DNA from: Thioclava atlantica
GTDB taxonomy: Bacteria; Pseudomonadota; Alphaproteobacteria; Rhodobacterales; Rhodobacteraceae
DNA length: 64,000 nucleotides
Assembly: GCF_000737065.1 (NCBI RefSeq)
Contig: NZ_AQRC01000005.1
Span: 124,001-188,000 of the forward strand
Direction of reading: 5' to 3'
The translations under genes were made by a program, and so were the position numbers. Below the pieces are notes generated by a model. It saw only the letters and a program-made list of their open reading frames with translations. It was not told the origin of the DNA and made no database searches. This document shows, in pieces, positions 1-64,000 of this stretch. How positions within the stretch are numbered: position 1 is the stretch's first letter; the number at the start of each line of letters is the position of its first letter.

Positions 1-900
1 GCCGGTATAGATCGGCTCGACGCCCTCTGCGGGCACGAAATCCTCCGGCCGCACCCCGATATTGACCTTCAGGCCCTTGTCTGCGGGTTGCGTCGGCACG
101 CTCGATCTCGCGACACCGCCGCGATCGAGCTTCACCACCGTCGTCGCGCCGGTCTCGACCACCTCGCCGGGGAACAGGTTCATCGAGGGGCTGCCGATGA
201 ATTGCGCGACGAATTCGTTTTGCGGCTTCTCGTAAAGCTCGAGCGGCGTGCCGACCTGCGCGATCCCCTTGTTCGCCAGCACGACGATCCGCGAGGCCAG
301 CGTCATCGCCTCGACCTGGTCATGGGTGACGTAGATCATCGTGCGCTCGGGCATCGCCTCTTTCAGCTGCGCGATCTCGATCCGGGTCGCGACGCGCAGC
401 GCCGCGTCGAGGTTCGAGAGCGGTTCGTCGAAGAGATAGACCTTCGGGTCGCGCACGATGGCGCGGCCGATCGCGACGCGCTGGCGCTGGCCGCCCGAGA
501 GCGCCTTGGGCAGACGGTCGAGATAGGGTTCGAGCTGGAGCATCCTGGCCGCCTTCTCGACCGCGGCGTCGATCTCGGCCTGCGGCATCTTCGCGATCTT
601 GAGCGCGAAGGCCATGTTGTCGCGCACCGTCATGTGCGGATAGAGCGCGTAGGACTGGAACACCATCGCGATGCCGCGGTTCGCGGGCGGGACGTCGTTC
701 ATCCGCACGCCGTCGATCTCGAGCGTGCCGCCGGTGATCTTCTCGAGCCCCGCGATCATCCGCAGCAAGGTGGATTTGCCGCAGCCCGAGGGGCCCACGA
801 AGACGATCAGCTCGCCGGCCTTGATGTCGAGATCGATGTCCTTGAGGACCTGCACCTCGCCATAGGATTTGGCGACGTTTTCAAGTTTCAGATCGGCCAT
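1..900 (-). CDS. aglK: Alpha-glucoside ABC transporter ATP-binding subunit, 3' end cut off
   Basis: The first 300 codons of an ABC ATPase read from the ATG at 898-900; the stop lies beyond the left edge. Walker A (GPSGCGKST, near residue 36), the signature LSGGQ and Walker B (VYLFDEP) are all present, followed by the start of a MalK/UgpC-type C-terminal domain. Such proteins are usually about 360 residues, so some 60 are missing. It should energise sugar uptake by the AglF/AglG permease pair. It lies 9 bp after aglA, the last gene of an aglEFGAK-ordered operon, with a purine-rich ribosome site (AGGGGGG) before the ATG. The family assignment is clear; the substrate is inferred from gene order and the neighbouring alpha-glucosidase. 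Confidence 0.93.
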
Positions 901-909
901 GTTCCCCCC

Positions 910-2550
910 TTAGGCCTCGTGCTCGTCGAGGCGAAGAATACTCGGCTGCCAGGGGCCGAGATGCAAACTATGATCGGCCATCGGCCGGATCGACCCGAGC
1001 TCGCCCCCGATCGTGACCCAGTTGCCCGGCGGCACGGTGGCGTTCACCGGCTGGTCGGACAGGTTGAAATAGCACAGGATCGTCTCGTCGGCGTTCCTGC
1101 GCGTGAAGACCAGAAGATCGCCAGAGCAATACATGTCTTCCATCCCGCCCGAGCGCAGCACGTCGTGATTGCGCCGGAAGGCGAGCGCGCGGCGGTAGAA
1201 ATGCAGCAGCGAGGCGGGATCGTGCTCGGCCACATCGACCGCGTGATTGTGGTGGCTCGACGAGACCGGCAGCCAGGGCCGCGCATTCGAGAAGCCCGCA
1301 TAGGCGGCGTCGCGCTCCCAGACCATCGGCGTCCGGCATCCGTCGCGGCCCTTGAATTCGGGCCAGAACTCCTTGCCGTAAGGGTCCTGCAGATCCTCGA
1401 AATCGAGATCCGCCTCGGGCAGGCCGAGCTCCTCGCCCTGATAGAGGCAGACCGATCCGCGCAGGCACATCATCAAGGTGGTGTAGAGGCGCGCGGCGGC
1501 CGGGCTGAGTTTCCAGCGCGAGATGTGGCGCTCCACATCGTGGTTCGAATAGGCCCAGCAGACCCAGCCGTCCTTCGCGACCCGCTCGACCTTGTCGAAG
1601 ACCGATTTCAGGTAGCTCGCGCTCAGCGGCTCGTGACCCGAGAGCAGCTCGAAGGCATAGGACATCTGCATCTTGTCGTTGCCCGAGGTGTATTCGCCCA
1701 GGATCTCGAGCCCGCGCTGGCTGTCGCCCACCTCGCCCACGGCCGCCGCGTTGTAATTGTTCATCAGCGTGCGGAGCTTGCGCAGGAAGCGCAGGTTCTC
1801 GGGGTGGTTCTTGTCGTGGATGTGGAGCTGGTGGTTGTAGGGGTTCACCTTCGGCGCGGTCTGGTCGTTGCGCTCTTCCGGCGGCAGCGGAGGATTGTCG
1901 CGCAACTCCTTGTCGTGCATGTAGAAATTGATCGTGTCGAGGCGGAATCCATCGACCCCGCGCTCGAGCCAGAACTGCGCCACGTTGAGCAGTTCCTGCT
2001 GCACTTCCGGGTTGTGGAAGTTCAGGTCGGGCTGCGAGGTGAGGAAGTTGTGCAGGTAATACTGCTCGCGCCGCGAATCCCAGTGCCAGGCCGAGCCGCC
2101 GAAGATCGACAGCCAGTTGTTGGGCGGCGTGCCATCGGGCTTGGGCTCGGCCCAGACATACCAGTCGGCTTTCGCGTTGTCGCGGCTCGAGCGGCTCTCG
2201 ACGAACCACGGATGCAGGTCCGAGGTATGCGACAGCACGAGATCGATCATCACCTTGAGCCCGAGCACATGCGCGGTCGCGATCACCTGATCGAAATCGG
2301 CCAGCGAGCCGAACATCGGATCGACATCGCAATAGTCGCTCACGTCATAGCCGAAATCCTTCATCGGCGAGGTGAAGAAGGGCGAGATCCAGACTGCATC
2401 GGCGCCCAGCGACGCCACATGCGGCAGCCGCCGGACGATCCCGAGAAGGTCGCCCACGCCGTCGCCATTGCTGTCCTGAAAGCTGCGCGGATAGATCTGG
2501 TAGATCACGGCCCCGCGCCACCAGTTGTCTTTCTTAGTGAGGGTTTTCAT
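910..2550 (-). CDS. aglA: Alpha-glucosidase, glycoside hydrolase family 13
   Basis: A 546-residue cytoplasmic GH13 enzyme that would split imported alpha-glucosides such as sucrose, maltose or trehalose to glucose. The four family regions are visible: DLVLSHTSD near residue 103, GFRLDT with the nucleophile Asp205, EVGD with the acid/base Glu273, and SNHD with Asp338. There is no signal peptide, which fits hydrolysis after uptake. The ATG at 2548-2550 shares bases with the aglG stop codon (TGATG) and has AAGGTGG just upstream; a TTG one codon earlier is less likely. Translational coupling within the agl operon is expected. The exact substrate range cannot be read from sequence. Confidence 0.94.
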   Translation of the reverse strand: MKTLTKKDNWWRGAVIYQIYPRSFQDSNGDGVGDLLGIVRRLPHVASLGADAVWISPFFTSPMKDFGYDVSDYCDVDPMFGSLADFDQVIATAHVLGLKVMIDLVLSHTSDLHPWFVESRSSRDNAKADWYVWAEPKPDGTPPNNWLSIFGGSAWHWDSRREQYYLHNFLTSQPDLNFHNPEVQQELLNVAQFWLERGVDGFRLDTINFYMHDKELRDNPPLPPEERNDQTAPKVNPYNHQLHIHDKNHPENLRFLRKLRTLMNNYNAAAVGEVGDSQRGLEILGEYTSGNDKMQMSYAFELLSGHEPLSASYLKSVFDKVERVAKDGWVCWAYSNHDVERHISRWKLSPAAARLYTTLMMCLRGSVCLYQGEELGLPEADLDFEDLQDPYGKEFWPEFKGRDGCRTPMVWERDAAYAGFSNARPWLPVSSSHHNHAVDVAEHDPASLLHFYRRALAFRRNHDVLRSGGMEDMYCSGDLLVFTRRNADETILCYFNLSDQPVNATVPPGNWVTIGGELGSIRPMADHSLHLGPWQPSILRLDEHEA

Positions 2551-3707
2551 CAACCACCTTTAACCGAACCCGCCAGCAGACCTCGGACGAGATATTTCTG
2601 CATCGCGAAGAAGACCAGGAGCGGCACCGCGATCGAGATGAAGGCCGCCGAGGCGAGAATGCCCCAGTCGCCCCCACGCGACCCGAGCAGGTCGTCGGCA
2701 ATCTTCACCGTCATGACTTTCGACCAGTCGTTGGCCGGCAGGAAAACCTTGGCCACGAGAAGGTCGTTCCAGACCCACAGGAACTGGAAGATCGCGAAGG
2801 AGGCCAGTGCCGGGAAGGACAGCGGCAGCACGATCTTCATGAAGATCTGGAAATCCGTTGCGCCATCGACCTTCGCGCTCTCGATGATGTCGCGCGGCAG
2901 CCCGACCATGTAATTGCGCAGAAGGTAGATCGCGAGGGGCAGGCCGAAGCCCGTATGGGCGAGCCATATCCCGAGGAAGCTCTGGCCGATGCCGACTTCC
3001 TGATGAAGCCGCAGCAGCGGCACCAGCGCCAGTTGCAGCGGCACGACCAGCAGGCCGACCACCGCCGCGATCAGCAGCCCGCGCCCCGGAAACTCCATCC
3101 AGGCCAGCGCGTAGGCCGCGAAGGCCGCGACGAGGATCGGAATGATCGTCGCCGGGATCGTCACCGTGAGCGTGTTCATGAAGGCCTGCCCCATCCCGTC
3201 GGAATAGAGGACCTCCCTGTAATTCGACAGCGTGAAGGCGGGCGGCATATCGGCCACGAAATAGACCCGCGGCCCCGAGCCCTCGAAACTCACGGGCGAG
3301 CTCGCCTTGAAGGTCCCATCGGCATTGACCGTCATCGTGGCGCCATCGCCCAGATCGGCGGTCTCGCCCGGCTTGTACTTGTCGGGCTTGATGCCCGAGG
3401 TGCCGAAGGCGACGATCTTCGCGCCCGACTTGAGGTCCTGCGCGTTCTGGCCGTCGGTGAGCAGATTGCCTTCGAGCACGTAAGCCCCGTTCGCCTGGGT
3501 CTCGCCATCGGCGGGGATGCGGTCGCGGAAGGCTTTCTCGACCGGGAAGGCCGCGTCCCACCAGCCAGACTGGCTGATCTGGTCCGTGGTGCGGAACGAA
3601 CTCACCAGCAGACCCACGGTCGGGATCAGCCACAGCACCACCATGACCACGACCGAGATCTGCACCGCCCAGGTCAGGCGCGATTTCTGTCCTGCGATTG
3701 CCGACAT
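2550..3707 (-). CDS. aglG: Alpha-glucoside ABC transporter permease, MalG type
   Basis: A 385-residue inner membrane permease. An N-terminal membrane segment (about residues 13-33) is followed by a roughly 110-residue hydrophilic stretch rich in Gly, Asp and Lys, then five membrane segments. The EAA loop (ESAKVDGATDFQIFMKIVLP, about residues 280-299) docks the ATPase. The large loop after the first segment is seen in AglG-type permeases and is longer than in MalG of enteric bacteria. The start codon overlaps the aglF stop (CTGATG) with AAGGAG upstream. It works with AglF and AglK to import sugars delivered by AglE. Confidence 0.93.
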   Translation of the reverse strand: MSAIAGQKSRLTWAVQISVVVMVVLWLIPTVGLLVSSFRTTDQISQSGWWDAAFPVEKAFRDRIPADGETQANGAYVLEGNLLTDGQNAQDLKSGAKIVAFGTSGIKPDKYKPGETADLGDGATMTVNADGTFKASSPVSFEGSGPRVYFVADMPPAFTLSNYREVLYSDGMGQAFMNTLTVTIPATIIPILVAAFAAYALAWMEFPGRGLLIAAVVGLLVVPLQLALVPLLRLHQEVGIGQSFLGIWLAHTGFGLPLAIYLLRNYMVGLPRDIIESAKVDGATDFQIFMKIVLPLSFPALASFAIFQFLWVWNDLLVAKVFLPANDWSKVMTVKIADDLLGSRGGDWGILASAAFISIAVPLLVFFAMQKYLVRGLLAGSVKGG

Positions 3708-4684
3708 CAGCGCGTCTCCTTGCGGGCTTGAATGATGTTCCAGATCATCACCGGCAGCACGATGATCATGATGACGAAGGCCACCGCCGTCGCGCGCCCG
3801 TCATCGCGGAACATGTATTGCATCATGTAACTGGGCAGGATCTGGGTGCCGAAATTGCCGCCCGTCGTCGCATAGACGATATCGAAGACCTTCAGCACGA
3901 GGATGGTGATCGTCGTCCAGACCACGACGATCGTCGGCATGATCTGCGGCACCTTGATCTTGAAGAAGAGCTGGAACGGGTTCGCCCCGTCGAGCACCGC
4001 CGCCTCGATCGTCTCCTCGGGGATCCCGCGCAAGGCGGCCGAGAGGATCACCATCGCGAAGCCAGTCTGGATCCAGACCAGGATCACCATCAGGAAGAAG
4101 TTGTTCCAGAACGGGATCTGCAGCGGGTCGATCGGCTGGAGCTGGAAATAATCCCGGATCGCGTTGATCAGACCGATCTGCGGATTGTTCGCATAGACGA
4201 ATTTCCAGATCAGCGAGGCCCCGACGAAGGAGATCGCCATCGGCATGAAGATCAGCGACTTGGCGATGTTGCCCCACTTGATCCGGTCGGTGAGCTGGGC
4301 CGCCATCAGGCCGAAGAAGGTGGCCGCCGCGGGCACGACCAGCACCCAGAGGAAGTTGTTGAACACCGCCTGCCGGAAGGTCGGATCGGCGGCGAGCTTC
4401 TCGTAATTGCCCAGGCCGATAAATTGCGCGCCGTCGCGGTCGAAGAGCGACCGCCAGGCCGAGCCGACCACCGGATAGGCGAGATAGAGACCGAGCGCGA
4501 AGATCGCGGGGAAGAGAAAGAGCCACGGCCGCACCGCATTCGCGCGGTTGATGTTGCGGCCCGGATCGGAGCCCTTCGGCGGGAAGATCACTTTGTCGAG
4601 GATCAGGTTCGAGGCGTAGAAATAGGTCACGCACCCCCCTACCCCGAGCACGATCGTGATGATCCCTTGCAAGATCGGTGACAT
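3707..4684 (-). CDS. aglF: Alpha-glucoside ABC transporter permease, MalF type
   Basis: A 325-residue permease partner of AglG with about seven membrane segments and an EAA loop near IPEETIEAAVLDGANPFQLF. I start at the ATG at 4682-4684 (MSPILQG) because GGAGG at 4691-4695 sits 6 nt before it; an ATG six codons upstream lacks a site. The gene follows aglE across a strong intrinsic terminator, so its message is probably made by read-through or after processing, at lower level than aglE. The role in alpha-glucoside import follows from family and operon order aglEFGAK, which matches the Sinorhizobium agl operon. Confidence 0.92.
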   Translation of the reverse strand: MSPILQGIITIVLGVGGCVTYFYASNLILDKVIFPPKGSDPGRNINRANAVRPWLFLFPAIFALGLYLAYPVVGSAWRSLFDRDGAQFIGLGNYEKLAADPTFRQAVFNNFLWVLVVPAAATFFGLMAAQLTDRIKWGNIAKSLIFMPMAISFVGASLIWKFVYANNPQIGLINAIRDYFQLQPIDPLQIPFWNNFFLMVILVWIQTGFAMVILSAALRGIPEETIEAAVLDGANPFQLFFKIKVPQIMPTIVVVWTTITILVLKVFDIVYATTGGNFGTQILPSYMMQYMFRDDGRATAVAFVIMIIVLPVMIWNIIQARKETR

Positions 4685-4706
4685 GCGGACCCTCCCCGGC
4701 ACTCAC

Positions 4707-4750
4707 AAAAAAGACACGCGCCCCCGGGGATTGCTCCCGGGAGCGCGTCT
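4707..4750 (-). terminator. Intrinsic terminator between aglE and aglF
   Basis: Read on the minus strand, a GC-rich hairpin with arms at 4735-4750 and 4712-4730 (loop GCAAT) is followed at once by six U residues (TTTTTT). It begins 5 nt after the aglE stop codon and ends before the aglF ribosome site. A hairpin at this place typically raises the amount of binding-protein message relative to the permease genes. Sequence evidence is strong; the degree of read-through is unknown. Confidence 0.85.
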
Positions 4751-4755
4751 GATGG

Positions 4756-6120
4756 TTACTTCTTGATGCCGTCCCAACGCTTCTGGATCGCCTCGGCGGC
4801 CTGCTCGGCGGTCTCGTCGCCGGTGGTGTAGGCCACCATCGCCTTCCAGAACGCATCCGTGCCGATTTCGCCCGGCATCTGGTCGGAGCCGTCGAAGCGG
4901 AAGGTCGTCGCGTCGAGCAGGATCTCGTTCATGTGACGCTGGACGTCATTGGCGAAGGCCGCCGGGTTGACGTTCTTGTTCGGCGTCAGGAAGCCCGACT
5001 GGGCCATCCAGATCTCGCTCGCGATCGGGGTCTCGAGGAACTTCACGAAGGCTTCCGCCGCCGGGCTGTCCTTGGTGATCCCGAACATCGTGCCCGCACC
5101 GAGTACCGGCTTACCGAGATCCTTGCTCGCATAGGCCGGGAAGTAGAAGAAGTTCACGTCCTGGCCGACCTTCGTGCCCTCGGGGAAGAAGGTGGGGATG
5201 AAGCTCGCCTGCTTGTGCATGTAGCATTTCGGCGGGAAGTCGAAGAGACCTTTCGGGCTGTCACGGAAATCGGTGGTGGCCACCGCCTGCGGACCGCCTT
5301 CGGCAAAGCCCGGCGTCTTCGCGAACCAGCCGTATTCCTTGATCGCCTCGACGACCTTGGGATCGGTGAACTTGATCTTGTTGGTCACCCATTCGTCATA
5401 GACTTCGGGCTTCTGGGTGCGCAGCATGAAATCCTCGACCCAGTCGGTCGCGGGCCAGCCCGTCGCCGCCCCCGATCCCAGACCGATGCACCACGGGGTG
5501 CCGCCATCGGCCTTGATCTTCTCGGTCAGCGCCTTGAGGTCCTCCATCGTCTCGGGAACCTTGTAGCCCGCTTCCTTGAAGTTCTCCGGCACGTACCAGA
5601 CGAGCGATTTCAGGTCCGCCTTGAACGGGAAGGTGTAGGTCTGCTCTGCGCCATCCTTGCCCTTGTAGGTCGAGAGGTCATACCAGCTCTGGCCGGCGGC
5701 ATAGTTGTTCTTGATCCAGTCGCCGGTGCCCTGGGGCATCGCGGTGAGGTAGCCCTGGCGGGCCATGTCGGCGGCGAGGCCGGGCTGCGGGAAGACCGCG
5801 ACATTCGGAGGCGTGCCGGCCTTGGCGGCGATGACGATATCGTTCTCGAAGCTTTCCGAGCCCGAATAGTTCACCTTCGCGCCGGTCGCGGCCGCGAAAT
5901 AGGCCAGGACGCTTTCGAACAGTTTCTTGTCGTTGCCCGTCCACGGGCCGGTGATCGTCAGCGTCTGGCCGCTGAGATCGGTGTCCTTCGCGAACTGGTC
6001 ATAGCTCGACCAGTCGAAGCGGTCCGGCTGATCGCCCGGCTTGAACTTGAGGTCCTGAGCCGAAGCGAGCCCGGCCGACAGCGCGACGGCTGCGATGCCA
6101 AGCAACAGATGTTTTGTCAT
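4756..6120 (-). CDS. aglE: Alpha-glucoside ABC transporter periplasmic binding protein
   Basis: A 454-residue extracellular solute-binding protein (family 1, MalE type). A signal peptide (MTKHLLLGIAAVALSAGLASA) is followed by the mature protein beginning QDLKFKPGDQ. The start at 6118-6120 is fixed by the signal peptide and by GGGAGG a few bases upstream; an in-frame ATG 33 codons earlier would place an implausible extension before it. It captures sugar in the periplasm and passes it to AglFG. It is first in the operon, about 50 bp from an operator palindrome for the divergent regulator AglR. Confidence 0.95.
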   Translation of the reverse strand: MTKHLLLGIAAVALSAGLASAQDLKFKPGDQPDRFDWSSYDQFAKDTDLSGQTLTITGPWTGNDKKLFESVLAYFAAATGAKVNYSGSESFENDIVIAAKAGTPPNVAVFPQPGLAADMARQGYLTAMPQGTGDWIKNNYAAGQSWYDLSTYKGKDGAEQTYTFPFKADLKSLVWYVPENFKEAGYKVPETMEDLKALTEKIKADGGTPWCIGLGSGAATGWPATDWVEDFMLRTQKPEVYDEWVTNKIKFTDPKVVEAIKEYGWFAKTPGFAEGGPQAVATTDFRDSPKGLFDFPPKCYMHKQASFIPTFFPEGTKVGQDVNFFYFPAYASKDLGKPVLGAGTMFGITKDSPAAEAFVKFLETPIASEIWMAQSGFLTPNKNVNPAAFANDVQRHMNEILLDATTFRFDGSDQMPGEIGTDAFWKAMVAYTTGDETAEQAAEAIQKRWDGIKK

Positions 6121-6168
6121 GAATTCCTCCCGGTAGGTACCACCGCAGCCCCTTGCGACTCGATCATC

Positions 6169-6182
6169 CCAAAGCGCTTTGG
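6169..6182. promoter_or_regulatory. LacI-type operator upstream of aglE
   Basis: CCAAAGCGCTTTGG is a perfect 14-bp palindrome with the central CG step typical of LacI-family operators. It lies in the aglE-aglR divergent region, right at or just after the expected aglE transcription start, where a bound repressor would block initiation. Confidence 0.8.
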
Positions 6183-6190
6183 ATGCAACG

Positions 6191-6219
6191 AAGCTTTCAG
6201 AGCCGCCTTGCGATGTCAA
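6191..6219 (-). promoter_or_regulatory. Putative sigma-70 promoter of aglE operon
   Basis: On the minus strand TTGACA (6219-6214) is followed after 17 nt by AAGCTT (6196-6191), a perfect -35 and a weak -10. The predicted start falls near 6184, adjacent to the operator at 6169-6182. Confidence 0.5.
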
Positions 6220-6357
6220 TTGGCGGCCCTCACGACGAAATCAAATTTACTTCATTTCACTGGGGATTGCGCGACATTTCGCGCCGCATCGCAGCATTCC
6301 GCACGCGGCAATCGCAGCATTGACGGGCCTCGGCCCGCGCTCTAACCTCGCCGCCAG

Positions 6358-6371
6358 CCAAAGCGGTTTGG
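6358..6371. promoter_or_regulatory. Second LacI-type operator, overlapping the aglR ribosome site
   Basis: CCAAAGCGGTTTGG differs by one base from the perfect palindrome at 6169-6182. It ends 4 nt before the aglR ATG and its last bases form part of the GGAG ribosome site, so AglR bound here should repress its own gene. Confidence 0.72.
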
Positions 6372-6375
6372 AGCG

Positions 6376-7407
6376 ATGAATCTCAAGACATTAGCACAAG
6401 AACTCGGGCTTTCGCCCACAACGGTGAGTCGCGCGCTCAACGGCTATCCGGAAGTCTCCGAGGCCACGCGGGCGCGGGTCCTCGCCGCCGCGCGGGCCGC
6501 GAATTACCGCCCCAACACCCAGGCGAAGCGGCTCGCCACCGGGCGCGCCATGGCGATCGGCCACATCATCCCGATCTCGACGCGCCACGAGATCGTGAAC
6601 CCGGTTTTCGCGGATTTCATCGCCGGGGCGGGTGAGGTCTATGCCCGCGCCGGATACGACATGGTGATGACCATCGTGCCCGACGATCAGGAGGCCCGCG
6701 CCTATGCGGAGCTACGCTCGAAGGGGAATGTCGACGGCGTGCTCGTGCATGCCCCCAAGGTCGAGGATCACCGGGTCACCCTGCTCGACCATCTCGGGCT
6801 GCCCTTCGTGCTGCACGGGCGCGTGAGCGGGATCGAGAACTCCTACAGCTGGGTCGATGTGAACAACGTGCGCGCCTTCGAGCGCGCGACGAATTTCCTG
6901 CTCGATCTCGGCCATCGCCGGATCGCGCTGATCAACGGGATCAGCGACATGGATTTCGCCCGCAGGCGCCGGCGCGGTTACGAACAGGCGCTGCGGGCGC
7001 GCGGCATCGCCCCCGATCCCGCCCTGATCGTCGAGAGCGCGATGACCGAGGCGCAGGGTCATGATGCCGCCCGCGCGATGCTCACCCTGGCTGAGCCGCC
7101 GACCGCCTTTCTGACCGCGTCGCTCCTCTCCGCGATGGGCGCGCGGCGCGGGATCGAGGAAGCCGGGCTGAAGATGGGGCGCGACATCTCGATCGTGACC
7201 CATGACGACGAGCTGGGCTATCTGAAGAACGGCACGACGGAAGAGCCGATCTTCACCGCCACCCGCTCCTCTGTGCGCGAGGCGGGGCGGCGCTGCGCGG
7301 CGCTCCTGCTCGAACAGATCGAAAGCGGCGACCGCACGCCGCGCCATGAACTCATGGAGGCGGTCCTCGTCGTCGGACAATCGACCGGCCCCGCCCCGCA
7401 AAGCTGA
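6376..7407 (+). CDS. aglR: LacI-family repressor of alpha-glucoside genes
   Basis: A 343-residue regulator with an N-terminal LacI helix-turn-helix (LKTLAQELGLSPTTVSRALN, residues 3-22), the hinge helix (residues 45-58) and a periplasmic-binding-like sugar-sensing domain. It is divergent from aglE and leads an operon with a GH1 enzyme and glucokinase. Two palindromes of the LacI type in the shared upstream region are the likely binding sites, one before aglE and one overlapping its own ribosome site. It should repress both arms until an alpha-glucoside or derivative binds. The inducer is not shown by the sequence. Confidence 0.92.
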   Translation: MNLKTLAQELGLSPTTVSRALNGYPEVSEATRARVLAAARAANYRPNTQAKRLATGRAMAIGHIIPISTRHEIVNPVFADFIAGAGEVYARAGYDMVMTIVPDDQEARAYAELRSKGNVDGVLVHAPKVEDHRVTLLDHLGLPFVLHGRVSGIENSYSWVDVNNVRAFERATNFLLDLGHRRIALINGISDMDFARRRRRGYEQALRARGIAPDPALIVESAMTEAQGHDAARAMLTLAEPPTAFLTASLLSAMGARRGIEEAGLKMGRDISIVTHDDELGYLKNGTTEEPIFTATRSSVREAGRRCAALLLEQIESGDRTPRHELMEAVLVVGQSTGPAPQS

Positions 7408-7421
7408 TGCAAAGGATGAAC

Positions 7422-8747
7422 ATGCTTCCGAAACGCACGGATTTCCCCAAAGATTTTCAATTTGGCGTCGCCACCTCCTCCTACCAGATCGAGGGCCATT
7501 CCTTCGGTGGTGCGGGCACGACCCACTGGGACACTTTCGCCGCCACGCCGGGCAATGTGGTGCGCGCGGAGAACGGCGATATCGCCTGCGACCATTATCA
7601 CCGCTGGCAAGAGGATCTCGACCTGATCGCGGGCGCGGGCTTCGACATCTACCGCTTCTCGACCTCCTGGGCGCGGGTGATGCCCGAGGGGCGCGGTCCG
7701 GTGAATGCCGAGGGGCTCGACTTCTACGATCGGCTGGTGGACGGGATGCTCGAACGCGGGCTCAAGCCGGCGCTCACCCTCTATCACTGGGAGCTGCCCG
7801 CGCCGCTGGCCGACAAGGGCGGCTGGCGCAACCGCGACATCGCGGAGTGGTTTGCCGATTTCACCCAGGTGATCGCGGACCGGCTCGGCGACCGGATCTG
7901 GTCGGCCGCCCCGATCAACGAGCCCTGGTGCGTCGGCTGGCTGAGCCATTTCCTCGGCCTCCACGCGCCGGGCCTGCGCGATATCCGCGCCACCGCCCAT
8001 GCGATGCATCACGTTCTGCTCGCGCATGGCCGCTCGATCCAGGTAATGCGCGAGCACGGGATGAGCAATCTCGGGGCCGTGTGCAATTTCGAGTTTCCCC
8101 TGCCCGCGGATGATCGCCCCGAGACCCTCGCCGCGACGAAGATCTACGACGCCTATTACAACCGCTTCTTCGTCGAGGGCATCTTCAAGGGCAGCTATCC
8201 GCAAGAGGTCATGGAGGCCTTCGCGCCGCATATGCCCGCGAACTGGCAGGACGATTTCGCCACGATCCAGCAGAAACTCGACTGGTTCGGGCTCAATTAC
8301 TACACCTGCAAGCGGATCGCGCCCTGCGAGGGACCCTGGCCCGGACATGAAGAGGTGGAGGGCCCGCTCCCGAAGACCGCGATGGGCTGGGAGATCTATC
8401 CCGAGGGGCTCTATCAGTTCCTCACCCGAACCGCGCGCGACTACACCGGAGATCTGCCTTTGTATGTGACCGAGAACGGGATGGCCTCGCCCGATACCGT
8501 CGAGAACGGCACGGTCGATGACCCGGCGCGGATCGCCTATTACAAGGACCATCTCGCAGCGGTGCAGCGCGCGATCGCCGACGGGGTCCCGGTCAAGGGC
8601 TATATCGGCTGGTCGCTTCTGGACAATTACGAATGGGCGCTCGGCTATGAAAAGCGCTTCGGGCTGGTCCATGTGGATTTCGAAACCTTGCAGCGGGTGC
8701 CGAAAGCGTCCTATCAGGCGTGGAAAGAAGCGCTGAGGGCCAGTTGA
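7422..8747 (+). CDS. Family 1 beta-glycosidase
   Basis: A 441-residue cytoplasmic GH1 enzyme, probably a beta-glucosidase. The acid/base motif INEP (Glu167) and the nucleophile motif VTENG (Glu351) are intact, and the N-terminus FGVATSSYQIEG is typical. I prefer the ATG at 7422 because AAAGGA at 7411-7416 is well spaced; an ATG at 7407 that overlaps the aglR stop, or one at 7416, is possible and would add 5 or 2 residues. It sits between aglR and glk with overlapping ends, so it would release glucose that glucokinase phosphorylates. A beta-specific enzyme in an agl operon is common in this family. Confidence 0.92.
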   Translation: MLPKRTDFPKDFQFGVATSSYQIEGHSFGGAGTTHWDTFAATPGNVVRAENGDIACDHYHRWQEDLDLIAGAGFDIYRFSTSWARVMPEGRGPVNAEGLDFYDRLVDGMLERGLKPALTLYHWELPAPLADKGGWRNRDIAEWFADFTQVIADRLGDRIWSAAPINEPWCVGWLSHFLGLHAPGLRDIRATAHAMHHVLLAHGRSIQVMREHGMSNLGAVCNFEFPLPADDRPETLAATKIYDAYYNRFFVEGIFKGSYPQEVMEAFAPHMPANWQDDFATIQQKLDWFGLNYYTCKRIAPCEGPWPGHEEVEGPLPKTAMGWEIYPEGLYQFLTRTARDYTGDLPLYVTENGMASPDTVENGTVDDPARIAYYKDHLAAVQRAIADGVPVKGYIGWSLLDNYEWALGYEKRFGLVHVDFETLQRVPKASYQAWKEALRAS

Positions 8748-9706
8748 TGAGCGAACCGATCACGCTGCTCGCCGATATCGGCGGCACCAATACCCGTGTG
8801 GCTCTGGCCGACGGCACCCGCCTGCGGCATGGCTCGATCCGCCGTTTCGCCAACAAGGGGCGCGGCTCGCTCGAGGAGATCCTCGCCGATTACATCGCCG
8901 CGGAAGGCTGCGGATCGCTCGCGGGGGCCTGTGTCGCCGCGGCCGGTCCGGTCCGCGACGGTCGCGCCGAGATGACCAATCTCGCCTGGGTCATCGAGGC
9001 GGAGAATGTCGCGCGGGTCAGCAATGCCGCCCGGGTCTACGTGCTCAACGACCTGCAGGCGCAGGGACACGCGCTCGGCCATCTGGCCGAGAACGCGGTG
9101 CGCCCGATCCTGCCCGGCGAGCCTGCCCGCCCGGACTCGGCCCGCCTCGTGATCGGGATCGGGACCGGCTTCAACGCCGCGCCGGTGCATGAAGGCCCCG
9201 GCGGTCGCGTCGTGCCGCCTTCGGAGGCCGGCCACACCACCCTTCCCTGCATCACCGCGGAGGATTTCGCGCTCAAATCCTATCTCGAGGAGAAACATGC
9301 CTTCGCCAGTGTCGAGCATGTCGTCTCTGGGCGCGGGATGGAGCGCCTCTATGCCTATCTCGCGGGCCATGAGGAGGCCACCGTGACCGGGGCCCAGATC
9401 CTCGCCAAGATCGAAGCGGGCGATGCCACCGCGCACGCCGCCGGCCAGCGCTTCGTCGAGATGCTGGGCCGTGTGGTGGGCGATCTCGCCCTCACGCATC
9501 TTCCCTTCGGCGGCATCTTCCTGATCGGCGGCGCGGCGCGGGCCGTCGTCCCGTGGTTCGAGGAGTTCGGCTTTGCCGAGGCGATGCGTGCCAAGGGCCG
9601 GTTCTCGGATTTCCTGCGCGCCTTCCCGGTTTCGGTGATCGAGGATGATTATGCCGCCCTGCAGGGCTGCGCCGCTTTCCTGAATTCGCGTCTCGCGGCG
9701 CAATAA
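8747..9706 (+). CDS. glk: Glucokinase
   Basis: A 319-residue ROK-independent (Glk family) glucokinase that phosphorylates glucose to glucose 6-phosphate with ATP. The phosphate-binding motif LLADIGGTNTRVAL opens the protein, GIGTGFN and PSEAGHTTLP follow near residues 136-165, and a GGAA motif near residue 268. The ATG at 8747 shares a base with the GH1 stop (TGATG), indicating translational coupling. It completes the route from imported glucoside to glucose 6-phosphate. Another ATG 9 codons upstream is inside the previous gene and unlikely. Confidence 0.93.
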   Translation: MSEPITLLADIGGTNTRVALADGTRLRHGSIRRFANKGRGSLEEILADYIAAEGCGSLAGACVAAAGPVRDGRAEMTNLAWVIEAENVARVSNAARVYVLNDLQAQGHALGHLAENAVRPILPGEPARPDSARLVIGIGTGFNAAPVHEGPGGRVVPPSEAGHTTLPCITAEDFALKSYLEEKHAFASVEHVVSGRGMERLYAYLAGHEEATVTGAQILAKIEAGDATAHAAGQRFVEMLGRVVGDLALTHLPFGGIFLIGGAARAVVPWFEEFGFAEAMRAKGRFSDFLRAFPVSVIEDDYAALQGCAAFLNSRLAAQ

Positions 9707-9750
9707 GGCGTTTCGCGTCAAGCCTATTTTAACGGCTGATCGGTAAGCCT

Positions 9751-9770
9751 CTTTCATCACCGTATGAAAG
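9751..9770. repeat. Short inverted repeat between glk and the che operon
   Basis: CTTTCAT and ATGAAAG, separated by 6 nt, form a 7-bp stem in the 111-bp gap before the STAS gene. No U-run follows, so it is a weak terminator candidate or a protein-binding site for che regulation; nothing else recognisable is seen in this gap. Confidence 0.35.
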
Positions 9771-9817
9771 GGGTTGCCGATGCGCACGCACCGTTCAGCT
9801 TTCATTGAGGTCCCCAG

Positions 9818-10102
9818 ATGACCGCGCTCGATCTGCCGGAGCGGATCGATCTGGCAGCCGTGGGCGCGTTGCAGGACGCACTTTCCCAGGCGCTGGCGGA
9901 GGGCGATCTCACACTCGATGCGTCGCAGGTGTCGCATCTGGGGGCGCTTGGCCTGCAGCTTCTCGTCTCCGCCGCGAAGACCGCGCGCGCACAGGACCGC
10001 AAATTCAGCATCACCCCCCGCTCCGAGGCATTCGACGAGGCGGTCTCGCGCCTCGGCGCGTCCCTCGACGATCTCGAACACCGCGAGGAAACAACCGCAT
10101 GA
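9818..10102 (+). CDS. STAS-domain protein of the chemotaxis operon (CheS-like)
   Basis: A 94-residue single STAS domain, with the helix-start motif SHLGALGLQLL near residues 43-53 where anti-sigma antagonists carry a phosphorylatable Ser; here the usual DSSG-type sequence is SHLGA. It is the first gene of the che operon and its last bases overlap the cheY start (ATGA). In Sinorhizobium meliloti a small protein of about this size encoded just before cheY1 (CheS) binds CheA and speeds CheY1 dephosphorylation. Position and size match; the functional equivalence is inference. An anti-sigma antagonist role is the main alternative. Confidence 0.85.
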   Translation: MTALDLPERIDLAAVGALQDALSQALAEGDLTLDASQVSHLGALGLQLLVSAAKTARAQDRKFSITPRSEAFDEAVSRLGASLDDLEHREETTA

Positions 10103-10458
10103 AGGTTCTTGCAGTCGATGACAGCCGAACGATCCGCGACATGCTGCGGCTCACCCTCAGCGGTGCGGGGATCGAGATCTACCTGGCCGAGGATGGTCAG
10201 CACGGGCTCGAGGTGCTCGAGGGAATCGCACCCGACGCGATCATCTCGGATATCAACATGCCGCGCCTCGACGGCTTCGGCTTCATCTCCGCGGTGCGCG
10301 AACAGGATCGCCATCGTGCGACGCCGATTCTCGTCCTCACCACCGAATCCGCGCCCGAACTCAAGGCGCGGGCCCGCGCCGCCGGGGCGACAGGCTGGAT
10401 CGTGAAGCCCTTCGATCCGGACAAGCTCGTCCGGGCGCTCAACATGGTTGCCGGCTGA
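10099..10458 (+). CDS. cheY: CheY response regulator (first copy)
   Basis: A 119-residue stand-alone receiver domain. The acidic pair Asp7-Asp8, phosphoacceptor Asp51 (IISDINMPRLDG), Thr81 and Lys103 of the KPF motif are all in place. It starts within the stop codon of the STAS gene (ATGA) and lies 11 bp before cheA. It should accept phosphate from CheA and either bind the flagellar motor or act as a phosphate sink; by analogy with Sinorhizobium, the copy next to cheA is the CheY1-type sink, but sequence alone does not settle this. Confidence 0.94.
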   Translation: MKVLAVDDSRTIRDMLRLTLSGAGIEIYLAEDGQHGLEVLEGIAPDAIISDINMPRLDGFGFISAVREQDRHRATPILVLTTESAPELKARARAAGATGWIVKPFDPDKLVRALNMVAG

Positions 10459-10469
10459 GGAGCCCTGTG

Positions 10470-12614
10470 ATGTCCGACCCGATGGCCGAAATCAAAGCCT
10501 CGTTCTTCGTCGAATGCGAGGAACTTCTCGAGAGCCTGCAGGATGCGCTCAACCTCATGGATGAGGGCGCGCATGACGACGAGACGATCAATATCGTCTT
10601 CCGCGCGGTTCACTCGATCAAGGGCGGTGCGGGCGCCTTTGGCCTCGATGCGCTCGTCGCCTTCGCGCATCGCTTCGAAACCGTGATGGACGAGGTGCGC
10701 TCGGGACGGCTCGCCGTCACGCCCGAGGCGCAGCGGCAGTTTTTTCACACCGCCGACCTGCTCGCCGACGAGGTCCATGCCGCCCGCGACGGCCTGCCCG
10801 AACCGGAGGCCGCGGAGGAGTGTCTGACCGAGCTCGAAACCCTGCTGGGCGTCCCGCCCGGGGGAGGTGCCGAGGAAGAAGAGGTGGACGATTTCGTGCC
10901 AATGGGGCTGTCCTTCGACCTCGACCTGCCCGACGTGGACGCGGCCGAAACGAACGGCCCAATCGAGATCCGGTTCTCTCCGCACGCCTCTCTCTACGCG
11001 GCCGGCAACGACCCCTACCATCTTCTCGGCGCATTGACCGAACTCGGAGCGCTGGACGTATCGGTCGATCTCTCCGCAATTCCCACTCTCGACGCGCTCG
11101 ACGCCGAGGCCGCGCTCTTGCATTGGACGTTGCGCCTCGAGGGTGAGACAGACGAGGCCGAGATCCGGGAAATCTTCGAATTCGTCGAGGATCTCTGCAC
11201 CCTCGAGATCGCCCATCCCGACGTGATGGATCCGCCGGATCTCGGCGAACTGCCCGCTGTCGAAAGCGATCCCCTCCTCGCACCCACCCCGCCCCCGCCT
11301 CCCGAGCCTGCAAGGACCGAGGCGCCTCCTCCGGAACCCGCCGGTAGCGAGACCAAGGAAAAAAGCACGCCTGCCGCACCCGCAGCTCCTGCAGCAGCGC
11401 CGGCAGCCGAACCGGTCGCGACCGTCCGCGTCGATCTCGAACGCATCGATCGGCTGGTCAATCTCGTGGGTGAGTTGGTGATCAACCAGGCGATGCTCTC
11501 GCAATCCGTCTCGGAAGCCGGGCTGCCGCCGAACTCCCCCGTGATGACCGGGCTCGAAGCCTTCATGATGCTCACCCGCGACATCCAGGACAGCGTCATG
11601 ATGATCCGTGCGCAGCCGGTCAAACCGCTCTTCCAGCGTATGGCCAGGATTGTCCGCGAGGCCTCGTCGGCCATCGGAAAAGACGTGAAGCTGCGCTGCG
11701 AGGGAGAGGCGACGGAGGTCGACAAGACGGTCATCGAACGGCTCGCCGATCCGCTTACCCACATGATCCGAAACGCGGTCGATCACGGCCTCGAGATGCC
11801 GGATGCGCGCACCGCTGCCGGAAAACCCGCCGCCGGGGTGATCACGCTCTCTGCGCAACACCGCTCCGGCCGGGTCGTGATCGAGGTTAGCGACGACGGC
11901 GGAGGCATCAACCGCGAAAAGGTTCTCGCACGCGCGGTCGAGCGAGGCCTCGTCCCTGCCGAAGCCACGCTTTCCGATAGCGAGATCGACAACCTTCTGT
12001 TTCTGCCTGGCTTCTCCACGGCCGATCAGGTTTCCGCCCTATCCGGCCGCGGGGTCGGCATGGATGTCGTCAGAAGCGCAATCCAGTCCTTGGGCGGGCG
12101 TATCTCGATCAGTTCCGAGATCGGTGTAGGCACGTGCTTTTCGGTATCGCTGCCGCTCACCCTCGCGGTCCTCGACGGAATGGTGGTCAAAGTCGCCGAC
12201 GAGACCCTCGTCGTCCCCCTCTCCTCGATCCAGGAGACCGCAACCCTCGCTGCGGACGACATCCGCCCGCTGGGCCCGGAAACGCATGTCATCCAGCTCC
12301 GCGGAGCCTTCGTGCCGCTCTACGACCTCGGGTCGGAACTCGGCTATCGGAGCCCGCAACCCTCCTACGAGGGGGGTATCGTTCTCCTGACGGCGCAGGA
12401 GACAGGCGAAAGATCAGCGCTGCTCGTCGACTCGATCATTGAGCAGCGGCAAGTCGTTATCAAAGGGCTCCAGCGTTCCTATGCCCAGATCCCCGGCGTC
12501 GCCGCCGCGACGATCCTCGGAGACGGTCAAATCGCGCTCATCCTCGATCCCGCCGATCTAGTTCAAACTGCCACGGGCCGCACGCGGCCTCCCCAAATCT
12601 CGTTAGCAGGCTGA
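10470..12614 (+). CDS. cheA: Chemotaxis histidine kinase CheA
   Basis: A 714-residue CheA. The N-terminal HPt domain has His48 (VHSIKGGAGAF); a CheY-binding type region and a Pro/Ala-rich linker (about residues 265-315) follow, then the dimerisation helix pair (NLVGELVINQAMLSQ), the ATPase domain with N-box HMIRNAVDHGLE, G1 SDDGGG and G2 GRGVGMD, and a C-terminal CheW-like domain. It phosphorylates the two CheY proteins and CheB in response to receptors. I use the ATG at 10470, spaced 7 nt from GGAG; a GTG one codon earlier is also possible. Confidence 0.97.
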   Translation: MSDPMAEIKASFFVECEELLESLQDALNLMDEGAHDDETINIVFRAVHSIKGGAGAFGLDALVAFAHRFETVMDEVRSGRLAVTPEAQRQFFHTADLLADEVHAARDGLPEPEAAEECLTELETLLGVPPGGGAEEEEVDDFVPMGLSFDLDLPDVDAAETNGPIEIRFSPHASLYAAGNDPYHLLGALTELGALDVSVDLSAIPTLDALDAEAALLHWTLRLEGETDEAEIREIFEFVEDLCTLEIAHPDVMDPPDLGELPAVESDPLLAPTPPPPPEPARTEAPPPEPAGSETKEKSTPAAPAAPAAAPAAEPVATVRVDLERIDRLVNLVGELVINQAMLSQSVSEAGLPPNSPVMTGLEAFMMLTRDIQDSVMMIRAQPVKPLFQRMARIVREASSAIGKDVKLRCEGEATEVDKTVIERLADPLTHMIRNAVDHGLEMPDARTAAGKPAAGVITLSAQHRSGRVVIEVSDDGGGINREKVLARAVERGLVPAEATLSDSEIDNLLFLPGFSTADQVSALSGRGVGMDVVRSAIQSLGGRISISSEIGVGTCFSVSLPLTLAVLDGMVVKVADETLVVPLSSIQETATLAADDIRPLGPETHVIQLRGAFVPLYDLGSELGYRSPQPSYEGGIVLLTAQETGERSALLVDSIIEQRQVVIKGLQRSYAQIPGVAAATILGDGQIALILDPADLVQTATGRTRPPQISLAG

Positions 12615-12617
12615 CCC

Positions 12618-13085
12618 ATGACCAACGATAGTGCCCAGAACCCTTCCGACGAAATCGAACTCCTTTCTTTCCGCCTGGGGGAAGAGGAATACAGTCTCGA
12701 TATCATGTCAGTCCGTGAAATCCGCGGATGGACGCGTGCGACCCCCCTGCCCCATGCACCCGATCATGTACGCGGCGTTATTAACCTGCGCGGAACCGTC
12801 CTTCCCGTCGTCGATCTTTCCGTGCGGCTCGGGATGCCTCCTGTGGCCGGCGACGCGCGAAACGTCATCATCGTGGTCCAGACCGGGGCGCAGACAGCGG
12901 GGCTGCTCGTCGACGCCGTTTCCGACATCTTCGCACTTCCCTGCTCCGAGCTTCAAATCCCGCCGGAGCTGTCGGCAGATGTCGCACGGCGATACGTCTC
13001 TGCCCTCACGATCGTCGAAGGCCGGATGATCAAGGTTCTCGATCTCGCGACCGTCCTTCCTGAAAATTCGGCAGAAGCTGCATGA
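12618..13085 (+). CDS. cheW: CheW coupling protein
   Basis: A 155-residue CheW that links CheA to chemoreceptors at the membrane. The hallmark segment REIRGW with ATPLPHAPDHVRGVINLRGTVLPVVDL (about residues 34-65) is intact, as is the C-terminal VSDIFALP region. It begins 3 bp after cheA and its stop overlaps the cheR start. No unusual features. Confidence 0.96.
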   Translation: MTNDSAQNPSDEIELLSFRLGEEEYSLDIMSVREIRGWTRATPLPHAPDHVRGVINLRGTVLPVVDLSVRLGMPPVAGDARNVIIVVQTGAQTAGLLVDAVSDIFALPCSELQIPPELSADVARRYVSALTIVEGRMIKVLDLATVLPENSAEAA

Positions 13086-13957
13086 ATGCTCCCGCCCCAA
13101 AAGATGAGCGGATCACGCTCTCCGCAGAAGAATTCGACGCCCTCGCGGCTATCGTGCACGAGGTGAGCGGCATCGTGGTTTCCGCCGGAAAAAGCTCCAT
13201 GGTGCATAGCCGGCTCTGGAAACGCCTGCGCGCGCTCGGAAAGTCCGACTATTCGAGCTATATCGCGCATCTTCGATCACCCGAAGGGGTGGAGGAGAGG
13301 CGACACCTGGTATCGGCGCTGACGACCAACGTCACAGGCTTCTTTCGGGAAAATCACCACTTCGAAACCCTCCGAGACCAGGTCCTTCCTCCCCTTCTGG
13401 CCCGCGCCCGGGCGGGGGGTCGCGTGCGTCTGTGGTCGGCCGGGTGCTCCACCGGAGCAGAGGCATACTCGATGGCGATCACGATTGCGCAAACAGCACC
13501 TGACTTCGCGAACTACGACATCCGCATATTGGCGACCGATATAGATCCCCTCATGGTTGCGCATGGCAAGGAGGCCCGGTTCGATCTGAATGCGGTGGCC
13601 GGCCTTTCGGAAGACTTGCGCACGCAATTCCTCATCCCGGCCGAGAACGACTTCCAGATCATACCTGCATTGCGTTCGCTGGTGCAATTTCGGGAGCTGA
13701 ACCTCCATGACGCGTGGCCGATGTCCGGCGGGTTCGACGTGATCTTCTGCCGCAATGTGGTGATATATTTCACTCCCGAGGCGCGCATGCGGCTCTGGAC
13801 TCGTTTCGAGAGCAAGCTGGCGCCCGGCGGCTGGATGTTCATGGGCCATTCCGAACGAATTCCGGATCTTACCCAAACCCGGCTAGATCCGGCCGGCATA
13901 ACGGCATACCGGCTTCGCGCCGAGGATGCGGCAACGAAAGCGACCCAATGTCTCTGA
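13082..13957 (+). CDS. cheR: Chemoreceptor methyltransferase CheR
   Basis: A 291-residue SAM-dependent methyltransferase that methylates glutamates of chemoreceptors for adaptation. It has the N-terminal helical domain (residues 15-85) and the catalytic domain with the SAM site RLWSAGCSTGAEAYS near residue 118 and the FCRNVVIYF motif near residue 221. The start overlaps cheW (ATGA) and the 3' end overlaps the second cheY by 10 bp. A receptor with a possible CheR tether (C-terminal WDEF) is encoded nearby at 16383-19460. Confidence 0.96.
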   Translation: MNAPAPKDERITLSAEEFDALAAIVHEVSGIVVSAGKSSMVHSRLWKRLRALGKSDYSSYIAHLRSPEGVEERRHLVSALTTNVTGFFRENHHFETLRDQVLPPLLARARAGGRVRLWSAGCSTGAEAYSMAITIAQTAPDFANYDIRILATDIDPLMVAHGKEARFDLNAVAGLSEDLRTQFLIPAENDFQIIPALRSLVQFRELNLHDAWPMSGGFDVIFCRNVVIYFTPEARMRLWTRFESKLAPGGWMFMGHSERIPDLTQTRLDPAGITAYRLRAEDAATKATQCL

Positions 13958-14334
13958 GAGATCAATTACGAGTTCTCGTTGTGGACGACATGTCCACAAG
14001 TCGCGGCCTGATCATGCAGGCGCTCGATGGCTTCGGCATCAGGCAGGTGGGCTACGCTGTCGACGGCCCAGGTGCACTGGAAATCATGAACAAAGCGCCC
14101 GTGCATCTCGTGATTTCGGATTTCAACATGCCGGGGATGGATGGCCTGCAGCTCTTGCATGCGATGCGCGCCCATCCGCGCGCCAAAAGCTCTGGTTTCA
14201 TCCTCATAACAGGTCGGGCGGATCGGGAAATCATCGAAACTGGGCGACGGTTGGGAATGAACAATTTCATCAAGAAGCCGTTCGCGCCCCAAGATCTGAA
14301 AGCGTGCATCGAAGCTGTCGTGGGCCGTCTCTGA
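13948..14334 (+). CDS. cheY: CheY response regulator (second copy)
   Basis: A 128-residue receiver with Asp13-Asp14, phosphoacceptor Asp58 (VISDFNMPGMDG), Thr87-type position (LITGRAD) and Lys110 (KKPF). Its start lies 10 bp inside cheR, and it ends in overlap with a 129-residue protein bearing a CheZ-like motif. The DFNMPGMDG active-site sequence is close to that of motor-binding CheY proteins, so I infer that this copy is the output regulator and the copy next to cheA is the sink; this needs biochemical proof. Confidence 0.94.
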   Translation: MSLRDQLRVLVVDDMSTSRGLIMQALDGFGIRQVGYAVDGPGALEIMNKAPVHLVISDFNMPGMDGLQLLHAMRAHPRAKSSGFILITGRADREIIETGRRLGMNNFIKKPFAPQDLKACIEAVVGRL

Positions 14335-14723
14335 TGTCCGGAGAAGCAAGAAATCTCGCAGAAGACCCGAAGGTCCGGGAAATCGTGGTCTCGCTTCTCC
14401 TCGAGCGGATCGGCAACGAAATTCAAGGCCTGGCGCGCCTCTCGATTTCGATCGAGCGGGCGCTGTCGGAAATTGACCTTCATCCCTCCTTGCCTGCAGA
14501 AACGGTCCGCGATCTCCAGACGATCGACCGGATCACCCAGACCCTGCGCGATCTCGGCCGCCTAGTGCCCGCCATCGCTTTCGTTCTGCCTGATCATCTC
14601 GGCTTTCCGCAGACAGAACTCATCTCGCAACTACGACTCGCGGAGCTAATCGAGCGTCTCGACCCTGAGATCCCTATCTGCACGCTCCACCGCGAAGACG
14701 ATGGCGAAGTCGCGTGGTTCTAG
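14334..14723 (+). CDS. Small che-operon protein with CheZ-type DxxxQ motif, possible CheT-like phosphatase
   Basis: A 129-residue, largely helical protein with no family I can name firmly. It starts on the last base of the second cheY stop (TGATG), so the two are coupled. Residues 61-74 (LQTIDRITQTLRDL) contain Asp65-x3-Gln69, the arrangement of catalytic Asp and Gln in CheZ (QDLTGQ) and in the Sinorhizobium phosphatase CheT, which is also a small protein encoded late in the che operon. This suggests a phosphatase for one CheY. The rest of the chain (DPKVREIVVSLLLERIGNEI) looks like a second helix of a bundle. The role is inference from motif and position; no other CheZ, CheC or CheX is present in the cluster. 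Confidence 0.82.
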   Translation: MSGEARNLAEDPKVREIVVSLLLERIGNEIQGLARLSISIERALSEIDLHPSLPAETVRDLQTIDRITQTLRDLGRLVPAIAFVLPDHLGFPQTELISQLRLAELIERLDPEIPICTLHREDDGEVAWF

Positions 14724-14745
14724 ACCCATCGTAAGGAGCGGGTCT
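14722..14745. terminator. Hairpin between convergent che operons
   Basis: AGACCC (14722-14727) and GGGTCT (14740-14745) can pair in both directions in the 38-bp gap between the small che protein and cheD. There is no U-run, so it is a weak candidate. Confidence 0.3.
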
Positions 14746-14761
14746 CGTATCGCTCTCAAGA

Positions 14762-15286
14762 TCAGAAGAGTTCGATTTCGTTTTCTTTCGGCGGCGCGAC
14801 CTCTCTTACGATAACGTCGCCTGCCTCGCGAATGAATTTTTGACGCGCGAACCCTGTTTCCGGCTGGAACTCCACACGGCGTGCCTGTGTTCCCCCGAGA
14901 CTGCGCCCGACGCAAGGTATCCCTTCCGCGGCCAAAAATGCTTCGGCGAATTGCGCGTTTTCCTGACCGATATCCGACAAACCAGCGATCATCCGCGCAC
15001 CCCCGAACAGCTTTGCCTGAAAAGAATCTCGCTGCGCGCCGGATTTGACTAACGCATTGATCAACAACTCCATGGCATTCACGCCGAAACGCGCGGCTCG
15101 GGTCGCGCCGCTGCTCTCTGGAAGCAGGAAATGGTTCATGCCGCCGACACGAGCGTCTGGATCAAAAAGGCAACAGGCGACGCAGGAGCCGAGTATGGTC
15201 GAGATCATGCGCGGGTCGGCGCTACCGCCGACCGAAAATTCGCCCTGAGTGATGTGGATCATACGGTGGCGGAGAGTTTCTGTCAT
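14762..15286 (-). CDS. cheD: Chemoreceptor glutamine deamidase CheD
   Basis: A 174-residue CheD that deamidates receptor glutamines. The catalytic Cys lies in STILGSCVACCLFDP (near residue 35), followed by GGMNHFLLPES with the catalytic His, and the conserved Thr/Ser region after it. The ATG at 15284-15286 overlaps the cheB stop (ATGA), which is why I prefer it over an ATG 17 codons upstream. It follows cheB on the strand opposite to the main che operon. In bacteria with CheC, CheD also binds that phosphatase, but no CheC is seen here. Confidence 0.94.
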   Translation of the reverse strand: MTETLRHRMIHITQGEFSVGGSADPRMISTILGSCVACCLFDPDARVGGMNHFLLPESSGATRAARFGVNAMELLINALVKSGAQRDSFQAKLFGGARMIAGLSDIGQENAQFAEAFLAAEGIPCVGRSLGGTQARRVEFQPETGFARQKFIREAGDVIVREVAPPKENEIELF

Positions 15287-16350
15287 TTCGCATCGCCTCG
15301 AAAATCGCGATCTCTGGACTCGCCACATGGTCCGCACAGGCGAAGAATTTCTCCGGCGACTTCATTCAGAGGAACGGCATTTTCAGCAGCACCGTTCTCG
15401 AGCACTGCACGAGGCATCCCGAAAACCACCGAAGTTGCGCGGTCCTGTGCGATGCAACGCGCACCGGCCTGACGCAATTTCAGCATCGCCTTCGCACCAT
15501 CGCGCCCCATCCCGGTCAGCATGACCGCGACGATTTTCTCCGCCAGGGGAAGCGCGGATTCGAAAAGAACTTCGACTGAAGGACAATGACCATTGACCTT
15601 TTCGCTATTGAGCAAGCGACATTGGGCCTCAGAAGCAGCGTTTACGGCGAGATGAGTTTGGCCGCCGGGCGCAAGAAAGATACGTCCGGGGGAAATGGTC
15701 TCCATATCCTCCGCAAGAGAAACCTGCGGCAGAACATTCTTGTGGAGCCTGCCCGCGAAATTCTCGAGAAAACTCGCAGGCATGTGCTGCGCAATGAGCG
15801 TTGGGGGAGCGTTCTCTGGAAAACCTGAAAGCACAGTCTCAAGCGCATCGACACCGCCTGTCGAGGAGCCGATGAGAACGATATTTCCATTCCAAGTGAA
15901 GCCCGCCGAAGGGGCGCTGGTTTTCTGCGCCCTCGGACCTTGCACCCGTGCCGACGCTGCGGCAACCAACAGCTCGGGCAATCGTTCAAAAGCATGTTGC
16001 AGGCCCCCACCGGTGGCCGGCTTGCCGATACAATCCACCGCGCCGAGCGACAGCGCCTTGACCGCAGCCCGCGATCCCGAGCGGGTTTCGCTCGATATCA
16101 TCACGACGGGGAGCGGGCGCAACCGCATCAGCTTTTCCAGGAACGTGATGCCATCCATGTGGGGCATCTCGACATCGAGCGTAAGAACGTCGGGAGACGT
16201 TTCCTTGATCAGACGACGCGCTTCATGTGCATCACGGGCCTCTCCCACCACTTCCAGGCGGCGATCGGTTTCGATGCGTTGCCGGATCAGCGTCCGCATG
16301 GTCGCGGAATCGTCGACAATCAACACTTTTTTCGGGCGAGTTATTTTCAT
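15283..16350 (-). CDS. cheB: Chemoreceptor methylesterase CheB
   Basis: A 355-residue two-domain response regulator. The receiver has Asp14-Asp15 and phosphoacceptor Asp59 (LTLDVEMPHMDG); the esterase domain carries the catalytic triad in GSSTGG (near residue 161), AQHMP (His189) and GMGRDG (near residue 283). It removes methyl groups from receptors when phosphorylated by CheA, countering CheR. It sits between the chemoreceptor gene and cheD on the minus strand. Confidence 0.96.
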   Translation of the reverse strand: MKITRPKKVLIVDDSATMRTLIRQRIETDRRLEVVGEARDAHEARRLIKETSPDVLTLDVEMPHMDGITFLEKLMRLRPLPVVMISSETRSGSRAAVKALSLGAVDCIGKPATGGGLQHAFERLPELLVAAASARVQGPRAQKTSAPSAGFTWNGNIVLIGSSTGGVDALETVLSGFPENAPPTLIAQHMPASFLENFAGRLHKNVLPQVSLAEDMETISPGRIFLAPGGQTHLAVNAASEAQCRLLNSEKVNGHCPSVEVLFESALPLAEKIVAVMLTGMGRDGAKAMLKLRQAGARCIAQDRATSVVFGMPRAVLENGAAENAVPLNEVAGEILRLCGPCGESRDRDFRGDAK

Positions 16351-16382
16351 CCCCTCAACGTCTCCGCTCGTTCACGTTCTGA

Positions 16383-19300
16383 TCAAAACTCATCCCAATC
16401 ATCATCGTCAGGCGCCGCCAGCGCGACCGCACTGGCAGCCACATCAATAGAGCGCTCGCTCGACCCACCCTTGGCGGGTTTTTGGGCAGCTTTTTCCTTG
16501 CGCATCTCGGGTTTCGGTGCTGGATGCGTCGGCTGAGTGACCGCGACGACATTCGAAGGAACACGGAAACGTGCGGTCGTTTCGCGCAAGGCGGAAACAC
16601 TGGAGTTGAGCGCATGACTGGCTGCGGTCGTTTCCTCGAACATCGCGGCGTTTTGTTGTGTCACCTGGTCGAGCTGGTTCATCGCCGAATTGATCTCGCT
16701 CAGTCCCTGCGCCTGTTCGCGCGCACCGGACGCGATCGCTGAGACGCGGCCCGCGACATCGACGACGGAAGCCAGGATGCCTTCGAGCGCGCGCCCGGTC
16801 TCGCCCACCAAGCCGACCCCGCGCGAGACCTGCTCGGAAGAGGAGGTAATCAGAGCTGCGATTTCGCGCGCGGCATCCGAAGAGCGCTGGGCGAGCGCGC
16901 GCACTTCGGACGCGACGACCGCAAATCCCCGGCCAGCCTCTCCAGCGCGCGCCGCCTCGACCCCGGCATTGAGCGCGAGAAGATTGGTCTGGAAGGCAAT
17001 TTCGTCGATCACACCGATGATTTTCGAAATCTGCTTCGAGCTCGTCTCGATCTCGCTCATCGCGCCGATCGCCTCGCGCACGATCTCGCCGGAACTCTCG
17101 GCGCTCGAACGCGCCTGGGTGACGACGCTGTCGGCTTCGGAGGCCCCTTCTGCCGCGGCATTGACCGACGAGGACAATTCATCAAGTGCCGCTGCAGTTT
17201 CTTCAAGCGTGGCGGCCTGGCGTTCGGTGCGTTTGCTCAGATCGTCGGAGGCCGAGGCGATCTCGCGCGCTTCGCCGTCGATGGCGGCAGCGTTTTCGAT
17301 CACGTTCTGCATCGCCCCGGCGAGGTTGGTCATGGCTGCGTTGAAATCCGCGCGCAGCGCCTCGTATTCGGCGGAGAACTCCGTCTCGATCGAGCTCGAG
17401 AGATCGCCCTTTGAGAGTTCGTTCAAGCCGACCTGAAGCGCCTCGACCACGGATTTCTGGGCCGCGATCATCTGTGCATTGTTTTCCTGCGCTTCGTTGA
17501 GCGCTTTTTCCGCATCCGTGATGTCTCGGGCGATGAGCACGATTTTCATCAGCCGATTGGCGCTGTCGGCAACCGGGTTGAGCGTTCCTTCGAGCAGATG
17601 CATTCCCCCGTCCGGATCGCGGAGCCGGAAGCGCCCGGACACGGAGTTTCCGTTCTCCAATGCGGTCCAGGCCGTCTCGCCATCGAGAGGGGTCAGGCAG
17701 TCACGAAGCGGACATCCGAGCAGCGTCTCGGCCTTCGACCCCAACACCTCGCGCAGCCGGTCATTGAGCCGGGAGATGCGCCCCTCCGGCGTCGTCTCGG
17801 CCATCGATTGATTGGCGTCGATCGCCGCGAGCAGCGCACGTTGCATCCGGCGTTCGGTGACGTCTCGCCATTCGACGACAAATCCGAGCGGCGCCCCTGC
17901 TTCATCGACAATCTCCGACAGCTGGACGGCGAAACGCGCCTCTCCGACCTTGATCTCGACATGGAGGGGAAGACGCGAGCGGTCCTTGAGAATCTCCCGC
18001 GCGACACCCGGCCGACCGTGGAACTCATCCATATTGCGGCCGATAAGCGCGTCGGGTTTGAGAGTCTTCGACACCGTATGGAAATCCTCGAGCCGCGCGT
18101 CGAACAGCTCGACGAGCGCGGTGTTGACGCGGGTGATCCGGAAATCGGTATCGACGAGCATCAGCGCGGCAGAGGCCGTCCCGAAGGCTGTTCCCTGGAT
18201 GCGTGCCTGACGCTGGGCCACCTCCGCCTCCTTGAGGTCGGAGCGTAGCCCGTCAAGCGCATCGGCGATGATCCCGACCTCGTCGCGGCGACCGGTGGCG
18301 GGGATCTCGTTGGCATGGTCTCCCGCGGCGATCGCGCGGATCGACGCGCCCAGTTTTTGGAGAGGTTGCGACACGGTGCGCGCCATGAGCGCCGAAAGTC
18401 CCGCGAGAACGACGATCAACCATGTCGCATTGGTGAGCATCGATGCGGCGAGCGCACGCGCGGGCGCAAAGAGTTCCGACTGATCCTGTTCGATCACCGC
18501 GGCATAGTCGCGACCGAAGAGCGACACCGGCATGTAGGCCTGATCGGCGATCTCCCCGTCATGCGACAGGCCGACCCGCTGCCCGGCCCCTTCTTCGAGG
18601 GCGACTTTCGCGGCGTCGCTATGGATCGTGGTGCCGGGAATGACCCCCTTTTGCGTGTGCCGCAGCGGAGACATCAGCCGCCCGGAGGCATCGACGAGAT
18701 AGACCTCTCCGGTCTCGCCGAGACCGCGCGGCTCCCGCATCGCCTCGGAAATGACCGTCGTGGGCACTTCCACCGCCACCGCCCCGAGATGGAGGCCATT
18801 CGCGCTCACCACAGGGGCGGCGGCGAAGAGATGGGGGGCACCCTGCCCGGTGATGATATCGGAGATGAAGACCTGCGGACCGTCGGGGTTCTTCGCGGCC
18901 AGAGCTTCGCGCAGCAAAGGCGCAAGCGGCCCGTCGAGAGTCTCGAGCCGGGCGCCATAGCGCGGCCCCTTGCGCGCGGAATAGACAACGAGCCCATCGG
19001 CGGAGACGAGATAGAGATCCTCGAGGCCACGTTCCTCGATCTCCTTCAGGAATTCCTTGTGATAGCGGCGATGCTGGAGGGTGTAATCGAGCAGGACGCC
19101 GCCCTCCATATCGGCGGCTTTCTCGCCCTCGGGATCGGTTTCGGTGAAGGCACGCGTGATCAGATCTGACGCATTCTCCCCAAGCCGCGTCCAGGCCTTC
19201 TCGAGGTCGTAGAGCGCGCGCGCCGTGGTCTGGTGGCCGGCCAGGGCGCGGGTTTCGGTTTGCATGCTGTCCGCCCAGGTGCGGATCTGCGCCACGCGGG

Positions 19301-19460
19301 CGTCCAGCGTCTGGGCAAGTCGCGTCTCTCCCTCGCGCTCGAGCAGGGCGTGGGCTTCGCGATAGGCCGAAAGCCCCATGATCGTGAGCGCGATCATCGC
19401 CACGCTGACCAGCATCAGCGGCAGTTTGATCCCGAGTTTGAGATTGTCCAACAAGCGCAT
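16383..19460 (-). CDS. Methyl-accepting chemotaxis protein with PAS domains
   Basis: A 1025-residue receptor. Membrane segment 1 lies at about residues 12-32, a periplasmic Cache-like sensor at 40-335, segment 2 at 341-361, then a HAMP domain, two PAS-like domains (about 423-545 and 550-660), a second HAMP-like stretch and the signalling domain (about 700-940) with the conserved tip [20 protein letters not shown]. The last residues, DDDDWDEF, end in an aromatic/acidic pentapeptide of the sort that tethers CheR and CheB. The ATG at 19458-19460 is set by GGAGGAATTC upstream and the first membrane segment; an open frame continues upstream but is not coding. It is 32 bp before cheB. The ligand is unknown. 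Confidence 0.94.
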
Positions 19461-19599
19461 CGAATTCCTCCCGCGGGTCGGATAGGCCAAGCACGCCCAT
19501 CCCGGGGCGCGCCGGCTCACAATCGATGCAAGTGCTGAAGATTCGCTAAACCACCGTGCGCTTTCGCGTCCCGCCGTCGCTAAAATCCGGGAGAACCGC

Positions 19600-20376
19600 T
19601 CAGATCCACCCGAATGCGGCGCGCAACAGTCCGGTACGACGGGAAAATTCGGAAAGCTCGAGGGTCCCGGGCACGAGCGGATCCGCGCCTTTCCGGACCC
19701 GGCCCAGCAAGGTGCGCGCCTGCCAGCCCGGCAGCAAAGCGGCGCGCGCCGGTCCCCGCAACGCGCGTCGTCCCGCGGCGAGGCGGGCAAGCCCCTCCTC
19801 CGCCAGCGTTCGGAACTCATCCGGCCCGAGACCTGCCATCGGCGGGCGGTTGCGGGCCACCAGTTCCGGCCAGGCGCGCAAGAGCGCCGCGAGCCCGGCC
19901 CCGGCGCCGAAGCCACGCACCTGCCCTTCGGCACCCTCAGGCGCCCCGAGCGCTTCCGCCGCGCCCCAGTAGAGGCTTCCGGCGGTCTGATCGAGATAGG
20001 CCCAGAGCGCGGCGCGATCGGCGAAGGGGTCGGGCCAGCAATCGGCACGCCGCGCCTCGGCCACCGCGATCAGGTGACGCGCGGGCCCCGCGAGCGGCAT
20101 CAGGGCGGGGCCGATCTCATGCGGGGGCTCGCGCCCCTCACCCACCCCCTCGAGCGCGTCGATCCACCATTGCAGGCGCATCTCGGCCACCATCGGCTCG
20201 GCCGAGGCCCAGGGCGCGCGGGCAATCTCAAGATTGGCGGCATAGAGCGGCCAGAGACGGTCGCGCAGGTCCGCCGGCGCGGCCATGGTCGCGGCGAAGC
20301 GGTCGGGATCGCCCCGGCGCACCGCCTCGGCCGCGGCGGTCAGACTGGCGGGCAAACGGGCGGCCAGATCGCTCAC
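19600..20376 (-). CDS. Squalene/phytoene synthase family protein
   Basis: A 258-residue protein of the trans-isoprenyl head-to-head synthase fold. The N-terminus ([33 protein letters not shown]) matches the family, but the two Asp-rich metal-binding motifs of true phytoene synthase are weak: the first region reads DALEGVGEG rather than DxxxD. It may therefore be a non-catalytic relative, such as the NDUFAF6-type complex I assembly factors that share this fold. It overlaps cimA by 4 bp (ATGA) on the same strand, and no carotenoid gene is near. Family is fairly sure, function is not. Confidence 0.8.
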
Positions 20377-21995
20377 GCCACCGGCGCCCCGTCGCGCAGC
20401 AATTTCCAGATCATCGCGTCGAGCAACGCATCGAAGGAGGCGTCGACTATGTTGGGCGAGACCCCGACCGTCGACCAGCGCCGCCCGGATCCGTCTTCGC
20501 TGTCGATGATGACGCGGGTCACGGCTTCGGTGCCGCCCTGGGTGATCCGCACCCGGAAATCGACCAGCTTCATGTCGTCGATGAATGCCTGATACGGCCC
20601 GAGATCCTTGGTCAGCGCCTTCGACAAGGCGTTGACCGGCCCGCGATCATGGCCCTGCTCGTCCATGCTTTCGGAGACCGAGAGCATCTTCTGCCCTGCG
20701 ACCTTCACGACGACCACCGCCTCCGAGATCGAGACCATCTGGTCATAGCGGTTCTTGCGCCGCTCGACCGTGACCTTGTAGCGCTTCACCTCGAAGAAGT
20801 TCGGCAGCAGGCCCAGCTCGGCCCGCGCGACCAGCTCGAAACTGGCCTGCGCACCGTCATAGGCGTAGCCCTGATCCTCGCGCTCCTTGATCACCTCGAG
20901 GATCCGGCCCAGACGCGGATCGTCCTTGGCCACTTCGATCCCCATCCCCTTGAGCCGGGCGCGCAGGTTCGACTGGCCGGCCTGGTTCGACATCGGGATC
21001 AGCCGGGCATTGCCGACCTGAGCGGGGTCGATATGTTCGTAGGTCGACGGGTCCTTCAGGATGGCGCTGGCATGGAGCCCCGCCTTGTGGGTGAAGGCCG
21101 AGGCCCCGACATAAGGGGCCGAGCGCAGCGGAACGCGGTTGAGAATATCGTCGAGCCTGCGCGAGAGCTTCGTCAGATCGCGCAGCTTGTCATGGCCGAT
21201 CCCGGTCTCGAGCGTGCTCGCGAAGGGCTCTTTCAGGGTCAGCGTCGGGATCAGGCTGATCAGGTTCGCATTGCCGCAGCGCTCGCCGAGGCCGTTGAGC
21301 GTGCCCTGCACCTGCCGCACGCCCGCTTCGACCGCCGCCAGCGACCCCGCGACCGCATTGCCGGTATCGTCATGGCAGTGAATGCCAAGCCGCTCGCCCG
21401 GGATGCCTGCCTCGATCACCGCAGACACGATGCGCGCGATCTCTCCGGGCAAGGTGCCGCCATTGGTGTCGCACAGCACCACCCAACGCGCACCGGCCTC
21501 ATGGGCCGCGCGGCAGCAATCGAGCGCGTAATCGGGGTTCGCCTTGTATCCGTCGAAGAAATGCTCCGCGTCGAAGAGTGCCTCGCGCCCCTTCGCGACC
21601 ATATGGGCGACCGAGGCGCGGATATTCTCGAGGTTTTCCCCCAGCGTGATCCCGAGCGCGGCGGTCACATGGTAGTCATGCGTCTTGCCCACGAGGCAGA
21701 CCGCGGGGGTCCCGGCATTCATCACGCCCGCGAGCACATCGTCATTCTCGGCCGAGCGCCCGGCCCGCTTGGTCATCCCGAAGGCGGTGAAGGTCGCGCG
21801 GGTCTCGGGGCGGGCGGCAAAGAAATCGCTGTCGGTCGGGTTCGCGCCGGGCCAGCCGCCCTCGATATAGTCGATCCCGATCTCGTCGAGCGCCTGCGCG
21901 ATCGCGACCTTCTCGGGGACCGAGAATTGCACGCCCGCGGTCTGCTGCCCGTCGCGCAGGGTCGTGTCGTAGAGATAGAGGCGGGATCTGTTCAT
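20373..21995 (-). CDS. cimA: (R)-citramalate synthase
   Basis: A 540-residue alpha-isopropylmalate/homocitrate synthase family enzyme that condenses pyruvate and acetyl-CoA to citramalate, giving a threonine-independent route to isoleucine. The HMGL-like barrel opens with LYDTTLRDGQQT (residues 8-19), the metal-binding HCHDDTGNAVA motif is near residue 203, and a C-terminal LeuA regulatory dimer domain (about 400-530) should bind isoleucine. N-terminal features (VQFSVPEKVAIAQALDEIG, GGWPGANPTDSDFF) are those of CimA and not LeuA. It overlaps the downstream phytoene-synthase-like gene by 4 bp. Confidence 0.92.
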   Translation of the reverse strand: MNRSRLYLYDTTLRDGQQTAGVQFSVPEKVAIAQALDEIGIDYIEGGWPGANPTDSDFFAARPETRATFTAFGMTKRAGRSAENDDVLAGVMNAGTPAVCLVGKTHDYHVTAALGITLGENLENIRASVAHMVAKGREALFDAEHFFDGYKANPDYALDCCRAAHEAGARWVVLCDTNGGTLPGEIARIVSAVIEAGIPGERLGIHCHDDTGNAVAGSLAAVEAGVRQVQGTLNGLGERCGNANLISLIPTLTLKEPFASTLETGIGHDKLRDLTKLSRRLDDILNRVPLRSAPYVGASAFTHKAGLHASAILKDPSTYEHIDPAQVGNARLIPMSNQAGQSNLRARLKGMGIEVAKDDPRLGRILEVIKEREDQGYAYDGAQASFELVARAELGLLPNFFEVKRYKVTVERRKNRYDQMVSISEAVVVVKVAGQKMLSVSESMDEQGHDRGPVNALSKALTKDLGPYQAFIDDMKLVDFRVRITQGGTEAVTRVIIDSEDGSGRRWSTVGVSPNIVDASFDALLDAMIWKLLRDGAPVA

Positions 21996-22056
21996 CGGGT
22001 GCCTCCATCGTCCTCGTGTCCCACCCGTTCAGGCGGTCCTGCGTTCAGAGCTCCCG

Positions 22057-22101
22057 CCCGGCGGCACGCCGGGCCGCGCCCGACCCGCCCCCCAGGGCGG
22101 G
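22057..22101. repeat. Tandem perfect hairpins between cysS and cimA
   Basis: Two perfect 7-bp GC hairpins lie in the 163-bp gap after cysS: CCCGGCG/CGCCGGG with a 3-nt loop (22057-22073) and CCCGCCC/GGGCGGG with a 4-nt loop (22084-22101). No U-run follows on either strand. They may end or stabilise the cysS transcript; they resemble GC-rich intergenic repeats common in Rhodobacteraceae. Confidence 0.55.
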
Positions 22102-22158
22102 CGCGATTGCGCCCCCCCTCGGGTCCGGCGCGTCCCTTGTCTCTGCAATTGGGCACCA

Positions 22159-23604
22159 TCACAGGCCCTCCAGCTTGGACAAATCTACCTCCAGGCCGAA
22201 TTCCCACTCCGTTTTATCTTTCGAGTCTTTCAGAATAATCCCCGCCCGTGAGAGACTATCTCGGATTTCATCTGCTCGCTTAAAGTCACGATCTGCTTTT
22301 GCTTGAGCTCGACGCAGAACGAGTTCGTCAATCCGACGTGCCGACATCTCGTTCGTTCCGACATACAATTCATCAGACTTCACGAAGCGAGGCTTCGCCC
22401 AGTCGCCCATCGCATCTTCCAGGAGCCCCAACATCGCCGCCGAACCCTTTAGCACAGCCGGATCGTCGATCTGGTGCAATGCCGCGATCGCGCCCGCCGT
22501 GTTCAGGTCGTCGGCCAGCGCCGCGATCACCTCGGGCGCCGCGCTCGGCGCGGGTTCGATGCCCGCGGTGAGCGCCCGCCACTTGCGCAGCGTCGCCTCC
22601 GCCTGCCGCGCCTTCTCCGCCGTCCAGTCCATCGGCTTCGTGTAATGCGTCTGCAGGAACACAAACCGGATCACCTCGCCCGGAATGCCCTTCTCGCCGT
22701 CATGACCGTCCAGCAGATCGCGCACGGTGAAGAAATTGCCCAAGGACTTGGACATCTTCTTGCCCTCGACCTGCAGCATCTCGTTATGCAGCCAGTAGCG
22801 CGCAAACGACCCCTCCGGATGGGCGCAGCAGCTCTGCGCGATCTCGTTCTCATGATGCGGGAATTGCAGGTCGATGCCGCCGCCGTGGATGTCGAACGAC
22901 GCACCGAGCAGCTCGTAGGACATGGCCGAGCACTCGATATGCCAGCCCGGACGCCCACGGCCCCAGGGGCTCTCCCAGCCCGGCAGCTCGGCATCGGACG
23001 GCTTCCAGAGCACGAAATCCATCGGGTCTTCCTTGAAGGGCGCCACCTCGACCCGCGCCCCCGCGATCATGTCATCGACCGTGCGTCCCGAGAGCGCGCC
23101 GTAATTCTTGTAGCTTCGCACCCGGAACAGGACATGGCCGTTGGCCGCATAGGCATGTCCGTCCGCGATCAGCTTCTCGATCATCGAAATCATCGCGCCG
23201 ATGTAATCGGTCGCGCGGGGCTCGTGATCGGGGCGCAGCGCGCCGAGCGCATCCATATCCGCATGATACCAGCCGATGGTCTCCTCGGTGCGCGCCCGGA
23301 TCAGCTCCTCGAGGCTGCCCTCGGCCCCAGCTTCCTTGCGCGCCAGAGCCGTCGCGTTGATCTTGTCATCGACATCGGTGAAGTTGCGCACATAGGTGAC
23401 GTGGTCTTTCCCGTAGACATGGCGCAGCAGCCGGTAGAGCACGTCGAACACCACCACGGGCCGCGCATTGCCCAAATGCGCGCGGTCATAGACGGTCGGG
23501 CCGCACAGATACATGCGCACATTGTCGGGGTCGATCGGGTGGAAATCCTCGACCTTCCGGGTCAGGGAGTTGCGCAAACGGATCTGGGGTCCGGTCTGGG
23601 TCAT
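22159..23604 (-). CDS. cysS: Cysteinyl-tRNA synthetase
   Basis: A 481-residue class I enzyme that charges tRNA-Cys. The HIGH-type motif is HLGN (near residue 43, after CGPTVYDRA), KKMSKSLGN lies near residue 266, and the zinc ligands include the Cys of YLCGP and of HIECSAMS plus HHENE. The ATG at 23602-23604 has GAGGACAC upstream; an ATG four codons earlier lacks a site. A 104-nt region between a 13-codon Cys-rich leader and this gene suggests attenuation control. The 3' part has a lower GC content (about 22160-22400) than the body, with more rare codons, unusual beside its neighbours. Confidence 0.96.
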
Positions 23605-23648
23605 GTGTCCTCGCAAACGTCGCGGCTGCAGTCACGGCGGCACCTGCC

Positions 23649-23698
23649 GGCGGGCTTACAAGGTCATGTCATATTTGGAAAGAGAAGACCGGCCCGCC
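23649..23698 (-). promoter_or_regulatory. Stem-loop in cysS leader
   Basis: In the RNA between the leader peptide and cysS, GGCGGGC (23698-23692) and GCCCGCC (23655-23649) can form a 7-bp GC stem over a 36-nt loop. In addition GCTGCA spanning the tandem Cys codons is complementary to TGCAGC about 90 nt downstream, close to the cysS start, offering an alternative pairing. The two options could form a translation-dependent switch. This is inference from base complementarity only. Confidence 0.4.
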
Positions 23699-23707
23699 TG
23701 AGAGATG

Positions 23708-23749
23708 TCAGCGGGTAATGCAGCAAATGATGATGGTCACGGTCGTCAT
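23708..23749 (-). CDS. Possible 13-residue leader peptide upstream of cysS (MTTVTIIICCITR)
   Basis: A 14-codon frame, including TGA, begins with ATG at 23747-23749 and encodes MTTVTIIICCITR, with two adjacent TGC codons. It lies about 104 nt before cysS on the same strand, and an imperfect site (AAGAG) precedes it. Tandem codons for the amino acid handled by the downstream gene are the mark of ribosome-mediated attenuation, as in trp and his leaders. Thr and Ile are also frequent, so chance is not excluded. It is far too short for homology to be judged. Confidence 0.5.
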   Translation of the reverse strand: MTTVTIIICCITR

Positions 23750-23813
23750 GCGCTCTTGTTACGGCATATGCCCCGGCCGCGTCCAGAGCGAAGATCGCGA
23801 AGCCGGAACGGAA

Positions 23814-23843
23814 ACGGCGCGCGGGCCATCACCCACGCGCCGT
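23814..23843 (-). terminator. Possible terminator after the DUF1330 gene
   Basis: ACGGCGCG and CGCGCCGT form an 8-bp stem with extra pairing in the loop, 34 bp after the DUF1330 stop; on the minus strand it is followed by TTTCCGTT, a weak U-run. Confidence 0.5.
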
Positions 23844-23877
23844 AATCCCGTCTTTTCGAACGCTTACAGGACGAGCT

Positions 23878-24183
23878 TCAGCCGAAGCTGACGTCTTCCG
23901 CGGCTTCGACGATCACCAGATCGCGCTCCGAGGCGCCTTTCGCATGGGCCAGCGCCGCCTGATATTCGTCCGAACGGTAGCAGGTCTCGGCCGCCTCGAG
24001 CGAGGGAAACCACGCCACCACGTTGCGCGCCCGGTCATTGCCCTCGAGCTGGACATAGCGCGCGCCGCGGGCGAGGAATTTCCCGCCATGCTTGGCGATC
24101 GCCGGACCCGCGCCTTCGGCGTATTTTCCATAGGCCTCGGCATCGAGAACCTTCACATGAGCAATCCAGAACGCACCCGCCAT
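23878..24183 (-). CDS. DUF1330 family protein
   Basis: A 101-residue alpha-beta barrel (dimeric ferredoxin-like) protein of the DUF1330 family: FWIAHVKVLDAEAYGKYAEGAGPAIAKHGGKFLARG is characteristic, followed by the VVAWFPSLEAAETCYRSDEYQ segment. No catalytic role is established for the family. Its ATG overlaps the alaS stop (ATGA), and GGAGG seven bases upstream supports that start over the GTG one codon earlier. It is probably co-transcribed with alaS. Confidence 0.88.
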   Translation of the reverse strand: MAGAFWIAHVKVLDAEAYGKYAEGAGPAIAKHGGKFLARGARYVQLEGNDRARNVVAWFPSLEAAETCYRSDEYQAALAHAKGASERDLVIVEAAEDVSFG

Positions 24184-26837
24184 CACAAAGCCTCCAGTTG
24201 AGATTTCACCGCCGCGACCGCGTCATCGGCTTTCGACGGATCGGCCCCGCCCGCCTGCGCCATGTCGGGACGGCCACCGCCGCCCTTGCCGCCAAGCGCC
24301 TGTGCCGCGGCCTTGACCAGATCCACCGCGCTCACCCGTTCGGTCAGATCCTTGGTGACGCCCGCGGCCACCGCCGCCTTGCCGCCGGTGTCGGCGACCA
24401 CGAGGATCACGCCCGAGCCGATCTTGTCCTTCAGCTCGTCCACGATGCCGGGAAGATCCTTGCCCGTCACCCCGGAGAGCACCTGAGGAAGGAACTTCAA
24501 CCCGTTGATATCCTGAGCTTCCGGACCGCCGGACGCACCACCGCCCATCGCCAGTTCGCGACGCAGCTGCGCGACCTCGTTGGCGAGTTGCTTGCGCTCG
24601 TCGAGGATCGCCTGCAGCCGGTCGAGTACATCCTGCTCGGCGGTCTTCAGCAGCCCCTCGACCTCGCCCATCAGCGCATCGCGCCGACGCAGCTCGGCCA
24701 GAGCGGCCTCGCCGGTGAGCGCCTCGATCCGGCGCACGCCGGCCGAGGAGGCGCTTTCCGAGGTCAGCAGGAAGGTCCCGATATCGCCGGTGCGCTTCAC
24801 ATGGGTGCCGCCGCAAAGCTCCAGCGAATAGACATTGCCCTGCGTGCCCTTGCCGGAATTGGCCATCTCGCCCATCGCGACCACGCGCACCTCATCGCCG
24901 TATTTCTCGCCGAAGAGCGCCTGCGCGCCCAGCTCGCGCGCGTCATCGGGTGTCATGATCCGGGTCTCGACCGGCGTGTTCTGCCGGATGAACTCGTTCA
25001 CCTCGCGCTCGATGCGGCGGATCTCGTCTTCGCTCAGCGCCTTGTTATGCGAGAAGTCGAAGCGCAGCCGGTCATCGGCATTGAGCGATCCGCGCTGCGC
25101 GACATGTTCGCCCAGCGTGCGGCGCAGCGCCTCATGCAGCAGGTGCGTGGCCGAGTGGTTGGCACGGATCGAGCCACGCCGCGCGTGATCGACCTCGAGG
25201 CGTGCGCCCTGTCCTTTCGCGATCTCGCCCTCTGTGATCTTCGCGAAATGGATGAACACGCCCGCGACCTTCTTCGTGTCGGTCACTTGCGCGCGGCCCG
25301 TTTCGGTCACGATCCAGCCGCTATCGCCGACCTGGCCGCCCGATTCCGCGTAGAACGGGGTCTGGTTGGTGACGATCTGCACCTCGCCCCTGGCCGTCTC
25401 GATCGCGGCACCTTCGGCCACGAGGGCAACGATCTGGCCCTCGGCCTCCTCGGTGTCGTAGCCGAGGAATTCGGTCGCGCCGACCTTCTCCGCAATGTCG
25501 AACCAGATCGCGGCATTCGCCGCCTCGCCCGTACCGGCCCAGCTGGCGCGTGCCTTGGCCTTCTGCTCCTCCATCGCGGTGTCGAAGCCCTCGGTGTCGA
25601 CCTCGCGGCCCTTTTCGCGCAGCGCGTCCTGCGTCAGGTCGAGCGGGAAGCCGTAGGTATCATAGAGCTTGAACGCGGTCTCGCCCGGCAGCTTGCCATC
25701 CTCGGGCAGATCCGTCAGCGCCTCGTCCAGAAGCTTCAGCCCGCGGTCGAGCGTCGTCTTGAAGCGGGTCTCCTCACCCAGAAGGGTCTCTTCGATCAGC
25801 GCCTGCGCCCGGCCCAGTTCGGGATAGGCGGCGCCCATCTCGCGCACCAGCGCGGGCACCAGACGGTGCATGACCGGATCCTTCGCGCCCAGAAGATGCG
25901 CGTGACGCATCGCGCGGCGCATGATCCGGCGCAGCACATAGCCGCGCCCGTCGGCCGAGGGCATCACCCCATCCGCGATCAGGAACGAGGTCGAACGCAG
26001 GTGATCCGCGATCACCCGGTGATGCACGTTGCCCGGACCGTCGGGTTCGCTCGAGGTGGCATGGGCCGAGGCCTCGATCAGGTTGCGCATCAGGTCGGTG
26101 TCGTAATTGTCGTGCTTGCCCTGCAAGAGCGCGCCGATCCGCTCGAGCCCCATGCCGGTGTCGATCGACTGCATGTCGAGCGCGCGCATCGAGCCGTCCT
26201 CGAACTGCTCGTTCTGCATGAAGACGAGGTTCCAGATCTCGATGAAGCGATCGCCGTCTTCTTCCGGCGAGCCGGGCGGGCCGCCCCAGATGTGATCGCC
26301 GTGATCGAAGAAGATCTCGGTGCAGGGGCCGCAGGGACCGGTCGGGCCCATCTGCCAGAAATTGTCAGAGGTCGGGATGCGGATGATCCGCTCGTCGGGC
26401 AGGCCCGCGACCTTCTTCCAGATCTCGGCCGCCTCGTCATCGGTGTGATAGACGGTGACCAGAAGCTTGTCCTTCGGGATGCCGAAATCCTTCGTCAGCA
26501 GCTCCCACGCGAAGGGGATCGCGCCGTCCTTGAAATAGTCGCCGAAGGAGAAATTCCCCAGCATCTCGAAGAAGGTATGGTGGCGCGCGGTATAGCCCAC
26601 ATTGTCGAGATCGTTATGCTTGCCGCCTGCGCGCACGCATTTCTGCGCGGTCGTGGCGCGGACGTAGTCGCGCTTCTCGACCCCGGTGAAGCAGTTCTTG
26701 AACTGCACCATGCCGGAATTCGTGAACATCAGCGTCGGGTCGTTGCGCGGAACGAGGGGCGAGCTGTCGACGACCGTGTGGCCGTTGCGCTCGAAGAAAT
26801 CGAGGAAGGTGGAGCGGATATCGTTAAGGCTGGGCAT
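24183..26837 (-). CDS. alaS: Alanyl-tRNA synthetase
   Basis: An 884-residue class II enzyme of full length. The aminoacylation domain has motif 1 near the N-terminus ([20 protein letters not shown]), the editing domain carries [12 protein letters not shown] (near residue 557) and the [13 protein letters not shown] zinc-linked motif (near residue 658), and the C-terminal C-Ala domain ends QLEAL. The start at 26837 gives [20 protein letters not shown], the standard N-terminus. It lies downstream of recA, from which it is separated by a strong terminator. Confidence 0.97.
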
Positions 26838-26904
26838 GTCCTGTCTCGCCTGATCGGGCTTGTTCGGTCCCGTTTAACGCCGCCCCAGCCCCCTGTCCAG
26901 CAAG

Positions 26905-26935
26905 TGAAAAAGGCCGGGGTGCGGGCCCCGGCCTT
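26905..26935 (-). terminator. Intrinsic terminator of recA
   Basis: On the minus strand GAAGGCCGGGG and CCCCGGCCTTTTTC form a long GC hairpin ending in five U residues, 24 bp past the recA stop. It should separate recA from alaS. Confidence 0.88.
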
Positions 26936-26958
26936 CGATCCTGTCCGTTCGGCGCCGA

Positions 26959-28026
26959 TCAGTCCTCGGTCAGCGCGTCGTCTTCGCTCATATTGTCGAA
27001 TTCGAGCCCGTGGCTGGCGCGGATCTTGTCCTCGATCTCATAGGCGATATCGGGATGTTCGCGCAGGAAATTCTTCGCGTTCTCGCGCCCCTGCCCGATC
27101 CGCTCGTCGCCATAGGAATACCACGCGCCCGATTTCTCGACCACGCCGGCCTTGACGCCCAGATCGACCAGCTCGCCCATCTTCGAGATGCCTTCGCCAT
27201 ACATGATGTCGAATTCGACCTGCTTGAAGGGCGGCGCGACCTTGTTCTTGACGACCTTCACGCGGGTCTGGTTGCCCACCACCTCGTCGCGATCCTTGAT
27301 CGAGCCGATGCGGCGGATGTCGAGGCGCACGGAGGCGTAGAATTTCAGCGCGTTGCCGCCCGAGGTGGTTTCCGGCGAGCCGAACATCACGCCGATCTTC
27401 ATCCGGATCTGGTTGATGAAGATCACCATGCAGTTCGAACGGCCGATCGAGGCGGTGAGCTTGCGCATCGCCTGGCTCATCAGGCGGGCCTGGGCGCCCA
27501 CGGTGTGATCGCCCATATCGCCTTCGATTTCCGCCTTCGGGGTGAGCGCTGCGACCGAGTCCACGACCACGAGGCTCACCGCACCCGAGCGCACGAGCGT
27601 ATCGACGATCTCGAGCGCCTGCTCGCCGGTATCGGGCTGCGAGATCAGCAACTCGTCGAGATCGACGCCCAGCTTGCGCGCATAGCTCGGGTCGAGCGCG
27701 TGTTCGGCATCGACAAAGGCGCAGACGCCGCCCTTCTTCTGCTCTTCCGCGATCGCGTGGAGCGTCAGCGTCGTCTTGCCCGAGCTTTCGGGCCCATAGA
27801 TCTCGACGATCCGCCCCTTCGGCAGACCGCCGATCCCGAGCGCGATGTCGAGACCGAGCGAGCCGGTGGAGGTCGCCTCGATCTCGCGCGCGGGGGTTTC
27901 CCCGCCGAGCTTCATGATCGAGCCCTTGCCGAACTGCCGTTCGATCTGCGCCAGAGCCGAGTCGAGCGCCTTCTGCTTGTCTGCCTTGGAATTCTTGTCC
28001 ATCTCGAAAAGCTTCGCTACTGCCAT
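26959..28026 (-). CDS. recA: Recombinase RecA
   Basis: A 355-residue RecA for homologous recombination and SOS induction. Walker A is GPESSGKT (residues 78-85), Walker B is [13 protein letters not shown] near residue 150, and the L2 loop [17 protein letters not shown] follows. The C-terminal tail is acidic ([10 protein letters not shown]) as usual. ATG at 28024-28026 gives [14 protein letters not shown]; an internal ATG eight codons later (MDKNSK) is possible. A LexA site of the alphaproteobacterial type lies about 60 bp upstream, and a terminator follows. Confidence 0.98.
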
Positions 28027-28084
28027 TGTCCGCTTCCTTATTCCACAGACGGCGCGTGGCTACAATGCGGCCCGACGCCTGTAT

Positions 28085-28099
28085 GTTCACCTCATGTTC
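28085..28099. promoter_or_regulatory. Alphaproteobacterial SOS box upstream of recA
   Basis: GTTC-N7-GTTC (GTTCACCTCATGTTC) matches the direct-repeat LexA site known in alphaproteobacteria exactly. It lies 59 bp upstream of the recA ATG, where LexA would cover the promoter. Confidence 0.85.
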
Positions 28100-28232
28100 C
28101 GCCCTCACTATGGGTACGAAAGCGGAACATTTCAATCAATTTCTTCCAGATCCAGATAATCGCGCTAAGGTTAACAGGAGGTTTCCGCCAATGAGAGCTG
28201 GCCGTGCCGCGTCATCCCTCCGCGGGGCGCGC

Positions 28233-30707
28233 TCAATTCGCGTTGGCGACGGGCGCGGGCTGAACGTCCTGATCGGGTTCGGCCAACTGGTTCTGCACCG
28301 TCGTCGTCAGCTCGCTCAGCGAGAACGGCTTGGGCAGGAAGACGGAGTTGCGCACCGGCGTGGTGCCGTCCCGGAAAACATCCTCCGCATAGCCCGAGAC
28401 GAAGACGGTCCTGGTCCCCGGTCGGGTCTCGAGCGCCTTGCGCACCCAGCTCGGCCCGTCGAGCCCGGGCATGATCACGTCGGTGACGAAGATATCCACC
28501 ACGAGATCGGGATCTTCGAGCAGCGAGAGCGCCTCCTCCGCGCTGTCGGCCTCGAGCACCGTGAAGCCGCGCAGTTTCAGGGCCCGCGAGGCGAAGGCGC
28601 GGACCGGCGCCTCATCCTCGACGAGAAGCACCGTCGCATCCCCCCAGCGGGTGAGAGCGCCCTTCGCGGGCATGAGGGCGAGCCCCTCCGCCGCCGCGTG
28701 CGGCGGCCTTGCGGACTCCCAGCTTTGATTGACACTCGGCAACATCGGGTCGGGGACCGTCGTCTCCTCTTCGGCAGCGTCGCGCGCGTCGGCAAGCCGC
28801 TCGTGCGCGGGCAGGTAGATCGTGAAGGTCGTTCCCGCGCCGACCGCCGACTCGCAGAAGATGTAGCCACCGGTCTGCTTGACGATCCCGTAGGCGGTCG
28901 ACAGCCCCAGACCCGTCCCCTCCCCGGTGCGTTTGGTCGTGAAGAACGGCTCGAAGATCTTGCCGATCTTCTCGGGCGCGATGCCCACCCCCTCGTCGGA
29001 AACCCGGATCACGACATATCTGCCGCGCGGAACGGTGGCCCGGTCGAATCTTTGGTCCGCATCGAGATTGGCCATCTCGGTCTCGACCCTGATCTGTCCG
29101 CCCTCGGGCATCGCGTCGCGCGCATTCACCACGAGGTTCATGATCACCTGTTCGAGCTGCCGTTTATCGGCACGGATCGGGGCCAGATCGGACGCATGAG
29201 AAACGGTCAACGCGGTCCGCTCGCCCACGAGGCGATTGAGAAGATGCGTCAGGTCGGCGAGCGTTTCGCGCAGATCGAGGCTCTGCGGCTTGAGCGTCTG
29301 CTTGCGCGAATAGGCCAGAAGCTGACCGACCAGCGCCGCGGCGCGGTTCGCGTTCTGGCTGATCTGGTCGAGATCCGCATAATCGGGATCGTTCTTGTCA
29401 TGGCGCAGCATGAGCAGATCGCAATGGCCCGAGATCGCGGTGAGCAGGTTGTTGAAATCATGCGCCACCCCGCCCGCGAGCTGGCCGATCGCCTACATCT
29501 TCTGGCTCTGTACGAATTGCGCCTCGAGCGTCTTGAGCTGCGTCGCATCGGAGAGCACCGCGAGAAGGCCGGCGCGCCCGTTCTCGAGGATGCGCGAGAG
29601 CGTCACCTGCAGGAATACCTCGCGCTCGCCGTGACGGGCGCGCAAAACCTCGGGCCGTCCATCCGCGCGCCCGGCAAGCGCATCGGTCACCCAATCGGAG
29701 ACCGGCCGGCCGAGCCCTTCGAGCAGATCCGACAGACGTGTCTGGGTCTCGATCCGGCCGAGCAGCCCGCGGGCCGCGCGGTTGGCGGCCTGCACCTTGC
29801 CATGGGCGCTCAGTTTGATGAGCGCGACCGGGAGCGCCTCGAAATGCGCACCCTCGGCATCACGCCGCTGGCTGGCGATCGGCAGCAGATACACTTCCGA
29901 ACGCCCGCCCGCCCCGTCGATCTGCGCGACGACCGCGGTGACCGGCCCGGCCTCGGCGCGGATCTCGTGCTCTTCGCCCGAGCGCAGCGGCAGGTCGGTG
30001 AATATCCGGTCGAGCGACCGCACCCTTTCGCCCACGAGCCGCCGCAGCGCCTCGTTCATGAAAAGGATCGTGCCGCCTTTCGACACCGTGAGCATCGGCA
30101 GGCTGATCGTCTCCGCGCCGCGTCCGCCGATCACACGTTCGGCCATATCCTCGAGCCGCCACAGATAGTCGGACGCGCCGACCCGGTGCACCGAGAGCCG
30201 CAGATGCCCCCGGCGGGTGACGAGATCCTCGCGCGCAGCGCCGGTCGCCACCGCCTTGTTCTTCAGGCGCCGGAGCACGCCCCCCGGATCGGCGAACAGC
30301 TCCGCCAGCGTCCGCGTGAGCGCCTGCCCCCCGCGCGAGCCGAAGCGTTCCAGCGCGGCGCGGTTCTGATACCCGATTTCTCCCTGCTCATTGGTGGCGA
30401 AGCTGGGCGAGGCGTCATTCGCGATGAATTGCGAGAGCGCCTCCTGCAACCGGCCATGGCGCCGCTTCTCGACGAAGAAGGCGCCACGCATCGCGATCGA
30501 GGTGACGAGAAGCGTGCCGGCCACCGAGAACAGCGCCCAGGTCGTCGCGCGATCGGGGATGAGCACGGCCAGACCCGCGGCGAGAACTGCGGCAAGCGCC
30601 AGGTAGACTGCCCCCGGCGCGAGCGACGCCATCGTCTTGGACAGGGGTTGCAGCGCCAGCTCGTTCCGCCCCACGCCAGCCTCCTCGATTGAATCATCTC
30701 GATCCAT
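28233..30707 (-). pseudogene. cckA: Hybrid histidine kinase CckA interrupted by an in-frame TAG
   Basis: One reading frame of 824 codons interrupted by TAG at 29493-29495. Before it: two membrane segments (about residues 31-75) and PAS-like domains (404 residues ending QFVQSQKM). After it, same frame: AIGQLAGGVAHDFNNLL with the phosphorylated His416, ATPase boxes (NLVVNARDAM, SDEGVGI, GEGTGLGLSTAYG) and a receiver with VTDVIMPGLDG. CckA proteins read QKMEAIGQLAGG here, so one base change (GAG to TAG) explains the break. As written the first product lacks the kinase; the second part has no ribosome site, only a GTG at 29468. CckA heads the CckA-ChpT-CtrA phosphorelay controlling motility and gene transfer agents in this order. 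It may be a real mutation, a suppressed codon or a sequencing error. Confidence 0.93.
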
Positions 30708-30722
30708 AGCGCGGCAAAAGGA

Positions 30723-30737
30723 TTAACACCGCCCTAA
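30723..30737. promoter_or_regulatory. Possible CtrA half-site pair upstream of cckA
   Basis: TTAA-N7-CTAA lies 16 bp upstream of the cckA ATG, one mismatch from the CtrA consensus TTAA-N7-TTAA. It could reflect feedback from CtrA, the end point of the CckA relay, but a match of this length arises by chance fairly often. Confidence 0.3.
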
Positions 30738-30784
30738 GAGGACTAGATATTCAACCTCGGATTGTGTCAATCGCGAAGCCGGGA

Positions 30785-31948
30785 TCAGCGACGCTCGAAT
30801 TGCGCGACGAAGAACCCGTCGCCGCCGTCGAGCGGGCTGAAGGCGCGCTGCTCGAGCAGGTGAAACCCGCTCTCCCGGGCGAACCGCGCGGCCTGTGCCT
30901 CGTTCTCCGCCTCGAAGAGCGAGCAGGTCATGTAGACGAGCCGCCCGCCGGGCGCGACGCAGTGCGAGGCCTCCGAAAGGATCCGCGCCTGCAGGGCGAC
31001 AAGCTCCTCGAGACGCTCGGGCGTGAGGCGCCATTTCGCCTCGGGCGTGCGCCGCCACGTGCCCGAGCCCGAACAGGGCGCGTCGACGAGAACCAGATCG
31101 TAGCCCGTGCCGGGATCGCCGGGTGCGCGAAGAGCGATCCGGGTGCCCGCGCGCTCCGCCCGAACGGGGATGTCACGCATCCGCCCCGCATCGACGTCAT
31201 GGGCCGAGATCCGCGCCTCGTGGCAGGCCGCCGCGAGCGCGAGCGCCTTGCCGCCGCCGCCCGCGCAGTAATCAAGACAGCTCTGCCCCGCCACGAGCGG
31301 CACCCGGGCGATTGCGGCCTGCGAACTCGCATCCTGCAATTCCACCAGCCCCTCGCGCCAGGCGCGCGATTGCTGGATCCGGCGGGCACCCGCACCCAGT
31401 TCGAGAGCCGTTTCGGCGAGCGGATGCGGCCGGGCTTCGATCCCGTCCTCCTCCAGCGCGGCGATCGCCGCCCCGCGCGAGACCCGCGCGCGGTTCACCC
31501 GCACGAAAACGGGGGCCCGGTGGCGCATCGCTTCGGCCACGGCCGGACATTCCTCGCCGAAACGGGCCTGCAGGGGCGCGAGCAGCCAGTCGGGCCAATC
31601 GCGCAGCGCGAGATCTTCGGGAACGGGCCGATCGAGACGCGCACGCTCCTCATCGCTCAAGGGCGCGGGGGCGAACCGTTCGCCCGAGAATACAGTCTCG
31701 GGCGCCTCTCCCTGAAGCCGGATCAGGCCGAGCACCAGAGCGCGGCCGCCCTGCCCGCCCCCGAGCGCCGCACAGCTTCCCCGGCACCGCAACACGTCAT
31801 AGACATGGTCACGGATCGCGGCCCGGTCCTTCGAGCCCGCGAAGCGATGCGCGCGCGCCCAGTTCGTTAGACACCGCTCGGCAGGCGCGCCCGCGGCGAT
31901 CTCGTCGAGAATGTCGATGGCGGCTGCATAGCGCGCGGCGGGCGTCAT
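30785..31948 (-). CDS. RsmB/NOP2-family rRNA cytosine methyltransferase
   Basis: A 387-residue SAM-dependent RNA m5C methyltransferase. The N-terminal NusB-like helical domain (MTPAARYAAAIDILDEI) is followed by the catalytic domain with the SAM-binding CAGGGGKALALAA (near residue 228), DAPCSGSGTWRR and TCSLFEAENE, which supply the two catalytic cysteines. I start at the ATG at 31946-31948, the family N-terminus, rather than 26 codons upstream. The likely target is 16S rRNA, but the family has several members and the exact site cannot be fixed. It lies 77 bp upstream of cckA on the same strand. Confidence 0.92.
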   Translation of the reverse strand: MTPAARYAAAIDILDEIAAGAPAERCLTNWARAHRFAGSKDRAAIRDHVYDVLRCRGSCAALGGGQGGRALVLGLIRLQGEAPETVFSGERFAPAPLSDEERARLDRPVPEDLALRDWPDWLLAPLQARFGEECPAVAEAMRHRAPVFVRVNRARVSRGAAIAALEEDGIEARPHPLAETALELGAGARRIQQSRAWREGLVELQDASSQAAIARVPLVAGQSCLDYCAGGGGKALALAAACHEARISAHDVDAGRMRDIPVRAERAGTRIALRAPGDPGTGYDLVLVDAPCSGSGTWRRTPEAKWRLTPERLEELVALQARILSEASHCVAPGGRLVYMTCSLFEAENEAQAARFARESGFHLLEQRAFSPLDGGDGFFVAQFERR

Positions 31949-32175
31949 GGCGCGGATCTCCGAAAATTGTCCTGCCGTCTCTACCGCGCGACCCGGGAGG
32001 GCGCAACGCAGCCGGCGACCTGGCACGAGGCCAGACAGTTTCCGTTAGTGATAAAAAAGGCGACTTTACCGCATTTTTGCCACGTTTCACCTCCAATAAA
32101 AGTCTTTGCGACATGCGAAACGGCCGGTTTGCGCCATGCGAATGTCGAAATGGTTAATGGTGAGGCGCAGCGAAG

Positions 32176-32565
32176 ATGCGTTACTGTCAGTACTGGGTGA
32201 AAGATGAAGAGGGCTCGACCACGATCGAGTCCCTGTTCTGGATTCCGTTCTTCATCTTCCTGATGGCGATCACGGTCGACATCTCGATGATCTTCAACGC
32301 CCATGCGCGTATCCTCGGCATCATCCAGGACGTCGACAGGTCCTATTCAGTCGGGCGCATCGCGGATGACCAATCCGCCGAAGACACGGTGCGCAACATG
32401 CTCTCGCAATATGGCGACTCCCTGTCGGTCACCACCTCGGTCAATAACGGCGTGATCGGAACGACCGTGAAAGTGCCGATGTCGAAACTGGTCGCAACCG
32501 GATTTCTGGGGAATTTCCTCTCGGCCGAACTGACCGTTCAGGATTTCCGCTTCAAGGAGATGTGA
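32176..32565 (+). CDS. TadE-like pilus assembly or secreted membrane protein
   Basis: A 129-residue protein with a single N-terminal membrane helix (about residues 19-40) preceded by EEGSTTIESLFWIPFF, the TadE signature in which an acidic/Gly/Ser stretch precedes a conserved Glu at the fifth position of the helix. Such proteins are pseudopilins processed by TadV in Flp (tight adherence) pilus systems. It lies 1 bp before the TadG-like gene; no tadA, tadB/C or flp is present, so the rest of the apparatus would be elsewhere or these act alone. Confidence 0.82.
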   Translation: MRYCQYWVKDEEGSTTIESLFWIPFFIFLMAITVDISMIFNAHARILGIIQDVDRSYSVGRIADDQSAEDTVRNMLSQYGDSLSVTTSVNNGVIGTTVKVPMSKLVATGFLGNFLSAELTVQDFRFKEM

Positions 32566-32566
32566 G

Positions 32567-33877
32567 ATGAGCCGCCAGGGTCTTCGTCGCTTTGCAGCCT
32601 CGCAAGAAGGCGCGATCACACCGTTCGCGCTCCTCTGGCTCATGCTCACCCTTACCGTGGGCAGTCTCGCCGTCGACGTCTCGAACGCCTATCGCGAACG
32701 CACCCAGATGCAGGACGCGGTCGATGCCACGGCCCTCGGCGCGGTCTATCTCGAATCCGATCCCAAGATCTCCGTCGACGAGGCCCGCCAGAGAGCCGTC
32801 GCGGTTGGACAGGCCAATCTCGGGCAGGACGCAAGTTCGGTGATCACGCCCGAGGATGTCGTCTTCGGTTATTACGACGACACCAACGACACTTTCACCA
32901 CCACCTATACGGCGGGCGAGGCCCTCACCCGCGCCGTGAAGGTGACAGCGCATCGCGACGCCGAGCGGAACAACGAGACCCCCACCTTCATGGCGCGGCT
33001 CGCGGGGAAATTCGGCTGGACGATCCGGACCTCCGCCATCGCCGAGGCCTATCGCCCGAAATGCCTGACCGAGGGGTTGAGCGCGAATGGCGTGATCGAC
33101 CTGCAGTCGGGCAACACGTTCAAATCGGGCTTCTGCCTCTACGCCCGGGCCTATGTCTCGCTCAATCAGAACAATATCTTCGAGCCCGGAAGCATCGTCT
33201 CGATGCCCGATGTGAACAATCTCGACATACCCGCTTCCGGATTTTCCAGGAATGACGGGCTGGCAGAGGCGCTGCGCAACGCCTTCTACGACCTGCGCAT
33301 CCTCAACCAGCTGAGCACGAAGATCGACGATCTGCGTTCCGGCGCCGCGACCATGCCCTCCTATATCACCGACCCATCGATCACCACGATCAGCAAGAGC
33401 AAGATCGACACCAGCGAATTCCAGCCGGGACATGTCTACGAACTGAGCTGCAGCGGGTCGAAGGCGCATATCGACGGAACCACGATCAAGGACGCGGTGA
33501 TCTTCGCGAGCTGTCCGGTGGTGTTCGGCAATGGCGTGGCGCTCGAAAACGTGATCTTCGCGAACACCTCGACCAGCGACCGGAGCTTCTCCGCGCCCAG
33601 CGGCTTGCGCCTTGGCGCGAACGACAGTTGCGCATCGGGAGGCGGGGTGCAGATCCTCACGCTCGGCGGTGTCGGCTCCGCCGCCAAGGTCGAATTCTAC
33701 GGCAGCCAGATCATCGCCGCGCGCGATGTGAACTTCGCCGCACAAGCCAATGGCGTGCAAGGCATTTCCGTCATTGCCGGCGGCAAGATCGACGGCACCT
33801 CGAACTCCACTTTCGGGCATTGCGGCAGCGGCATGGATTCGAGCTTCGACCTGCAGTATTTCCGTCTGCGCGCCTGA
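32567..33877 (+). CDS. TadG-like Flp pilus protein
   Basis: A 436-residue protein with the TadG N-terminus: SQEGAITPFALLWLMLTLTVGSLAVDVSNAYRERTQMQDAVDATALGA, a membrane helix (about residues 18-40) then a helical segment of the putative Flp pilus-assembly domain. The remainder is an extracytoplasmic beta-rich region with four or more cysteines (KCLTEGLS, SGFCLYA, LSCSGSK, FASCPV, DSCASGG, HCGSG) that may form disulfides. It has no von Willebrand A domain, unlike larger TadG proteins. It is coupled to the TadE-like gene; adhesion is the probable role. Confidence 0.82.
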   Translation: MSRQGLRRFAASQEGAITPFALLWLMLTLTVGSLAVDVSNAYRERTQMQDAVDATALGAVYLESDPKISVDEARQRAVAVGQANLGQDASSVITPEDVVFGYYDDTNDTFTTTYTAGEALTRAVKVTAHRDAERNNETPTFMARLAGKFGWTIRTSAIAEAYRPKCLTEGLSANGVIDLQSGNTFKSGFCLYARAYVSLNQNNIFEPGSIVSMPDVNNLDIPASGFSRNDGLAEALRNAFYDLRILNQLSTKIDDLRSGAATMPSYITDPSITTISKSKIDTSEFQPGHVYELSCSGSKAHIDGTTIKDAVIFASCPVVFGNGVALENVIFANTSTSDRSFSAPSGLRLGANDSCASGGGVQILTLGGVGSAAKVEFYGSQIIAARDVNFAAQANGVQGISVIAGGKIDGTSNSTFGHCGSGMDSSFDLQYFRLRA

Positions 33878-33982
33878 GCGGAGAGCCAGAGGGAACAGCC
33901 TCGGCGTGAACCGCGGGGGGCCGGCCTTTCCGGCCCGTCCGCGTTGCAACCACCGTCTATTGATCGGTTGCCCGTGGCTGCA

Positions 33983-35410
33983 CTATTCGCCCGCTTCGCG
34001 CAGATAGACGTCCTCGTAGCGCGTGATGTCATCCTCACCGAGATAGCCGCCGGTCTGGACCTCGATCAGCACCATCGGCAGCTTGCCCGGGTTTTCCATC
34101 CGGTGCCGCGCGCCGATCGGAATATAGACGGACTCGTTTTCCGTCACGAGGCGCGTCGCCTCCCCGATCGTGACCTGGGCCGTGCCCTGAACGACGATCC
34201 AGTGTTCGGCGCGGTGGTGATGGCTTTGCAGGCTCAGCGCGGCGCCGGGCTTCACCACGATCCGCTTGACCTGGAACCGCTCTCCGAGCGCGAGGCGCTC
34301 GAACCAGCCCCAGGGGCGGTGATCGCGCGGGAAATCCGTGGCCTGAGCGGCGTTGCGCGCCCTGAGCGCGCTCACCGCCCGGCGCACCTCCTGCGCGCGC
34401 GACTTGTCGGCCACGAGGACCGCATCGGGCATCGCGACCGCGATTATCCCCTCGAGCCCCAGCCCGACAAGCTCGAGCCGCGGATCCTCCGAGCGCAGAA
34501 GGCTGTCGCGGCATTCGATCGCCGTGGCCGGGCCCGAGAGTGCAACCCCATCGCCCGTACCCGGCACGCTGCGGCGCACGCCCTCCCAATCGCCCAGATC
34601 CGACCAGCCGCCCGAGAACGGCATCGCGACGAGGTTCCGGGCCTTTTCCATCACCGCATAGTCGATCGAGACGTCTTCGGCCCGGCTCCACGCCTCGGGA
34701 TCGAGGCGAAGGAACCCCAGATCCTGCCGCGCTTTCGCCAGCGCGGCCGAGACCGGGTCCAACAGGGCCCCGGCATGGGCTTCGAAAGCGGCGCGAATGG
34801 TGGGCGCCGTGAAAAGGAAGATGCCCGCATTCCAGAGATGGCGCCCGCTTTGCGCCATCCGGGCGGCCGCCTCGGGCCCCGGTTTCTCGATGAAGGCCTT
34901 GAGCGCGCGCGGGGCCCCGTCCGCCGTGTCGCCCTCGCCCAATTCTAGATAGCCGTATCCGGTTTCCGCGCGGTCCGGCGCGATCCCGAAGGTCACGATC
35001 TTGCCTGCGCGCGCGGCTGGCACCGCCGCCACGACCGCGTCGCGAAACGCCTGCGCATCCGCGATCAGGTGATCGGAGGGCGCCACCAGCATCAGCGCAT
35101 CGGGCGAGGTCTGCGCGCACCACAGCGCAGCCGCGAGGATCGCGGGAGCGGTGTTGCGCGGGCCGGGCTCCAGGATCACGGCGGCCGGATCGACCCCGAG
35201 CGCCGATAATTGTTCGGCCGCGATGAAGCGAAACGCCGCTTGGGTAAGCACCACGGGCGCGGCGAACCCTTCGCCCGAAAGCCGTTCCGCCGTCGCCTGG
35301 AACAGGCTGCGCGTTCCGGCCAGTTCGGAGAATTGCTTGGGGTAGCTGCGGCGCGAGAGCGGCCAGAGCCGCGTGCCCGATCCACCGGCAAGAAGTACAG
35401 GGGTGATCAT
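33983..35410 (-). CDS. manC: Mannose-1-phosphate guanylyltransferase / mannose-6-phosphate isomerase
   Basis: A 475-residue bifunctional type II enzyme making GDP-mannose for surface polysaccharides. The nucleotidyltransferase motif LLAGGSGTRLWPLSR is at residues 6-20, FIEKP near residue 176 and WNAGIFLF near 199; the C-terminal cupin (RPWGWFERLALGERFQVKRI and SHHHRAEHWIVVQG) is the type II phosphomannose isomerase with metal-binding histidines. Both activities appear intact. It stands alone between the TadG-like gene and the photolyase, with glycosyltransferase genes about 5 kb away. Confidence 0.95.
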   Translation of the reverse strand: MITPVLLAGGSGTRLWPLSRRSYPKQFSELAGTRSLFQATAERLSGEGFAAPVVLTQAAFRFIAAEQLSALGVDPAAVILEPGPRNTAPAILAAALWCAQTSPDALMLVAPSDHLIADAQAFRDAVVAAVPAARAGKIVTFGIAPDRAETGYGYLELGEGDTADGAPRALKAFIEKPGPEAAARMAQSGRHLWNAGIFLFTAPTIRAAFEAHAGALLDPVSAALAKARQDLGFLRLDPEAWSRAEDVSIDYAVMEKARNLVAMPFSGGWSDLGDWEGVRRSVPGTGDGVALSGPATAIECRDSLLRSEDPRLELVGLGLEGIIAVAMPDAVLVADKSRAQEVRRAVSALRARNAAQATDFPRDHRPWGWFERLALGERFQVKRIVVKPGAALSLQSHHHRAEHWIVVQGTAQVTIGEATRLVTENESVYIPIGARHRMENPGKLPMVLIEVQTGGYLGEDDITRYEDVYLREAGE

Positions 35411-35529
35411 TGCGGCCTCCCACGCTAAGGGCGCGCTTTTGCGCGCTCGATGGAAGGCTCACACGGACATACCTAATGTCCGGTTAACCGGTGAAAATAC
35501 CCTGTCGCGGACACCGGGACGAACCGATC

Positions 35530-36942
35530 TCACCCGCGATGGCGCTGATAGGCCTTGAGCGCGCGCTCGCGGCCCTCCTTGAGATCGACGATCCGCTCCG
35601 GATAGGCTTGGTCGGGCGAGAGGTTCCAGCTTCGTGGCACCGCGTCGAAATAAGCACGCGCGGTCGCGGGCGGGGTCGACTGGCCCTCGGCGATGAAATC
35701 GCGCCGGTAGCGCCCGTCGGGATCGAATTTCTCGGCCTGCGTCGCGGGGTTGAAGACGCGGAAATAGGGCGCCGCATCGGGGCCGGGCCCGGCCACCCAT
35801 TGCCAACCCATCGCGTTCGAGGCCGGATCCCAGTCGATCAGGCAGTCCTCGAACCAGCGCAGCCCCACGCGCCAATCCGTCATCAGGTGCTTGGTCAGAT
35901 AGGAGGCGACGATCATCCGCGCGCGGTTATGCATGGTCCCGGTCACATACATCTCGCGCATTGCGGCATCGACGAAGGGCTCGCCGGTCATTCCGCGTCG
36001 CCACGCCTCGGCGTCGTTATTGTCGGGCCGCCAGCCGAAACCGTTCCACTCCTCGCGCCAGTTGCGTTCGGCCATGTCGGGCCAGTGATAGAACAGATGC
36101 CAGGCGAATTCGCGCCACACGAGTTCCTTGAGGAAATGCTCGGCCCCCTGCGCGCCCTCCTCGAGATGCCGCCAGCCCGCATGCCAGATCGCGCGCGGCG
36201 AAATCTCTCCATAGGTGAGGTTCTCCGAGAGCCCCGAGGTCGCCCCGGAGGCCGGAAAATCGCGCCGCGACTTGTACTGCCCGATATGGTCGCGCAGGAA
36301 GGCGGCGAGCCGACCCTGCGCCGCCCGCTCGCCGACGTGAACATGCGCCGCGACCACTTCCGCGCCCCGCCGCATCGCAGATCCCATCGCCCAGTCATCG
36401 ATCTTTTCGCTGATTGGCCAATCGGTTGGCGGGCGAAGTTCCGATACCGTCTTAACTGGTGCCGCGATCAGGCGCCCCTTCACCGCGCGCCAGAAAGGGC
36501 TGTAGACCTTGTAGGGCTCTCCCTGCCCGGTCTCGACGGTCCAGGGTTCGAACAGCAGATGGCCCGGATGGCTCTGCGCGCTCAGCCCATCCGCCTTGAG
36601 GCCCGATTTCACCGCCGCGTCGCGGTCCCGGCTCGGCTTGTCATAGAGGCGCGACCAGTGAACCTCTTGCGCCCCGGTTTCGGAGACCAGATCGCGCAGC
36701 ACCTCGAGCGGCTCGCCGCGCCGCAGGATCAGGCGGGATCCTTTCTCTTGCAGCGCCTTCGCGAACGCGTCGATTGCGAGACCGAGCCGCCATTTCGGCG
36801 CCGCACCGAGCGCCTCGACCTGCGCGTCATGGATGAAGACGGGAATGACGGGCCGACCGTTCGCCGCCGCGGCGGCCATCGCCGGGTGATCGTGAAACCG
36901 AAAATCGCGCCGCAGCCATAACAGGGCCGGTCTGTCGCTCAT
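35530..36942 (-). CDS. phrB: Deoxyribodipyrimidine photolyase (cryptochrome/photolyase family)
   Basis: A 470-residue class I DNA photolyase that uses light to split cyclobutane pyrimidine dimers, with FAD and an antenna pigment. The N-terminal domain begins PALLWLRRDFRFHDHPA; the FAD-binding domain has GEPFVDAAMREMYVTGTMHNRARM and SNAMGWQWVAGPGPDAAPYFR, with the conserved Trp and Asn residues. I start at the ATG at 36940-36942 with GGGAGG upstream; an open frame extends 88 codons further but has no coding character. No LexA site is seen upstream. Confidence 0.95.
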   Translation of the reverse strand: MSDRPALLWLRRDFRFHDHPAMAAAAANGRPVIPVFIHDAQVEALGAAPKWRLGLAIDAFAKALQEKGSRLILRRGEPLEVLRDLVSETGAQEVHWSRLYDKPSRDRDAAVKSGLKADGLSAQSHPGHLLFEPWTVETGQGEPYKVYSPFWRAVKGRLIAAPVKTVSELRPPTDWPISEKIDDWAMGSAMRRGAEVVAAHVHVGERAAQGRLAAFLRDHIGQYKSRRDFPASGATSGLSENLTYGEISPRAIWHAGWRHLEEGAQGAEHFLKELVWREFAWHLFYHWPDMAERNWREEWNGFGWRPDNNDAEAWRRGMTGEPFVDAAMREMYVTGTMHNRARMIVASYLTKHLMTDWRVGLRWFEDCLIDWDPASNAMGWQWVAGPGPDAAPYFRVFNPATQAEKFDPDGRYRRDFIAEGQSTPPATARAYFDAVPRSWNLSPDQAYPERIVDLKEGRERALKAYQRHRG

Positions 36943-37151
36943 GCCTGCCTCCCTTTCCTTTTCCACTCCTACGCACTCGGCGCGTGCCGGTTCACTTCTG
37001 CCCGTTTTTTCCGCATCTGCCCCGTGCAAGGCGGCAGACATGGCGGCGCGCGCCCCCGCAATCCCGGCGCGGTGTGAAAATCTCTCTTGCCCGGTTCGAA
37101 AAGCGGTTCTAGCGTTCTCACAAAACCATGATCTCCAACAGGGTATATGTA

Positions 37152-38204
37152 ATGAAAAAAACTGCACTTCTTCTGGCAGGCATCGCTGCCGCCGCGCTTT
37201 CCACACCTGCGCGCGCCGCCGATCCGGAGCTGACCGTCTTCGACTGGGCGGGGTTCGAGATTCCGGGTCTGTTCCAGACCTATATCGACAAATACGGCGA
37301 CAGCCCGACCTATGCCTTCTTTGGCGATGACGACGAGGCCTATCAGAAACTCGCCTCCGGCTTCAAAGCGGATGTCGCCCATCCCTGCTCGCAGATGATC
37401 TCGAAATACAAGGATGCCGGGCTGATCGAGCCCTGGGACGTGTCGAAGATCCCGGAATACAAGAATATCGATCCGAAATTCCTGAACTCCAAGATCTTCG
37501 TCGATGACGCCAAGAACGTGTGGTACATCCCGACCGATTGGGGCGCGACCGCGATCGCCTACAATCCCGAGAAGGTCCCGGCCGAGGATGTCTCGACACT
37601 CCAGGTCTTCGTGAACCCGAAATACAAGGGCCGCACCTCGCTGCCCGACAGTTCGGATGACGTCTGGGCGCTGGCCTATCTGGCGACCGGCGTGACCGAC
37701 TGGACCAATGTCACCGACGAGCAGTTCAAGGCCGCCGCCGACTGGCTGCGCAAGGCCAACGAAAACGTGCAATCCTACTGGACCGACCCGTCGCAGCAGG
37801 CGCAGCTGATGGCCTCGGGCGAGGTTCTGATCGCGTGGTCGTGGAATGACGGCGTCGCCTACTTGCAGGACGACAACTATCCCGTCGCCTTCCAGCGCGA
37901 GGCCAAGGAAGGCTCCTCGACCTGGTTCTGCGGCTTCGTGAACCTCAAGGACGGTCCCGGCTCCGAGGACAAGGCCTATGACTTCATCAATGCCTGGCTG
38001 CGTCCCGAGGCCGGCCCGGTGCTGGTCGACGAGATCGGCTATGGCCACACCAATACCGAGGCGATGAAGCTCGTGCCGCAGGAAAAGCTCCAGTCCGCGG
38101 GCCTCACCCCGATCACCGCGCCGATCCTCGCGCAGACGCCCAACAGCCCCGAGCTGCGTGAAAAGCAGCTCGCCGAGTTCGAGAAGATCAAGGCGGGCTT
38201 CTGA
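37152..38204 (+). CDS. Polyamine-type periplasmic binding protein, orphan
   Basis: A 350-residue extracellular solute-binding protein of the PotD/PotF type. A signal peptide (MKKTALLLAGIAAAALSTPARA) is followed by ADPELTVFDWAGFEIPGLFQTYIDKYG; the motif SGFKADVAHPCSQMISKYKDAGLIEPWD and the conserved YIPTDWGATAIAYNP resemble spermidine/putrescine binders. The ATG at 37152 is chosen because the signal peptide starts there; an ATG eight codons upstream gives an unlikely extension. No permease or ATPase gene is adjacent, and a strong terminator follows, so it is a single-gene unit that must use a transporter encoded elsewhere. Confidence 0.9.
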   Translation: MKKTALLLAGIAAAALSTPARAADPELTVFDWAGFEIPGLFQTYIDKYGDSPTYAFFGDDDEAYQKLASGFKADVAHPCSQMISKYKDAGLIEPWDVSKIPEYKNIDPKFLNSKIFVDDAKNVWYIPTDWGATAIAYNPEKVPAEDVSTLQVFVNPKYKGRTSLPDSSDDVWALAYLATGVTDWTNVTDEQFKAAADWLRKANENVQSYWTDPSQQAQLMASGEVLIAWSWNDGVAYLQDDNYPVAFQREAKEGSSTWFCGFVNLKDGPGSEDKAYDFINAWLRPEAGPVLVDEIGYGHTNTEAMKLVPQEKLQSAGLTPITAPILAQTPNSPELREKQLAEFEKIKAGF

Positions 38205-38231
38205 TCGCCCGATCAAACTGTTACGGAGCAC

Positions 38232-38263
38232 GGGCCGCGGGGAACCGCGGCCCTTTTTCTTTC
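38232..38263 (+). terminator. Intrinsic terminator after the orphan binding protein
   Basis: GGGCCGCGG and CCGCGGCCC form a perfect 9-bp stem with a GGAA tetraloop, followed by TTTTTCTTT. It begins 27 bp after the stop codon. Confidence 0.92.
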
Positions 38264-38294
38264 GTTCCCATCCCGCCCCAACGAACGGACCCCG

Positions 38295-39476
38295 ATGCTT
38301 CTCGACACCGCGATCCTGATCCTCGCCCTTCTCGTCCTTGCCGCGATGTTCGTCCCCGCCCTGCGCGACCGGCCGCGCTGGCGCGCGATGGTGACCCCGC
38401 TTGCCTCGATCATCGGCTCGGGGTTTCTCGTGCTGGGGCCGATCCTCGAGGTCCGCTTCGGGGCAGCCGCGCCGCTCGCGATGGCCCTGCTCTGCCTCGC
38501 GGGCTGGCTGTTCGGGGCGGCTGTGCGCCACAACATCGCGGCCGAGGAGAGCCCCGACAGCTGGGGCGTGCTGCGTATCGAGGAGCTGGCCCAGGCCGCC
38601 CTCGCCTTCGCCTACATGATTTCAGTCGCCTATTATCTCAATCTTTTCGGGGCCTTCGCGGTCTCTCTCACGCCTTGGGATACGCCCTTCGCGGCCCGCG
38701 CCGTGACCACCGCGATGCTTGTCCTCGTCGCGATTGCGGGGTTCTCGGGCGGGTTCCGGGCGCTCGAGCGGATGGAATACGCCTCGGTCGCACTCAAGCT
38801 CGCGATCATCGCGGGGCTCATTCTGGGCCTTGCGATCTATTTCTCGAAAACCGCGGTGGCCGGCGATCTGGTGGTCGACGCGCCCACGCTCGGGCCCTGG
38901 GATTCGCTGCGGCTGATCTTCGGGCTGATCGTCACCGTTCAGGGCTTCGAGACCGCGCGCTATCTCGGCAAGAGCTATGACGCCTCCACCCGGATCGCCG
39001 CGATGCGATGGGCGCAGCTTCTCTCGACCGCGATCTACATGGTCTATATCGGGCTTCTCGCCTATCTCTTCGAGCCCGACCCCCGCCACCTCTCGGAAAC
39101 CGCGATCATCGACATGATGCGCGTCGTCGCCCCGATCCTGCCCGCCTTGCTCGTCGCGGCCGCGCTGGCCGCGCAATTCTCGGCTGCGGTCGCCGATACC
39201 GGCGGTGCGGGCGGGCTGATCTCGGAATTCTCGCGCGGGCGGATCCCGCCCAAGCTGGGTTATCTGGTGCTGATCGGTGCGGGGATCGCGCTGACCTGGA
39301 GCACCGATCTCTTCTCGATCATCTCCTATGCCTCGCGCGCCTTCGCCGGCTATTACACCTTGCAGGCGGTGCTCGCGGCGCTGCAAAGCGAAGGCCCGCG
39401 CCGCCCGGCCTTCTGGGCCCTCGCCCTGCTCGGCGCGGCGATGACGGTACTCGGCATCCCGGCCGAGGGAGGCTGA
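38295..39476 (+). CDS. APC-like integral membrane protein
   Basis: A 393-residue hydrophobic protein with about ten membrane segments. The segment TPLASIIGSGFLVLGPIL near residues 34-51 and ITVQGFETARYLGKSYD-like sequence near residue 215 recall the amino acid/polyamine/organocation transporter fold, where the first and sixth helices are broken at glycine-rich points. I cannot name a substrate. Its stop codon abuts that of the sulfotransferase on the other strand with no spacing. A transporter is likely, but direct evidence is limited to topology and weak motif likeness. Confidence 0.8.
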   Translation: MLLDTAILILALLVLAAMFVPALRDRPRWRAMVTPLASIIGSGFLVLGPILEVRFGAAAPLAMALLCLAGWLFGAAVRHNIAAEESPDSWGVLRIEELAQAALAFAYMISVAYYLNLFGAFAVSLTPWDTPFAARAVTTAMLVLVAIAGFSGGFRALERMEYASVALKLAIIAGLILGLAIYFSKTAVAGDLVVDAPTLGPWDSLRLIFGLIVTVQGFETARYLGKSYDASTRIAAMRWAQLLSTAIYMVYIGLLAYLFEPDPRHLSETAIIDMMRVVAPILPALLVAAALAAQFSAAVADTGGAGGLISEFSRGRIPPKLGYLVLIGAGIALTWSTDLFSIISYASRAFAGYYTLQAVLAALQSEGPRRPAFWALALLGAAMTVLGIPAEGG

Positions 39477-40493
39477 TCACCCCTCGTCCAGGGCCTGCGC
39501 ATGGAGCCTGAAATCGAGCGAGTAATACTGGCCGATGAAGCCACGGATATTCTCGGCCAGGAAGGCCTCATAGGGTGGGTTGCGCGCGCCGAGCCACTCG
39601 TCGGGGAGCGCATCGGCGAGATTCTCCGCGGACGCTGCGCCGGATTTCTCGACCGCATTGGTCATGCCCAGCCGGATCGTGCGCAGATCCTCGGGCAGGC
39701 GCGCGCGCACGAAAGCCTCGAATGCCTCGATCCGCTCGAGCGCGAAGAGCCGGTCCCAGTGCCGGTTCTGCAGATAGCTCCATTGCGCGGCCCAGTGCGA
39801 ATCCTGCACCTCGCGCGCGGTCGCGTTGATGTAGAAGCAGAACTGCCGGAAACTGAGCCCGCGCGCGACCGTCTCGCGATCGGGCTCGGCCCCGTCATTG
39901 AAGAACGCGTAGACCGCGCGGGTGTGGTGCAGCACCGAATCCTGCGCCCGGTTGCGTCCGAACTTGTCGCAATAGCAGCTCACCAGCCGGTCGAAAGGGT
40001 CGCGCAAGAGCGCCACCGAGGCCCAGCCGGGATCGCGCGCGATCCGGTCGCGCAGCGCGAAGGCCCAATGTCGGCCCTGCATCTTGTTCTGCCCGGAATC
40101 GAGCCAGTAATGCGACATGCCGGGATTGGCCCGCCCCTCGCCGCAAAGACGCAACGCCCAGTCCTTCACCGAGGTATTCGCCACTTTCGCGATCGGACAG
40201 AACACGATCCGCGCCATCGGCAGGTAAAGCATCGCCCCGTCATATTGCGTACGGTCCTGATCGAGGAGAAGCCGCGCCTTGCGCCGGTATTCCGGAGAGC
40301 CGCGCAATTCCCGCTCGACCTGCGCGACGCTCGCGCGGCGCTCTTTCAATGCGGATTGCGCATTCTCCTTCGCCCCCCGCCCGAGATAGGCGCGAAAGAG
40401 CGCATCGATCACCTCCGGACTTGCCGGGACCTCGGCCAGAAAACCGGGATCGTCGAAATCGGCCGGCGCGGCCGGGATGGGCAGGTCTTTCAT
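39477..40493 (-). CDS. Sulfotransferase family 2 protein
   Basis: A 338-residue cytoplasmic enzyme of the carbohydrate sulfotransferase type. The PAPS 5'-phosphosulfate loop is visible as RIVFCPIAKVANTSVKDWAL (near residue 95) and the 3'-phosphate site as ASVALLRDPFDRLVSCYCDKFG (near residue 156). It would transfer sulfate from PAPS to a sugar. I start at the ATG at 40491-40493, which overlaps the upstream glycosyltransferase stop (ATGA), implying co-translation and a shared glycan product. Sulfated surface or secreted glycans are known in marine alphaproteobacteria; the acceptor here is unknown. Confidence 0.85.
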   Translation of the reverse strand: MKDLPIPAAPADFDDPGFLAEVPASPEVIDALFRAYLGRGAKENAQSALKERRASVAQVERELRGSPEYRRKARLLLDQDRTQYDGAMLYLPMARIVFCPIAKVANTSVKDWALRLCGEGRANPGMSHYWLDSGQNKMQGRHWAFALRDRIARDPGWASVALLRDPFDRLVSCYCDKFGRNRAQDSVLHHTRAVYAFFNDGAEPDRETVARGLSFRQFCFYINATAREVQDSHWAAQWSYLQNRHWDRLFALERIEAFEAFVRARLPEDLRTIRLGMTNAVEKSGAASAENLADALPDEWLGARNPPYEAFLAENIRGFIGQYYSLDFRLHAQALDEG

Positions 40494-41638
40494 TGCAGGG
40501 AACTCCCATAGCTGGCGATCAGGGGCGACAGGCGGGCATGCCAGCCATAGCGGGCGACCTCCTCGGCACGGCGGGTCGCGCGACGCACCCCGGTCATCAC
40601 GTCGCGCAGGAGGTTGCGGAACTCTTCGGGCGTATCGGCAACATAGACGCCCTCCATCGCCTCGGCCTCTTCGAAGCCGCGCAGGGCCGGGCGCATCGCG
40701 ACGACCGGCTTGCGCCACATCAGCGCCTCGGCCGTCTTGAGATTGGTGCCGCCGCCTTCGGTGATCGGCAGGCAGATCGCGCGGGCATGATGCAGGAGGG
40801 CCGCGAGACAGCTCTCCTCCACCACGCCGAGCGGGGCCACGAATTCCGCGTTCATCCGTTCGTAGCGGCGAAACCGGTCATCGGCGGTGATCAGATGGGT
40901 CATGCCGCCCGCGACCGCGAGCTTCGAGCCGGGGGGCAGAAAGCCCGGGATCTCGCCGAAACTCGTCCAATAGCCGGTCGCATTGGGGGGATGGGCCGAG
41001 CCCGCGACGAGCGCATAGGGCCCTGCAAGCGGCGCCGGGTCTTCGCCCGGAGCCGGCGGCCAGCACCCGTTTGGCGCAACCAGCGTGCGGGCCCGTCCGG
41101 CGCCGCGCCACTCGTCGAAGATCGCCGCATCCGCCGCGCTGACCGCGATCACGAGATCGGCGCGCGCGACAAGTTCGCCCTCGAGCGCCCGCGCCGTCGC
41201 CTGCCAGCACGGGTCGATCAACGCGCTTTCGACATTATGGGCCGAATAGACGATCCGCGCGCGCGACAGGACCGGATCGGAGGCCAGCGCCCTGGCGAAG
41301 AGCGGATAGAGCCAAGGCTGCTCGAACTGCACCACATCAGGCGCGTAGCGGCGCAGATCGTCGAGCAGGTGCCGGGCCAGCGGATGCCCCTCGATCAGTT
41401 GTGCCAGATGCAGATCCTCGCGCCGGCGCAGGTCATGGAGCCGGTCGAGAAGGGGCTCGGGCACCGCGGTCAGACGCTCGTCCGGCGAGCCGTCGGGATA
41501 GCCCCGCGTCGAATAGACCGGCACGTATCGAAACGCGTGCCCCGCCCGGCGCGCCTCGGCCGCGATCGCCGCGACACGGCGCTGACCGCCATGCAGCGGG
41601 CGGTGGATCGGGTAATGACCGAAAGCGGCGATCTTCAT
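40490..41638 (-). CDS. Glycosyltransferase, GT4-like fold
   Basis: A 382-residue GT-B glycosyltransferase. The N-terminus MKIAAFGHYPIHRPLHGGQRRVAAIAAEARRAGH has the donor-independent first Rossmann domain, and EGGGTNLKTAEALMWRKPVVAM (near residue 295) matches the family GT4 EX7E-type donor site (E-GGTNLKTAE). It overlaps both neighbours by 4 bp, upstream with another glycosyltransferase and downstream with a sulfotransferase, so the three form one unit. Substrate unknown; a sulfated exopolysaccharide or glycolipid is a reasonable inference. Confidence 0.88.
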   Translation of the reverse strand: MKIAAFGHYPIHRPLHGGQRRVAAIAAEARRAGHAFRYVPVYSTRGYPDGSPDERLTAVPEPLLDRLHDLRRREDLHLAQLIEGHPLARHLLDDLRRYAPDVVQFEQPWLYPLFARALASDPVLSRARIVYSAHNVESALIDPCWQATARALEGELVARADLVIAVSAADAAIFDEWRGAGRARTLVAPNGCWPPAPGEDPAPLAGPYALVAGSAHPPNATGYWTSFGEIPGFLPPGSKLAVAGGMTHLITADDRFRRYERMNAEFVAPLGVVEESCLAALLHHARAICLPITEGGGTNLKTAEALMWRKPVVAMRPALRGFEEAEAMEGVYVADTPEEFRNLLRDVMTGVRRATRRAEEVARYGWHARLSPLIASYGSSLQ

Positions 41639-43185
41639 GCGGCATCCTCCTGAACGGACGGTTGAGCGGACTCCGGAACGGGCGCGGCGCGCGCTGCTCC
41701 GATCGCCGCCTCGAGATCGGCCCCAAGCTCCTCGCGGAATGTCGCCCAATTGCGCCCCTCGAACCGGGCCGCGCGGGCACAGGCGGCGCCATAGGCGGCC
41801 TCGTCGCTCATCAGGGCGTGACAGCGCTCGAGCCAGCGCTCTCCCTCGAACAGCCCGATCGGTTCGGCCGCCCCTGCCCCCGCCTCGATCAGCGCCGGCG
41901 CATCCGACGTCAGGCAGGGCTTGCCATGGCCGAGCGCCTCGACGACCGGCAGCCCCCAGCCTTCGTAATGCGAGGCATAGATGGAGAACCGGCACGCGCG
42001 GTATAGCTCCTCGAGTTCGTCATCCTCGACATCGGGCAGGATACGGATCGCCTCATGCGGAAGCCCCGCATCGTTGCGCAACATCTCGAGGAGCGGCGCG
42101 ATCGACCAGCCGGGCTGGCCCACCCAGACCAGCGGCATCACCTGGCCGGGATGGCGATGGTGCAACTCGCGCCAGAGCCGGTAGACGAAATCGTAATTCT
42201 TGCGCGGCTCCTGGGTGCCGACCATCAGCACGAACCGGCCCGGCACGAGGTTCCGGCGCGCGAAGATGCCCTGGCGCATCGCCGGATCGGCACGTCCCCG
42301 CGCCGCATCGGCGCCAAGCGGCACCGGCAGTACCTGCGCGGGATCGAGCGGCGGATAGCCGTGACGCGCGGCATGAGCGAGCAGATCGCGGCGCGTCGTC
42401 TCGGAATTCGTCCAGATCCGGTCGACGCCCCAGAGCATCCAGTGCAGCGCTGCCGGGTAGGTCGTGCGGGTCGTGGGCTCGGCCAGATGCCCCCAGAGGA
42501 TCGGGATCAGATCGTGGATATAGTAATGCAGGCGCCAGCCATGCGCGCCCCGCATGCGATGTGCCAACCGGTAGCGATCATCCGACCAGAACCCGCCCGC
42601 CGAGACATAATGCGCGACCCGGTCAGGCTCGATCCGGTTCTCCGGCGTGCAGATCTCGTCATGGACGGTTCGGAGCAGCCCGAAATGCGCCTTGTGATTG
42701 AGCGCGTCGAGCCCCTGGATGGACGCGGCGATCCGAGGGAAGACCCGTTCGAGCCGGACCAGCGCGCGCCGCATCATCGCATATTCCGCAACCGAGAGCC
42801 GCAACAGCTCCGTCCCGATCACGGCCTCGCGGCGCGACCGCGCCTCCTCCCCGCGGACCGCGCGACCCCGCCCGCGGGCGCATACACGCAAAACGAACCG
42901 CCCGACCCGCATCCAGGACCGCCAGCGGCTGCGCGCGGTGCAGGCCCGCTCCGGGACAACCGGCTGCCGGCCGTTGCGGAATATCACCTCTTCGAACAGC
43001 GCCTCGGGAATCCGATAGAAACCATCGCGCGCCTCTTCATAGATCACCGGGCAGAGCCGCGCCCCGAACCGGTCCGCGAGCGCACGATAGACCTCGTGCT
43101 CCACCCTCAGGATGCCCATCGGTTTCCAGTGGCGGAACTGGTAACTCGTCGAGAGGTCGATCAGGATCGTCTTGTCCATCATCAT
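41635..43185 (-). CDS. Glycosyltransferase family 4 protein with N-terminal extension
   Basis: A 516-residue protein. The C-terminal half is a GT4 donor domain: RFVLMVGTQEPRKNYDFVYRLW near residue 290 and ASHYEGWGLPVVEALGHGKPCL near residue 400, with the EX7E motif EGWGLPVVE. The N-terminal half (ILIDLSTSYQFRHWKPMGILRVEHEVYRALADR) is like a second Rossmann domain fused to a charged stretch with many Arg residues (about 105-150). Three ATG codons in a row at 43179-43185 are possible starts; I take the first. It is the first gene of the sulfotransferase unit. Confidence 0.85.
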   Translation of the reverse strand: MMMDKTILIDLSTSYQFRHWKPMGILRVEHEVYRALADRFGARLCPVIYEEARDGFYRIPEALFEEVIFRNGRQPVVPERACTARSRWRSWMRVGRFVLRVCARGRGRAVRGEEARSRREAVIGTELLRLSVAEYAMMRRALVRLERVFPRIAASIQGLDALNHKAHFGLLRTVHDEICTPENRIEPDRVAHYVSAGGFWSDDRYRLAHRMRGAHGWRLHYYIHDLIPILWGHLAEPTTRTTYPAALHWMLWGVDRIWTNSETTRRDLLAHAARHGYPPLDPAQVLPVPLGADAARGRADPAMRQGIFARRNLVPGRFVLMVGTQEPRKNYDFVYRLWRELHHRHPGQVMPLVWVGQPGWSIAPLLEMLRNDAGLPHEAIRILPDVEDDELEELYRACRFSIYASHYEGWGLPVVEALGHGKPCLTSDAPALIEAGAGAAEPIGLFEGERWLERCHALMSDEAAYGAACARAARFEGRNWATFREELGADLEAAIGAARAAPVPESAQPSVQEDAA

Positions 43186-43285
43186 CGTGCACCATGTCCC
43201 ACCCCACCACGAGCGAGCACCTTGCAGGCCACCATCCGGTGATAGACCGGCAGAAGTTAACATTTCGCTCCCTGCCGACAGCGGG

Positions 43286-43314
43286 TTGAAGCCGCCCTGC
43301 GCCGGACCTATATT
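43286..43314 (+). promoter_or_regulatory. Sigma-70 promoter of ssrA
   Basis: TTGAAG (43286-43291) and TATATT (43309-43314) are spaced 17 nt. The predicted start near 43321 agrees with the expected 5' end of the acceptor half of a permuted tmRNA. Confidence 0.75.
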
Positions 43315-43320
43315 CAGAGC

Positions 43321-43650
43321 GTTCCCGGCAACGGGGACTATGGGCATAAACGCGCATGGAATAAGCGGATCGGACCCGGGGGCGGTACCCGGCGGCTCCA
43401 CCAAACACCCTCGTTGGGGGAACATGGGGCCGAAATAGGATCGACGAACGTGTAAAGATGTTTGCTTTGTCTCGGTGAGCTACCACCGTCATCGGTGCAA
43501 ATTGTACAGTTGCCAACGACAACCGTGCTCCGGTCGCTCTGGCTGCGTAAGCAGCTCGGGTAACCGAAACCTAACTCCTTGCGCCTAGCAGCGTAAGGCG
43601 GGGCCCGCAGGAGCCTTGCAACAGAATCCTGCACCTTCCCCCCCTTTTTT
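43321..43650 (+). ncRNA. ssrA: tmRNA, permuted two-piece form
   Basis: Circularly permuted alphaproteobacterial tmRNA. The acceptor half comes first and ends in GGCTCCACCA at 43394-43403; a 22-nt intervening piece follows and is removed; the coding half begins GGGGCCGAAATAGGATCGAC at 43426. GGGGCC pairs with GGCTCC to make the acceptor stem. The tag frame starts with the resume codon GCC at 43512 and encodes ANDNRAPVALAA, ending in TAA at 43548-43550. With SmpB it rescues stalled ribosomes and marks the product for ClpXP; the gene for the adaptor SspB is 700 bp downstream. The outer ends (about 43321 and 43640) are approximate. Confidence 0.96.
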
Positions 43651-43651
43651 T
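43599..43651 (+). terminator. Probable ssrA terminator
   Basis: GCAGGA (43607-43612) pairs with TCCTGC (43627-43632), and GGGG before it can pair with the following CCCC run; seven U residues follow at 43645-43651. The stem is interrupted but placed right at the end of the tmRNA coding half. Confidence 0.65.
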
Positions 43652-43752
43652 CGCAATTTGCATCTCGGCTTTCGTTTTTCGAGCGCGCTTAACGAAGTCG
43701 CAAAGCTTCCTCGCCATTCTGCCCGGGTCATGAGGACCGAAGGGAGGATGCG

Positions 43753-44178
43753 ATGTCCCGGCTTTCGATGATCGACGCGTGGCTCAACGATGTGTGGGGA
43801 GAGGGGCGGCTCGACCGGATCGACTCGCTTTTCGCCACCGAGGCGCAGGCCAATGGCCTCATGCCGGGCCTCGAATTGCGGCCCGAGGAATTTCGCGAAC
43901 TGGTGCCGGCGCTGCGCGTGCACCTGCGCGACATCAAGATCACCGTCCTGCGCCATTGCGAGACCGAGGACTGGCTCTGGACGCTGCTGCAGATCGACGG
44001 CACCGCCGCCCAGAGCGGTCATCACGTCTGTTTCAACGGCCAGCTCGCGATGCGCTTCGAGGGCGACAGAATCGCGGAGGCCTACAACAATTACGACGTG
44101 ATCGCCCTGTTCGAGGAGATCGAGCTGCTGCCGCGCGACACGATCGCGCTTTGCCTCTCGGGCGAGTCGCTGGCCTGA
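43753..44178 (+). CDS. SnoaL-like (NTF2-fold) protein
   Basis: A 141-residue protein with the NTF2-like cone fold of SnoaL-type cyclases: MIDAWLNDVWGEGRLDRIDSLFATEAQANGLMPGLELRPEEFRELVPALR is typical of the ester-cyclase-like group, then TVLRHCETEDWLWTLLQIDGT and a C-terminal EAYNNYDVIALFEEIELLP. It has a strong ribosome site (GGGAGG 6 nt before ATG). The reaction, if any, is unknown; this group is often non-catalytic. It lies between ssrA and sspB but no link to their function is evident. Confidence 0.85.
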   Translation: MSRLSMIDAWLNDVWGEGRLDRIDSLFATEAQANGLMPGLELRPEEFRELVPALRVHLRDIKITVLRHCETEDWLWTLLQIDGTAAQSGHHVCFNGQLAMRFEGDRIAEAYNNYDVIALFEEIELLPRDTIALCLSGESLA

Positions 44179-44355
44179 TCGGAGGCTTCCTCTCCCCCTG
44201 CGTGCCGCGGGTCCCGCGCAAGGTTTGCCGCCCCGAGCGGTACTGAGCCAATGCCCGTTCGCGATCCGCGCCCACCGCCCCGGCTGCGGCTCGCCCCCCC
44301 TTTCCTCTCGCGACGAATCCCCTATGCTGAGCGCAGACGAAACGAGGGGCCACGG

Positions 44356-44817
44356 ATGACGCGTTCGATCGATTACGGCAATCTCATGCATGATGCGATG
44401 CGCGGGCTGATCCAGACCGTGCTGAGCGACATTGCCGAACGCGGGCTCCCCGGCGACCACCACTTCTTCATCACCTTCGACACCCGCCACCCCGAAGCCG
44501 AGCTGGCCGACTGGCTGCGCGAGCGCTACCCCGAAGAGATGACCATCGTCATCCAGCACTGGTACGACAATTTCGAGGTGGGCGAGGACGGGTTCGCGAT
44601 CACCCTCAATTTCGGCAATTCACCCGAACCGCTCTACGTCCCGTTCGACGCCATCACGACCTTCGTCGATCCTTCGGTCGAATTCGGGCTGCGCTTCGAG
44701 ACTCAGGATTACGAAGAAGACGACGAGTCGGACGAGGACGAGCTGGCGGACGAAACCCCGCCCGCCGCCGAACGTGGCGAAGCCGAAGTCGTCAGCCTCG
44801 ACAAGTTCCGCAAGTAA
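44356..44817 (+). CDS. sspB: ClpXP adaptor SspB, alphaproteobacterial type
   Basis: A 153-residue SspB-alpha. The substrate-binding core (NLMHDAMRGLIQTVLSDIAERGLPGDHHFFITFDTRHP and VIQHWYDNFEVGEDGFAITLNFG) binds the N-terminal part of the tmRNA tag, an acidic linker follows (EEDDESDEDELADE), and the C-terminal motif VVSLDKFRK should dock on the ClpX zinc-binding domain. I use the ATG at 44356 rather than one 35 codons upstream, which has no ribosome site and no coding character. The tmRNA gene whose tag this protein would bind is close upstream, on the same strand. Confidence 0.93.
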   Translation: MTRSIDYGNLMHDAMRGLIQTVLSDIAERGLPGDHHFFITFDTRHPEAELADWLRERYPEEMTIVIQHWYDNFEVGEDGFAITLNFGNSPEPLYVPFDAITTFVDPSVEFGLRFETQDYEEDDESDEDELADETPPAAERGEAEVVSLDKFRK

Positions 44818-44909
44818 CAGCCCCCCGTATACTGTCGCATACCGATTGCAAATCGCCCCCGCCCGTCCTAGAACGCGCGGGAGTTTTCGCGTAGATCATG
44901 GAGGCCCAG

Positions 44910-46304
44910 ATGACCGCGACCCGCACCGAGACCGACAGCTTCGGCCCGCTCGAGGTTCCCGCCGACAAGTATTGGGGCGCCCAGACCCAGCGTTCGATCA
45001 TGAACTTCCCGATCGGCTGGGAACGTCAGCCCGTCCCGATCATCCGGGCCCTCGGCGTCATCAAGAAGGCCTGCGCCCAGGCCAACAAGGAGCTGGGCAA
45101 CATGGAAGCCGAGATCGCCGACGCGATCATCGCCGCGGCCGGCGAGGTGATCGAGGGCAGGTTCGACGACAACTTCCCGCTCGTGGTCTGGCAGACCGGT
45201 TCGGGCACCCAGTCGAACATGAACGCCAACGAGGTGATCTCGAACCGCGCGATCGAGATGCTCGGCGGCGAGATGGGTTCGAAGAAACCCGTCCACCCGA
45301 ACGACCACTGCAACATGGGCCAGTCCTCGAACGACACCTTCCCGACCGCGATGCATGTCGGGATCGCGATGCAGGCGCGCGACGTGCTGCTGCCGGGGCT
45401 GAAGAAACTGCTCGCCGCGCTCGAAGCCAAGCAGGACGAGTTCAAGGACATCATCAAGATCGGCCGCACCCATACCCAGGACGCGACGCCGCTCACGCTG
45501 GGTCAGGAATTCTCCGGCTACGCGCATCAGGTGCGCAAGGGGATCGAGCGGGTCGAGGCCTGCCTGGGCGACATCTACGAACTGGCGCAGGGCGGCACCG
45601 CCGTCGGCACCGGGCTCAATACCAAGAAGGGCTGGGCCGAGATGGTCGCCGCGAACATGGCCGAGATCACCGGCCTGCCCTTCGTCACCGCGCCCAACAA
45701 GTTCGAAGCCCTCGCCGCGCATGACGCGATGGTGATGTTCTCGGGCGCGCTGAAGACGGTGGCGGCCTCGCTCTTCAAGATCGCCAACGACATCCGGCTG
45801 CTGGGCTCGGGCCCGCGCTCGGGTCTGGGCGAACTGATCCTGCCGGAAAACGAGCCGGGCTCGTCGATCATGCCGGGCAAGGTGAACCCGACCCAGGCCG
45901 AGGCGCTGACCATGGTCTGTGCCCATGTGATGGGCAATGATGCGGCGGTCGGTTTCGCCGGGTCGCAGGGCCATTTCGAGCTCAACGTCTATAACCCGAT
46001 GATGAGCTATAACGTGCTGCAATCGATGCAGCTTCTGGGCGATTCCGCCAGCGCCTTCACCGACAACATGGTCTCGGGCATCCAGGCCAACGAGGCGCGC
46101 ATCGAGAAGCTGATGAAGGAAAGCCTGATGCTGGTCACCGCGCTTGCGCCCACGATCGGCTATGACAACGCGACCAAAGTCGCCAAGACCGCGCATAAGA
46201 ACGGCACGACCCTCAAGGAAGAGGCGATCGCGCTCGGCTTCGTGGACGAGGCCACCTTCGACCGCATCGTGCGCCCCGAGGACATGATCGGACCGAAAGC
46301 CTGA
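44910..46304 (+). CDS. fumC: Fumarate hydratase class II
   Basis: A 464-residue fumarase of the TCA cycle, converting fumarate to malate without an iron-sulfur cluster. The signature [11 protein letters not shown] is near residue 315, the substrate-site segments SGTQSNMN (near 97) and [21 protein letters not shown] (near 127) are intact, and the fold is full length. The start at 44910 has GGAGG five bases before it; an ATG four codons earlier overlaps that site. A terminator follows. The sspB-fumC order is common in this family. Confidence 0.97.
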
Positions 46305-46329
46305 TCCACGCGTCCGAGGTCAGAACTCG

Positions 46330-46358
46330 AAGGGCGGTCCGAAGGGGCCGCCCTTTTC
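46330..46358 (+). terminator. Intrinsic terminator of fumC
   Basis: AAGGGCGG (46330-46337) and CCGCCCTT (46348-46355) form an 8-bp stem with an internal loop, followed by TT. It starts 26 bp after the fumC stop codon. Confidence 0.75.
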
Positions 46359-46364
46359 CATTCA

Positions 46365-46504
46365 GGGGGCTCCGCCCCCGCGCGTGCCGCGCTCCCCCCG
46401 GGGATATTTGACCAGAACCGAAGTGGATTGCGCGCGCTTTTTCGGGCCTGCCCGAAATATCCCGGGGGTGAACGGCGAAGCCAGAGGGGGCAGCGCCCCC
46501 TTTT
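46365..46504. repeat. Intergenic palindromic repeat element
   Basis: A composite inverted repeat of about 140 bp. Each end is a hairpin GGGGGC-3 nt-GCCCCC (46365-46379 and 46486-46500, the second followed by TTTT), and just inside each lies the boxes CCCCCGGGGATATTT (46395-46409) and AAATATCCCGGGGG (46455-46468), which are inverted copies. Similar GATATTT boxes beside GC-rich hairpins are common between genes in Rhodobacteraceae. It may act as a bidirectional terminator or a mobile REP-like unit. Confidence 0.75.
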
Positions 46505-46536
46505 CCGGCACGAAAAGCTGTGGCACTCTTCACGCC

Positions 46537-46719
46537 ATGAGCAACGTCACCAATCTCAACCGCTTTCGCAAGCAGCAGGCCCGCGTGAAGAAACGCGCGC
46601 AAGGTAATGAAAATGCGGTGAAGTTCGGCCGCAGCGCCTCGCAGAAACGGCTCGAGGAGGCGCGGAGCGAGAAAGCCGGGCGCGCGCTTGAGGCGCATCG
46701 CCGCGAGCGCGAGGAATGA
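46537..46719 (+). CDS. DUF4169 family small protein
   Basis: A 60-residue, highly charged, helical protein: NLNRFRKQQARVKKRAQGNENAVKFGRSASQKRLEEARSEKAGR matches DUF4169, a family of short alphaproteobacterial proteins of unknown role. Its stop overlaps the start of a ribbon-helix-helix gene (ATGA), so the two are expressed together. No clear ribosome site precedes the ATG at 46537. Confidence 0.85.
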   Translation: MSNVTNLNRFRKQQARVKKRAQGNENAVKFGRSASQKRLEEARSEKAGRALEAHRREREE

Positions 46720-46940
46720 GCCGCCCCAAGAAGCGGTCTCTCACCCTTGGAGGGCATCGCACCTCGGTGACGCTGGAGGATGAGTTCTGGCGCGCTTTCC
46801 GAGAGATCGCGGCCGAGAAATCCATCGGTATCAATGAGCTGGCCGCCGAGATTGATGTCGCGCGTGGCACCGAGACCGGGCTCGCCACCGCGATCCGGCT
46901 CTATGTGCTGGCGCATTACCGGGCGCGCGCGATCTCGTAG
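46716..46940 (+). CDS. Ribbon-helix-helix domain protein
   Basis: A 74-residue protein with the RHH fold: RTSVTLEDEFWRAFREIAAEKSIGINELAAEIDVARG contains the N-terminal strand (residues 15-20) and two helices. It is likely a DNA-binding homodimer. It is coupled to the DUF4169 gene, and its last 25 bp overlap the 3' end of olsA on the opposite strand. It uses a TAG stop. The target is unknown; no toxin gene accompanies it, so a toxin-antitoxin role is not supported. Confidence 0.85.
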   Translation: MSRPKKRSLTLGGHRTSVTLEDEFWRAFREIAAEKSIGINELAAEIDVARGTETGLATAIRLYVLAHYRARAIS

Positions 46941-47743
46941 GGAAGCCCCGACCGCACCGCCGCTTCCGCCGCCCCTGCAAGCGCCTTGCGCGACGGATGG
47001 TCCGCGACCGAAAGCGGTGCGTGGAAGATGATCTCGACCGAACCCTGCCGCCGTTGCGCCAGAACCTTCAGCAGATGCGGCCCGAACGCCATATCGCCCC
47101 ACCAGCCGTAAAAGCGCGGGTCTTCCCCCACGGGCGGGCGATAGACGACCGTGACCGGCTGGATCTGCATCACCTTGTCGAGCCCGTGACTGTAAAAGGC
47201 CTGAAACAGCGTGGGCTTGAAGGGAAGGACACGGCGCGCATCGGTCGAGGTCCCTTCGGGGAAGAAGAGCAGGTGATGACCGGCCCGGATACGGTCCTCG
47301 AAGAGCTGCTGCTGCGCCTTCGCCTCACGCGGGTCGCGGCGGATGAAGACGGTGCCCGTCGCGCGGGCGAGCCAGCCGATCAGCGGCCAGCCCGCCACCT
47401 CGGCTTTCGAGACGAAATAGACCCGCTGGCAGGCATTGAGCGCGAAGATGTCGAGCCAGGAACCGTGATTGGCGACCACCGCGCCGATCTGCGTCATCGG
47501 GCGCCCCGTCACCTTGTAGCCCATCCCGAGGATCGGAAAGGCCGCACGGCAGACCGCGCGCGTGATCGCGGGCGTCCAGGGGCGGTGATGGCCATTGAGC
47601 GGAAGCTCGATCAGACGCAGGATCAGCAGCACGAGCAACCCGCCATAGATCACGATCCCGAGCACCAGTCCGCGGATCAGCGCGCGCGCCCAACCCGCCC
47701 CCGAGATCCGGACGGGCGGCGGCTCAACCTCGTTCCAGATCAT
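46916..47743 (-). CDS. olsA: O-acyltransferase for ornithine lipid synthesis
   Basis: A 275-residue membrane-anchored acyltransferase of the PlsC family. A hydrophobic segment (about residues 22-48) is followed by the HX4D motif NHGSWLD (near residue 92) and FPEGTSTDARR (near residue 160). With OlsB it would acylate lyso-ornithine lipid. Its start overlaps the olsB stop (ATGA), giving the typical olsBA pair; without that context it could be a 1-acyl-glycerol-3-phosphate acyltransferase. Confidence 0.85.
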   Translation of the reverse strand: MIWNEVEPPPVRISGAGWARALIRGLVLGIVIYGGLLVLLILRLIELPLNGHHRPWTPAITRAVCRAAFPILGMGYKVTGRPMTQIGAVVANHGSWLDIFALNACQRVYFVSKAEVAGWPLIGWLARATGTVFIRRDPREAKAQQQLFEDRIRAGHHLLFFPEGTSTDARRVLPFKPTLFQAFYSHGLDKVMQIQPVTVVYRPPVGEDPRFYGWWGDMAFGPHLLKVLAQRRQGSVEIIFHAPLSVADHPSRKALAGAAEAAVRSGLPYEIARAR

Positions 47744-48516
47744 CCCCGGCCCTCGAAGCGGCGCGTGTAGAAGGCGCGGTGCTTGTCGCTCATCGCCTTG
47801 GTATCCATCAGCAAAAGCACATCGGTCGTGTTGAACGGGTAGTCGATGAAAGCCCCCTCGCCCACGAAACCGCCGAGCCGCAGATAGGCCTTGATCAGGT
47901 TCGGCATCTGCGCCATCGCCGCACGCCGATCGAGCTCCGCCTCGGGCACGAGATCCATCCGCTGGAAGGCTTCGGCGCGCGCGCGCGGGCGCAGGCCCTC
48001 GGGCGCGAGATAATGGTGATGCAACCAGGAGAGCGGCATCTTCAGGGCTTCCGGATCGGTGCCGTGAAACGAGGCCACGCCGAACAGGATCTCGATGTCA
48101 TGGGCCAGAGCGTAATCGGCGAGCGCGTTCCACATCAGCAGCATCGCAGCACCACCCCGATAGGCCGGATCGACACAGGAGCGCCCCAGCTCGAGCAGTT
48201 TGCGCCCCGAGGCGCGCAGCGGGGTCAGATCGTATTCCGCATCGCAATAGAACCGCCCCGCGGCCTCGGCGCGATCGGAGGGCAAGAGCCGGTAGGCGCC
48301 CACCACATGCTCACCTTCGGGACGGTTCCGGTCGATCAGCAGCAGGTGGTCATAAATCGGGTCGAGCTCGTCGCGTTCGATGCGGGCGACGTGATCGACG
48401 GTGTCCCCACCGCCGCCGAGCTCCTCGACGAAGACCCGATAGCGCAGGCGCTGCGATGCCTCGAGATCCGCCCCGGACCGGGCAATCCTGATATCGAAAG
48501 CCGCGTTTTCGGTCAC
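47740..48516 (-). CDS. olsB: L-ornithine N-alpha-acyltransferase
   Basis: A 258-residue GNAT-fold enzyme that transfers a 3-hydroxyacyl chain from acyl-ACP to ornithine, the first step to ornithine lipids. LRYRVFVEELGGGGDT, GAYRLLP and LLELGRSCVDPAYRGG are hallmark segments. I choose the GTG at 48514-48516 (VTENAAFDIRIARSG) because AGGAGG lies 6 nt before it; an upstream ATG would add 20 residues and no site. Ornithine lipids replace phospholipids under phosphate limitation in many members of this family. Confidence 0.92.
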   Translation of the reverse strand: MTENAAFDIRIARSGADLEASQRLRYRVFVEELGGGGDTVDHVARIERDELDPIYDHLLLIDRNRPEGEHVVGAYRLLPSDRAEAAGRFYCDAEYDLTPLRASGRKLLELGRSCVDPAYRGGAAMLLMWNALADYALAHDIEILFGVASFHGTDPEALKMPLSWLHHHYLAPEGLRPRARAEAFQRMDLVPEAELDRRAAMAQMPNLIKAYLRLGGFVGEGAFIDYPFNTTDVLLLMDTKAMSDKHRAFYTRRFEGRG

Positions 48517-48651
48517 GCCGTTCCTCCTGCCGCGAAACTGTGGCGCCGGTGTAAGGAGCGAGAGCGCGCTTGGCAATATCGGGGCGGCGCCATTTCCGCC
48601 CCCGGCGCGCAGTCGTGACTCGACCTTTCGCCCGCCGGTGTTAACCTTTCG

Positions 48652-48831
48652 TCAATTCTGATCCGTGAAAACAAGTTCAAGCGCGACACGCCGCCCGTCT
48701 ATCACCTGTTTGCCGACATGCTCGAAATTGACCGTAACCTTTTCGCCGATCCGCGACTGCACCTGCCCGATGCCCCAATCGGGCTGGGCCGGGTTGCGCA
48801 CCAGCATGCCGGGTTCAAGAATTTCATACAT
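48652..48831 (-). CDS. DUF3553 protein, 59 residues
   Basis: A short gene read from the ATG at 48829-48831 to TGA at 48652-48654: 59 residues beginning MYEILEPGMLVRNPAQPDWG, then VQSRIGEKVTVNFEHVGKQ and ending ELVFTDQN. This is the small SH3-like domain DUF3553, which is also found at the C-terminus of some UvrD-type helicases. GAGG five bases upstream is a good ribosome site. It is divergent from chpT with 25 bp between the start codons. Function unknown. Confidence 0.85.
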   Translation of the reverse strand: MYEILEPGMLVRNPAQPDWGIGQVQSRIGEKVTVNFEHVGKQVIDGRRVALELVFTDQN

Positions 48832-48856
48832 AGTGACCTCGCTTTCGGAGATTTGA

Positions 48857-49471
48857 ATGCCGAACGACCCTGCCCAGCCCGACCCGCCCGAGGCCGATCT
48901 GGTCGCGCTTCTGGGCTCGCGCCTCTGTCATGACCTGATCAGCCCGATCGGGGCGATCGGCAACGGTCTGGAACTGCTCGCGCTCGCAGGAAGCGTGACG
49001 GGGCCGGAGATGGAACTGATCGCGCAAAGCGTCGCGGCGGCGAATGCGCGGGTGCGGTTCTATCGTCTCGCCTTCGGCCAGGTCGGCGACCAGCAGCGCC
49101 TCGGCGCGTCCCAGATCGCGAAGATCTTGACCGAATTCGGCACGATGGGGCGGATCAACTATGACTGGCAGGTCGAGGGGGAGCGCCCGCGCAGCGAGGT
49201 CAAGCTCGCCTGCCTCGCGATGCTCTGCCTCGAGGCTGCCCTGCCCTTCGGCGGCACCATCGAGGCGCGCGAGACCGGGGGGCACTGGGAGATCGCAACG
49301 CGTTCGGACAAGCTTCGCGCCGAGCCCCGGCTCTTCGCACGGCTCGACGGCACGCCGGGAGACCTCACCCCCGCTCAGGTGCAATTCGCGCTCCTGCCGA
49401 TCGAGGCCGCCCGCCAGCGCCGCCATCTCAGCTGGACCCTTGCCGATCGACAGGCCGCGATCCGGTTCTGA
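48857..49471 (+). CDS. chpT: Histidine phosphotransferase ChpT
   Basis: A 204-residue phosphotransferase. The DHp-like helix carries the phosphorylated His in ALLGSRLCHDLISPIGAIGNGLELL (near residue 25), and the C-terminal half is a degenerate ATPase-like domain without ATP-binding boxes, as in ChpT. It takes phosphate from CckA and passes it to CtrA and CpdR. GGAG lies 6 nt before the ATG. The interrupted cckA gene at 28233-30707 encodes its upstream partner; CtrA is not in this window. Confidence 0.92.
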   Translation: MPNDPAQPDPPEADLVALLGSRLCHDLISPIGAIGNGLELLALAGSVTGPEMELIAQSVAAANARVRFYRLAFGQVGDQQRLGASQIAKILTEFGTMGRINYDWQVEGERPRSEVKLACLAMLCLEAALPFGGTIEARETGGHWEIATRSDKLRAEPRLFARLDGTPGDLTPAQVQFALLPIEAARQRRHLSWTLADRQAAIRF

Positions 49472-49479
49472 GACGCCGC

Positions 49480-50745
49480 TCAGGACCGCACCGTGCCGGA
49501 GCCGGTGACGAGATATTTGAACGAGGTGAGCTGCTCGGCGCCCACCGGCCCGCGCGCATGCATCTTGCCGGTCGCGATCCCGATCTCGGCCCCCATCCCG
49601 AACTCGCCGCCATCGGCGAACTGGGTCGAGGCGTTGCGCATCAGGATCGCGCTGTCGAGCCGCTCGAAGAAGCGCGCCGCCGCCGCGTCGTCCTCGGTCA
49701 GGATCGCCTCGGTATGCTGGCTGCCATAGCGGCGGATATGCGCGATCGCGCCATCGACCCCGTCGACGATCTTCGCCGCGCAGATCATGTCGAGAAACTC
49801 GCGCCCGTAATCGTCGGCCGCGGCCTCGGTGACGCCCTCGATCGACAGCAGATCACCCATGCCGCGCACCTCGACACCGGCTTTCAGCAGGTCCTCGACG
49901 AGCACGCCCCCATGCTCGTCCCAGAAGGCGCGATCGATCAGAAGGCACTCCATCGCGCCGCAGATACCGGTTCGCCGGGTCTTGGCATTGAGCACCACCG
50001 CGCGCGCCTTCTCGAGATCGGCGGCCCCGTCGGCATAGACGTGGCAGATGCCCTCGAGATGGGCGAAGACCGGCACGCGCGCCTCGGCCTGCACGAGCCC
50101 CACGAGCCCCTTGCCGCCGCGCGGCACGATCACGTCGAGATACTCGGTCGCGCGCAGCATCTCGGCCACCGCCGCGCGGTCGCGCGTCGGCACGAGCTGG
50201 ATCGCATCCTCGGGAAGGCCCGCCGCCTTGAGCCCGTCGACGAGGCAGGCATGGATCGCCCGGCTCGAATGATAGCTCTCCGAGCCGCCGCGCAGGATCA
50301 CCGCATTGCCCGATTTCAGGCACAGCGCGCCCGCATCGGCCGTCACGTTGGGCCGCGATTCGTAGATCACGCCGATCACGCCCAGAGGGGTACGCACGCG
50401 CTGGATATGAAGCCCCGAGGGCATGTCCCATTCCGCGATCACGTCGCCCACCGGGTCCCGCTGCGCGGCCACAGCGCGCAAGCCCTTGGCGATCGCCGCG
50501 ATGCGCGACTGGTCGAGCATCAGCCGGTCCATCATCGCCGGGCTCAGCCCCTTTTCGGCGCCATAGGCCATATCCTCGCCATTGGCGGTGATGATCTCGC
50601 CGGCGCGCGCGAGGATCGCGTCGGCCGCGGCCTCGAGCGCCTGCTTCTTCACCTCGGCGCTCGCGAAAGCCAGTTCGGCCGAGGCCGCGCGCGCCGCCGC
50701 GCCCATCCCCTCGATCAGCGCTTTCGCGTCCATCTCGTCCTTCAT
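49480..50745 (-). CDS. proA: Gamma-glutamyl phosphate reductase
   Basis: A 421-residue NADPH-dependent enzyme of proline synthesis, making glutamate 5-semialdehyde. The NADPH-binding segment is [24 protein letters not shown] (near residue 105), the catalytic Cys is in [15 protein letters not shown] (near residue 245), and the C-terminus [19 protein letters not shown] is typical. The ATG at 50743-50745 has GGAGG six bases upstream; an internal ATG four codons on is possible. It is 8 bp from the convergent chpT stop. proB is not in the window. Confidence 0.96.
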
Positions 50746-51002
50746 GCCGCACCTCCGCCGGATTTGCCGGTCTTGCCCGTTCTCACCCATTGCCCGAGCT
50801 TGATCGCGAGGATCACCCAGGGCAGCCCGTGCAGCACCAGATCGAACCAGTCGATCGGCCGCACCAGCGTTCCGGCGGCAAGCATTTTCAGCTTTTCCCA
50901 GACATGCGGCTCTGGCGTGAAGGGCGCAAGCCCCAGCAGCGCGGCGAACAGGATCGCCTGAAACAAAGTGATGTGGTCGAAAACCTGTCTGATCCAGCGC
51001 AT
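50742..51002 (-). CDS. Small two-helix membrane protein
   Basis: An 86-residue protein with two hydrophobic segments (about residues 10-28 and 55-72): [45 protein letters not shown]. Its stop overlaps the proA start codon (ATGA). It resembles small Rhodobacteraceae proteins that are often annotated loosely as RND transporters, a label the size does not support. It is likely co-transcribed with proA; role unknown. Confidence 0.8.
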
Positions 51003-51096
51003 CGCCGCCTCCTCGCATATCCGCCCGGATATAGGCGAGCGGAGCGCAAAGCTCAACGCGCCATCGCAGGGCCGTTTTCCGGTGAAGGGAGGAAAG

Positions 51097-51173
51097 TGGC
51101 GCGGTTGACGGGGCTCGAACCCGCGACCCCCGGCGTGACAGGCCGGTACTCTAACCAACTGAGCTACAACCGC
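51097..51173 (-). tRNA. tRNA-Asp (GTC)
   Basis: A 77-nt tRNA including an encoded CCA, with anticodon GTC in the loop CTGTCAC between CCGGC and GCCGG. It is the second of two identical copies in transcription order; 26 bp separate them. Confidence 0.97.
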
Positions 51174-51199
51174 GCACAGCGCTCGGGCGATCCGGATGA

Positions 51200-51276
51200 T
51201 GGCGCGGTTGACGGGGCTCGAACCCGCGACCCCCGGCGTGACAGGCCGGTACTCTAACCAACTGAGCTACAACCGC
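51200..51276 (-). tRNA. tRNA-Asp (GTC), upstream copy
   Basis: Identical to the copy at 51097-51173 over the full 77 nt, with CCA encoded. A clear promoter lies upstream at 51317-51345, so both copies should come from one transcript. Confidence 0.97.
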
Positions 51277-51582
51277 TCGCATCATCTGCCCGGATCGCCA
51301 TCCGAGCGTGGGGAGCGTATTACGCGGGCCACCTGCCCCCGTCAAGCGGCACGAGACGAAAAAGTTCGACGAATTTTCGCCTGCCGTCAGGGCAAGGAAA
51401 TGCCCCGCGCATGGGTGCCCCGCGCGGCCGTCTCCGGCGGAAGGATTGCGCGGAAGGTGAAGCGCGGTGGCGCCTTCGATCTCACGAAAAATTCCCTGCG
51501 AGATCGCGGGCCGGGCGGAGCGCCGCCAAACCAACGCGCGTGGGTGAGCGCTCGGGGTCAGCGCGTGGGTGAGCGCTCGAGG
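51277..51582. other. Intergenic region between pirin and tRNA-Asp
   Basis: A 306-bp gap. It holds the tRNA-Asp promoter near 51317-51345 and, at the pirin end, part of a 25-bp tandem duplication (51536-51585). I see no gene or RNA in the rest. Confidence 0.6.
51317..51345 (-). promoter_or_regulatory. Sigma-70 promoter of the tRNA-Asp pair
   Basis: On the minus strand TTGACG (51345-51340) and TAATAC (51322-51317) are spaced 17 nt, close to consensus. The predicted start is about 35 bp before the first tRNA. Confidence 0.85.
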
Positions 51583-51585
51583 TCA
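51536..51585. repeat. 25-bp tandem duplication at the pirin stop codon
   Basis: Two adjacent 25-bp units (51536-51560 and 51561-51585) beginning GCGCGTGGGTGAGCGCTC differ by one base. The second unit ends in the TCA that is the pirin stop codon on the minus strand; a third partial copy continues into the gene. Confidence 0.9.
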
Positions 51586-52524
51586 GCGCTCGGGGGCAGG
51601 AATGAAATCCCGGTCGTCCTCGGGCGGCAGCCGGAAGCGCCCATGCGCCCAGTCGCCCGCGCGCCAAGCCTCCTTCGCCGCCTCGATCTTGTCGCGCGAG
51701 GAGGCCACGAAATTCCACCAGATATAGCGCGGCCCGCCCATCGTGGCCCCGCCAAGCACCATCAGCCGCGCGCCCTGCCCGCCCGCTTTCAGCGAAATCC
51801 GGTCGCCGGGGCGGAAGACGAGCATCCGGCCCGCCTCGTAGGTCTCGCCCGCGACGGTGACCTCGCCTTGCAGCACATAGACGCCACGGTCCTCGTGATT
51901 GTCGGGCAGCGGCAATTGCGCATCGGGGGCCAGCCGCGCATCGGCGTAGAACATCTCGGAGGGCAGATCGAGCGGCGCGCGTGCGCCCCAGGCGTCACCG
52001 AGCACGAGCCGCACGGTCTTGCCCTCGCCCTCGAGCACCGGCAGCGCTTCGGCGCCGACATGCTCGAAGGCGGCCTGCCCCTCCTCGAGCTCTTCGGGAA
52101 GCGCGACCCAGGTCTGGATGCCGCCCAGCGTCTGCCCGGTCTCGCGCACGGCGCCGTCGGTGCGCTCGGAATGGGTGATTCCATAACCCGCATTCATCCA
52201 GTTCACCGCGCCGGGCTCGATCCACTGGTCGGTGCCGAGCGAATCGCGGTGATGCAGACGGCCCTGCAAGAGATAGGTCACCGTCGCGAGGCCGATATGA
52301 GGATGCGGGCGGATATCGATGCCGCGCTGACCCGAGAGGAATTCCACCGGGCCGATCTGGTCGAAGAAGATGAAGGGGCCGACCATCTGCCGTGCCGCGG
52401 AGGGCAGCGCGCGGCGCACCTCGAACCCGCCGAGGTCGCGCGCGCGGGGCGCGATGACGGTCTCGATCGCATCGACGGCGTCGCCGATCGGGATCTCGGG
52501 GTCGAGCGCGGGGTTCCAGCTCAT
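51583..52524 (-). CDS. Pirin family cupin protein
   Basis: A 313-residue two-domain cupin. The N-terminal domain carries the metal-binding histidines in DIRPHPHIGLATVTYLLQGRLHHRDSLG (about residues 70-97) and NAGYGITHSERTD; the C-terminal cupin contains YVLQGEVTVAGETYEAGRML. Some bacterial pirins act as quercetinases or redox regulators, but no role can be fixed here. A 25-bp duplication starts at its stop codon. It is divergent from the Na/Pi transporter. Confidence 0.93.
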   Translation of the reverse strand: MSWNPALDPEIPIGDAVDAIETVIAPRARDLGGFEVRRALPSAARQMVGPFIFFDQIGPVEFLSGQRGIDIRPHPHIGLATVTYLLQGRLHHRDSLGTDQWIEPGAVNWMNAGYGITHSERTDGAVRETGQTLGGIQTWVALPEELEEGQAAFEHVGAEALPVLEGEGKTVRLVLGDAWGARAPLDLPSEMFYADARLAPDAQLPLPDNHEDRGVYVLQGEVTVAGETYEAGRMLVFRPGDRISLKAGGQGARLMVLGGATMGGPRYIWWNFVASSRDKIEAAKEAWRAGDWAHGRFRLPPEDDRDFIPAPER

Positions 52525-52664
52525 CTTCGGCTCCTTTCGTTACAGGGCATTAAGATAGCATCCCTGCCCGGGCATCACAGAGCGGAGCGGCGCGCAGCCC
52601 CTCTGCACTGGCTCACAGCTCCGCTGGCCTTCGAGAAGCACTTGAAAAGGCTGCGGTCCATGCG

Positions 52665-54293
52665 ATGATTTCGGCCGTGTTGATCGATGTCGTAAATGCA
52701 CTGGGCGGGGTCGGGTTGTTCCTCTTCGGAATGATCTGGCTCACTGACGGCCTGCGTGGACTGGCGGGCCAGACCCTGCGCAACACGCTCTCGCGCTTCA
52801 CCAACACACCGCTGAGCGGCGCGGTCACGGGCGCCGCGACCACTGCGCTGATCCAGTCCTCGAGCGCCACGACGGTGACGGCGGTCGGCTTCGTGAGCGC
52901 GGGGCTTCTGACCTTCCCGCAAGCGCTCGGGATCATCTTCGGGGCCAATATCGGCACCACGATGACGGGCTGGCTCGCGACGATCCTCGGCTTCAAGCTC
53001 GATCTGGGGCAGATCACCCTGCCGCTCGTCTTTCTCGGGGCGCTCGCGCGGCTCTTCGGGGGCGCGCGCCTGCCGCTGATCGGGACAGCCGTGGCGGGTT
53101 TCGCGCTGATCTTCCTCGGGATCGACATCGTGAAATCGAGCCTCGCGGCGTTTCAGGGCATCGTCACCCCCACCGATTTCCCGCAAGACAGCCTGATCGG
53201 CCGGGTCGAGCTGATCCTGATCGGTGCGCTGATCACGGTGGTCACCCAATCCTCGAGCGCCGGGGTCATCGCCGCGCTCGCCGCCCTGGGTGCCGGCGCG
53301 ATCAGCTTGCCTCAGGGACTCGCGATGGTGATCGGGATGGATGTGGGGACCACGGTGACCGCGGCGATCGCGACGCTGGGCGGCTCGACCGCGACACGCC
53401 GCACGGGGCTGTCGCATGTGATCTACAACTGTCTGACCGGGCTGATGGCGTTTTTCCTGCTGAGCCCCTACAACGCGCTCGTCGGGGCGCAGGGCCTGCA
53501 TCTCGACAGCCAGATCGCGCTGGTCGCGTTTCACTCCGGTTTCAACATTCTCGGGGTGATCCTGATCCTCCCCTTCACCGGCGCCTTCGCGAAACTCGTG
53601 ACCCTCATCGTGCGCGACAGGGGCAATGCGCTCACCGCCGCTCTGGGCCGGCAGATGCTGAAGGACCCGAATGCCGCGCTCGATGCGGTCGTCTCGTCGC
53701 TCGACGCGGTGGTGAAGGCGCAGTTCGAATTTCTCGCGAAACGGCTGGAACACCGCGAGGCGACCCATGACGACACGGACAGGCTGCGCGAGATCGGCGA
53801 TGCGATCACAGAGTTGCGCAATTTCGTCGACGGGATCCCGGCGATGCGCAGCGACGATCCGGCCGCGGCGCGGCTGGTCTCGGTGCTGCATGTGATCGAC
53901 CATCTCGGGCGGCTCTATTTCCGCTGCACCCAGGAGCAGAGCCTCACCGCCTTTTCCCTCGACAACCGCCTGCGCCGTCTGAGCGCGATCCTGCGCTCGC
54001 TCACCGCCGAAGCCGCCAGCGCGACAAATCTCGCGGCGACGGAGGCCCGCCTCAACAGGGTCCGCAGGCTGCTGCGCGCGCAGCGCGAGGTCTATCGCAC
54101 GCGGATCTTCGGACACGCCACGCGCCGCGCCGTTTCCGGAGACACGCTCGGCCAGCGCCTCGATGCGGCGCGCTGGCTGCACCGGGTGAGCTACCACCTC
54201 TGGAGGATCGAGCATCACATGGTGACGATCCATGAAGGGCTGGCCCCGGCATCGCCGCGGCGCGAGGCGGCGCTTGACGTGATGGAGGATTGA
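52665..54293 (+). CDS. Na/Pi cotransporter family protein
   Basis: A 542-residue protein. The N-terminal half has about eight membrane segments with two inverted QSSS motifs, ALIQSSSATTVT (near residue 62) and VVTQSSSAGVIA (near residue 193), the signature of NptA/SLC34-type phosphate transporters. The C-terminal half (about 330-540) is a PhoU-like helical domain. It probably imports or exports phosphate with sodium. No ribosome site is obvious before the ATG at 52665, so the start could be a nearby GTG or TTG. Confidence 0.92.
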   Translation: MISAVLIDVVNALGGVGLFLFGMIWLTDGLRGLAGQTLRNTLSRFTNTPLSGAVTGAATTALIQSSSATTVTAVGFVSAGLLTFPQALGIIFGANIGTTMTGWLATILGFKLDLGQITLPLVFLGALARLFGGARLPLIGTAVAGFALIFLGIDIVKSSLAAFQGIVTPTDFPQDSLIGRVELILIGALITVVTQSSSAGVIAALAALGAGAISLPQGLAMVIGMDVGTTVTAAIATLGGSTATRRTGLSHVIYNCLTGLMAFFLLSPYNALVGAQGLHLDSQIALVAFHSGFNILGVILILPFTGAFAKLVTLIVRDRGNALTAALGRQMLKDPNAALDAVVSSLDAVVKAQFEFLAKRLEHREATHDDTDRLREIGDAITELRNFVDGIPAMRSDDPAAARLVSVLHVIDHLGRLYFRCTQEQSLTAFSLDNRLRRLSAILRSLTAEAASATNLAATEARLNRVRRLLRAQREVYRTRIFGHATRRAVSGDTLGQRLDAARWLHRVSYHLWRIEHHMVTIHEGLAPASPRREAALDVMED

Positions 54294-54378
54294 GGGGCTC
54301 CCGCCCTGCGGAAGGCAAAGCGCACGGACCGTTCCAAGGGAAAGACCCATGGACATGTCGGCAATTTCCGGAAAGGGG

Positions 54379-54454
54379 TGGTGGGCGGTGAGGGACTCGA
54401 ACCCCCGACATTCTCGGTGTAAACGAGACGCTCTACCAACTGAGCTAACCGCCC
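54379..54454 (-). tRNA. tRNA-Val (TAC)
   Basis: A 76-nt tRNA with encoded CCA; the anticodon loop TTTACAC gives TAC between stems CTCG and CGAG. TTGATC at 54491-54486 with CTAGAG 16 nt further on is a possible promoter. Confidence 0.96.
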
Positions 54455-54579
54455 CCGCCCTTCCTCTAGCGGCGATCCGCACGGTGATCAAGACCGTGCC
54501 TCACCCGAGATCGAAGAGACGCGGCGGCCTTCCGTATTCGCCCCGAAACCGGTTGCGAGCGCGCATCGCTGTGCGCCCC

Positions 54580-54613
54580 GCAAAGCAAAAGCGGGTCCGC
54601 AAGGAACCCGCTT
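54580..54613 (-). terminator. Terminator of the outer membrane protein gene
   Basis: On the minus strand AAGCGGGTTCC and GGACCCGCTT form a stem with a TTGC loop and one bulge, followed by TTTGCTTT; it starts 59 bp after the gene. Confidence 0.75.
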
Positions 54614-54671
54614 CCGTTTCTCGATCGAAGAGGTGGCCGGTTTCGCTGAACGCCCCCTGCCCCGGTCCGCC

Positions 54672-55460
54672 TCAGAGGCGGTTGAGCGGGATCCGAAGGC
54701 TGAGCGACACCACGCCCGCATTGTTGTCGAAGGTCAGAGGCTCGACGGGCTCCGAGCCCCCCGCCAGCGGGACGGACCCGCCATTCGCGGTTCCGAAATG
54801 GTAGTAGCGATAGGCGAGTTCGAGGATCGCCGGATGCTCGCCCGGAGGGGTGAGCTGGACCGACACACCGACCCCGACAGAAACCGCCAAGTCGGTGTTG
54901 TTGTCCCCTTCGAAGGAACGGGTGACCGGCGTCGTCGAGCTATTGGTACGGGTCCAGGAACTGACCCGGTTATTCGCAAGACCGATGCCGCCCACGACGA
55001 AGGGCTGCACCCGCGAATTGACGCCGCGCTGTTCGAGCGGCGAATAGAAGAGGTTACCCATCAACGCGGTCGTGGAGACGGAGGCTTCGGTGATGTCGGC
55101 ATGCGGGCCGGGCGTCGTATGCGGACCCGTAGCGTCCGAACGGCCGGTCTTGATGACGCTGACATCGCCGCGGAAACCGTTCATCCAGTCATAGCCCACC
55201 GCGATCCCGCCGAAGCCGGTATGGCCGTCGGCCAGATCGAAATCCACGCGCGGATCTGTGGGATATCCCGGCGGCAGCCAGTGACCGTCCGAGAAATCGG
55301 TCGCGAGCGAGCCCGCCTCGAGGCGCACATACGGACCGAAGGTCACGCTCGCGGAGCCGAGCCCGAAGATCCCGCCGGCGGTCTGCGCAGGCGCAATTGC
55401 GGGCGCTCCCGCCAGAACTCCGACAACCAAGGCTCCTGCGACGATAGTTTCCACGTTCAT
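54672..55460 (-). CDS. Outer membrane beta-barrel protein (opacity-type)
   Basis: A 262-residue exported protein. The signal peptide (MNVETIVAGALVVGVLAGAPAIAPAQ) is followed by alternating hydrophobic strands typical of an eight-stranded OmpA/OmpW-like barrel; the chain ends in a strand of SLRIPLNRL rather than a terminal Phe. Segments such as VQPFVVGGIGLANNRV and DLAVSVGVGVSVQLTP are strand pairs. The ATG at 55460 is chosen because of the signal peptide and GGGGAAGA upstream. Role unknown. Confidence 0.85.
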   Translation of the reverse strand: MNVETIVAGALVVGVLAGAPAIAPAQTAGGIFGLGSASVTFGPYVRLEAGSLATDFSDGHWLPPGYPTDPRVDFDLADGHTGFGGIAVGYDWMNGFRGDVSVIKTGRSDATGPHTTPGPHADITEASVSTTALMGNLFYSPLEQRGVNSRVQPFVVGGIGLANNRVSSWTRTNSSTTPVTRSFEGDNNTDLAVSVGVGVSVQLTPPGEHPAILELAYRYYHFGTANGGSVPLAGGSEPVEPLTFDNNAGVVSLSLRIPLNRL

Positions 55461-55732
55461 TTTCAGTCTTCCCCTTCTTATTTCCCCGACCGTCTCTCTG
55501 CTGGAGCTGTCCACGCTCCGATGGGAGAGAGCAAAATCGAGTATATGAGCGCTTGGAATTCGAGGAAGACCGGATCAACTTATTTCCGAGTCCTGTTGCC
55601 TCTTCACCAACCTCTGATTGCAGGCGAATGCGACCCGATCAGCCGCATTTTTCCTTTCTTCGCCCGTCCCCCGCACGAGGCCCCGCGGCGTCTCTGCCGC
55701 AAGGCAGCGGAACACGCGGCGGGTCGCCTCTC
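55461..55732. other. Intergenic region upstream of the outer membrane protein
   Basis: Together with the terminator after it this makes a 326-bp gap between the unknown exported protein and the outer membrane protein. It should hold the promoter of the latter; base composition is more AT-rich near 55540-55670. I recognise no gene or RNA. Confidence 0.5.
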
Positions 55733-55770
55733 GAAAAATACAGCCCGCCACGCGATGCGCAGCGGGCTGT
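55733..55770 (-). terminator. Terminator of the Gly/Gln-rich exported protein gene
   Basis: On the minus strand ACAGCCCGC and GCGGGCTGT form a 9-bp stem with a 13-nt loop, followed by ATTTTTC, about 16 bp past the stop codon. Confidence 0.85.
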
Positions 55771-55786
55771 CGATCCCGTGTTGAGA

Positions 55787-56605
55787 TCAGCCGTGACCGG
55801 CGAGGATGGCGATCCGCACCGCTTCGGCCTGAGCTGCAAGCTGATCCGCAGCCGCACCCGTGACAGGGCTCCCGAGGATCGTCGTCACCGCGGTGACGGT
55901 ATCCTTGGTGATCGGCACGGACTTGTCCGAAGCCGAACCGAGGAAGATCGCCTCGAGCGTCGCGACATTGTTGGTCACGCCCAGGTTCGAAAGCCCCGAG
56001 CTGCCATCGAGCGCATCCTTGAGCAGCGCGAGGTTCTGCAGCGGCGAGTCGATGAAGGTCACGTTGTCCCAGTTCAGCGACAGGCTCGAGATCACCTGAT
56101 CGAGGCTCAGATTGTAGAAACTCACCATGTCGGGCGAAATGGTCGCGAGCGCCTCGTCATAGGCACGATCGAGAACATGCGAGGGAGACCGCGCGACGTT
56201 CAGGCGACCCAGTTCGATCTCCGGGATCCCCTCCTGCGCCCAGACGGGCTTGCCGCCACCGGTCGAGGACGGTGCCCCGGCCTGCGGGCCCTGACCTTCG
56301 GAATCGGGCCCGGGACCGCCCTGGCCCTGCCCCTTGTCATTCTGGTTTTCCTGGCCAGCCTGTGCGCCCGGGCCACCCTTGCCCTCGCCTTCCGCGCCGG
56401 AATGGCCGCCCTCGTCCGATTGACCGGCCTGTTTGCCCTGACCGTCCTGACCGCCTTTGCCACCGCTCTCGCCGTCATGCGTATCGGCATAGGCCGCGCC
56501 TACGAACCCATGAAACGGGGCCTCCCAGGCCGTCGCCATGCCGAGAGCCGACACGATCGCAATTGCCGAAACGAAAGACTTACTCTTCGAACCGATCCCA
56601 CACAT
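55787..56605 (-). CDS. Unknown exported protein with Gly/Gln/Glu-rich linker
   Basis: A 272-residue protein I do not recognise. A signal peptide (about residues 1-40, ending GAAYA) is followed by a low-complexity stretch (about 43-112) made of Gly, Gln, Glu, Lys and Asp, then a structured domain (about 120-272) with IPEIELGRLNVARSPSHVLDRAYDEALATIS and repeated short segments. It ends ILAGHG. It has its own terminator. The order signal-linker-domain suggests a periplasmic or surface protein tethered by a flexible spacer. Confidence 0.8.
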   Translation of the reverse strand: MCGIGSKSKSFVSAIAIVSALGMATAWEAPFHGFVGAAYADTHDGESGGKGGQDGQGKQAGQSDEGGHSGAEGEGKGGPGAQAGQENQNDKGQGQGGPGPDSEGQGPQAGAPSSTGGGKPVWAQEGIPEIELGRLNVARSPSHVLDRAYDEALATISPDMVSFYNLSLDQVISSLSLNWDNVTFIDSPLQNLALLKDALDGSSGLSNLGVTNNVATLEAIFLGSASDKSVPITKDTVTAVTTILGSPVTGAAADQLAAQAEAVRIAILAGHG

Positions 56606-56847
56606 TCGGAACCTCCTACCCGGTGAAAGAAAGAAATCGTGTCACCTACAAATCATGAAACCCACATCGCAAATATGATTTAGATCAAATGATTTTTACC
56701 AAGTCGGAATTGGACTTGCAGAGGCCGCGCGTTTCACCCGTCGCACGGTTCGCTTCACAGGAGGATGGCATCCAAGCAGGGAGGCTTTCCGAGGGTTCCG
56801 AGGCTGAAATACCGAGGCGAGGCGGGCCGTCGACTCGCATTAGGCTC

Positions 56848-57708
56848 TCAGTCCGAGGCCACCTCATTTTTCACCTGTCCCCAGGTGACAAGGGTGAAGA
56901 CGGCGGTCCCCCCGACGACGTTCCCGGCCAGCACGGGGAAGAAGAATCGCGTGATCGCCTCGCCCGCCGGCAGTTCGCCATGCCACACGAGAAGCCCCGC
57001 CTCGACCGAGCCCGCGATGACATGGGCGAATCCCGCCGCCGAGAGGAGCCAGGTCATCACGAGAATGATGAAGAAGGAATTGCCCTGTGCGCCGGGCATG
57101 ATCCAGACCACAGCGGCGATGATGAGACCCGCTGGCATGGCGCGGAAGAAATTCTCCGACACGCTGCCCTCGGTCGCGTGCCGGGCCACCGCGAGAAGGC
57201 TGTCGAGAAGCCCGGGCGGGACGACATGCGGGAGCACGAGAAAGCCCGACGCGACGGTCGTGCCGATCACATTCGCGCATAGCACCACGACCCAGAGCCT
57301 GAGCAGTTTGACGAAACAGGCCGGGGAGCGATCCGCGATCACCGGCAGAACGGTGGTGATCGTGTTCTCGGTGAAAAGCTGCATCCGACCGAAGATCACC
57401 ACGAGGAAGCCCACCGAATAGCCCATGCTCTCGACCAGCACCGCCCAGTCGCTGCGCGGAAGATGGTCGCGCAGAACGGCCTGGGCGATCACCGACAGGC
57501 TGATGAGCACGCCCGCCGCCACCCCGGACCAGATCAGCGACACGACCGGTCGGCTGAGCTCCTCGTCGCCATCGCGGCGGATCACTTCGTAGATCAGGCG
57601 GGCCGAAAGACGCGAGGCCCGGAAGACCGATTTCTCCTCCGCCGGCTCCTGGATGGCCTCGGATTGGTCGTCATTCTCGGTGCGGGCGGAGGAGGAGGAG
57701 TTTTTCAT
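56848..57708 (-). CDS. Formate/nitrite transporter family channel
   Basis: A 286-residue membrane protein with six segments after a charged N-terminal tail (residues 1-40, EDDQSEAIQEPAEEKS). GRMQLFTENTITTVLPVI and the NVIGTT half-helix are the FNT family hallmarks, and RAMPAGLIIAAVVWIMPGAQGNSFFIIL matches the later helices. It resembles the YfdC subgroup. Small monovalent anions such as formate or nitrite are likely; a carrier role cannot be separated from a channel by sequence. Confidence 0.9.
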   Translation of the reverse strand: MKNSSSSARTENDDQSEAIQEPAEEKSVFRASRLSARLIYEVIRRDGDEELSRPVVSLIWSGVAAGVLISLSVIAQAVLRDHLPRSDWAVLVESMGYSVGFLVVIFGRMQLFTENTITTVLPVIADRSPACFVKLLRLWVVVLCANVIGTTVASGFLVLPHVVPPGLLDSLLAVARHATEGSVSENFFRAMPAGLIIAAVVWIMPGAQGNSFFIILVMTWLLSAAGFAHVIAGSVEAGLLVWHGELPAGEAITRFFFPVLAGNVVGGTAVFTLVTWGQVKNEVASD

Positions 57709-57870
57709 GTCGCCAGAACCCCCTAGGCGGGAGTTTGTTCCGCACCAAACGCCGCAGCCGAGGACAGGTCACGTCTTTGGCATCGCAAGCGCGCAGAAAA
57801 AATTCCGAAGCGAAACCGCCGACGCGAAAACCTCGGTCGATCGTGTCAGCTGGCGTGGTCAGGAGGAGGA

Positions 57871-57945
57871 TGGTGGGCGATGAGAGATTTGAACTCCCGA
57901 CATCTTCGATGTGAACGAAGCGCTCTACCACTGAGCTAATCGCCC
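57871..57945 (-). tRNA. tRNA-Val (CAC)
   Basis: A 75-nt tRNA with encoded CCA; the anticodon loop TTCACAT gives CAC between CTTCG and CGAAG. With the TAC isoacceptor at 54379 the window holds two tRNA-Val genes. TTGCGG and TAAAAG spaced 17 nt lie just upstream. Confidence 0.96.
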
Positions 57946-57960
57946 TCCGTGGCGCGCCTT

Positions 57961-58368
57961 TTAGCGCCCCTCTTCGGGCTCCGCAAGAGGGTTTCGCGCG
58001 GTTTTTTCATCCCCTGCACCGGGTGTCGACCGGGCCTTGGGGCGGCGCAGCTTGAGCACGAGAATCTCGTCGCCGGACTTCTCGAACTGGCGGTTGATCT
58101 TGAGCTTTCCGAGCGGCGGCAGCGTCAGCCCCTGCCCCTCCGCGAGCGCCTCGCCCAGCACCTTCAGGACGGCTTCCGACATCGCGCGGGCCTCGCCCCT
58201 CTTCACCCCGGCCTAGAGCATCACCCGCTCGACGAATTCCTTCTTGCGCAGCTCCCCCTTCGATTGCGGATCGGTTTGCGCGCTTTCGGGGGCGATCGAG
58301 GCGGTGTCAAGCGCCGCCTCCGGTTTCGCGGGGGCTCGGGTCTTTCTCGGTTTGCGGGGCGTGGCCAT
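57961..58368 (-). pseudogene. HU-family DNA-binding protein interrupted by an in-frame TAG
   Basis: A 136-codon frame with TAG at 58213-58215. The N-terminal part (51 residues, from MATPRKPRKTRAPAKPEAAL) is an Ala/Lys/Pro-rich tail ending GELRKKEFVERVML; after the stop the same frame continues AGVKRGEARAMSEAVLKVLGEALAEGQGLTLPPLGKLKINRQ, the HU/IHF dimer fold, to TAA at 57961. AGGAG precedes the ATG at 58368. The interruption falls in the first helix of the fold. Related proteins with a basic tail occur in Rhodobacteraceae. Whether it is a true mutation, a suppressed codon or an error is open. Confidence 0.88.
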
Positions 58369-58423
58369 GACGGCTCCTTTTTCGTGATCTGCGGGAAGCT
58401 TAGCGAGCCGAAAGGCGGAACGC

Positions 58424-58457
58424 AAAACGCCCGCCGCGCGAGAGCACGGCGGGCGTT
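58424..58457 (-). terminator. Intrinsic terminator after lon
   Basis: On the minus strand AACGCCCGCCG and CGGCGGGCGTT form an 11-bp perfect stem with a 10-nt loop, followed by TTGCG. It begins 22 bp past the lon stop codon and separates lon from the HU-like gene. Confidence 0.85.
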
Positions 58458-58479
58458 CATCATGTCACCACGAGCGGGC

Positions 58480-60897
58480 TCAGTGCGCGGTCGCCGCGCC
58501 GTGCCCTGCGGCCTTGGCAGCCGCCGCGGCAGCCGCCGCCGCTTCCTCGGCCTCCTCGTCCCATTCGACGGGTTCGGGCATCCGGGTCAGCGCGCGCGGG
58601 AGAACCTCGGTCACATGCGAGACCGGGATGATCTCGAGCCCCGCCTTCACGTTATCGGGGATCTCGGCCAGATCCTTCTCGTTTTCCTGCGGGATCAGCA
58701 CCGTCTTGATGCCGCCGCGCAGGGCCGCGAGAAGTTTCTCCTTGAGACCGCCGATCGCGAGCACATTGCCCCGCAGCGTCACCTCGCCCGTCATCGCCAC
58801 GTCCTTGCGCACGGGGATGCCGGTGAGAACCGAGACGATCGAGGTCACCATCGCGATACCCGCGGACGGCCCGTCCTTCGGGGTCGCGCCTTCGGGAACG
58901 TGGACGTGGATGTCCCATTTTTCGAATTTCGGCGGTTTCACCCCCATCGCAGGCGCGACCGAGCGGACATAGCTCGACGCTGCGTCGATCGATTCCTTCA
59001 TCACGTCGCCCAGCTTGCCGGTGGTCTTCATCCGGCCCTTGCCCGGCAGGCGCAGCGCCTCGATCTGCAGCAGGTCGCCGCCCACCGAGGTCCAGGCGAG
59101 CCCGGTCACGACACCGATCTGGTCTTCCTTCTCGGCCAGACCGTAGCGGTGACGCTTCACGCCCAGGTAATCGCCGAGCTTCGCCTCGTCGACGGTGATC
59201 GTCTTGATCGCGCCTTTCGACTTGATCAGCTCGGTCACCGCCTTCCGGGCCACCTTGGCGATCTCGCGCTCGAGGCTGCGCACGCCCGCCTCGCGGGTGT
59301 AGTAGCGCACCATGTCGGTGAGAGCCCCGTCGGTGATCGTCAGCTCGCCCTTCTTGAGCCCGTGCGCCTTGATCTGCTTGGGGATCAGGTGCTGCTTGGC
59401 GATCTCGCGCTTCTCGTCCTCGGTGTAGCCCGCGAGCGAGATGATCTCCATCCGGTCCAGAAGCGGGCCGGGCATGTTGTAGGAGTTCGCGGTGGTCAGG
59501 AACATCACGTTCGAGAGGTCGTATTCCACCTCGAGATAGTGATCGACGAAGGTCGAGTTCTGTTCCGGGTCCAGCACCTCGAGCATCGCCGAAGCCGGGT
59601 CGCCACGGAAATCCTGCCCCATCTTGTCGATCTCATCAAGCAGGATGAGCGGGTTCGTGGTTTTCGCCTTCTTCAGCGCCTGGATGATCTTGCCGGGCAT
59701 CGAGCCGATATAGGTCCGGCGGTGACCGCGGATCTCGCTTTCATCGCGCACGCCGCCAAGCGAGATGCGGATGAATTCGCGCCCCGTCGCCTTCGCGACC
59801 GAGCGGCCGAGCGAGGTCTTGCCGACGCCGGGCGGACCCACGAGGCACATGATCGGCCCCTTGAGCTTGGCCGAACGCGCCTGCACGGCGAGATATTCGA
59901 CAATCCGCTCCTTGACCTTCTCGAGCCCGAAATGGTCCTGATCGAGCACTTCTTCGGCCCGGAGCAGGTCTTTCTTCACGCGCGACTTCACGCCCCACGG
60001 GATCGACAGCATCCAGTCGAGATAGTTGCGCACGACCGTGGCCTCGGCCGACATCGGCGACATCGACTTGAGCTTCTTCAGCTCGGCTTCCGCCTTTTCC
60101 TTCGCCTCTTTCGAGAACTTGGTCTCGGCGATGCGCTCCTCGAGCTCGGCGATTTCGTTCGCCCCTTCCTCGCCGTCGCCCAGCTCCTTCTGAATGGCCT
60201 TCATCTGCTCATTCAGGTAGTATTCCCGCTGGGTCTTCTCCATCTGCGTCTTCACGCGCGACTTGATCTTCTTCTCGACCTGGAGAACGGAAACCTCGCC
60301 CTGCATCAAGCCGTAGACCTTCTCGAGCCGCTCGGAGATGTCGAGCGTCTCCAGAAGTTCCTGCTTCTGCGCCACCTCGAGGCCCAGATGGCCCGAGACG
60401 AGATCGGCGAGCTTGTCGGCCTCGGTGGCATCCGCCACTGCCGAGAGCGCCTCTTCGGGGATGTTCTTCTTGATCTTCGCGTAACGCTCGAATTCCTCGG
60501 CGACCGAGCGCAGCAGCGCCCGGATCGTGTCGCGGTCGCCCTCGGTTTCGATCAGCGCCTCGGCCTCGGCTTCGAAATAGTCGTCATTCGGCACGAAATC
60601 CGTGATGCGCACGCGGCTCTTGCCCTCGACGAGCACCTTCACGGTGCCGTCGGGCAGCTTCAGCAGCTGCAACACGTTCGCAAGCACCCCCACGCGGAAG
60701 ATCCCGTCGGTCTCGGGATCGTCCTGCGACGGATCGACCTGGCTCGCGAGCAGGATCTGACGATCCTCGGCCATCACCTCTTCGAGCGCCCGGACGGATT
60801 TTTCGCGCCCGACGAAGAGCGGCACGATCATGTGGGGGAAAACCACGATATCGCGCAGCGGCAGGACCGGATGGGTGAAATTGGTAAATTCGGTCAT
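58480..60897 (-). CDS. lon: ATP-dependent protease Lon
   Basis: An 805-residue LonA. The N-terminal substrate-binding domain opens [21 protein letters not shown], Walker A is GPPGVGKTS and the protease domain has the catalytic Ser in PKDGPSAG and Lys in the following helix region. The ATG at 60895-60897 has AAGGA upstream; an in-frame ATG 24 codons earlier is unlikely. The C-terminus ends in a nine-alanine run ([17 protein letters not shown]) not needed for function. A heat-shock type promoter is suggested upstream. Confidence 0.97.
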
Positions 60898-60970
60898 CGG
60901 CTTTCCTTCAGTGGCGAAAGGGCCAGGCCCCGATTTTCGGCAGCCTCGTCCCTTCCCGGTTCGACCCAAT

Positions 60971-60999
60971 ATCTAGGCATCTGGTGACGCCCGTTCAAC
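60971..60999 (-). promoter_or_regulatory. Possible RpoH (heat-shock) promoter of lon
   Basis: On the minus strand GTTGAA (60999-60994) and CCTAGAT (60977-60971) are spaced 16 nt; the alphaproteobacterial RpoH consensus is CTTGAA and CYTATNT at this distance. Two mismatches in total. The start would lie about 70 nt before lon, a known heat-shock gene in the group. Confidence 0.45.
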
Positions 61000-61117
61000 T
61001 AGGCCATGTCGCTCACCTGTCACAATGCGCGGCCACGCTTCGTGCCGCAAGAGCGGATCGGCGGGCTCGGATAATCGGTGAATCGCGTCGCTTGCCCTAT
61101 GCCTGTTCTACGCGGCT

Positions 61118-62452
61118 TCAGCGCGGCAGGATCATCTCGGCGAGCAATCCGCCAAGCCGTTCGGATTGCCCGAGTTTCAGCGATCCGCCGTGGCTGCGCA
61201 GGATGTCGGCGGCGATCGAAAGACCCAGGCCGACCCCCTGCCCCAGATCCTGATTTCGCGCTGGATCGAGCCGGGTGAAGGGCCGCATCGCCTCCTCGCG
61301 GCGCTCGGACGGGATGCCGGGGCCGTCATCATGGACCGCGATTCGCCATCCGCGCTGTGCGATCGAGACGCTGACCTCGGCACGGTTGCCGTATCGGGTG
61401 GCATTGCTCAGGAGGTTTTCCAACGCCCGGCGCAACGCATCGGCGCGGAAGGTCGCCGTCTCCACGCTCTCGCAGGGATCGAGGGTCACGTCGTGCCCGG
61501 CGCGCTGCGCATCCTCGACCACCTCGCGCACGAAACCGCAGATCTCGCGTGTCTCTGGCTCGCCCCGCGTCGCCCCCTCGCGCGCGAAATCGAGAAAGGC
61601 GTCGACAAGCCGCCCCATCTCCTCCACGTCACGCTCCATCGCCGCGACCTCGGGTCCCTCGGGCAGCATCGAGAGGCCAAGCCGCAACCGCGTGAGCGGC
61701 GTGCGCAGATCGTGACTGACCCCCGAGAGCATCAGGGTGCGTTGCTCGATCTGCCGCTCGATCCGCGCGCGCATGTCAAGGAAGGCCGAGCCGGCCGAGC
61801 GCACCTCGATCGCCCCGCCCACCCGGTAAGGCACGTTGCGCCCCTTGCCGAACTCCTCCGCGGCGCGCGCGAGCCGCCGGATCGGGCGGAGCTGGTTGCG
61901 CAGGAAGATGAAGGCGATCAGTGTCATCAGGAAAGAAACAAAGACCATCAGGACAAGCAATTGGTGCGGATTCGAGGCCGACACGCGCCCCCGCGGAAAG
62001 ACCACCGACAGCGGCCCTTTCGGCGTCTCGAGCACCACCGTCACCTGGTTGTCGCCGGCCACCAGATCGATCGAGCGGATCGCCGTGAGATTGTTGCGCA
62101 GCGTCGCCAGAACGACGATCCCGGTCAGGTCGAGGACCCCACGCCGGTCGCCCTGTCGCGTGGCCTGCACCGGCGGCGCGGGAAGATGGGTGCTGAACCC
62201 CAATGTATGATCGAGCGCGAAAAGCCGGCTGCGCGCCGTGGCCAGATCGGGCGCCTCGGTCACGACCTGATCGAGCAGAACGATCTCGCGCACCATTCCC
62301 AGCGTCATCTGGCGGGTGACGCGCTCGAAATGGCGCTGGATGAAGACCACCGAAACGACCAGCTGGATCGTCACCACCGGCAGAATCAGGATCATCGCGG
62401 CACGCCCGTAGAGCCCGCGCGGCATCACCTGTTTGAGCCAGCGAAAATTCAT
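61118..62452 (-). CDS. EnvZ-like sensor histidine kinase
   Basis: A 444-residue membrane kinase: a first segment near residues 18-38, a periplasmic domain, a second near 170-190, then HAMP, the dimerisation helix with the phosphorylated His in LSGVSHDLRTPLTRLRLGLSM, and ATPase boxes NLLSNATRYG, HDDGPGI, and GQGVGLGLSIAADI. It is divergent from the metallo-hydrolase with 36 bp between. No response regulator gene is adjacent, unlike ompR-envZ; its partner must be elsewhere. The sensed cue is unknown. Confidence 0.92.
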   Translation of the reverse strand: MNFRWLKQVMPRGLYGRAAMILILPVVTIQLVVSVVFIQRHFERVTRQMTLGMVREIVLLDQVVTEAPDLATARSRLFALDHTLGFSTHLPAPPVQATRQGDRRGVLDLTGIVVLATLRNNLTAIRSIDLVAGDNQVTVVLETPKGPLSVVFPRGRVSASNPHQLLVLMVFVSFLMTLIAFIFLRNQLRPIRRLARAAEEFGKGRNVPYRVGGAIEVRSAGSAFLDMRARIERQIEQRTLMLSGVSHDLRTPLTRLRLGLSMLPEGPEVAAMERDVEEMGRLVDAFLDFAREGATRGEPETREICGFVREVVEDAQRAGHDVTLDPCESVETATFRADALRRALENLLSNATRYGNRAEVSVSIAQRGWRIAVHDDGPGIPSERREEAMRPFTRLDPARNQDLGQGVGLGLSIAADILRSHGGSLKLGQSERLGGLLAEMILPR

Positions 62453-62488
62453 GCCAGAACCCTAGCGGCGGCAAGAGCGGAGGGAAAG

Positions 62489-63361
62489 ATGGAAGAGATG
62501 GAACCCGGGCTGCGCCGGATCGTGGCGCCCAACCCCTCGCCGATGACCTTCACCGGTACATGCAGCTACGTGATCGGCACCGGGCGCGTCGCCGTGGTCG
62601 ATCCCGGCCCGGCGGACTCGACGCATCTCGAGGCGATCCTGAGCGGCCTGGCGCGCGGCGAAGAGGTCAGCCATATTCTCGTCACCCACGCCCATCTCGA
62701 CCATTCTCCCGGCGCGCGCCTGCTATCGGAGGCGACCGGAGCGCCGGTCTTCGCCTTCGGCCCGCCCGAGGCCGGCCGCTCCGAAGTGATGGCCGATCTC
62801 GCGGCGGCCGGGCTCGCAGGCGGCGGCGAGGGCGTCGATCGCGACTTCCGGCCCGACGAGCGGCTCGAGCATGGCGAGACGCTCGCGGGCGGCGACTGGA
62901 GCCTCACCGCCCTGCATACCCCCGGCCATTTCTGCAACCACCTGAGCTTTGCGATCGGCGATGCGATCCTGACCGGCGACGTGGTGATGGGATGGTCCTC
63001 GACCCTGATCTCGCCCCCCGATGGCGATCTGCGCGATTATTACCGCTCCCTCGCCCTGATCGAAGAGCGCGCGCCCCGCATCCTCTATCCGGGCCATGGC
63101 GCCCCGGTGCGCGCCCCCGCGACCCTGATCGCCGAACAGCGCGCGCATCGCGAGGCGCGCAGCGCCCAGATCCTCGAATCCCTGCGCGCCGCCCCGGCCA
63201 CGCCGCAAGCGCTCACCCGCGCGATCTATCGCGAAGTCCCCGCCGCCCTCCTGCCCGCCGCCGAGCGCAACGTCTTTGCGCATCTCGTTGAAATGACGCA
63301 ACAAAACCTCGTCACCCCTGCGCCACACCTGACCCCGGAGGCGCAATTTTCGTTGACGTGA
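62489..63361 (+). CDS. MBL-fold metallo-hydrolase (LACTB2-like)
   Basis: A 290-residue metallo-beta-lactamase superfamily hydrolase. The metal-binding motif THAHLDHSPG (near residue 65) and later His and Asp ligands (TPGHFCNH, LTGDVVMG, LYPGHG) are intact, and a C-terminal winged-helix domain (about 225-290) is typical of LACTB2-type enzymes. GGAGGG lies just before the ATG at 62489. The substrate is not evident: RNA or thioester hydrolysis have been reported for relatives. Confidence 0.92.
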   Translation: MEEMEPGLRRIVAPNPSPMTFTGTCSYVIGTGRVAVVDPGPADSTHLEAILSGLARGEEVSHILVTHAHLDHSPGARLLSEATGAPVFAFGPPEAGRSEVMADLAAAGLAGGGEGVDRDFRPDERLEHGETLAGGDWSLTALHTPGHFCNHLSFAIGDAILTGDVVMGWSSTLISPPDGDLRDYYRSLALIEERAPRILYPGHGAPVRAPATLIAEQRAHREARSAQILESLRAAPATPQALTRAIYREVPAALLPAAERNVFAHLVEMTQQNLVTPAPHLTPEAQFSLT

Positions 63362-63392
63362 CGAAAGGATGAATTTTTTGCGCCGAACCCTC

Positions 63393-63421
63393 TGGACAAC
63401 CCGTTTCGAGATTCATATACA
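63393..63421 (+). promoter_or_regulatory. Promoter of tRNA-Asn
   Basis: TGGACA (63393-63398) and TATACA (63416-63421) are spaced 17 nt and lie 11 bp before the tRNA. Confidence 0.8.
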
Positions 63422-63432
63422 CCCCCTCGTGT

Positions 63433-63507
63433 TCCGGCGTAGCTCAGCGGTAGAGCAGTTGACTGTTAATCAATTGGTCGTAGGTTCGATCCCTACCGCC
63501 GGAGCCA
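63433..63507 (+). tRNA. tRNA-Asn (GTT)
   Basis: A 75-nt tRNA with encoded CCA and anticodon GTT in the loop CTGTTAA. Base composition falls right after its 3' end, where a recombinase-like gene starts 125 bp downstream, so its 3' half is a likely attachment site. Confidence 0.97.
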
Positions 63508-63631
63508 TCTTCCCCTCCAGGGTGTTAATTTAGCTACAAAAAGCCTTTCATGGCTTCGTAGGTGTGGCATACGGGTGTTCCATCACCCGAGTTTTGCGTG
63601 GGTCCGTCCGAAACAAGGGCGACGCAAGACC

Positions 63632-64000
63632 ATGCACGGCCAACCTCATCTCTCCCGTCGCGGCACCGCCTATCAATGGCGCCGTCGGATCCGGGTGTTT
63701 TCCACAAAATTCGTCGACCTGAAGCTCTCCTTGGGGACGACGGATCGCCGTGTTGCGATTATCTTAGCCCGTAAGATTAGTGCGGAGAGCGACACATTTA
63801 TGGATGGCATCATCAGGACCGAGATCTCGCCTCAGGAGGCGCGCGCCTGGCTGGCGGATGTAATCAAGCGCGAGCGGGCGAAGATCGAAAAGCTGCAATT
63901 TCTGCGCCGGTTCGACTCCCTCGATCCGCTCGATGATTTGCGCCAAGACGAGGCCGCGCGAGACGCTTGGGCATATCTGGCACGGTCGGGATTGAATGCT
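63632..64000 (+). CDS. Putative site-specific integrase, 5' end only
   Basis: An open frame of 123 codons from the ATG at 63632 that runs off the right edge. The start MHGQPHLSRRGTAYQWRRRI and the following LKLSLGTTDRRVAIILARKI resemble the N-terminal segment of phage-type tyrosine recombinases (short beta-rich arm-type domain: RRG-YxxRRR-P then LGT-DRR-A-ARK). The catalytic domain would lie beyond the window. Lower GC content than the rest, and position 125 bp after a tRNA 3' end, fit an integrative element. Alternative: an unrelated mobile-element gene. Confidence 0.65.
   Translation, partial: MHGQPHLSRRGTAYQWRRRIRVFSTKFVDLKLSLGTTDRRVAIILARKISAESDTFMDGIIRTEISPQEARAWLADVIKRERAKIEKLQFLRRFDSLDPLDDLRQDEAARDAWAYLARSGLNA

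Follow-up and report, generated by a model that had tools for sequence, protein, structure and literature searches.

A premature amber codon in the only cckA found in Thioclava atlantica: probably a recent loss of function

The only cckA gene that we found in the genome of Thioclava atlantica, which encodes a hybrid histidine kinase, is interrupted by a single in-frame TAG, and we consider that it has probably undergone a recent, ordinary, dispensable and possibly selected loss of function. Taken singly, a lesion of this type is nothing new; the part that deserves follow-up is the repeated breakage of the gene within the genus.

The cckA Frame and Its Internal Stop

The window, that is, the whole stretch of 64,000 nucleotides analyzed, has a G+C content of 65.0%, compared with 66.0% in 127 kb of other loci of the same genome and 65.3 mol% for T. 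atlantica in an excerpt of the literature (PMC5508018). The cckA frame is read from the minus strand (30707 to 28233) and counts 824 codons before its terminal stop, extending from MDRDD through the receiver domain. Its sole internal stop is the TAG at 29493-29495 on the same strand (codon 405), between QSQKM and AIGQLAGGVAHDFNNLL, just ahead of the phospho-acceptor helix, where it divides the sensor from the kinase. Pfam searches with the protein (X at codon 405) returned PAS, followed by HisKA, HATPase_c, and Response_reg, and hydrophobic stretches were recognized by eye at the N-terminus. The preliminary description of this DNA, in which a full-length frame was reported, with no strand named, to be broken by one TAG at this place, is thus borne out by the reading of the frame and by Pfam domains on both sides of the stop. 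The features are:

28233..30707, minus strand: cckA, hybrid histidine kinase gene with one in-frame TAG (full-length frame, own-genome search)
29493..29495, minus strand: in-frame TAG, codon 405, a Gln codon in the relatives examined (codon comparison, 96 other loci)
29496..30707, minus strand: N-terminal 404 codons, the membrane/PAS sensor half without kinase (PAS-type matches only; membrane segments by eye)
29532..29843, minus strand: PAS_4 domain, residues 289-392 (Pfam)
29298..29486, minus strand: HisKA (DHp), residues 408-470, starting right past the TAG, with the phospho-acceptor His416 in AHDFNN (Pfam, alignment)
28806..29168, minus strand: HATPase_c catalytic domain, residues 514-634, intact (Pfam, alignment)
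28296..28631, minus strand: receiver domain, residues 693-804, intact (Pfam)
28233..29468, minus strand: 411-codon frame past the stop, with GTG 29468-29466 as the earliest possible restart (hypothetical; frame reading)

The best NCBIfam matches of the protein, NF046020 (519.9 bits) and NF046026 (405.8 bits), both under the cut-off of 1000, are CckA models that, by their names, were built for Brucella and Caulobacter relatives. We take the gene to be cckA from the best of these matches, its domain order, its place, and the usage for this family in Rhodobacterales. Like CckA of Rhodobacterales, it displays the order PAS, HisKA, HATPase, receiver and the HisKA-proximal motif FVQSQKM-x-AIGQLAGG-V/I-AHDFNN, and ChpT and CtrA are present alongside it; unlike them, the Thioclava allele has an amber at codon 405, and sensor and kinase are not expected as one chain.

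An ortholog was identified in all 15 other Thioclava genomes, the closest to the CckA protein query being those of T. pacifica DSM 10166 (80% identity) and T. marina 11.10-0-13 (79%). The stretches around these orthologs contain a match to the recA of the window in 14 of 15 genomes and to its RsmB-like neighbor in 15 of 15. A second cckA was not found in the own genome, where the next match by E-value is just 30% identical and partial, over the kinase part, which gives no support to a second copy covering the loss. As a side observation, two adjacent conserved plus-strand genes at 32176-33877, without an NCBIfam match, recur in the stretches of 7 among the 15 other Thioclava genomes.

When syntenic ORFs of T. 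pacifica and T. marina were aligned by tblastn to window positions 1 to ~46,300 (41 regions with 14,651 aligned residues and 39 regions with 14,641, respectively), the cckA TAG was the only internal stop found in an unambiguous gene. The remaining listed stops mostly fall in alignment columns 1 to 26, where over-long queries reach upstream of the point at which the window genes begin, and one further source is a T. pacifica ORF of 125 codons (43455-43853) that is unsupported by T. marina. Separately, a T. pacifica ORF matches window 41638-43420 in two frames (residues 3-63 and 75-581), the T. marina match there being single-frame.

The Ancestral Codon and the Age of the Lesion

The codon at the stop site was compared in 97 loci, the own locus and 96 others among the matches listed (about 89 of the 96 are distinct after removal of 7 recognized duplicates), and the flanking motif was recovered in every one of them. 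Among these listed matches, the other loci have CAG (91/96) or CAA (5/96), and TAG is confined to the own locus. Because Gln is thus encoded in 96/96 of the other loci, the lesion, as read from the codons of relatives, is a C-to-T transition that turned Gln codon 405 into an amber. The preliminary description had assumed a Glu codon (GAG) altered by a G-to-T change, a route that the uniform presence of Gln refutes; a sequencing error would accordingly conceal CAG. It had also suggested looking for the same TAG in sister genomes, and the stop is carried by 0/96 other loci. All close relatives examined therefore lack the stop, which is one base off their codon, as in a nonsense pseudogene.

Conservation was assessed in an alignment of 94 sequences, comprising the own CckA, those of the 15 other Thioclava genomes, and 78 further loci from the best 80 listed (four of these being duplicates of Thioclava genomes). 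Between residues 90 and 808, the own protein shows no departure in 169 near-invariant columns (at most one deviant sequence) and two in the 221 columns with at least 95% conservation, counts that are typical of intact copies. The near-invariant columns thus speak against decay of the kinase half. As these residues are unchanged, either the break occurred recently or the cell still produces the protein, and the preliminary description, which had argued just this from the undecayed appearance of the gene, was right on this point. Pairwise dN/dS values between the own cckA and its two nearest relatives range from 0.09 to 0.19 across the two halves.

In relative-rate tests, the own branch accumulated 21 to 23 changes in the kinase half versus 6 to 7 with L012, L013, and L014 as outgroups (22 vs. 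6 amino-acid changes with L013, p 0.004). With L018 as outgroup, the counts are 17 versus 11 for T. pacifica (p 0.34) and 14 versus 11 for T. marina. The N-terminal half evolves evenly (20 to 22 vs. 18 to 20). The extra changes of the kinase half could reflect a relaxed constraint that predates the stop, a signal that depends on the outgroup, with L013 and L018 in disagreement.

The Rest of the Relay and the Flagellins

The phosphotransferase partner of CckA is encoded in the window:

48857..49471, plus strand: chpT, intact (PF10090, 72.8 bits; conserved SRLCHDLISPIGAIGNG segment)

Its PF10090 score is the lowest among the 16 best per-genome scores, and its only NCBIfam matches are ChpT models, under their cut-offs. 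A CtrA carrying LTGKEYQMLELL, a signature of this protein, is intact and encoded outside the window. Three stop-free flagellin-domain frames also occur in the own genome, and two of them form a pair of 279 and 357 residues (G000:C4:196451-200904). A pair of nearly equal sizes is found in G003, G008, G010, G012, and G014. T. pacifica and T. marina have one large flagellin frame only and no such pair, and the T. pacifica type strain is nevertheless listed as motile in an excerpt of PMC5508018.

CckA is essential in Caulobacter. The CckA-ChpT-CtrA relay is, according to excerpts of the respective studies, non-essential and in control of motility and flagellar genes in Ruegeria KLH11 (PMC3692519) and in Phaeobacter inhibens (PMC12363192), and non-essential and in control of flagellar genes in Dinoroseobacter shibae (PMC4046655), in which the cckA deletion grew at 0.25 per hour and the wild type at 0.16 (PMC4046655). 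The constructed nulls of these three species and the Thioclava allele are alike in that the same kinase is lost and viability is kept; the former are laboratory-made, whereas the latter sits in a public genome. Among the literature matches listed, we found nothing on point about spontaneous or evolved loss of cckA: the excerpts at hand concern gain-of-function cckA mutants of Cereibacter, the opposite of a loss (PMC9430884), and Phaeobacter variants affected in other genes (PMC6224355).

Other cckA Lesions in Thioclava

Two further Thioclava genomes harbor a broken cckA. In G014 (L017; L286), the receiver-domain part of the gene is frameshifted by two additional bases within a CG-rich tract; in G015, a metagenome bin (L021 / L043, contig JAFGWK010000194.1), GAA is changed to TAA near codon 363. 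The three cases are alike in gene, in genus, and in having one disabling change apiece, and the two latter lesions lie at other sites than the TAG described here. That these two genomes carry different lesions of the same gene strengthens the case for a real loss. Broken copies thus occur in 3/16 Thioclava genomes versus 0/74 further loci from the best 80 listed (Fisher p 0.005, post hoc), a comparison in which the 74 loci, none recognized as one of the 16 genomes, belong mostly to other genera, with some bins of unstated genus, and in which broken copies may be too few because of the selection of the best 80.

As a control, we considered the eight neighboring window genes for which seven or more of the 15 other genomes have a homolog, and 0/91 gene-genome pairs were flagged as broken. 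Because these genes include the housekeeping genes recA, alaS, and cysS, the control speaks to the dispensability of cckA and not to selection. Besides the two cckA rows, eight flagged rows in five other genes were left out of the control. The flagged breaks in four of these five genes were rejected, as the stops sit in 5-prime extensions of over-long window ORFs. At window 9805-10458, the T. pacifica homolog seems to be split by a frameshift into two overlapping frames, maybe truly so, and the T. marina homolog is whole.

Alternative Explanations

The preliminary description had rightly left three options, namely a real loss, read-through, or an error, and our data favor the first of them and give no support to the second. 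The main rival of a real loss, which we nonetheless regard as unlikely, is a sequence or assembly error, in which case the strain would have an intact CAG and the TAG would be a wrong base. The genome is indeed a draft of 46 contigs, and the rest of cckA is under normal constraint. On the other hand, an assembled consensus rarely contains a single-base substitution error that puts a stop into a given gene, although this depends on the platform, and the TAG stands alone as an internal stop of an unambiguous gene in the 46 kb compared. The unrelated lesions of two other Thioclava genomes also argue against an error, though these may be errors too, one of them coming from a metagenome bin. A further point concerns phenotype: the T. 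atlantica type strain is reported as motile in an excerpt of PMC5508018, which favors an error and would be hard to square with a dead cckA. The same excerpt (PMC5508018) lists as non-motile two species in which cckA is intact, T. marina and T. dalianensis (G002), so that reported motility is no readout of this gene.

Decoding of the TAG by a suppressor tRNA or by leaky termination, with some full-length kinase being made, would agree with the intact downstream frame and the undecayed near-invariant residues, which a recent mutation explains equally well, but we judge it highly improbable. None of the 42 tRNAs found (41 by Rfam search plus a separately located tRNA-Tyr; anticodons from ARAGORN) has a CUA anticodon, in a search known to miss some tRNAs. 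The list is incomplete, as Ile-GAT and Ala-TGC tRNAs were seen neither in the own genome nor in a single-contig relative, and the Rfam genome search missed tRNA-Tyr, which adjoins a SpoU/TrmH-type methylase gene (L202, own contig C1 near 235299). The anticodon of this tRNA-Tyr is the normal GTA, which speaks against a suppressor derived from it. Searches with three anticodon-arm patterns and a gapped one yielded no tRNA, five of the matched loci having been scanned, and a "tRNA-Pyl (cta)" with a 1225-base intron, predicted by relaxed ARAGORN at a second SpoU locus, was dismissed as noise. Moreover, 34 conserved window genes end in TGA (29), TAA (3), or TAG (2); a code in which TAG is reassigned is not supported, given these two ordinary terminators together with the lack of other internal stops in unambiguous genes of the compared 46 kb. 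The RNA following the cckA stop folds no better than shuffled sequences (z 0.18), and, among the matches listed, none of the 96 other loci shares the stop, although relatives of a read-through gene would be expected to keep it. Even less credit can be given to a functional split, in which a sensor of 404 residues would act together with a soluble kinase-receiver whose translation restarts at GTG 29468. The 411-codon frame, with HATPase, receiver, and most of HisKA, does begin 24 bases past the stop, but a restart at this GTG, two residues ahead of the phospho-acceptor His, would remove the beginning of the DHp helix, no Shine-Dalgarno sequence is evident by eye, and the arrangement is found in 0/96 other loci among the matches listed. 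Finally, Thioclava populations might repeatedly turn cckA off under selection, by growing faster or by stopping costly CtrA outputs, and sometimes restore it. Such switching, which we hold to be very unlikely, would fit with three different lesions in 3/16 genomes, one of them a gain of two bases in a CG tract, and with the faster growth of the D. shibae deletion; yet each lesion is found in a single genome, and a point nonsense mutation is no switch.

Course and Meaning of the Probable Loss

The reading that we prefer remains a recent loss of function. In the only cckA found, a C-to-T change in Gln codon 405 would recently have produced an amber, at which translation would halt just ahead of the phospho-acceptor helix, leaving, as predicted from the domain layout, a PAS sensor half without kinase. 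By analogy with Rhodobacterales mutants, the intact ChpT and CtrA would presumably be left without CckA-made phosphate, and CtrA-dependent flagellar genes would be off; the consequences of the stop for motility and for gene transfer agents are in this way what we infer. The loss would be tolerated because CckA is non-essential in the Rhodobacterales studied, and it may even have been favored in culture, given the growth advantage of the D. shibae deletion, from which selection in Thioclava is suggested by analogy.

A broader proposal, which we offer as speculation and deem rather unlikely, is that Thioclava repeatedly inactivates CckA, by amber, ochre, or CG-tract frameshift, as cells without CckA grow faster and stop the costly output of flagella and gene transfer agents, with a standing mix of relay-on and relay-off genotypes in public genomes and in wild populations.

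If confirmed, the allele described here would be a non-engineered null lying within an otherwise intact relay and affecting a kinase that Caulobacter cannot do without but that is dispensable in the Rhodobacterales studied. Draft or type-strain genomes may harbor such recent regulatory losses, which would make predictions of phenotype misleading. Recurrence in 3/16 genomes, if confirmed, would offer a simple comparative test of whether loss of the CtrA relay is favored, in culture or in nature.
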